From positions 1 through 22,547 of IMG/VR virus record IMGVR_UViG_3300010412_000085: 22,547 nt of DNA, one strand, 5' to 3'. Positions 1 to 22,547 of this stretch are shown piece by piece. The notes beneath the pieces are model-generated. The model made no database searches. It saw nothing but the letters and a program-made list of their open reading frames with translations, and was not told the DNA's origin. The DNA comes from a virus. The position numbers and the translations under genes were made by a program. Each line of letters begins with the position of its first letter. Position 1 is the stretch's first letter.

Positions 1-2
1 GG

Positions 3-1130
3 CGGGTAAAAGAGGCTCTTCAAAGACAGAAGCAGTACTACAAGGAGATCTTTGGTGGCGATCCGGTCTATGCTGCCCGCGCTAAGGATTTCGCGGGCGA
101 TACTCCCTATACAATGGGCAATGTTTACGGAGATACCAACCCTGCTACCAAAGACCTTCCAATCGTTTTCTTTAGAACGGACCAAAACTTCTGGCACGCT
201 GGTCTAACTGGGCAGAAGTCTAACTTCCTTTCTCAGTTTGTAAATGCTAGAGAGATGGGGGCGCACGCAGCCCCGGACTTCGTGCAAGCTGACGCTTTCT
301 TGCCGGGAGATAGCCGCGTCGATCAGATTGAGTGGTACAAGAATCGAGTAAAAGAGTACGAGGAGGGACTGAAGAGAGCGAAACAGACTATGCTCACGTA
401 CTTTAAGGATGGTGGGATAACTGTTCCACAAAAGACTTTAAACAAGTACTTTGACAAACTAGTGCAGCGTTTGTGGAAGAATCAGATTGCTATAGAAAGT
501 GAAGCCAAGATCCCACTAGTAGGCAGGACGCCTACCCAGATTGCTGATGATCTTGTGGATATAGAGAAGAAGAACTTTCAGGCAACGTTTGGCGTTGATG
601 AAACTATATCGCAAGCATTAGTCAACAATGTGTACGACACAGTAAGTGCGCTGGATGGGCACTTCATGTCCACTGCACAACAGGCATTTATCTTCAATGG
701 CAAGAGGCCGCTGGTAATGCTTGATGCAACTGGGTTTGGTCCAAACATGGTAGCACAGCAGATGCGTGCTATGCCAGAGTTTGCACAGTATGATGATATG
801 CTTATGTTTTTTGCAAACGATAAGACATTCACACGAGAGTACTGGGACCGTACCTTTAAGGGCCAGACAGAGCCAGATCCAGAAGTGTTAGCAGAGTGGC
901 AAAAGAAGACGGAGCTTCTAAAGGCCATCATTAAGAGCGAGGGATTCGATCACATCTTGTACCCCAATAGAGTTGAGGTACCGGGTATGCCCTCGGTCAT
1001 CGTACTAGATGAGTCGCAGATGAAGTTTACTTGGGCACCCCTGTTCTCCAAGCGAGATAGGAACCCGAGTCATGCTATTGTGCCGGGCTTGCCGTTCTTA
1101 GGAACTATTGGAGATGACGATGCAAATTGA
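3..1130 (+). CDS. C-terminal part of a large phage protein with an ADP-ribosyltransferase-like (ART) domain; 5' end outside the window
   Basis: The frame is open from the first bases, so the gene starts upstream; 375 residues are visible. Visible residues ~54-63 (PIVFFRTDQNF) and ~83-90 (GAHAAP followed by QADAF) resemble the first strands of ART folds found at the ends of phage polyvalent or internal virion proteins. A helical insert of about 200 residues follows. The tail, ~316-355, has GFDHILYPNRVE and SVIVLDESQMKF, which matches the usual 'GYDGIVYxNxxE...SYIVFxPSQIK' ending of ART-PolyVal domains. If correct, it would transfer ADP-ribose from NAD+ to a host or virion target, possibly after ejection with the DNA. 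The catalytic residues are not certain. It sits just upstream of the lysis genes, as large internal virion proteins often do. The family call is inference from motifs. Confidence 0.5.
   Translation, partial: RVKEALQRQKQYYKEIFGGDPVYAARAKDFAGDTPYTMGNVYGDTNPATKDLPIVFFRTDQNFWHAGLTGQKSNFLSQFVNAREMGAHAAPDFVQADAFLPGDSRVDQIEWYKNRVKEYEEGLKRAKQTMLTYFKDGGITVPQKTLNKYFDKLVQRLWKNQIAIESEAKIPLVGRTPTQIADDLVDIEKKNFQATFGVDETISQALVNNVYDTVSALDGHFMSTAQQAFIFNGKRPLVMLDATGFGPNMVAQQMRAMPEFAQYDDMLMFFANDKTFTREYWDRTFKGQTEPDPEVLAEWQKKTELLKAIIKSEGFDHILYPNRVEVPGMPSVIVLDESQMKFTWAPLFSKRDRNPSHAIVPGLPFLGTIGDDDAN
1093..1106. repeat. 14-bp pseudo-palindrome, site 1
   Basis: Reads CGTTCTTAGGAACT; it fits AGTKYYTRRGAACT except for the first base. 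It lies inside the 3' end of the ART-like gene, where it encodes part of PFLGT. It is the only site in the rightward lysis genes. Confidence 0.7.
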
Positions 1131-1410
1131 AATCACAACCGCACTGGCTATGGGGAGCGGTGCACTAGGGCTTGGGGCTTGGGTTGTCGCGTGGGTAGTA
1201 GCGCAGCTAAGGAAAGACCTCGGTCGAATGACTGACGAGATGCGGGGGATTAAAGAGGCAGAGAATAGTACTGCCACTCAATTGACAGAACACATTAGGC
1301 TGACAGAGAAGCGCCTTACTATGTTGGAAGTTGAGTTTGGATACCTTAGGCGATTCATTAAGAGCACACACCCGGAGGGAATGCATGAGTCTAAGAAAGA
1401 CACAGAGTGA
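1120..1410 (+). CDS. Small membrane protein with one TM and a coiled coil (spanin- or holin-like)
   Basis: 96 aa. The ATG at 1120 is chosen because GGAG at 1110-1113 lies 6 nt upstream; in-frame starts at 1108 (TTG) and 1114 (ATG) lack usable spacing. Residues ~8-28 form a hydrophobic segment (Ala/Gly/Val/Trp rich). A charged heptad-like helix follows to ~residue 80. This N-in, single-TM-plus-coiled-coil plan is typical of inner-membrane spanins (Rz-like), and also of some small phage membrane proteins that precede endolysins. No lipobox partner (o-spanin) was found nested in it. It overlaps the upstream gene by 11 nt and the endolysin by 26 nt, so it is translationally coupled to the lysis cassette. 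The role is inferred from topology and position. Confidence 0.6.
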   Translation: MQIEITTALAMGSGALGLGAWVVAWVVAQLRKDLGRMTDEMRGIKEAENSTATQLTEHIRLTEKRLTMLEVEFGYLRRFIKSTHPEGMHESKKDTE

Positions 1411-1726
1411 GTTCGCTAGGTTAGTGCCGCGTCTGATTGATAAGGCATACGAGATGGGCTATGAGGTAACTATTGGGGATGTGTTCAGAGACCCAAGAGT
1501 GCACGGTCAGTTGGGAGTACGCAAGTCGTACTCGCACCCGAAGTCAGCCCACAAGGTGAAGCTGGCTATTGACTTGAATCTCTTTAGGGATGGGGAATAC
1601 TTACAGTTGACAGAGGACCACCGCCCACTAGGGGAATGGTGGAAAGAACAGCACCCCCTCGCTAGGTGGGGTGGTGACTTTGATGATGGGAACCACTACA
1701 GTTTTGAATGGGGAGGCGTGAAGTGA
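1385..1726 (+). CDS. Endolysin, M15-family (VanY-like) zinc peptidase
   Basis: 113 aa. The ATG at 1385 follows GGAGG at 1374-1378 with 6-nt spacing. The upstream extension of the frame lies inside the previous gene and is not needed. Residues 54-63 (SAHKVKLAID) and 101-106 (DGNHYS) carry the M15 zinc ligands H56, D63 and H104, with D101 as the probable catalytic acid. LNLFRDGEYL and the HRPLGEWW/HPLARWGG blocks are typical of phage M15 lysins. Such enzymes cut L-Ala-D-Glu or D-Ala peptide bonds in peptidoglycan to release virions. There is no signal peptide or cell-wall-binding domain, so it needs the holin to reach the wall. Its stop overlaps the holin start (GTGA). Confidence 0.9.
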   Translation: MSLRKTQSEFARLVPRLIDKAYEMGYEVTIGDVFRDPRVHGQLGVRKSYSHPKSAHKVKLAIDLNLFRDGEYLQLTEDHRPLGEWWKEQHPLARWGGDFDDGNHYSFEWGGVK

Positions 1727-2151
1727 CACCAGTAATTGCAGGCTTGATTACTGCGGGGATGAGCATTATTGAGAGGATCATACCTAACCCGCAGGCTAAG
1801 GCAGATGCCCAGCTTAAGCTTATGGAGATGGCACAAAAGGGGGAGCTGGCTAACCTTGAGGCCGAACTTCAGATGGCGATGGGCCAGCTAGAGATTAATA
1901 AGGCAGAGGCGGAGAGCCCCTCTCTCTTTAAGGGTGGGTGGCGACCGGCTATTGGATGGATTGGTGCAACGGCACTAGCCTATCAGTACATAGCGCAGCC
2001 GCTACTGTCTTGGTATAGTACGTACATTAACATACCGATACCACCCGTGCTTGATCTTGGAGAGATCCTGACTATCTTGGGTGGTATGCTTGGTCTTGGT
2101 GTCTTGCGTACGCAGGAGCGTATCAAAGGTGTAATACCTAAAGGAAAGTAA
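1723..2151 (+). CDS. Holin, three-TM type (GTA-holin-like)
   Basis: 142 aa starting at GTG 1723; GGGAGG at 1711-1716 lies 6 nt upstream, whereas ATG 1708 has no SD. The N-terminal half has a hydrophobic segment followed by a charged helix (PQAKADAQLKLME). The block GGWRPAIGWIGATALAYQYI and a final Gly-rich hydrophobic stretch (LTILGGMLGLGVL) match the 'holin of 3TMs' family found in alphaproteobacterial phages and gene transfer agents. It would make the inner-membrane lesion that lets the endolysin out. It overlaps the endolysin stop by 4 nt (GTGA), so the two are co-translated. Confidence 0.88.
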   Translation: MTPVIAGLITAGMSIIERIIPNPQAKADAQLKLMEMAQKGELANLEAELQMAMGQLEINKAEAESPSLFKGGWRPAIGWIGATALAYQYIAQPLLSWYSTYINIPIPPVLDLGEILTILGGMLGLGVLRTQERIKGVIPKGK

Positions 2152-2153
2152 CC

Positions 2154-2396
2154 ATGACTAAGGAGAAGCCAGTGGTTATAGTAGAATGGCGGGACGCTTG
2201 GGAAAGAAACGGTGAACAAGAGTTAAAGGAATTAAAGGTGAAGCCACTTACAACGTACACCGCTGGGTTCCTCATCCAAGAGGACGAGGATGGTGTGTTG
2301 CTTGCTAGTGACTGGTGGCCCGAGGATATGGGCCACGTAAGGAATGCGATGTACATACCACGCACTATGATAGTGGAGATACATCAAGTGCACTAA
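2154..2396 (+). CDS. Small conserved phage protein of unknown function
   Basis: 80 aa, ATG 2 nt after the holin stop, with a purine-rich AAGGAAAG SD. The sequence begins with a beta-like VVIVEWRDAW, then LTTYTAGFLIQEDEDGVLLASDW, and ends RNAMYIPRTMIVEI. This VxWxDAW...TxGFLIxxDxxxVxLA...IPRxMI pattern recurs in short proteins of unrelated phages; no function is known to me. It is soluble and acidic, with no TM or cysteines. As the last gene before the convergent terminator it belongs to the lysis/late transcript. Confidence 0.72.
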   Translation: MTKEKPVVIVEWRDAWERNGEQELKELKVKPLTTYTAGFLIQEDEDGVLLASDWWPEDMGHVRNAMYIPRTMIVEIHQVH

Positions 2397-2397
2397 C

Positions 2398-2411
2398 AGT
2401 TCTTAAGCACT
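2398..2411. repeat. 14-bp pseudo-palindrome, site 2
   Basis: Reads AGTTCTTAAGCACT (reverse strand AGTGCTTAAGAACT). It lies in the short intergenic gap between the last rightward stop codon and the terminator hairpin. Confidence 0.7.
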
Positions 2412-2419
2412 AAAAGAAA

Positions 2420-2443
2420 GGGGGGCCGAAGCCCCCCTTTTTT
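2420..2443. terminator. Bidirectional Rho-independent terminator
   Basis: GGGGGGC at 2420-2426, loop CGAA, GCCCCCC at 2431-2437, then six T. The left flank is AAAAGAAA, so the minus-strand RNA also has a U-rich tail (UUUCUUUU). Read on the minus strand the loop is C(UUCG)G, an ultra-stable tetraloop. It sits exactly where rightward lysis genes and leftward replication genes converge, and would stop both transcripts. Confidence 0.93.
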
Positions 2444-2531
2444 ATTTCCTAAAGATCTTCTCGCCTAGGTAGTAGAGTACCCATACGGCGGCAAGCCAAA
2501 GGAATATGTCAAACCACTGCAAACTAACCAC
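2442..2531 (-). CDS. 29-aa single-TM microprotein
   Basis: GTG at 2531 to TAA at 2444-2442. The start overlaps the upstream stop as TAGTG, with GGGAGGA 3-4 nt upstream, a good SD. The product is almost entirely one hydrophobic helix (FDIFLWLAAVWVLYYLG) followed by a positive tail (EKIFRK), as in a small inner-membrane protein with a cytoplasmic C-terminus by the positive-inside rule. It is the last gene of the leftward operon and its stop codon abuts the terminator. Holin-accessory, membrane-signalling or exclusion roles are all possible; nothing in the sequence decides. Confidence 0.6.
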   Translation of the reverse strand: MVSLQWFDIFLWLAAVWVLYYLGEKIFRK

Positions 2532-2761
2532 TAGTCCTCCCACATCCATTGATTAAGCGCAGCGTGCTTATATAGTTCCACACTGAAAAACGCCTTGGGC
2601 ATCGAACTGGAACTCGAAGCTGCGACAAATGGTTCACTTGGGTCCTTAGTCCATGCCAATATGAGTACATAATCAAGGTCTTTGCCCTTCATGTTTTCCA
2701 GAACATCATCAGGAGAGATGTCTGCTGTGGTAGAACCGGGGAACTGAATGATGTTGCTCAA
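2531..2761 (-). CDS. Conserved small phage protein (MSNIIQFPG type), unknown function
   Basis: 76 aa, starting at TTG 2761, which overlaps the preceding stop as TTGA; AAGGCGG upstream is a modest SD. The N-terminus MSNIIQFPGSTTADISPDDVL is typical of short phage and prophage proteins in which IIQFPG is followed by an acidic helix, then a beta strand (DYVLILAW) and a short serine-rich turn. The function of that group is not known to me. There is no TM and there are no cysteines. Confidence 0.7.
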   Translation of the reverse strand: MSNIIQFPGSTTADISPDDVLENMKGKDLDYVLILAWTKDPSEPFVAASSSSSMPKAFFSVELYKHAALNQWMWED

Positions 2762-3075
2762 CGGTTAGCCGCCTTACGCGCCTCCGCCGCAGTCACCCTC
2801 TCGTTTCCACCATGAGCATACTTGTCATCAATGATAGTAGTGAACCGCTGTGCCCACGCGGGAAGCGTGAAGACTTCATAGTCATGGCCGCCATTGGTTA
2901 GACGGATAATGTTTGCACCATCGCTCTCAAAGGTGCCGCCCAGCTTCTTAGTGGAACGGAGGAACCGACAGATCGGGTCCTTAGTGCTGTTGTTAGCGTA
3001 ACCAACAATGGCCTTGTCATCCTTTTCAGCAAGCCAATTGCGGAACTCTTCACGGGTCATCTTGATCTTGGTCAT
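2758..3075 (-). CDS. Hypothetical protein, 105 aa
   Basis: ATG 3075 follows AAGGAG with 7-nt spacing; a longer in-frame start at 3102 has no SD and lies in the upstream gene. Starts MTKIKMTREEFRNWLAEKD (helical), has a central basic stretch (RFLRSTKKLGG), a beta-like segment (DYEVFTLPAWAQRF) and ends with a charged Ala/Arg helix. I do not recognise the family. The composition suits a small cytoplasmic regulator. It is coupled on both sides by overlaps (26 nt with the SLOG gene upstream, TTGA downstream). Confidence 0.65.
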   Translation of the reverse strand: MTKIKMTREEFRNWLAEKDDKAIVGYANNSTKDPICRFLRSTKKLGGTFESDGANIIRLTNGGHDYEVFTLPAWAQRFTTIIDDKYAHGGNERVTAAEARKAANR

Positions 3076-3442
3076 TCGTAGTCTCCTTAAGGTTATACAC
3101 AATCAAAGTCTTCTTCTTCTTCCGAGCATAGTTGATGCCCCACTTAGTACCGGGTGAGTCACCATTCCAAATAGCCAACACTACATCAGCGTTGTCTATG
3201 ATCTGTTTGTTCCGGGTGAAGTAGTGGCGAACTGAGTATCCTGCGCTTGGGTCGAGCAGGAAGTACGGTTTGAAAAGCACGAAGGTGGCCCCAATACTTC
3301 CGGCAAACTCTTCGGCAAACTGATCCACGCCTCTCGCTCCACCCGCGAGCACAACTGTATCGTTGGTGATATTCCTTTTGAGAATATCCCAAACTGTATC
3401 TCTATCAACATCGCGGCTTCCTATAATACCGAGCTTAGTCAT
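3050..3442 (-). CDS. SLOG-fold nucleotide-binding protein (YspA/DUF2493-like)
   Basis: 130 aa. It shows the SLOG landmarks in order: GIIGSRD at residues 5-11, AGGARGVDQFAEEFA at ~33-47, a Pro-containing segment, then RNKQIIDNADVVLAIWNGDSPGT at ~76-98. The Gly-rich loops would bind a nucleotide or nucleotide-derived ligand. SLOG proteins sense or process nucleotides, and some act in phage-host conflict systems as ligand sensors. A role in nucleotide metabolism or signalling is plausible because RNR lies in the same operon. The ATG at 3442 sits inside the end of the 50-aa gene upstream. Confidence 0.82.
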   Translation of the reverse strand: MTKLGIIGSRDVDRDTVWDILKRNITNDTVVLAGGARGVDQFAEEFAGSIGATFVLFKPYFLLDPSAGYSVRHYFTRNKQIIDNADVVLAIWNGDSPGTKWGINYARKKKKTLIVYNLKETTNDQDQDDP

Positions 3443-3587
3443 CCAGCTTTTGTCTCCATGTCAGCAGCACTTCGTACTCAGTGCCGTTATCGTACCCCAT
3501 CACAACTGTACCCTCAGACCCGACACTCTTGATAAAGTTCCTGAGAACTATCTTGAACAAGAGGTTCGTTAAGTATCCCATCTTCAT
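3435..3587 (-). CDS. Hypothetical protein, 50 aa
   Basis: ATG 3587 overlaps the DUF3310 stop as ATGA, and GGAGAG lies 6 nt upstream; it ends at TAA 3437-3435. It fills the gap between DUF3310 and SLOG, overlapping both. The N-terminal half is amphipathic and basic (NLLFKIVLRNFIK), and the second half has a beta-like hairpin (GTVVMGYDNGTEYEVLLTW). The tight overlaps and good SD support translation. The family is unknown. One 14-bp palindrome (3536-3549) lies within it. Confidence 0.62.
   Translation of the reverse strand: MKMGYLTNLLFKIVLRNFIKSVGSEGTVVMGYDNGTEYEVLLTWRQKLDD
3536..3549. repeat. 14-bp pseudo-palindrome, site 3
   Basis: Reads AGTTCCTGAGAACT, inside the 50-aa gene, where the reverse strand encodes part of VLRNF. 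Confidence 0.75.
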
Positions 3588-3805
3588 GGTTTCTCTCCAT
3601 ATTCCAGTTCCAACAGCATCTCCAAAAAGTGGATTGCCTTGCGTACGTCCTCAGCCCCCGCCTTATCCCTATGGCGGCAGATATACTTAAGGGCACTAGC
3701 CTCAATGTAAGGGATCTCGTTCGCATGGACAAAAACAATCGGTTCAATCTTGTACTTTTTGTAGTGTGTGCCACCAATCTGTTTGTTACTTAGCTTTGTT
3801 TCCAC
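3584..3805 (-). CDS. DUF3310 protein
   Basis: 73 aa starting at GTG 3805 with GGAGG 5 nt upstream. It has the family signature GGTHYKK at residues 11-17, then IEPIVFVHANEIPYIEASALKYICRHRDK and GAEDVRKAIHFLEMLLELEYG. DUF3310 is common in phages and annotated by some databases as a nucleotide-kinase-like or SaV-like protein, without established activity. Its position next to RNR and SLOG genes fits a link to nucleotide pools, but that is inference. Confidence 0.9.
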   Translation of the reverse strand: METKLSNKQIGGTHYKKYKIEPIVFVHANEIPYIEASALKYICRHRDKAGAEDVRKAIHFLEMLLELEYGEKP

Positions 3806-4016
3806 GCTTACCTCCCATCCACACAGAGGTGGGGTTGCTGGGTATCCTCACTTCTTTCTCCGTATAGTTGAAGTGAACGTTCGCTGGCGAGCCGATAACA
3901 AATCTACCCACGCCACCGCAATGAACGCATACCACCACATCAGGTCTTTCAGCCACCGGGTAAAAGTCTTCATTGATTTCTCCGCAGTCCTCACATTCGT
4001 AACAATAGAATGGCAT
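3786..4016 (-). CDS. Zinc-ribbon protein, FmdB-like
   Basis: 76 aa; ATG 4016 overlaps the upstream stop as TAATG, with GGAGG 8 nt upstream. MPFYCYECEDCG gives C5, C8 and C11; VCVHCGG gives C30 and C33. C8xxC11 with C30xxC33 forms a one-zinc ribbon as in FmdB-type regulatory proteins. The tail is basic (GKRGNK). It could bind nucleic acid or act as a small adaptor. Confidence 0.78.
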   Translation of the reverse strand: MPFYCYECEDCGEINEDFYPVAERPDVVVCVHCGGVGRFVIGSPANVHFNYTEKEVRIPSNPTSVWMGGKRGNKAK

Positions 4017-4633
4017 TACCGTGTCCTCCGTCCTGAATCCCAAGGCGAGAAGTTAAGTTTGGTGAACCCTGTCGCCTTGTTGTTCAAGTAGTACTGTCTC
4101 TTGAAACCGTGCTGAATGTCAATGACACGATAGTCATCGCCGTTGCCGATGTACTTAGAGCCCCAGATACCAACACGCCAACCACTCTGTATCATACGCC
4201 ACATCCACTTGCGCTTACCAGTCTTCTTGAAGTAATCCCAAGAGTCCTTGCTCGGCCAGTCGCTGCCCCATACACGAACCCTCTCATTAGGCACGAGCTT
4301 AGAGTGCATAGGGTTGCCACCTACTGCGTTGCGGAAAGCAGACCACACAAACATATTGGTAGCTAGGGATCTATTAGAACCATAGCCGTTGACGTACCAC
4401 AGTGGAGCACACCCATTATCTGATGTCTGCCACATATTCATGTACTTGTCTTTCCACCACCACGCTGGACCCTGCCACCCTCTGTCCCCGGAGTGTACCC
4501 ATCGCTTAAGTACATAGGCATTGAGAGCGACCAGCGGAACCCCGATAAGAAACAGGGGTAGCCACACAAAGAACGTACCTATAAGGTAGGTCACCAACCA
4601 TAGCGGAAGTAACGCTATTACTTTATAGTTCAC
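4016..4633 (-). CDS. Membrane protein with N-terminal TM segments and an aromatic-rich domain
   Basis: 205 aa from GTG 4633: GGAGG at 4643-4639 gives 5-nt spacing, while ATG 4645, just upstream and in frame, has no SD. Residues ~5-42 hold two closely spaced hydrophobic helices (LLPLWLVTYLIGTFFVWLPL and FLIGVPLVALNAYVL). The remainder is soluble and very Trp/Tyr/Gly rich, including FRNAVGGN and WRVGIWGSKY. The FRN(P)xxN feature and the TM-plus-Trp layout resemble a recurrent uncharacterised phage membrane protein; function unknown. The start lies inside the last codons of the RNR gene, so the two are translationally coupled. Confidence 0.72.
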   Translation of the reverse strand: MNYKVIALLPLWLVTYLIGTFFVWLPLFLIGVPLVALNAYVLKRWVHSGDRGWQGPAWWWKDKYMNMWQTSDNGCAPLWYVNGYGSNRSLATNMFVWSAFRNAVGGNPMHSKLVPNERVRVWGSDWPSKDSWDYFKKTGKRKWMWRMIQSGWRVGIWGSKYIGNGDDYRVIDIQHGFKRQYYLNNKATGFTKLNFSPWDSGRRTR

Positions 4634-6497
4634 ATGCACCTCCATGACAGGCTAGTTCCTGAGAACTAACCGTGGTATCTTCAACTTCCTCAACTTCGAG
4701 GTCAAGCCCCTTAGGAAATACCGCGAGAAGCTCTTCATACTTCTCCTTGGATATTGGTTCATAAGGTGCTTGACGATACGAGTGGTCATCATAGGGAAAG
4801 AAACTAACTCCTGTCATTCTGTCAAAATGGCGGTATACCCATGCCCCAACGTCGAGCCATTCGTGCTCTCGGACATAGATAGATACACTCGGCTTGTGCT
4901 CACACCAATGCTCGGCATAGAGGAGCCAATGTTCCAATTGCCGAATGGCATCAACATCTGCAACAAACGTTGATTTCTCAGGGGAAGCGATAGGGAAGCT
5001 GAATACATACTCTCCCTTGTTGGTGTATCCTTCTTCATAAGGAACTCCTTGTTTGATTAGGGCTTCTGAGAGGGGGTCTTTCTTGTCAGCTTTGACCCGG
5101 CGAATATAGTACGGCGCATACCTTGGGTGAATGCCTGAGGCAGAGTCCACCAACTGAGATACCGTACCCGAGGGCTTAACGCAAGTGATAGCCGCAGATG
5201 GGTTAATCCCAAGTTTGTTTGCGTAGAACTTGTTGCGTTCGACGCAGTAGTCTCTGGTGGACTGGAGGTATGCAGCTTGCACTGGCCCTGCACCCAATCC
5301 AAAATCGGGATGATCCATGATGCCGGTAAGAGACACTCCGAGGAGAGCCTCTTCCTCCGTATTACGTCGCCAGTCCTTACTGAGGTAGCGGAAGTCCGTG
5401 AGCGTAGCTTGGAGAGTTCCCGCAAAGACAGCAAGATCTGATTTCTTCCTGAGAGATTCTTGTGTATCATCTGGTCTAATCACTACTTCGCTGAGGTTAC
5501 AGAACTGACGCGGGCGTAGTACAATCTCTGAGCAGGGGTTTGTGCCCCAAGCATGGCCGGGCTCCCGTCTGGAAGGAAGCGCAGCGTCCACCGCATACCT
5601 ACTGAAAAGACCACGCTCACCAGACTTGGATGAATAGAGAGATTCCCATTCTCGCATGAACACACCAATGTCGGGTTTCTCTGTATAGCAGACTGAGTTG
5701 TTAGCAAGTCCACGCTGGGGATTGGCTTCCCACCATTGTCCAGACTTTGCATGTCGCATCCTCTCATCGGTTAGGTTACTAAGAGACAGCAGGGCGCTCC
5801 GCCTAACACCACCACACACAACAATCTCTGCGATCTTGCACATGATGTCGTGGCACTCGATACTGTTCAGCTTTCTTCCGGCTGCCGAGCGGAACGTAGC
5901 GACGAGGAACTTAAAGAGATCATCCAACGGTGATGGCCCGGAAGCCCGTCCACCAAACGTCTTAAGAGGGGAGCCCGCAGGCCGTATCCCCGATAGATCC
6001 CAACTTGGGACTTGGCCTGCATAGAGTAGGCCCACCAGTTGTCGTGTAGCGGACGCCCAACCGATGCGGCTATCCCGTACTCTAATGACGGTCTCAACAT
6101 CATAGAACTCCTCTGCCACTTCGGGTAGCTTGCTGATGTGTTGCCTTTCGACAGAGAACCCAACGCCGGTACCGCACATCAGGATGTACATAGTCTCATC
6201 GAACACACGAGGGTGATCGACAGCTACGTAGCTACAGTTGTAGCCAGCCACGTTGTCCCTGTCCAGCGCCTTTCCTGCTGTCATCATACAACGCATGGAA
6301 GGCATGACATCTAGGTTCTTGATGGCTGCCCGCAGCTCCTCGAAGGGAAGGTCCTTAGTTCTTGGGAACTTCTCTTTGAAGTAATCCACGTACCTATCGA
6401 CAGTCTCATCCCAAGTCTCACGCCTATTCTCTTCTGGTACGTACCGAGCGTACCTAGACTTGTGGATATACTGTTGATAAGGAGTGAGTTTAGACAT
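4623..6497 (-). CDS. nrdJ: Class II (adenosylcobalamin-dependent) ribonucleoside-triphosphate reductase
   Basis: 624 aa. It reduces NTPs to dNTPs using a cobalamin-generated thiyl radical. Visible landmarks are NCSY with C88 (equivalent to C119 of the Lactobacillus enzyme), CGTGVGFSVERQ, GVRRSALLSLS, NPCSEI and FCNLSEV (radical and redox Cys plus catalytic Glu), and GVSLTGIMDH. The C-terminal CHGGACEL carries the C617/C622 pair that accepts electrons from thioredoxin-like donors. It is about 110 residues shorter than the 739-aa Lactobacillus leichmannii enzyme, as usual for phage forms. The start is ATG 6497 after GGAGGAG. The enzyme needs no oxygen but depends on host B12. It supplies dNTPs to the co-transcribed replication genes. 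Confidence 0.96.
   Translation of the reverse strand: MSKLTPYQQYIHKSRYARYVPEENRRETWDETVDRYVDYFKEKFPRTKDLPFEELRAAIKNLDVMPSMRCMMTAGKALDRDNVAGYNCSYVAVDHPRVFDETMYILMCGTGVGFSVERQHISKLPEVAEEFYDVETVIRVRDSRIGWASATRQLVGLLYAGQVPSWDLSGIRPAGSPLKTFGGRASGPSPLDDLFKFLVATFRSAAGRKLNSIECHDIMCKIAEIVVCGGVRRSALLSLSNLTDERMRHAKSGQWWEANPQRGLANNSVCYTEKPDIGVFMREWESLYSSKSGERGLFSRYAVDAALPSRREPGHAWGTNPCSEIVLRPRQFCNLSEVVIRPDDTQESLRKKSDLAVFAGTLQATLTDFRYLSKDWRRNTEEEALLGVSLTGIMDHPDFGLGAGPVQAAYLQSTRDYCVERNKFYANKLGINPSAAITCVKPSGTVSQLVDSASGIHPRYAPYYIRRVKADKKDPLSEALIKQGVPYEEGYTNKGEYVFSFPIASPEKSTFVADVDAIRQLEHWLLYAEHWCEHKPSVSIYVREHEWLDVGAWVYRHFDRMTGVSFFPYDDHSYRQAPYEPISKEKYEELLAVFPKGLDLEVEEVEDTTVSSQELACHGGACEL
4654..4667. repeat. 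14-bp pseudo-palindrome, site 4
   Basis: Reads AGTTCCTGAGAACT within the 3' end of nrdJ (reverse strand encodes SSQEL). It is identical to site 3 but read in a different codon phase. Confidence 0.75.
6357..6370. repeat. 14-bp pseudo-palindrome, site 5
   Basis: Reads AGTTCTTGGGAACT within the 5' part of nrdJ (reverse strand encodes FPRTK). Confidence 0.7.
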
Positions 6498-6810
6498 TCG
6501 TCATCTCCTCCATGTCGTGGTCGGGTTCCTCCACGATGTAAGAAGAAGCATTCTTGATGTCGTTAGCAAACATCTCAATCATGTGAGCCAACTGCCGCAG
6601 ATATTCTACCCTCTCTGTCACGGCCCTGTGATTTTCCATGCTAAGATACAAACAAACAGTTGGTTCGCTAGCGTCTAGTTCACGCAAAACAAAAGTGGCA
6701 GAAAGGTCAGTCGTATCACCGTAGGTATGCGCCACGATGTCCTGCTTTAGAGCGCAGTTTTCCCACCACGAACGAACAAGACTGACTTCGGTCTCTTTGT
6801 ATCTACTCAT
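6490..6810 (-). CDS. Hypothetical protein, 106 aa, immediately upstream of nrdJ
   Basis: ATG 6810 follows GAGGAG with 7-nt spacing and overlaps the zinc-finger gene. Begins MSRYKETEVSLVRSWWEN, continues with beta-like segments (DLSATFVLREL, PTVCLYLSM), then a long helix (RVEYLRQLAHMIEMFANDI) and an acidic tail (EEPDHDMEEM). I do not recognise the family; no metal-binding or catalytic motif is seen. It overlaps nrdJ by 8 nt, so expression is coupled to the reductase. Confidence 0.68.
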   Translation of the reverse strand: MSRYKETEVSLVRSWWENCALKQDIVAHTYGDTTDLSATFVLRELDASEPTVCLYLSMENHRAVTERVEYLRQLAHMIEMFANDIKNASSYIVEEPDHDMEEMTNV

Positions 6811-6985
6811 AGGTATACTCCTCTCCGGTAAAATCGCAGTAAGCGCAGCCTTCTCCTCGACAGGAGTGGCACACATCAGTAGTCATCCTCTTCGTCTTCA
6901 TCGCACCAGCCTTCCTCTTCATCATCTCCGTATCCAGCATCTTCTTCATCGCTCGATAGGATTCCCTTGTCTTCTGGTCCGACAC
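6803..6985 (-). CDS. Small DnaJ-type zinc-finger protein
   Basis: 60 aa from GTG 6985, with AGGAGG 6 nt upstream; an in-frame TTG at 7000 is without spacing. The first 40 residues are basic and helical. The C-terminus has CHSCRGEGCAYCDFTGEE, a CxxCxGxGCxxCxxxG knuckle like one unit of the DnaJ Cys-rich domain, which would bind one zinc. Such mini zinc fingers are frequent in phage replication operons and usually unassigned. Overlaps at both ends suggest coupled translation. Confidence 0.72.
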   Translation of the reverse strand: MSDQKTRESYRAMKKMLDTEMMKRKAGAMKTKRMTTDVCHSCRGEGCAYCDFTGEEYTYE

Positions 6986-7124
6986 CGTATTCCTCCTCAA
7001 TGAATTGACGCACCTTACTCGGGAAGTGGTGAACTAGTTCCCAAGCACTAATGTCGAGTACGTCCACTACATAGTCTGGGTCCGAGTTCACCAGATCAAC
7101 TAGGTACTTCTGGTATGAACTCAC
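6876..7124 (-). CDS. Acidic hypothetical protein, 82 aa
   Basis: GTG 7124 overlaps the exonuclease stop as GTGA, with AGGAGG 5 nt upstream. The N-terminal ~50 residues (SYQKYLVDLVNSDPDYVVDVLDISAWELVHHF) look helical and globular. The last 25 residues are almost all Asp/Glu. Acidic tails of this kind can mimic DNA or bind SSB/OB partners, but that is speculation. The family is not recognised. Confidence 0.7.
   Translation of the reverse strand: MSSYQKYLVDLVNSDPDYVVDVLDISAWELVHHFPSKVRQFIEEEYGVGPEDKGILSSDEEDAGYGDDEEEGWCDEDEEDDY
7036..7049. repeat. 14-bp pseudo-palindrome, site 6
   Basis: Reads AGTTCCCAAGCACT (reverse AGTGCTTGGGAACT) inside the acidic-protein gene (reverse strand encodes SAWEL). 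Confidence 0.65.
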
Positions 7125-7852
7125 TTGATCCTCCTTTGTTTTCCTTTGCTCCAGCCACCGCATCTATTGCACTTCATTCTCTCCGTCACCGTGGTAGCGG
7201 TGCGACGGTAACCTCGGTGTTGTCCTTTGTTGTGTCCACACTTTGGACACTCCCAATCCTGATTAGTTCCCGGCTCTCCCAAGTACGGGTGGTTCTTTAT
7301 CCAAGGACGAATGTCAAGGTACAACTTCTCAGTTACCTTAACATCCTTGGCATTGTACTTACGCATCGTAGCCCATGCTTTCTCGTCTCCATCAAGGACC
7401 TTCTTCCACAACTCGAACCCCTCGTGCTTTACTTTGTAGGTGTTCGAGATCAGAGGACCGACGTAGGCAAGCTTGTTCGACGCGAGCTTGAGTTTCCGTA
7501 TAGTTTTGATAAGGTCGATGCTATTGACTGGGGGTGGAGGATCGAACCCGTGTTGAAGCCACTGGCCGTTAAGCCACGGGATGTCAAACGCATCGCCGTT
7601 ATATGTGACCACAGCCTCAGCTTGTGTGAAGTTCTCATACACCGCCTGAAGCATGGCGTTGTGTGAGTAGACACCCCTATCATATACGAATACCTCTTTG
7701 TCTCCTACCCACTTGAAGCCTACGGATATCACAGCACCGGGCTCCACAATCTGAGATGTGTGGATGTACTGCTTGTGTAGACCCCAAGCATAACACAAGT
7801 GGGGACTAGTCTCTATATCCAAGACTAGTATCTTACGCTTTTCTTTTGGCAC
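7121..7852 (-). CDS. RNase H-fold 3'-5' exonuclease (YprB-like) with C-terminal zinc ribbon
   Basis: 243 aa from GTG 7852 (GGAGG 4-5 nt upstream); the longer frame to 7906 lacks an SD. LVLDIETSP at residues 10-17 is the ExoI Asp/Glu pair. YNGDAFDIPWL at ~82-92 is ExoII. The stretch MRKYNAKDVKVTEKLY at ~180-195 supplies the ExoIII Asp. These place it in the predicted RNase_H_2/YprB group of DnaQ-like nucleases, acting on DNA or RNA 3' ends. Residues ~203-237 hold ECPKCGH and KCNRCGGW, a four-Cys zinc ribbon probably used for nucleic acid binding. The tail is basic. It belongs to the recombination/processing group with endonuclease I and the Cas4-like nuclease. Confidence 0.85.
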   Translation of the reverse strand: MPKEKRKILVLDIETSPHLCYAWGLHKQYIHTSQIVEPGAVISVGFKWVGDKEVFVYDRGVYSHNAMLQAVYENFTQAEAVVTYNGDAFDIPWLNGQWLQHGFDPPPPVNSIDLIKTIRKLKLASNKLAYVGPLISNTYKVKHEGFELWKKVLDGDEKAWATMRKYNAKDVKVTEKLYLDIRPWIKNHPYLGEPGTNQDWECPKCGHNKGQHRGYRRTATTVTERMKCNRCGGWSKGKQRRIK

Positions 7853-8306
7853 GTTTCCTCCTTTGCTTGCCACCGAACTCTTTGATCCACTCGTTTGGAA
7901 TCTCATGTCCGATGCAGTACGGAATCTTGTTATCTTCTGCCCATGTGGAGTAGCGTGACTTAGACCGTGGATACAACGGATTGTTCCGCATGAACACCAA
8001 CCTAAAGTCTATCGTCGGATGAGACGATAGAAGGCCGAGTATTCTGCGGCGTTCCTTCGCGGTAAGACGCCCTTTGCACTCAAGGTAGCTGCCATGCGTT
8101 TTGAAATCAGGCGTGTATACCGTGTCCTGTTTAATCCCATTAGACCCGCAAGCGCCGCAATATACCTTCGGCACTTCAACGGAAATCTTAAAGGTGTCAA
8201 CCTCGTACTCATACTTCACATTCCTAGTGTCTAAGAACTCAGCGAACCGCTTCTCGAACCCACTACGGTACGGCCAGTTCTTTCCTTTCTTGACTGGCTT
8301 AGGCAT
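7833..8306 (-). CDS. Endonuclease I, T7 gp3-like Holliday-junction resolvase
   Basis: 157 aa, ATG 8306. It has the fold signature YRSGFEKRFAEFL, YTPDFKTHGSYLECKGR and SRYSTWAEDNKIPY. E18, D67, E76 and K78 align with the T7 endonuclease I catalytic residues E20, D55, E65 and K67. It resolves branched DNA and in T7 also degrades host DNA and trims concatemers before packaging. A CGAC pair at C50/C53 sits in an insert before the catalytic Asp, a half zinc knuckle not present in T7. The C-terminus is strongly basic (KQRRKRAKRK). It overlaps both neighbours. Confidence 0.92.
   Translation of the reverse strand: MPKPVKKGKNWPYRSGFEKRFAEFLDTRNVKYEYEVDTFKISVEVPKVYCGACGSNGIKQDTVYTPDFKTHGSYLECKGRLTAKERRRILGLLSSHPTIDFRLVFMRNNPLYPRSKSRYSTWAEDNKIPYCIGHEIPNEWIKEFGGKQRRKRAKRKA
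8226..8239. repeat. 14-bp pseudo-palindrome, site 7
   Basis: Reads AGTGTCTAAGAACT inside the endonuclease I gene (reverse strand encodes EFLDT). It has the degenerate left half-site type. Confidence 0.6.
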
Positions 8307-9156
8307 CGAGAATCTCTGGTACGTTGGGCACCTTCTTAATTTCTGTAAGGTACACTGGTCCCCTAGAATAGATGAAGGTACGAACTCCGGGCCAACATTC
8401 CTTCTTGAATGGGCAGTACGAGCAGGCAACACCCAGCTTCATGTTACCCGACTTCCCCTCCGGTTCAGCTTTATAGGCCCGGTCAGGTGTGCTGCGCTCA
8501 ATGGCATCAATATGTACCTTGATCTTAGCCCTCTGCTGATCTGCATGTTTCCCGGTCCCGAGAGAAAGCTTGATGTGCCCAAGGGTTTTGTCAACTGCCA
8601 GTATCCCGACCTGCTCACTGGATCTACCCCAGTTGCGGTAGAAAGAAACCTGATCGACATATCCAAACTTATCATCATAGTCATCCAAGTTAGATGGAAG
8701 AGCTGCGAATCCAGCGGGAGTCATTGACTTGACATCAATGGGTACCCCGTCAATCACAGCGTCCATTCGCCCTCGTACTTCCCACCCATTGTCGAATACT
8801 GCAACCACCTTCTCTTGGCATCCAGATACGCTATGACCAGCCGCCTCTGCCAGAAGCAACGTGGTTTCCTCCACAACATCCCCGTAGAGGAACTTGTAGT
8901 AAGTGTGAGGCGGGATAGGTTCTTCTTGGTAATTATTGATGCGGTAATACAACTTCCTTGAGCACCGCTCACCCGCTTCGGAAGCGTACAGAACATTTGA
9001 CTCCCTAGTCCTGTTCTCCCTTGACTCGAAGCTATCCTTGACATGGTGGGCAGCCCTCTCGCCAAAGTTCTTAAGCACTTCGTCACTCAACCCGGCATGG
9101 GTAGCCGGGTTAAGGACGTTGTACATATCTTCTACTAGCGTAGTGATGTCACTCAT
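8299..9156 (-). CDS. PD-(D/E)XK nuclease with Fe-S cluster (Cas4/RecB-like)
   Basis: 285 aa from ATG 9156; the upstream frame to 9264 is inside the SSB gene. LYASEAGERCSRKLYYR at ~55-70 provides the first cluster cysteine. GRMDAVIDGVPIDVKSMT at ~129-146 holds the D...D-x-K active site. DQVSFYRNW is the QxxxY-type motif. CSYCPFKKECWPG at ~245-257 supplies three more cysteines, so a 4Fe-4S cluster is likely. Such phage Cas4/RecB-like exonucleases process DNA ends for recombination. No cas1/cas2 or array is near, so a phage recombination role is favoured. Confidence 0.88.
   Translation of the reverse strand: MSDITTLVEDMYNVLNPATHAGLSDEVLKNFGERAAHHVKDSFESRENRTRESNVLYASEAGERCSRKLYYRINNYQEEPIPPHTYYKFLYGDVVEETTLLLAEAAGHSVSGCQEKVVAVFDNGWEVRGRMDAVIDGVPIDVKSMTPAGFAALPSNLDDYDDKFGYVDQVSFYRNWGRSSEQVGILAVDKTLGHIKLSLGTGKHADQQRAKIKVHIDAIERSTPDRAYKAEPEGKSGNMKLGVACSYCPFKKECWPGVRTFIYSRGPVYLTEIKKVPNVPEILDA
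9066..9079. repeat. 14-bp pseudo-palindrome, site 8
   Basis: Reads AGTTCTTAAGCACT inside the Cas4-like gene (reverse strand encodes VLKNF). Identical to site 2. Confidence 0.7.
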
Positions 9157-9709
9157 CGTCAGTCTCATCTTCATCCTTGATAACGCGGCGAGCCTGCTTG
9201 CTGGCACGCTCCGCCAAGTTGGAAGCAAGCGCAACCTCACGCTGACCGGAGCTGAACTCAGCAAACTTGTATGCCATCTTCAACACTTCTTCGATCAACT
9301 CATCGGTGCTCTTCATCTCATCCTTGCCGGGAACAAACTCAAGTGCACCGTTACAGAACATGGTGACCGCATTGGTCAGTGCGTTCTGACGGATGATTGC
9401 CATCTCGCCACTCGTCTTAGGAACGGGGAAAGGGCGAGAGCTAGCGGAGGGGCGAGGAGCTGACCCCGAGGCTGGGGCTGACTTGGAAACCGCCTGTGCA
9501 TTACCGTTCGAGGAACTAAGCATCTTAAGTTCTCCAAATTTCTGCTCGACATCGAGCGTGACATACTGGCCGACTGCGAATGGCTGCTTGAATCCAACGT
9601 TTACCTCCTGACCATCATCCATCACAACATAGTGGACCTTGAAACGCTTGCCCGCCTTGCTAGTGATGACCTTATCGGTGACGCTATCAACTGTACCCTT
9701 GATCTGCAT
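9149..9709 (-). CDS. Probable single-stranded DNA-binding protein
   Basis: 186 aa, ATG 9709 after AAGGAGG (6 nt). Residues 1-65 look like an OB-fold (GTVDSVTDKVITSKAGKRFK, VHYVVMDDGQEVNVGF, VTLDVEQKFGELKML). A flexible Ser/Ala/Pro linker follows at ~68-98. A conserved helical block (SGEMAIIRQNALTNAVTMF and YKFAEFSSGQREVAL) comes next, and the tail is very acidic (KDEDETDDE), the SSB hallmark for recruiting partner proteins. It lies directly after the polymerase gene in the operon, as expected for replication SSB. Confidence 0.78.
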   Translation of the reverse strand: MQIKGTVDSVTDKVITSKAGKRFKVHYVVMDDGQEVNVGFKQPFAVGQYVTLDVEQKFGELKMLSSSNGNAQAVSKSAPASGSAPRPSASSRPFPVPKTSGEMAIIRQNALTNAVTMFCNGALEFVPGKDEMKSTDELIEEVLKMAYKFAEFSSGQREVALASNLAERASKQARRVIKDEDETDDE

Positions 9710-9719
9710 TATATCCTCC

Positions 9720-11756
9720 TTACCAATGGTCTTTTATCTCGTGTTCAATAACAAATGGAACGGGAACCTCGATCTTCCAAAGCTCCCAGAGTAATTCAGG
9801 TAGGTGGTTAGACACCACATCTTGAATAAAGTTCACTAAAGTATCGGTGTGACCGTCCGGTGTAGCATACAAAACAGAGTCGTGGACTGCTGCTAGTATA
9901 GCAGTCTTCCACCACACTGAAGCCGGGCCGTTATAGTGCATCATTATGTAGTGGGCGTACCCCAAGAACAGTGGGAAGATGTCGCCAGTTGCGAAGCCCT
10001 GTACTGGGTAGTTCTTCGGTTCGGTTGGCTTAAAGTTTAGGGCAGCCTGCCCCCTTTTCCTAAAGTTCTTAGGCACTTCACTCTCTGTGAAAGTGAAGAT
10101 CCTACCTGTCTCGGTGTGATACTTAGACACTCGTGCGTGCTGACCGGCTACGACTGGGGACTCTGGTGTGACAAGGGCGACAGCTTCAACAGCATCGAGG
10201 ACCTCCCTCTGCCACTCCTTTACACGGGGGTACCGCTTATAGAAAGCAGCTATCAACTTCTTCACTAGCTCAGGATCGGTGCCAGTCTGGTTGCTTATTG
10301 TAACAGGGCCGCCACCATAGATCAACCCAAAGTTCACACCCTTAACGATCCGGCGCTCTCGTTTGTCTACGGTGGTGGGGTCTTTCCACTTGTAGACTTC
10401 TTTCCCTGTTTCGTAGTGGACATCCGCCCCTGATTTGAGGTCTTGAATAAGTCTCTTATCCATAGACAGGATAGCCAGTCCGACGACTTCGAGTTGTTTG
10501 AAGTCGAACTCCACCAGTTTGCTAAAATTGACGGCCTGTACAAACCGCTTCGCAAACGGTGGTATGTTCTGCATGTTGGGGTTCGAGCTTGACGTACGGC
10601 CTGTATTTGTAACCGCGCAGTTGATGGACGGATGTACCCTGCCATCATAGGACGTACTGGCAGCTTCAAGTAAGGGCACGAAATAAGTAGAATCCGCCTT
10701 CTGAATTTTTCTCGTATCACGTACCACCTCTATGTACTCAAGAATCCTAGACTCGTAAGAAGTTGATGCATCCCCTATCGCTTTACAAACCTTGTCTAGC
10801 ATGGAGTCACTAACGTCATAGCAACCAGTTTTCATCTTGGTTGCATCAAAGAACGTTGGACTCAGGTACCCCGCCGGAGTCCATCTCTTCTCAATGTTCT
10901 TAAACTTTTCTTTTCCATTCTTGTATACACCCACCTTCTCACGCTCCGTGTACTTAATGCCCGGAGCACCGAACACGACAGTAGAAATGGTGTGATTAGA
11001 CAGCGGATTGGCATCGCACGAGATCCCCATCTCTTTAAGCAATTCGTGTAGTCTTGCGTGGTTTTTGTTGAGCTGCTGCTCACAGGTGAAGTGGGCAGTC
11101 TTGAGTCCGTTGATGTCTACCTTGAGCCCATTGATCTCTAGCTCAATGTAAGCTTCGAGAGCTGACATCTGCACACCGAACAGGGTAAGCAAGTTCTTAG
11201 ACACTAACAAAGGGAGCTGCTCTTCCCATACATTGAATGTGATATCAAGGTCTTGAAGAAGGTAGTCATGCAAGACATCCTTATCTATCTCACTTGCTTT
11301 GATACCCTGCTTAAACATCTCCTTTACAATATCATTCTTACCTTTCAAAGAATAGATAGAAGCAAGTCTATCAAGACTTGCCATCTTTTCTGTCTGTCCT
11401 GATAGGAGATACTCAGCTACCATTGTATCAAACAACGGAGCATAGTCTCTGATATCAACATCCAGCTTGTTGAAAATGAACTGGGTGTCAAAAGAAATGT
11501 TGTGGCCTACCCAATACCAGTCTCCCCTAGCATAGGGAAAGCAGTCTAGGAAACCTACGAACTCCTCAAGAGTCTCACCCTCAAACACTTCATGTGCTAG
11601 GGTACCATCATCATCAGTCCACTTTACCCCTATCATCACGATACTACAACTGCCGCTGTGAGGATCGGTACCATCTGTCTCAATGTCAAGGACAACAGGC
11701 TGCTTATCCTGATACGATAGGTACCTATTCATGTACCCTTTAAGTTCAGTTTTCAC
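9720..11756 (-). CDS. polA: DNA polymerase, family A, with 3'-5' proofreading domain
   Basis: 678 aa from GTG 11756, overlapping the helicase stop (GTGA), AAGGAG upstream. Exo motifs: DIETDG (D24/E26), GHNISFDTQF (~88-97) and YLLQDLDIT. Polymerase motif A is FDFKQLEVVGLAIL (~416), motif B RRIVKGVNFGLIYGG (~467-481), motif C AAVHDSVLYA (~623). There is no 5'-3' exonuclease domain, as in T7. The residue equivalent to E. coli F762 is Phe. Motif C has Ser where E. coli has Glu (HDS instead of HDE), a variant known in phages. NTGRTSSSNPNMQNIP is the usual substrate-binding block. This is the replicative polymerase of the phage. Confidence 0.97.
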   Translation of the reverse strand: MKTELKGYMNRYLSYQDKQPVVLDIETDGTDPHSGSCSIVMIGVKWTDDDGTLAHEVFEGETLEEFVGFLDCFPYARGDWYWVGHNISFDTQFIFNKLDVDIRDYAPLFDTMVAEYLLSGQTEKMASLDRLASIYSLKGKNDIVKEMFKQGIKASEIDKDVLHDYLLQDLDITFNVWEEQLPLLVSKNLLTLFGVQMSALEAYIELEINGLKVDINGLKTAHFTCEQQLNKNHARLHELLKEMGISCDANPLSNHTISTVVFGAPGIKYTEREKVGVYKNGKEKFKNIEKRWTPAGYLSPTFFDATKMKTGCYDVSDSMLDKVCKAIGDASTSYESRILEYIEVVRDTRKIQKADSTYFVPLLEAASTSYDGRVHPSINCAVTNTGRTSSSNPNMQNIPPFAKRFVQAVNFSKLVEFDFKQLEVVGLAILSMDKRLIQDLKSGADVHYETGKEVYKWKDPTTVDKRERRIVKGVNFGLIYGGGPVTISNQTGTDPELVKKLIAAFYKRYPRVKEWQREVLDAVEAVALVTPESPVVAGQHARVSKYHTETGRIFTFTESEVPKNFRKRGQAALNFKPTEPKNYPVQGFATGDIFPLFLGYAHYIMMHYNGPASVWWKTAILAAVHDSVLYATPDGHTDTLVNFIQDVVSNHLPELLWELWKIEVPVPFVIEHEIKDHW
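10064..10077. repeat. 14-bp pseudo-palindrome, site 9
   Basis: Reads AGTTCTTAGGCACT (reverse AGTGCCTAAGAACT) inside polA (reverse strand encodes VPKNF). Confidence 0.65.
11192..11205. repeat. 14-bp pseudo-palindrome, site 10
   Basis: Reads AGTTCTTAGACACT (reverse AGTGTCTAAGAACT, identical to site 7) inside polA (reverse strand encodes VSKNL). Confidence 0.6.
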
Positions 11757-13003
11757 GACGCCGCTCCTTTGGGGTAGGCAATAGAGTAGAACCTACCCAC
11801 ATCACCATCGAAACCAACTGTTAACCTACCGTGCCTCAGCCCCTTGATACAACGAGGACCACCGGGTGTCTTGTTCTTAGCGATAGAAATGTACCGCTCG
11901 TCATCTACTGTATGATCCTTGCCTATCATAAGGAGTACATCAGCCTCGCCTTGCATACCAGTCTTGCTACCATAGAGCTGGCTCTGGTCTAGCCACATCT
12001 GTCCCTCCGCCGAAGCGTCAGCCTGAGCGACAGCCATGACCACGCCATGCTTGTCGGCGGTTCCTCTCGCCCATTGTGACAGAGCCCGTAACCGCTCGAC
12101 ACCTTCGAGTTTGTTGAAGCCCCGTATCTTATCCAAGACGTTGAACGCAATGAGCCCATAGTCACCGGATCTGAGAACCCGTTCCACATCCTTCGTGGAT
12201 AGACCCGTGTCATGGTACACTTCGATGTCGTGAGTTCCTAAGAACTCTTTGTACTCTTTCTCGAACTTGGCTGGGTCACTTGCGAGATCCCAGACTGTAA
12301 CTCCGAGAGCGGACTGTATAAGTCGGACGGCAACTCTATCTCCTCCCTCCTCGTTGTTGAATATGATAGCCCTCTTCCCATCCGGTAACTGTCCAACCAT
12401 ATGTGTGAACTCTGACGTAACAAAGGTAGTACCTCCTACTTCTGGTCGTTTACCCACGATGATGAGATCACCTTTCCGAACCGGGCCGACACTACGGTTG
12501 AGGTCTTCCAGCCTCCACTCGTATCCCCCCGAGGTAACGACGCTGGTAATGAGATCGGTGAGAGATCTACGAACGAAAGCACTACTGGCACCCAGCCTAG
12601 ACTGCGTGACAGTACCGGCCTCAACTGCTGCTTCAAGCGCATCCCAGTCAGCCTTTCCATCCTTAACTTCTTGTGCTTTACTGATAACTTCATCGGCAAA
12701 CCTCAGCGCAAGAAAGCGCGTGGCAATCGACTCATCTTTCTCCATACTCTCTGCCTGAGAGCAGATCCTTTCAAACACCTCAACTTGCTCAGTTTTCCAA
12801 GTAGGGTGGAGAGAGATCCTTGACCACACGATGAAGGGCTGCCACCTAATCGCATCTTCTTCCGGGTGAGCATCGAACCACTCTCCCATATCCTTAATGA
12901 TCTGCCTTGTCTCGGCCAGCACAGACTGGCCCTTGACATAGGGTGCGTACTTGTTGTACTGATCCCTATCTTCAAGTACCTTAAGTAGCTGGCTGTCAAT
13001 CAC
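11753..13003 (-). CDS. DnaB-like replicative helicase (RecA-fold), with altered Walker motifs
   Basis: 416 aa, GTG 13003 overlapping the upstream stop. The first ~160 residues are a helical N-terminal domain; the RecA-like core follows. The P-loop region reads VGKRPEVGGTTF at ~184-195; DnaB relatives normally have GxRPxxGKT, so the key Lys is Gly here. The Walker B strand reads LIAFNVLDKI (~283-292), with Asn where an Asp is usual. NNEEGGDRVAVRLIQ, QADASAEGQMWLDQSQLYGSKTGMQGEADVLLMIG and the final beta segments match the phage DnaB family well. It should unwind DNA at the fork with the primase encoded two genes upstream. The motif changes leave ATPase activity uncertain. Confidence 0.87.
   Translation of the reverse strand: MIDSQLLKVLEDRDQYNKYAPYVKGQSVLAETRQIIKDMGEWFDAHPEEDAIRWQPFIVWSRISLHPTWKTEQVEVFERICSQAESMEKDESIATRFLALRFADEVISKAQEVKDGKADWDALEAAVEAGTVTQSRLGASSAFVRRSLTDLITSVVTSGGYEWRLEDLNRSVGPVRKGDLIIVGKRPEVGGTTFVTSEFTHMVGQLPDGKRAIIFNNEEGGDRVAVRLIQSALGVTVWDLASDPAKFEKEYKEFLGTHDIEVYHDTGLSTKDVERVLRSGDYGLIAFNVLDKIRGFNKLEGVERLRALSQWARGTADKHGVVMAVAQADASAEGQMWLDQSQLYGSKTGMQGEADVLLMIGKDHTVDDERYISIAKNKTPGGPRCIKGLRHGRLTVGFDGDVGRFYSIAYPKGAAS
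12233..12246. repeat. 14-bp pseudo-palindrome, site 11
   Basis: Reads AGTTCCTAAGAACT inside the helicase gene (reverse strand encodes EFLGT). Confidence 0.8.
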
Positions 13004-13377
13004 GATTGCTTTTCCTTCTTGTGACAGGTGTCATGTACTACCTTTGGGACAGTTACTGCAAGGGGAAGTTCCCTAAGATCTTTCTTAGCTGCGATCCACA
13101 TGGTCACATCAAAGGGAGTAGCACTACCGGGACACGATGCAAGAAACATCCTGCGCCCATTGTCCACACCGTGTGCTAGTGTATACAGGTACAACTGTGT
13201 ACCTAGTGCACCATGCAACATGCCATTGACATGCAACTCATAGTGCAGCTTGTCAGTATCGTTACCTTCACGATACATCTTGATACCGTCTGCTGCTGTG
13301 AACAACTCGGCATCTGCGCCGTGCGCGTTGGTTGTTGCGCCAAGCGCAAGCAACAAAGTTCCTAGGAACTTGTACAT
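13000..13377 (-). CDS. Secreted/periplasmic protein with signal peptide, possibly Rap1a/Tai-like
   Basis: 125 aa; ATG 13377 directly follows the primase stop (TAAATG), with AGGAGGG 8 nt upstream. MYKFLGTLLLALGATTNAHGADA is a clear type I signal peptide with cleavage likely after AHG or GADA. The mature part, about 100 residues, has two cysteines (ASCPG and DTC) that could form a disulfide. HVNGMLHGALGTQLY plus a C-terminal helix is loosely reminiscent of Rap1a/Tai immunity proteins, a weak resemblance. It is odd to find an exported protein between primase and helicase. Superinfection exclusion or envelope modification are reasonable guesses. Confidence 0.75.
   Translation of the reverse strand: MYKFLGTLLLALGATTNAHGADAELFTAADGIKMYREGNDTDKLHYELHVNGMLHGALGTQLYLYTLAHGVDNGRRMFLASCPGSATPFDVTMWIAAKKDLRELPLAVTVPKVVHDTCHKKEKQS
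13357..13370. repeat. 14-bp palindrome, site 12
   Basis: Reads AGTTCCTAGGAACT, a perfect palindrome, inside the signal-peptide codons of the secreted protein (reverse strand encodes KFLGT). Confidence 0.8.
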
Positions 13378-14247
13378 TTAGTGTGCCCTCCTGCTTGCTT
13401 TAGTCACTTCATCATACAGATCCGACTGTCTTAAACACTTCGGATCTTTGTGGTTCTCAACCCGTGCAACCTTAGATCCAAACGCACGAGCAAGTGATAC
13501 GATTCTCTTAGCATGTGAATGTACCACTTCATTGTCGTTATCTAACCACACCACTACTGGACCGAGCTTAGTATAATCAAGTACTAGCTCACTCCTAATG
13601 TGGGTACCGTACAAAGGAACAGTATACTTACTGACCCTCGATACTTTTATAGCGGACAACAAATCTTCCACTATAACTATGCAGTTAGCAACGCCGGGAG
13701 CGTAGCTAAGTATCAATGTCTCAAGATTGTAGTGCTCTTTCTCTTTGACAGTAAGATACTTAGGCCCACTCAACGCACCAGCTACTGCTCTCGACTGGTA
13801 TCCGTGCAGTACACCAGTCTGAAATCTACCAGTCGCATTGCGAATGACTGTGCTCCATATTGGTAGCACCAGTCTGCCACTATCCAAGTCACACCTGAAC
13901 CCATAGCTCTCCATCTCATCAAAGGTTATGCCATAACTAGTGGGCCATGCCATGTATCTTGGGTGCTCACTTGAGATTGGCTCTAAGTCATTGTAATTGG
14001 CCCACGTTGTTGCCGTTGGCATCGGACGCTTGCTACCAAAAGCTAAGCGGAGTTCATCTTTGTCAGTAGCATACCCCGCTTCGCCACAGTTGTGGCAGTA
14101 CGCAACTAACCTATCAGGGTGGTCAGCTTTGCGTGTGATGTACAGCCTGCGGCGAGTGTCAGTCCCCGCCGAACAGTCTGTATGATTGACACGCACCGTG
14201 CCGGTAACGCTCGGCGCGTTCTCAAGTATCAAGTCCTTGTCAATCAT
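13378..14247 (-). CDS. DNA primase with zinc ribbon and TOPRIM domain
   Basis: 289 aa, ATG 14247, with only a weak GAGA-type SD. H22/C25 (NHTDC) and C51/C54 (CHNCG) form an N-terminal zinc ribbon used to read template sequence. A central region (MAWPTSYGITFDEMESYGFR, then RLVLPIWS and GYQSRAV) resembles the RNA polymerase domain of gp4-type primases. IVIVEDLLSAIKVSRV (~190-205) and VVVWLDNDNE (~232-241) are the TOPRIM Glu and DxD segments that bind Mg2+. It has no helicase domain; the DnaB-like protein is encoded separately, so the T7 gp4 functions are split here. Confidence 0.92.
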   Translation of the reverse strand: MIDKDLILENAPSVTGTVRVNHTDCSAGTDTRRRLYITRKADHPDRLVAYCHNCGEAGYATDKDELRLAFGSKRPMPTATTWANYNDLEPISSEHPRYMAWPTSYGITFDEMESYGFRCDLDSGRLVLPIWSTVIRNATGRFQTGVLHGYQSRAVAGALSGPKYLTVKEKEHYNLETLILSYAPGVANCIVIVEDLLSAIKVSRVSKYTVPLYGTHIRSELVLDYTKLGPVVVWLDNDNEVVHSHAKRIVSLARAFGSKVARVENHKDPKCLRQSDLYDEVTKASRRAH

Positions 14248-14264
14248 TTGGATTCTCTTTTAGT

Positions 14265-14399
14265 CTAACTACATATCTTATATATATATTCTACCCTCGT
14301 GTCCTGCTCCACCGGGAAGCCCCCGGCTTTCTGGTATTTGTATCCTTTGATACAGCACATGGCAGTCCACTTGAGGGCTGGCTTATGTACGGTAGCCAC
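14265..14399 (-). CDS. Possible small protein, 44 aa
   Basis: An open frame from GTG 14399 to TAG 14267-14265 fills the gap between the 92-aa gene and the primase. GGAGG lies only 2 nt upstream, which is too close for an ideal SD; an internal ATG at residue 14 is an alternative. It contains MCCIKGYKYQKAGGF and ends with Tyr/Ile-rich codons over an AT-rich stretch (14272-14290, alternating TA) that could also be promoter DNA for the primase. A G+C hairpin (CCGGG/CCCGG near 14312) lies inside. Coding status is uncertain. Confidence 0.35.
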   Translation of the reverse strand: MATVHKPALKWTAMCCIKGYKYQKAGGFPVEQDTRVEYIYKICS

Positions 14400-14412
14400 A
14401 CCCTCCGCTTAC

Positions 14413-14691
14413 TTATAACACAGCGTTAGTTCCTTTTTCAATTGAGTGCAAGGCACGGCCAACTGCAATGGCCCACCCTAGCTTGCGACTCGGGGTATCT
14501 TTGGGTGAACACATGGACTCACCGAACCACATGGTCTTGTCATCATAGATGGCACAGACTGTAAGATACTTGGGTGTGTGGCCCTTTGTCTTAGGTGGAC
14601 GGTGGTCATGGTATACTCTGACTGTGTATCCTAACTCCTTGAGATGCTTGATCTTTCTGATGTACTCGTCGTGCTGGTGAGTGAGACTCAT
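14413..14691 (-). CDS. Conserved hypothetical phage protein, 92 aa
   Basis: ATG 14691 overlaps the preceding stop (TAATG). An N-terminal helix (QHDEYIRKIKHLKELGYTV) is followed by a basic beta segment (RVYHDHRPPKTKGH). The C-terminal half, WFGESMCSPKDTPSRKLGWAIAVGRAL, contains the CSPKDxxSRKxGxxIAxGRAL pattern that recurs in short proteins of many phages. Function unknown; no enzyme motif is seen. Confidence 0.75.
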   Translation of the reverse strand: MSLTHQHDEYIRKIKHLKELGYTVRVYHDHRPPKTKGHTPKYLTVCAIYDDKTMWFGESMCSPKDTPSRKLGWAIAVGRALHSIEKGTNAVL

Positions 14692-15008
14692 TAGTGTACA
14701 CTCCTCTGCTCTGCTTCGGTTGGGTCATCGACAATCTCCACGTTGTCCAACAACTGGAGAAGTAGCGTGGCTTGGATGCAGCGAACTCGATGCAGCTTGG
14801 TGAGTATACCAATAAGCACCCAGAGCACAAGACTGTAGGCCCACCCAAGCATGGCGGGCCATTGGCCCTCGACTCCAAACCAGATGGTGAGCGCAAGCAG
14901 AGCAGCACCCATAGCGTGAAACGCAACGCCGAACTTGGTTCCTTTCATTAGCTCGTTCATGTCCAAGCTAGCCTTCAAGTCGGTCTTTATCTTGTTCATG
15001 TCATTCAT
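14691..15008 (-). CDS. Small membrane protein with two TM segments
   Basis: 105 aa from ATG 15008 (GAGGAC 9 nt upstream). A charged N-terminal helix (~1-25) precedes two hydrophobic segments, ~28-46 (VAFHAMGAALLALTIWFGV) and ~54-72 (AMLGWAYSLVLWVLIGILT), joined by a short loop, so both ends should be cytoplasmic. The tail is acidic. The layout could suit an accessory holin, antiholin or membrane anchor, but it lies in the early/replication operon far from the lysis genes. Family not recognised. Confidence 0.7.
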   Translation of the reverse strand: MNDMNKIKTDLKASLDMNELMKGTKFGVAFHAMGAALLALTIWFGVEGQWPAMLGWAYSLVLWVLIGILTKLHRVRCIQATLLLQLLDNVEIVDDPTEAEQRSVH

Positions 15009-15366
15009 CTTTCTTGTCCTCTTTAAGTGCGTTGAGAAACAGTTGCTTGTCGAACCGAACGTTGTCATCCTTGAACTGTTGCATGAGCGCAGAGGTCACA
15101 GCAGATACACCGAACAGTACCATCTGCTTCTCGCTCTCATTGAATGTCTCTGACTTAGAGACGGTGGCGATTGAGTTCCTAAGAACTTCTGCTACTGAAT
15201 CGTAATGCTTCTTTGTGAACTTCGGGCTCATGTCTTGGTCCTCAGTTTCCCACTCAAAAGGATTGATACCTATCCTCATCATCCCTGACTGTGCCGGGAT
15301 GTTGATGTGGCAAGTATCACCGTGGTTCATAGCGATACCATTGAGATGCTCTCTCAATGATTCCAT
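15001..15366 (-). CDS. Hypothetical protein, 121 aa (start uncertain)
   Basis: ATG 15366 is preceded by AGGG at short spacing. The frame stays open upstream into the CobT-like gene, with GTG 15390 and TTG 15441 as alternatives but no better SD. The upstream stretch GTYVISLDR looks like a beta strand, so a longer form is possible. The body contains LREHLNGIAMNHGDTCHINI, FEWETEDQDMSPKFTKKHYDS and two helices ending in KEDKKDE. Function unknown. Confidence 0.6.
   Translation of the reverse strand: MESLREHLNGIAMNHGDTCHINIPAQSGMMRIGINPFEWETEDQDMSPKFTKKHYDSVAEVLRNSIATVSKSETFNESEKQMVLFGVSAVTSALMQQFKDDNVRFDKQLFLNALKEDKKDE
15174..15187. repeat. 14-bp pseudo-palindrome, site 13
   Basis: Reads AGTTCCTAAGAACT inside the 121-aa gene (reverse strand encodes VLRNS). 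Identical to sites 11 and 15. Confidence 0.8.
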
Positions 15367-15409
15367 ACCTACCCTGTCCAGTGATATCACATATGTGCCA
15401 CTAGGTATG

Positions 15410-17179
15410 TCACGGTCTATCGAAACGGACCGCCCTCTCAAGGGTGGAGAGCAAGGCTGCGTTGAGTTGGTCTGTGTCGTGGATAACTTTGGTGTGATCC
15501 CCGTAGAATGTGCAGACTGAATTCGATTGGATACCGATGCCATAGGTCTCGATCCTCATGCGGTTAACTTCCTTGATGATGTAGTGGAGGTTGTCAGCAG
15601 GGTCGCTGCAATCGTAGCCGACGCTGGGTGACCCGTCACTTAACACGATGAGGATCTTGCGTGCTTCCCTCCTGTTCACCATGCGTTGTGCTGCAAACAA
15701 CAGGGCGTCAGCGTCAGCGTTGCCGTTGCTGTGCTCCACAAAGGAAGTGAAGCGAGCACCGATAGCATCGGCTGACACACCACGCTCATCGTATGGCTTG
15801 ATGATACCGACATCATGCCACGACCAGCCAGCACTAAAGCCAATCACTTCGGTCGGCACACGCAAGCACCGCTCGAATACATCGACCAGCCTCTGTGTTG
15901 CACGGCAAGCGACCCTCATCTTGTCGCCAGTCATGGACCCAGAGTAATCAACGAGTAGCGTAATGCAAGTGTTCAACGAAGTGTGCTCCTCCATCTGGTA
16001 GAACACACGACGATTCCACTCACCACCATCACGCTGTGGCATGAGGACACGGATCATGTTGCGATGGTCCAGCTTGCCAGACTTAAGTTCATCTACCTTG
16101 TGAGTACGCTGCCACGACTGGATCATTCGACGTACCGTGTTGGCAAATGCCCTGTCCTCAAGGCTAGAGGTACCGAACATATTGTGCCCGCTGAACCCAC
16201 GATAGTCATGGGTTTGGATACAATCATCAGGGAAAAACGCAGTCTTGTTCTGGTACTGGTGACCAGTCCAGTCTATCCTCATCGGTGAGCCGTCACCCTT
16301 CTGGTTGTGCTCGGACTTGATGACATCCTTCCAGCCGACAGTCATCTGCTCCTTGCCGGTAGCCTCGTCCTTCGCCTCGTCCTCGAAGCGGTCCACTCCC
16401 TCGCCTTCTCCCTCTCCATCTTCCTCGCTGTCACCCTCTCCGTTCTCACCCTTCTCCTTGCTACGCTGCGCCTGCTGCTTGTACTTTTGCTCCTCTTCAT
16501 CCGCATCCTCGTTAGGATACAGCCTGTTGAACAGGTCCTTTGCCAACTGGTGCGAGGCATCTTCGTCACCACCCTTGCGGATGCGATCAGCCCAGCCCTC
16601 AGCTATTAGCTCATCGGTCAGGTCCGTCACCTCTTTGGGCATAGCCCTGCGAATCATGTCATCGTTGGCTTCAGCCAACCAGTCCCAGTCCTTGCGTGAT
16701 TCGATAGCCACAAGGTAGGAAGCGATAGCCTTGACTGCATGTTCACCCGCAGTCTTGCCACCTTCCAGTCCCTTTCGCCACGACTCAGCAGTCTCTCGTG
16801 CGATGACGTTGTGACCCTCGACCAGATCCACCCTGTCACCACGCCACTTCTGTTGTACCTCCCGCTCCATGATCTCATCTTCCACGATGTTCCAGAGTGC
16901 ACCGAGAGGGTGGCCCTTCGGAAGGTACGCTTGTTCGAGTAGCTCGATGCTCTTGAACCGCAGCCTGTGGCCCGGCTCATGTGCCTTAGCACACCGCAGC
17001 TTCTTGAGATCATCCATTGTGATGGGAGGCTGAAGCTCGGGGAACACCACCTCACCACGGTTAGTGTACGCTGTCGGTGCTCCGTCCTCGAAGCGAACCG
17101 TCAGCCCGTGCTCGGCACACCGACGCACCACATCATTACGAAGGTGCCTGATGTCCAAGATGTGAGCGAACAACTGCAT
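15410..17179 (-). CDS. VWA-domain protein, CobT-like, with N-terminal HExxH motif
   Basis: 589 aa, ATG 17179 (GGGAG 7 nt upstream). Domain order: an N-terminal region with AHEPGHRL (HExxH at 67-71) followed by LWNIVEDEIMERE (~95-107); a long helical part; a Glu/Asp/Gly-rich linker at ~245-275; and a VWA domain beginning LLVDYSGSM (~407-415) with the DxSxS MIDAS metal site and LIVLSDGSPS later. Phage relatives are usually named cobalt-chelatase CobT. However HExxH plus a downstream N..ED..E is the zincin-like arrangement seen in VWA partners of MoxR ATPases. The adjacent AAA+ ATPase is the expected partner. Whether it serves B12 metal insertion or protein remodelling is open. Confidence 0.85.
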   Translation of the reverse strand: MQLFAHILDIRHLRNDVVRRCAEHGLTVRFEDGAPTAYTNRGEVVFPELQPPITMDDLKKLRCAKAHEPGHRLRFKSIELLEQAYLPKGHPLGALWNIVEDEIMEREVQQKWRGDRVDLVEGHNVIARETAESWRKGLEGGKTAGEHAVKAIASYLVAIESRKDWDWLAEANDDMIRRAMPKEVTDLTDELIAEGWADRIRKGGDEDASHQLAKDLFNRLYPNEDADEEEQKYKQQAQRSKEKGENGEGDSEEDGEGEGEGVDRFEDEAKDEATGKEQMTVGWKDVIKSEHNQKGDGSPMRIDWTGHQYQNKTAFFPDDCIQTHDYRGFSGHNMFGTSSLEDRAFANTVRRMIQSWQRTHKVDELKSGKLDHRNMIRVLMPQRDGGEWNRRVFYQMEEHTSLNTCITLLVDYSGSMTGDKMRVACRATQRLVDVFERCLRVPTEVIGFSAGWSWHDVGIIKPYDERGVSADAIGARFTSFVEHSNGNADADALLFAAQRMVNRREARKILIVLSDGSPSVGYDCSDPADNLHYIIKEVNRMRIETYGIGIQSNSVCTFYGDHTKVIHDTDQLNAALLSTLERAVRFDRP

Positions 17180-17192
17180 GTCTATCTCCCGT

Positions 17193-17206
17193 AGTTCCTA
17201 GGAACT
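17193..17206. repeat. 14-bp palindrome, site 14
   Basis: Reads AGTTCCTAGGAACT, perfect, in the 25-bp gap between the CobS-like and CobT-like genes; its left end overlaps the CobS-like stop codon (TAG on the minus strand). Confidence 0.8.
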
Positions 17207-18293
17207 AGACCTTCAAGTCCTGAGCGAACACCTGACTGAAGATGTTGCACGCCAGTGCCTTGTCATCTGGTCCCAACTTGTCAGCCCATGCCACCACCAA
17301 CGAGTCGTTGATGTTGCCGAACAACTCTGCCTTCTCAGCCCACGACATAAGAGCACGGACACTGAACGTCTGCATCATGGTGCCCTGCTTGAACGCAGCC
17401 CTCACCTGATTGGCGAACGCCACCATGTCGATGATGGTTGCCTTAGTGAGCAGAGGGTAGCGGCCCTCGATCATCGGGATCTCCGTGTCCTTTTCGAGAT
17501 AGTCCACGAAGATGGTGGATGTGATGCGGTCCAGAGTGGACAGGTCCTGCACCTCAGAGATGTAAGCACCACTCGTGTCACCTGTACCATTGGTGTTGTC
17601 CGTCAGCCACAGCCAGCCCTTGCCCTCAGGCTGAGTTATCCGCCTCTCGTCGGGGTCCAGCCCCGCTGCATCAGGAAGGATCAGCTCACCCCGCTTCTCG
17701 AAGCAGGACTGGATGCTCATCAGTACCGGAGAGCGGAACGCTTCGTCCACTAGGATGAAGCCACCATGTAGGTAGGCCAGAGCGAACAACGGCCAGTCGT
17801 ACCGCACCACATTCAGGTTGGTGTCGGGGTCGATGCCGATGATGTCCTTGCCCACGAACTCGGTGCTGTCCTGCCTCCGGTGACAAGTGATCCTGATGTA
17901 CGGGATGCCGAGCTTGGCACACATAGCCTTCGGTCCCTCGCTCTTGCCGGTACCAGTAGGACCATGCAGTAGCGTCCGGTCACCGAGGTACATAGCGAGT
18001 GCCATCTTCTCGGTCACCTTCTTCGGCCACTTGTAGTGGGTGAGCACCTCACTGCTTGGGATGTACGGACGGACACTCTCGTGCCAGTCCGGTGCATCGA
18101 ACACAGGCAGCGGCACATCAGGGATGTATTGCGGCTCCCAGAACAGGGAGCTAAAGGGCTGCCACCCCTTAGGCGCAGCCACCGTTGGTTTAGCCGCGCT
18201 CTTTATGGCAGCCGGGGCTCCGGTGTTCGCCTCGTGGTTGGCCCGGATAGCACTCAGCACATCCGGGTCAAACGCCATCTCACTCATCTTCAT
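17205..18293 (-). CDS. MoxR-type AAA+ ATPase, CobS-like
   Basis: 362 aa from ATG 18293, AGGAGG 6 nt upstream; an upstream extension to 18371 lies in the neighbouring gene. Walker A is GPTGTGKS (~110-117) and Walker B FILVDEAF (~177-184). Sensor-1 and arginine-finger-like blocks follow (LWLTDNTNG; STLDRITSTIFVDYL). The N-terminus (~1-60) is Ala/Pro rich and variable. The family includes CobS of aerobic cobaltochelatase and MoxR chaperones, which act with VWA proteins. The CobT-like VWA protein is encoded directly downstream, 25 nt away. Phages carry this pair widely, with no proven substrate. Confidence 0.9.
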   Translation of the reverse strand: MKMSEMAFDPDVLSAIRANHEANTGAPAAIKSAAKPTVAAPKGWQPFSSLFWEPQYIPDVPLPVFDAPDWHESVRPYIPSSEVLTHYKWPKKVTEKMALAMYLGDRTLLHGPTGTGKSEGPKAMCAKLGIPYIRITCHRRQDSTEFVGKDIIGIDPDTNLNVVRYDWPLFALAYLHGGFILVDEAFRSPVLMSIQSCFEKRGELILPDAAGLDPDERRITQPEGKGWLWLTDNTNGTGDTSGAYISEVQDLSTLDRITSTIFVDYLEKDTEIPMIEGRYPLLTKATIIDMVAFANQVRAAFKQGTMMQTFSVRALMSWAEKAELFGNINDSLVVAWADKLGPDDKALACNIFSQVFAQDLKV

Positions 18294-18303
18294 TGTCGCC
18301 TCC

Positions 18304-18882
18304 TCAGAGAGCGGTCTTGATTGCTTCCACGCACCGCGCATAAGCGGACTCATCGTGGTCCTTGAGTTCACTCAGCCTACGACTCAGGCTATTGAACGAA
18401 GCCCACACCTTCTGCTCTGGTGTGAGCTGTGCACTACTGTACTTCTTCGCCTCCGCTTCGAGTGCCGTCTTGCCCAGCTTGCTTGCGCTGTCGCTGTCGA
18501 GATTGACACCAACAGTAAGTGCCTTCTTGATGACGGACTTTGCACTACGAGCGTAGTTGGTACGAGAGTTGCGGAGCTTCGCCTTGTCTGCCTTTACCTC
18601 CTTGCTGTCGTGGAGGTTGGGACGGCAGTCCTCCATGTCGTTGACCACGGACAACACGATGCCATACATCGTGGAGTCCACATCTTCGAGAGCCTTCAAG
18701 CCCTCGCCAAAGGCGAACTTGGGATGGGTGGTGACACGACGCAGCATCACCTTGAAGTACCCTTCGCCCAGCTTGCCGTCCACTTCACCAGCAGCCAGCT
18801 TGGTAGAGGCCAGCTCACGAACGTCATCATCGGTGACATCGTAGCCCTGCTGGATCAGCCTCTTTGTGATAGGTGCTGTCAC
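18304..18882 (-). CDS. Hypothetical protein, 192 aa, upstream of the CobS-like gene
   Basis: GTG 18882 overlaps the preceding stop (GTGA); GAGGAGG lies 8 nt upstream. It is predicted mostly helical and charged: DVTDDDVRELASTKLAAGEV, HPKFAFGEGLKALEDVDSTM, then a Lys-rich stretch (KEVKADKAKLRNSRTNYAR) and SAQLTPEQKVWASFNSLSRR. No enzyme motif or TM. It is co-transcribed with the AAA+/VWA pair and could be their adaptor or substrate, inferred only from position. Confidence 0.75.
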   Translation of the reverse strand: MTAPITKRLIQQGYDVTDDDVRELASTKLAAGEVDGKLGEGYFKVMLRRVTTHPKFAFGEGLKALEDVDSTMYGIVLSVVNDMEDCRPNLHDSKEVKADKAKLRNSRTNYARSAKSVIKKALTVGVNLDSDSASKLGKTALEAEAKKYSSAQLTPEQKVWASFNSLSRRLSELKDHDESAYARCVEAIKTAL

Positions 18883-19097
18883 TTCTTTGTCCTCCTCTTG
18901 GACTTTGGTTGGACAACCGAGGGTTCTATTAGTTCCCTCTCCTCAGCATAAGTTTTTGTGGAGTGTGCCCACTCCAGAGCTTCCTCCTTTGTGTTGAAAG
19001 TGGGGGCAGACCTTGTGATATCCACCCTGTTCTTAGTGATAGTGGTCCGCTCACCGTACCACACATCACCACTTTTGACAGCCCTTACGCTAGCCAT
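18879..19097 (-). CDS. Small basic hypothetical protein, 72 aa; first gene of the main leftward run
   Basis: ATG 19097 with GAGGAGG 6-7 nt upstream. Starts MASVRAVKSGDVWYGERTTI, has TFNTKEEALEWAHSTKTYAEE in the middle and a strongly basic end (QPKSKRRTKK). A beta-rich start, a helix and a basic tail could suit nucleic acid binding. The family is not recognised. Upstream lies about 700 bp of non-coding DNA, so its promoter should be there. Confidence 0.72.
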   Translation of the reverse strand: MASVRAVKSGDVWYGERTTITKNRVDITRSAPTFNTKEEALEWAHSTKTYAEERELIEPSVVQPKSKRRTKK

Positions 19098-19519
19098 CTT
19101 CTACCTCCTCTAAATAGTACGCTGAAGCTCGTTCTAACCTAGGGATACACGCGCTTGTCCTCTGATGTCACTTAATATCCTGCCCTCACTACTGTGTTCA
19201 GCCACCGGCTTCACTTAGAGGTCAGACCTCTATCCACCAGCACCTAGTATAGCTAAGAAGCTAAGGATCATACTGGAAGGCAACGATCACAAGTTGAGAC
19301 TACTATCCAGCGTACTATATGGAGGAGGCGAAGCATTACGCATCGCCTCAATGTATGCCACAGTGCTTGCTATTCTTGTTCTTTGTGGTAGTACCTGAGT
19401 GTCGTTATCACACTCAAGTACCCTGACTGCCTATGTTCCCTACAGTCTCGGGTCTCGGGCTAACGCCGGGTTAAGCCGGTCAATTGTACAGCGTCCCACC
19501 AAGTTACTCGATGAGCCTG

Positions 19520-19656
19520 CTAGCCCTAGCCGCCACCATGTAGTGCGGCCCACGACAGACTTCGCTCTGCCCACTAGCTAGCAACCCTAGTTCCTAAGAA
19601 CTAGCCCACTAGTCTAGCGCACTAGCCTCTTCCAGCTAGACGCCTCGCACTTCTAG
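19520..19656. repeat. Cluster of 11 CTAG tetranucleotides
   Basis: CTAG occurs at 19520, 19526, 19574, 19578, 19587, 19601, 19609, 19614, 19622, 19636 and 19653. Random expectation for 137 bp is about 0.5, and CTAG is generally rare in bacterial DNA. Site 15 is nested in it. Confidence 0.85.
19589..19602. repeat. 14-bp pseudo-palindrome, site 15
   Basis: Reads AGTTCCTAAGAACT, flanked by CT and AG, so the inverted repeat extends to 18 bp. It is the only site in the non-coding region and the rightmost one found. Confidence 0.8.
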
Positions 19657-19819
19657 GCAGCGAGGCAGCCCTCACACAAAGTGAACTTTGCCCACCGTTC
19701 CGGTGAGGATAGCGGCGTTTCGCCCTTTAGTCAACCCACCTTAGTGGGCTGACCAAAGGACGCTCCCCGAAGGGAGCGCCTTTGGAGCCGAAGGCTACGA
19801 GACCTTTACGGTCTCGTAG
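19642..19819. repeat. Seven consecutive short hairpins
   Basis: Back to back: GCCTCGC/GCGAGGC (19642-19666), CAAAG/CTTTG (19677-19690), CACCG/CGGTG (19693-19705), GGCG/CGCC (19714-19724), GTCA+CCCAC/GTGGG+TGAC (19730-19753), CCAAAGG+CGCTCCC/GGGAGCG+CCTTTGG (19753-19785, one bulged A) and CTACGAGACC/GGTCTCGTAG (19795-19819). The 19753 hairpin has a C(UUCG)G loop on the minus strand. None is followed by a clear U run, so standard terminator function is unproven. The last overlaps the stop codon of the 134-aa gene. Confidence 0.8.
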
Positions 19820-20199
19820 GTGGACCACACCACCTTGCCCAACACGATGTCGGGATTCTGACCACGCCGCTTTGCGGCGTCCCGAGTCAGCTCGCTCCAC
19901 ACCATGAGCTTGCGGGAGTGGGGCTTCCGACACACCATGTAGTGGTGGCCCTTCTCCTTGAGAAGGCGGCTGGCGACCTCCTTCTTGCCCTCGAAGTACC
20001 GGAGGTACTTCGGATCAGCCTCCACCTTCGGTGGCAGGGTGGCCGACTGGCTGGCCCGGCTCGGCTCCGCCGAGGACTGGCGGTTCGCCACGAGTGCCGC
20101 AGCGATAGCGGAAGTGACCAGCTCGGAGAGCTGGTCGGGGGTCAGCGTCACGAAGGCAGCCTTCGGCTGATCGGCGGTCGTGGAATTTTTGCGGGGCAT
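19795..20199 (-). CDS. Basic hypothetical protein, 134 aa, beside the putative origin
   Basis: ATG 20199 with AAAGGAG 6-7 nt upstream. Residues 1-20 are basic and polar; ~18-40 form a helix (LTPDQLSELVTSAIAAALVA). A Ser/Pro/Ala linker follows to ~60. The C-terminal half is basic and mixed alpha/beta (YLRYFEGKKEVASRLLKEKG, HHYMVCRKPHSRKLMVWSEL, TRDAAKRRG, IVLGKVVWSTYETVKV). I do not recognise it. Being alone between two structured non-coding blocks and next to iterons, it might bind DNA there. Its SD is buried in an 18-bp stem. Confidence 0.7.
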   Translation of the reverse strand: MPRKNSTTADQPKAAFVTLTPDQLSELVTSAIAAALVANRQSSAEPSRASQSATLPPKVEADPKYLRYFEGKKEVASRLLKEKGHHYMVCRKPHSRKLMVWSELTRDAAKRRGQNPDIVLGKVVWSTYETVKVS

Positions 20200-20205
20200 T
20201 GCGCT

Positions 20206-20297
20206 CTCCTTTCCGAATTGGGTTTTAGGGAGGGAGACCTTCTCCCTCCTCGCTTCGCTACGGAGGGAGAAGTCTCCCGACCCAATTCGGAAAGGAG
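20206..20297. repeat. Long inverted repeat / hairpin covering the RBS of the 134-aa gene
   Basis: CTCCTTTCCGAATTGGGT (20206-20223) is perfectly repeated in inverted form at 20280-20297. Inside is a second stem, GGGAGA + CTTCTCCCTCC paired with GGAGGGAGAAG + TCTCCC, with one bulge, leaving a loop of about 12 nt. In minus-strand RNA the SD AAAGGAG is in the 3' arm of the outer stem and would be sequestered. Confidence 0.9.
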
Positions 20298-20299
20298 GG

Positions 20300-20528
20300 C
20301 AAGTACCCCTTTGGGGTACTTGGGGCCAACTCGCCTCACGCAAACCACGCGATCACGCGGCTGGCGGATGCGTTAATCTTGACCAGCTTCGCTGGTTCAA
20401 GATTCGTACCAACGCTATGTCAAATCAGGGTCGATATCAGTCCCCTTACAGGGGACGATATCGGGGCCGCTACTCGTACACACACGGCTCGCACCCGAGG
20501 CCGATTCACGAATTCAACTTCGTGTGAA
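20300..20528. repeat. Four further stem-loops next to the iterons
   Basis: CAAGTACCCC-TTT-GGGGTACTTG (20300-20322, 10 bp perfect); AATCTTGA+CCAGC/GCTGG+TCAAGATT (20375-20404, one bulged T); CGATATC+GTCCCC/GGGGAC+GATATCG (20432-20463, one bulged A); CACGAA/TTCGTG within 20503-20528. No coding frame is supported here. Confidence 0.8.
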
Positions 20529-20619
20529 TAAGTTGTGGAAAAACTGTGAGTTACCTGTGGATAACCTGTTAGTATCCTGTTGAGATCCTGTATATAACCG
20601 TGGAACATCCCGTGGAACA
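20521..20619. repeat. Array of nine 11-bp iterons with DnaA-box matches (putative origin)
   Basis: Units starting every 11 bp: CGTGTGAATAA, GTTGTGGAAAA, ACTGTGAGTTA, CCTGTGGATAA, CCTGTTAGTAT, CCTGTTGAGAT, CCTGTATATAA, CCGTGGAACAT, CCCGTGGAACA. TGTGAATAA (20523-20531) and TGTGGATAA (20556-20564) match the DnaA box TTATNCACA on the other strand. The 11-bp period is about one helical turn, so bound proteins would line up on one face. It lies at the divergence of leftward and rightward genes. Confidence 0.8.
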
Positions 20620-20673
20620 TACATTATGTCAAAGGGGAGGCAGGGGGGTACACCCCTCGCTCCGCTCGGGGAA

Positions 20674-20760
20674 TCACACTTGAAATTTTCTCATAGAAAT
20701 GTTACTATATAAGAATAAGAATATAAGACCCTACTATCCTCAATTAACCATCCCCCATAT
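20674..20760. other. AT-rich stretch, possible DNA unwinding element
   Basis: About 55 bp downstream of the iterons the sequence becomes strongly A+T rich (runs such as GAAATTTTCTCATAGAAATG and TATATAAGAATAAGAATATA). Iterons followed by AT-rich DNA is the classical origin layout. It also contains a candidate promoter. Confidence 0.5.
20680..20708 (+). promoter_or_regulatory. Candidate sigma70-type rightward promoter
   Basis: TTGAAA (20680-20685), 17-bp spacer, TACTAT (20703-20708): 5/6 and 4/6 matches to consensus with optimal spacing. It points towards the terminase-like gene, with a leader of about 200 nt. An alternative -10 (TATAAG at 20708) has worse spacing. Confidence 0.45.
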
Positions 20761-20917
20761 ATGATATGGTCCCCCTTCCTGATAAGTTCCTTCCTTCCCA
20801 CCCACCCGCCGCACAGTCCTACCTCGTATTGAACTTTTTCCTATATCAACTGTCTAAGTATCCCATATGACCAATGCCTCCTCTCCTCTCCATCCTCGCG
20901 CCGCGTTTAAGGACACA

Positions 20918-21400
20918 ATGGGCCGCTTGCGGACCCAATCTCTCTTTGTAGAGAAGAAAGACCCCAATTACCCTGCTTACTTCACAGTAAGGGAGGAAGA
21001 CTTTAAGGACGGAGACGGAAATGAGTATGTCAGCTTACGACGCCTATATGTCGAGTCTCAGGACCCAACGGAGTACCGATTTGCCCAACGGGCCTTCGGC
21101 TCTTGGAGGCACTGGCTACGCATTAGGAGTATGGCTTGGTTACAACCCCACCTTACGGAATGGCGTGAGGAGTTGGATGCGAGACTTAGGAGCCTTGGCT
21201 CCCAATGGCTGCAAGAAGCTCTTGATGGAACGTCTCAAGTATCCGTACCAGCGGCGAAGTACTTTGCGAATGGAGAGTACTGGGATAAACCCAAGAAGCG
21301 TGGTAGACCCTCTAAAGAGGAAATTGAGGGGACAAGAAAGCGGCTTGCTAAACAGGAAGCCGAACTAGACGAGGATTTCGAGAGAACACTAGGAGTATAA
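20918..21400 (+). CDS. Probable terminase small subunit
   Basis: 160 aa from ATG 20918, which has AAGGA 5 nt upstream and begins MGRLRTQSLFVEKKDPNYP. A longer start at ATG 20867 has no SD. The segment RRLYVESQDPTEYRFAQRAFGSWRHW and the helices around EWREELDARLRSLGSQWL resemble small terminase subunits of marine podo-/siphoviruses. AAKYFANGEYWDKPKKRGRPSKEEI is the Lys/Arg-GRPSKEE motif common near their C-terminus; the end is acidic. Small terminase recognises packaging sites on phage DNA and recruits the large subunit. It opens the rightward virion block, in keeping with that role. Confidence 0.68.
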   Translation: MGRLRTQSLFVEKKDPNYPAYFTVREEDFKDGDGNEYVSLRRLYVESQDPTEYRFAQRAFGSWRHWLRIRSMAWLQPHLTEWREELDARLRSLGSQWLQEALDGTSQVSVPAAKYFANGEYWDKPKKRGRPSKEEIEGTRKRLAKQEAELDEDFERTLGV

Positions 21401-21403
21401 CAA

Positions 21404-21505
21404 ATGCCTAAGACCAAGGAATCAGCACTCTCCCGTCTGGGGAGAACGATGAAGAAGAAGAAGGAATCGAGAGGATCAAAGACCAAGAAAGGAGCAAAGA
21501 AGTGA
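21404..21505 (+). CDS. 33-aa lysine-rich basic protein
   Basis: ATG 21404 (AGGAG at 21391-21395, 8 nt) to TGA 21505. About 40% of residues are Lys or Arg, with MKKKKESRGS and KTKKGAKK blocks; only two residues are acidic. Its stop overlaps the next start (GTGA), supporting translation. It might bind DNA, for example as an internal virion or packaging peptide. The family is not recognised. Confidence 0.55.
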   Translation: MPKTKESALSRLGRTMKKKKESRGSKTKKGAKK

Positions 21506-21696
21506 CCATCAAAGACTTCGTGACCGAGAAGTGGAATGACCTCAAGGCTTGGCGTAGGGGAGAGACGCGAGTCGCCCCTTCTGGCACTCGCGGGCGTGTG
21601 TACGCTCGTGGCAAAGCAGAACTAGAAATGAAAGTAACTAGGGCAGATGGTTCAGTTGAACACATCAAAGTCCCTGCCACTGTAGAACGGAGGTAA
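21502..21696 (+). CDS. Hypothetical protein, 64 aa
   Basis: GTG 21502 with AAAGGAG 7 nt upstream, overlapping the previous stop by 4 nt. Starts with a helix (IKDFVTEKWNDLKAWRRG), then a basic turn (SGTRGRVYARGK), and ends with a beta hairpin (LEMKVTRADGSVEHIKVPAT). Unknown function; probably a small virion or assembly protein by location. Confidence 0.68.
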   Translation: MTIKDFVTEKWNDLKAWRRGETRVAPSGTRGRVYARGKAELEMKVTRADGSVEHIKVPATVERR

Positions 21697-21702
21697 CATC
21701 TA

Positions 21703-22065
21703 ATGGCAGACATTTTCACAGACGTTGGGGAGACGCTCGTAGCCGACTACGTTGACGGCACAGCATCAGCTCCAGCAAACTGGTATATCGCGTGGGGTAC
21801 CGGCGCGGGCACCGCAGCCAAGGGCGACACGACTCTCTTCACCGAGGCTACTGAAGCTCGTGTGACTGCTACCGAGTCTCAGCCTACGGCAGACGCCAAC
21901 CGCTTCGTCGGCACGATTACGGCTGATGGCACCAAGACGATTACGAACGCGGGCGTCTTCGACGCTTCGACTGTGGGCAACTTGTTCCTCAAGTCAGACT
22001 TCACGGGTGTAGCACTTAACGCATCGGATAGCATTCAGTTTACGTTTACTATCACTTGGGCTTAA
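21703..22065 (+). CDS. Virion-type beta-rich protein, 120 aa
   Basis: ATG 21703, GGAGG 10 nt upstream overlapping the previous stop. The sequence is Thr/Ala/Gly rich with little charge: WYIAWGTGAGTAAKGDTTLF, TEARVTATESQ, RFVGTITADGTKTITNAGVF, NLFLKSDFTGVALNASDSIQ, FTFTITWA. This WGTGAGTA...TITNAGLFD...SIQFTF pattern is common in short phage proteins annotated as tail-fibre or structural. It is expected to be an all-beta capsid- or tail-associated protein. G+C is slightly higher than in the replication genes. Confidence 0.75.
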   Translation: MADIFTDVGETLVADYVDGTASAPANWYIAWGTGAGTAAKGDTTLFTEATEARVTATESQPTADANRFVGTITADGTKTITNAGVFDASTVGNLFLKSDFTGVALNASDSIQFTFTITWA

Positions 22066-22075
22066 GAGTTAGCCT

Positions 22076-22465
22076 ATGGCTGACCAGAAGAATCCCCGCT
22101 GTGATGGCATGGGGAACTCAAAGGGCGACCATTGTTGCTACCTTAGCGGCTCTCCTTGTCCCCACCTTCTGATTGACGACCCAGACAATACTCCGCGAAA
22201 GTACGTCTGCGGTCTCCTCAAGGAACTTAAGGTGTGGAACAAGGTGCACACCGATCCGCGCTACCTCGCGGATGTGAAGCCCCATTGGCTGGCATCAGGC
22301 GCGATTGACTGTGGCGACTGGCCCGGTGACGTTCAGCAGATCCGTAACGATATCGCGAACGGCCTTATCTCGCCGGACTACGGGTGTTGCATGACCCGTG
22401 ATCTCGTGGGCACGGTTACGTGGCCTCCGGGGTCAGGAAGCAACGGGGGCAATCCTAACCAGTAG
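22076..22465 (+). CDS. Cysteine-rich hypothetical protein, 129 aa
   Basis: ATG 22076 with a weak GAG-type SD. It has nine cysteines, including HCCYLSGSPCPHL, YVCGLLKELKVW, IDCGDWP and YGCCMTRD, plus several His, suggesting metal binding or disulfides. The C-terminus is Gly/Asn/Pro rich (GSGSNGGNPNQ), a typical flexible end. It is encoded among virion proteins and probably virion-associated. There is no signal peptide. Confidence 0.7.
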   Translation: MADQKNPRCDGMGNSKGDHCCYLSGSPCPHLLIDDPDNTPRKYVCGLLKELKVWNKVHTDPRYLADVKPHWLASGAIDCGDWPGDVQQIRNDIANGLISPDYGCCMTRDLVGTVTWPPGSGSNGGNPNQ

Positions 22466-22476
22466 GAGAACTTCCC

Positions 22477-22547
22477 GTGGCAACTCTAACACTCCTTCCG
22501 ACCACAAGTACTGCATCAACCGAATGTAGTAACAACGGTAACAATGT
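22477..22547 (+). CDS. Start of a further gene, cut by the window end
   Basis: GTG 22477 follows GGAG at 22465-22468 (8 nt), 11 nt after the preceding stop. The 23 visible residues (VATLTLLPTTSTASTECSNN and on) are Thr/Ser/Asn rich, suggesting a structural protein. Nothing more can be said. Confidence 0.5.
   Translation, partial: MATLTLLPTTSTASTECSNNGNN

Follow-up and report, generated by a model that had tools for sequence, protein, structure and literature searches.

A phased array of DnaA-box-like sequences beside the predicted genome end of a Zobellviridae-like podophage

The window analysed here, a 22,547-bp virus record taken over its whole length, is a fragment of a Zobellviridae-like podophage which carries an array of DnaA-box-like sequences between its early and late gene arms. 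We consider there to be an even chance that this array is a platform to which host DnaA docks, placed in or across a predicted direct terminal repeat (DTR). The phased box units and the terminus element that adjoins them were observed directly, as was the recurrence of that element where the annotated DTRs of ICBM1 and ICBM2 end. A previous sequence-only reading had proposed a defined replication origin at this site, a claim which our results do not support, as the divergence point is where cobavirus ends lie and the adjoining tract is general in relatives without DnaA boxes.

Assignment to the Zobellviridae is based on the gene content and layout of the fragment, with capsid and terminase genes lying outside it: a two-arm genome, in which the early arm holds CobS/CobT, primase, helicase and PolA, and the late arm starts with a PHROG 8035 gene. 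The early arm, on the minus strand, encodes ribonucleotide reductase, exonuclease, PolA, a DnaB-like helicase, primase, CobT and CobS, the latter two being shared with ICP2. Primase and helicase are encoded by two separate genes rather than by a single gp4-like protein. The arms diverge at ~ 20.2–20.9 kb, after which the PHROG 8035 gene follows on the plus strand (Table 1); in ICP2, CW02, Pecta, GP100 and other phages, a gene of this family lies upstream of that for the large terminase. A small protein (3050–3442, minus strand) encoded at the far end of the early arm shows weak SLOG/DprA-like similarity, below Pfam cut-offs. Megablast against the phage collection found no relative of the window, and IMG/VR searches using either the PHROG 8035 protein or the helicase by itself, or the first early gene, returned a single relative, the near-identical contig L009, which ends at window position 19238, before reaching the array.

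Table 1 Features of the window, with strand and basis where given
Feature	Position	Strand	Basis
DNA polymerase A, early arm	9720..11756	-	
DnaB-like replicative helicase, early arm	11753..13003	-	
First early-arm gene, no known family	19795..20199	-	
Hairpin-rich stretch between array and first early gene	20203..20520	-	z = -10.4 vs shuffles
Predicted DTR, longest estimate 172 bp (as ICBM1)	20503..20674		length borrowed from relatives
Seven DnaA-box-like 9-mers (TGTGNATAA and variants), exact 11-bp register	20523..20598	+	
Two CCGTGGAACAT copies, 12 bp apart, outside 11-bp register	20598-20608, 20610-20620	+	
Zobellviridae terminus element: G-run, hairpin, AAATTTTCTCATAGAAAT box	20625..20702	+	nhmmer E 1.5e-8
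AT-rich, least stable 100 bp of window; contains least stable 60 bp	20671..20770		
Predicted genome end (DTR edge), +/- few bp	20674..20675		ICBM1/ICBM2 offset from CTNANAG box; similar RIO-1/VpV262 flank
Sigma70-like extended -10 promoter match (TTGAAA-17-TACTAT), facing late arm	20680..20708	+	count not above chance
First late gene, PHROG 8035, candidate small terminase	20867..21400	+	position upstream of large terminase in relatives

The units of the array, each a 9-mer plus 2 bp, start at 20523, 20534, 20545, 20556, 20567, 20578 and 20589. Nine units recurring every 11 bp (20521–20619) had been described from the letters; seven of these hold the exact register from 20523, and the last two fall outside it. 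Exact TTATNCACA is present on the minus strand in two units, at 20523–20531 (TTATTCACA) and 20556–20564 (TTATCCACA), and two further units (20534 and 20589) are one mismatch from TTATNCACA. The number of DnaA boxes per se shows no enrichment in the window (14 matches, with 15.5 expected). It is the phased arrangement and not the box count that lifts the array above chance. The best seven-unit score at period 11 was 52/63, compared with 31–34 at other periods and with a mean of 34.1 (sd 1.2, maximum 38) in 300 dinucleotide shuffles, for which the maximum over periods 9–13 was taken. Lag-11 self-identity reached 0.62 in the array and no more than 0.46 elsewhere in the window. This is a genuine DnaA-box-like array, with the features of the bacterial type, i.e., TTATNCACA-like 9-mers in the same orientation, 2-bp gaps and a score above chance. 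Three boxes at a spacing of 11 or 12 gave at least 120 matches each in IMG/VR, against 7 contigs at a spacing of 10, and four boxes at spacing 11 occurred in 51 stretches across 257 Gb of prokaryote genomes, several from Aquificota-type thermophiles. DnaA-box arrays with an 11-bp spacing were also seen in small phages of 4.7–5.6 kb (bajarodmic virus 162, 309 and 1126, and Gokushovirus WZ-2015a).

Host DnaA is the likely ligand of the array, since ATP-DnaA is published to bind best to 9-mers followed by 2 bp and no phage initiator was recognised in the early arm. In E. coli, low-affinity arrays are composed of 9-mers with a 2-bp gap (PMC6727663), and in T. maritima a 2-bp gap between 9-mers is optimal for the head-to-tail pairing of ATP-DnaA (PMC10316083). 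The same gaps in the window lend support to the earlier suggestion that the degenerate boxes may be phased for cooperative loading of host DnaA. A phage initiator had been offered as the alternative ligand; none was recognised among the window proteins searched, several early proteins of which match no family.

Immediately beyond the array lies a non-coding element shared with relatives, which was recognised by a shared-word search and by reading loci L134, L139 and L143, and which consists of a G-run, a hairpin and then AAATTTTCTCANAGAAAT. An 85-bp terminus profile, built from 20 relatives with the window left out, has a single match in the window and also matches ICP2, Pecta, CW02 and Manatee Spring phage, with no match in shuffles or in either of the two T7-like phages tested. 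The element was found at 65 loci, 51 of them distinct (e.g., L008, L131, L134, L143, L150, L178, L200 and ICP2 26487–26559). The profile gave no score at the RIO-1 and VpV262 termini, where the likeness was seen by eye at the annotated DTR edge. The element offers a simple locator of genome ends in many Zobellviridae, including metagenomic ones.

The DTRs of ICBM1 and ICBM2 (172 and 159 bp) have been determined from PacBio reads (PMC6775973), and in both phages the DTR edge falls 15 nt before the CTNANAG box, within the terminus element. The edge sequences are alike, namely TAGCACCTCTAACATTTCT in RIO-1 and CACACCTCGAATATTTCT in VpV262 (annotated terminal repeats) compared with CACACTTGAAATTTTCT in the window; the two repeat annotations in the VpV262 record differ in letters at the coordinates that it gives. 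Relative to the predicted genome end, DTR lengths of 159, 138 and 121 bp would start at 20516, 20537 and 20554, respectively. Because the family terminus element adjoins the array, the array is predicted to lie wholly or mostly within a DTR of 121–172 bp, which would enclose 68% to 100% of it. Given that the ICBM-type offset predicts an end at 20674/20675, the two genome ends most likely join at the point of early/late divergence, which the assembly represents by one collapsed copy; the window is a fragment without most of the late arm, and a second DTR copy falls outside what it can show. The strand-divergence point named in the sequence-only reading would be this joint.

The adjoining AT-rich tract that had been described is real, forming the least stable 100 bp of the window, with 80% AT at 20680–20719, and is separated from the array by a G+C-rich hairpin. 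An easily unwound tract next to the boxes would be expected of an origin, yet it is also present in relatives without DnaA boxes. In 15 relatives, most of them lacking DnaA boxes, the 300 bp on the corresponding side of the terminus likewise contained a stretch whose instability placed it in the top 0.6% of its locus. Since relatives without DnaA boxes share this weak stretch, the tract is a family feature of the joint, with or without the boxes, and is partly the terminus box itself. On the early side of the array, the minus strand of the hairpin-rich stretch folds into several long hairpins, the last stem of which contains the likely ribosome-binding site of the first early gene; strong folding (z down to -8.6) was also seen in the intergenic region of MEP401. 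The Rfam search gave a chance match only.

The array itself is not shared by related phages. Allowing one mismatch per box, not so much as a pair of boxes 11 bp apart was present in any of 50 relatives, ten isolates included, so that the conservation check put forward with the sequence-only reading was negative in 50/50 relatives searched. The array was likewise not found in the isolates ICP2, MEP401, ICBM2 and Manatee Spring phage; a period-12 signal in the last of these was rejected as an AT-only repeat. DnaA boxes were not clearly enriched at Zobellviridae termini (6/51 compared with 15/255 control segments). Seven relatives (L139, L141, L150, L156, L162, L164 and L165) have Fur-box-like clusters instead, each with 4 to 9 matches to the Fur palindrome, scoring 14/19 or better, no more than 500 bp from the terminus and upstream of the PHROG 8035 gene, e.g., L139 7149–7600 and L150 5478–5760. 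These matches, of up to 17/19, are nearly all of those in each locus, where ~ 0.3–1.2 would be expected in shuffles, and the seven phages, being mutually related, represent few independent cases. No paper was found in the literature on Fur-box-like clusters at these phage termini. The terminus site seems to accept binding sites of different host proteins, which favours a general function in docking and argues against a fixed origin that depends on DnaA. Other arrangements were observed at two loci. A different 11-bp-phased repeat (CACTGATATAT / TCACTG) occupies the same place in L134 (230–400), which encodes the closest PHROG 8035 protein, and in L040 (1060–1330) two DnaA-box arrays flank Fur-box-like sites within a single intergenic region, located upstream of genes for primase/helicase and polymerase.

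DnaA-box arrays also occur at the genome ends of other phages. They lie inside the 177-bp DTR of A7 (Berlinvirus) and the 195-bp DTR of phiEap-1 (Eapunavirus), at both ends, as well as in the annotated terminal repeats of the T5-like phage Shivani and of Siara, and in an end repeat annotated in bux, also T5-like. The literature has discussed DnaA boxes at the injection-stop region of T5-like DTRs, with a proposed role at the genome end and not as an origin (PMC13250531). Of 39 arrays on viral contigs 20 kb or longer, 9 were within 500 bp of a contig end compared with 1.1 expected, an enrichment possibly inflated by assembly breaks at repeats, and in one viral contig a 221-bp end repeat contains the array in each of its two copies. 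Runs of five G or C were present within 150 bp of 53 of the 120 arrays among the matches listed, compared with 19% of random windows. Since a PHROG 8035 profile matched none of 50 array-bearing contigs, their arrays probably belong to other phages. One contig (L116) has a primase/helicase/polymerase set similar to that of the window; a shared odd unit, TGTTAGTAT/A, was seen near the arrays of L015 and L116 only, too few to interpret. Tentatively, and with less confidence than we place in the docking of DnaA in this one phage, unrelated lytic phages may have convergently placed arrays of host-protein sites (DnaA, in T7-like and T5-like phages too; Fur-like in some Zobellviridae) within their terminal repeats or next to them, and the host protein bound there would serve end functions such as staging entry, protecting ends or acting at the concatemer joint.

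The strongest alternative is that the AT-rich tract opens and that the joint has origin activity, which is possible but which we judge unlikely. On DNA in circular or concatemeric form, a host DnaA filament would open 20671–20770 for loading of the helicase, primase and polymerase of the phage. The DnaA-type phasing, the coincidence of the tract with the least stable 60 and 100 bp of the window and the lack of a recognised phage initiator are all consistent with this, as is a cumulative GC-skew minimum at ~ 20–21 kb, though the latter coincides with the gene-strand change. However, the tract lies beyond the predicted genome end and on linear DNA would adjoin only the late-end copy of the array, the joint has the same weak tract in relatives without DnaA boxes, and no relative searched has the array (0/50). 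The geometry is also reversed: in E. coli the unwinding element is on the 5′ side of R1, whereas in the window the tract, whose origin role is putative, is on the 3′ side of TGTGGATAA. T. maritima tolerates other box orientations (PMC10316083).

Other explanations depend on different ligands or tasks. Repeats for packaging or concatemer processing, like the short repeats near T7 ends, would suit an array that falls within the predicted terminal repeat or adjoins it, and find a parallel in the arrays within the DTRs of A7 and phiEap-1, with the DnaA-box likeness being incidental or secondary; this is improbable, given that exact TTATCCACA and TTATTCACA with 2-bp gaps are specific to DnaA and that box arrays in viral contigs are commoner at spacings 11 and 12 (at least 120 matches each) than at 10 (7). 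We give similarly little credence to a decoy or transcription control, in which host initiation is slowed because the array titrates DnaA, or DnaA regulates the flanking early and late promoters. Its location between divergent arms, beside a promoter-like match and at the same place as the Fur-box-like clusters of related phages, would fit regulation, but there are few boxes per genome copy for titration and the promoter match is not above chance. Iterons of a phage-encoded initiator are the least probable, and very much so: degenerate direct repeats beside the early arm could be read in this way, yet the best units are canonical host DnaA boxes and no initiator was recognised in the proteins searched, even allowing for the several early proteins that match no family.

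We therefore favour the docking of host DnaA, and regard an end or joint function, rather than that of main replication origin, as most likely. If the array is inside the DTR, the linear genome would have an array at each end, and there would be one at every joint of a concatemer or circle. Host DnaA-ATP would nucleate on the two exact boxes and then spread as a head-to-tail filament over the weak boxes at 2-bp gaps, and the array would serve to hold, protect or stage the genome end, whether incoming or concatemeric. Counting against this are the DTR length, which is borrowed from relatives, the 68% of the array enclosed by the shortest known DTR, the lack of conservation and the opposite orientation in A7 and phiEap-1. 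DnaA boxes in phages are usually interpreted as origins; if such arrays tend to lie in terminal repeats, phage origin calls of the Ori-Finder type (e.g., PMC11512268) would need rechecking, and a regulator of host replication would act at the ends of phage genomes in a role so far unexplored.

Compared with known systems, the window shares the terminus element and two-arm layout with the cobavirus/Zobellviridae termini of ICBM1, ICBM2, RIO-1 and VpV262, but no DnaA-box array was found in the termini of these phages that were scanned (RIO-1 and VpV262 by eye). With the DnaA-oligomerising regions of E. coli and T. maritima oriC it shares strong and weak 9-mer boxes placed 2 bp apart (PMC6727663, PMC10316083), the homology being limited to the boxes, whereas the window array is phage DNA at a predicted genome end. 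The T7-like phages A7 and phiEap-1 have DnaA boxes within their DTRs at spacings of 11, 12 and 21–22 bp, and P483 has a 90%-identical copy of such an array; these three belong to a different family and their spacing is mixed, and in A7 and phiEap-1 the array is oriented to the genome end in the opposite way to that of the window. In T5-like phages the DTR is ~ 10 kb and contains genes, compared with the 121–172 bp predicted for this podophage, and two-step transfer is a T5-like trait, but they too carry DnaA boxes in a terminal repeat, as seen in the Shivani DTR and the annotated repeat of bux.
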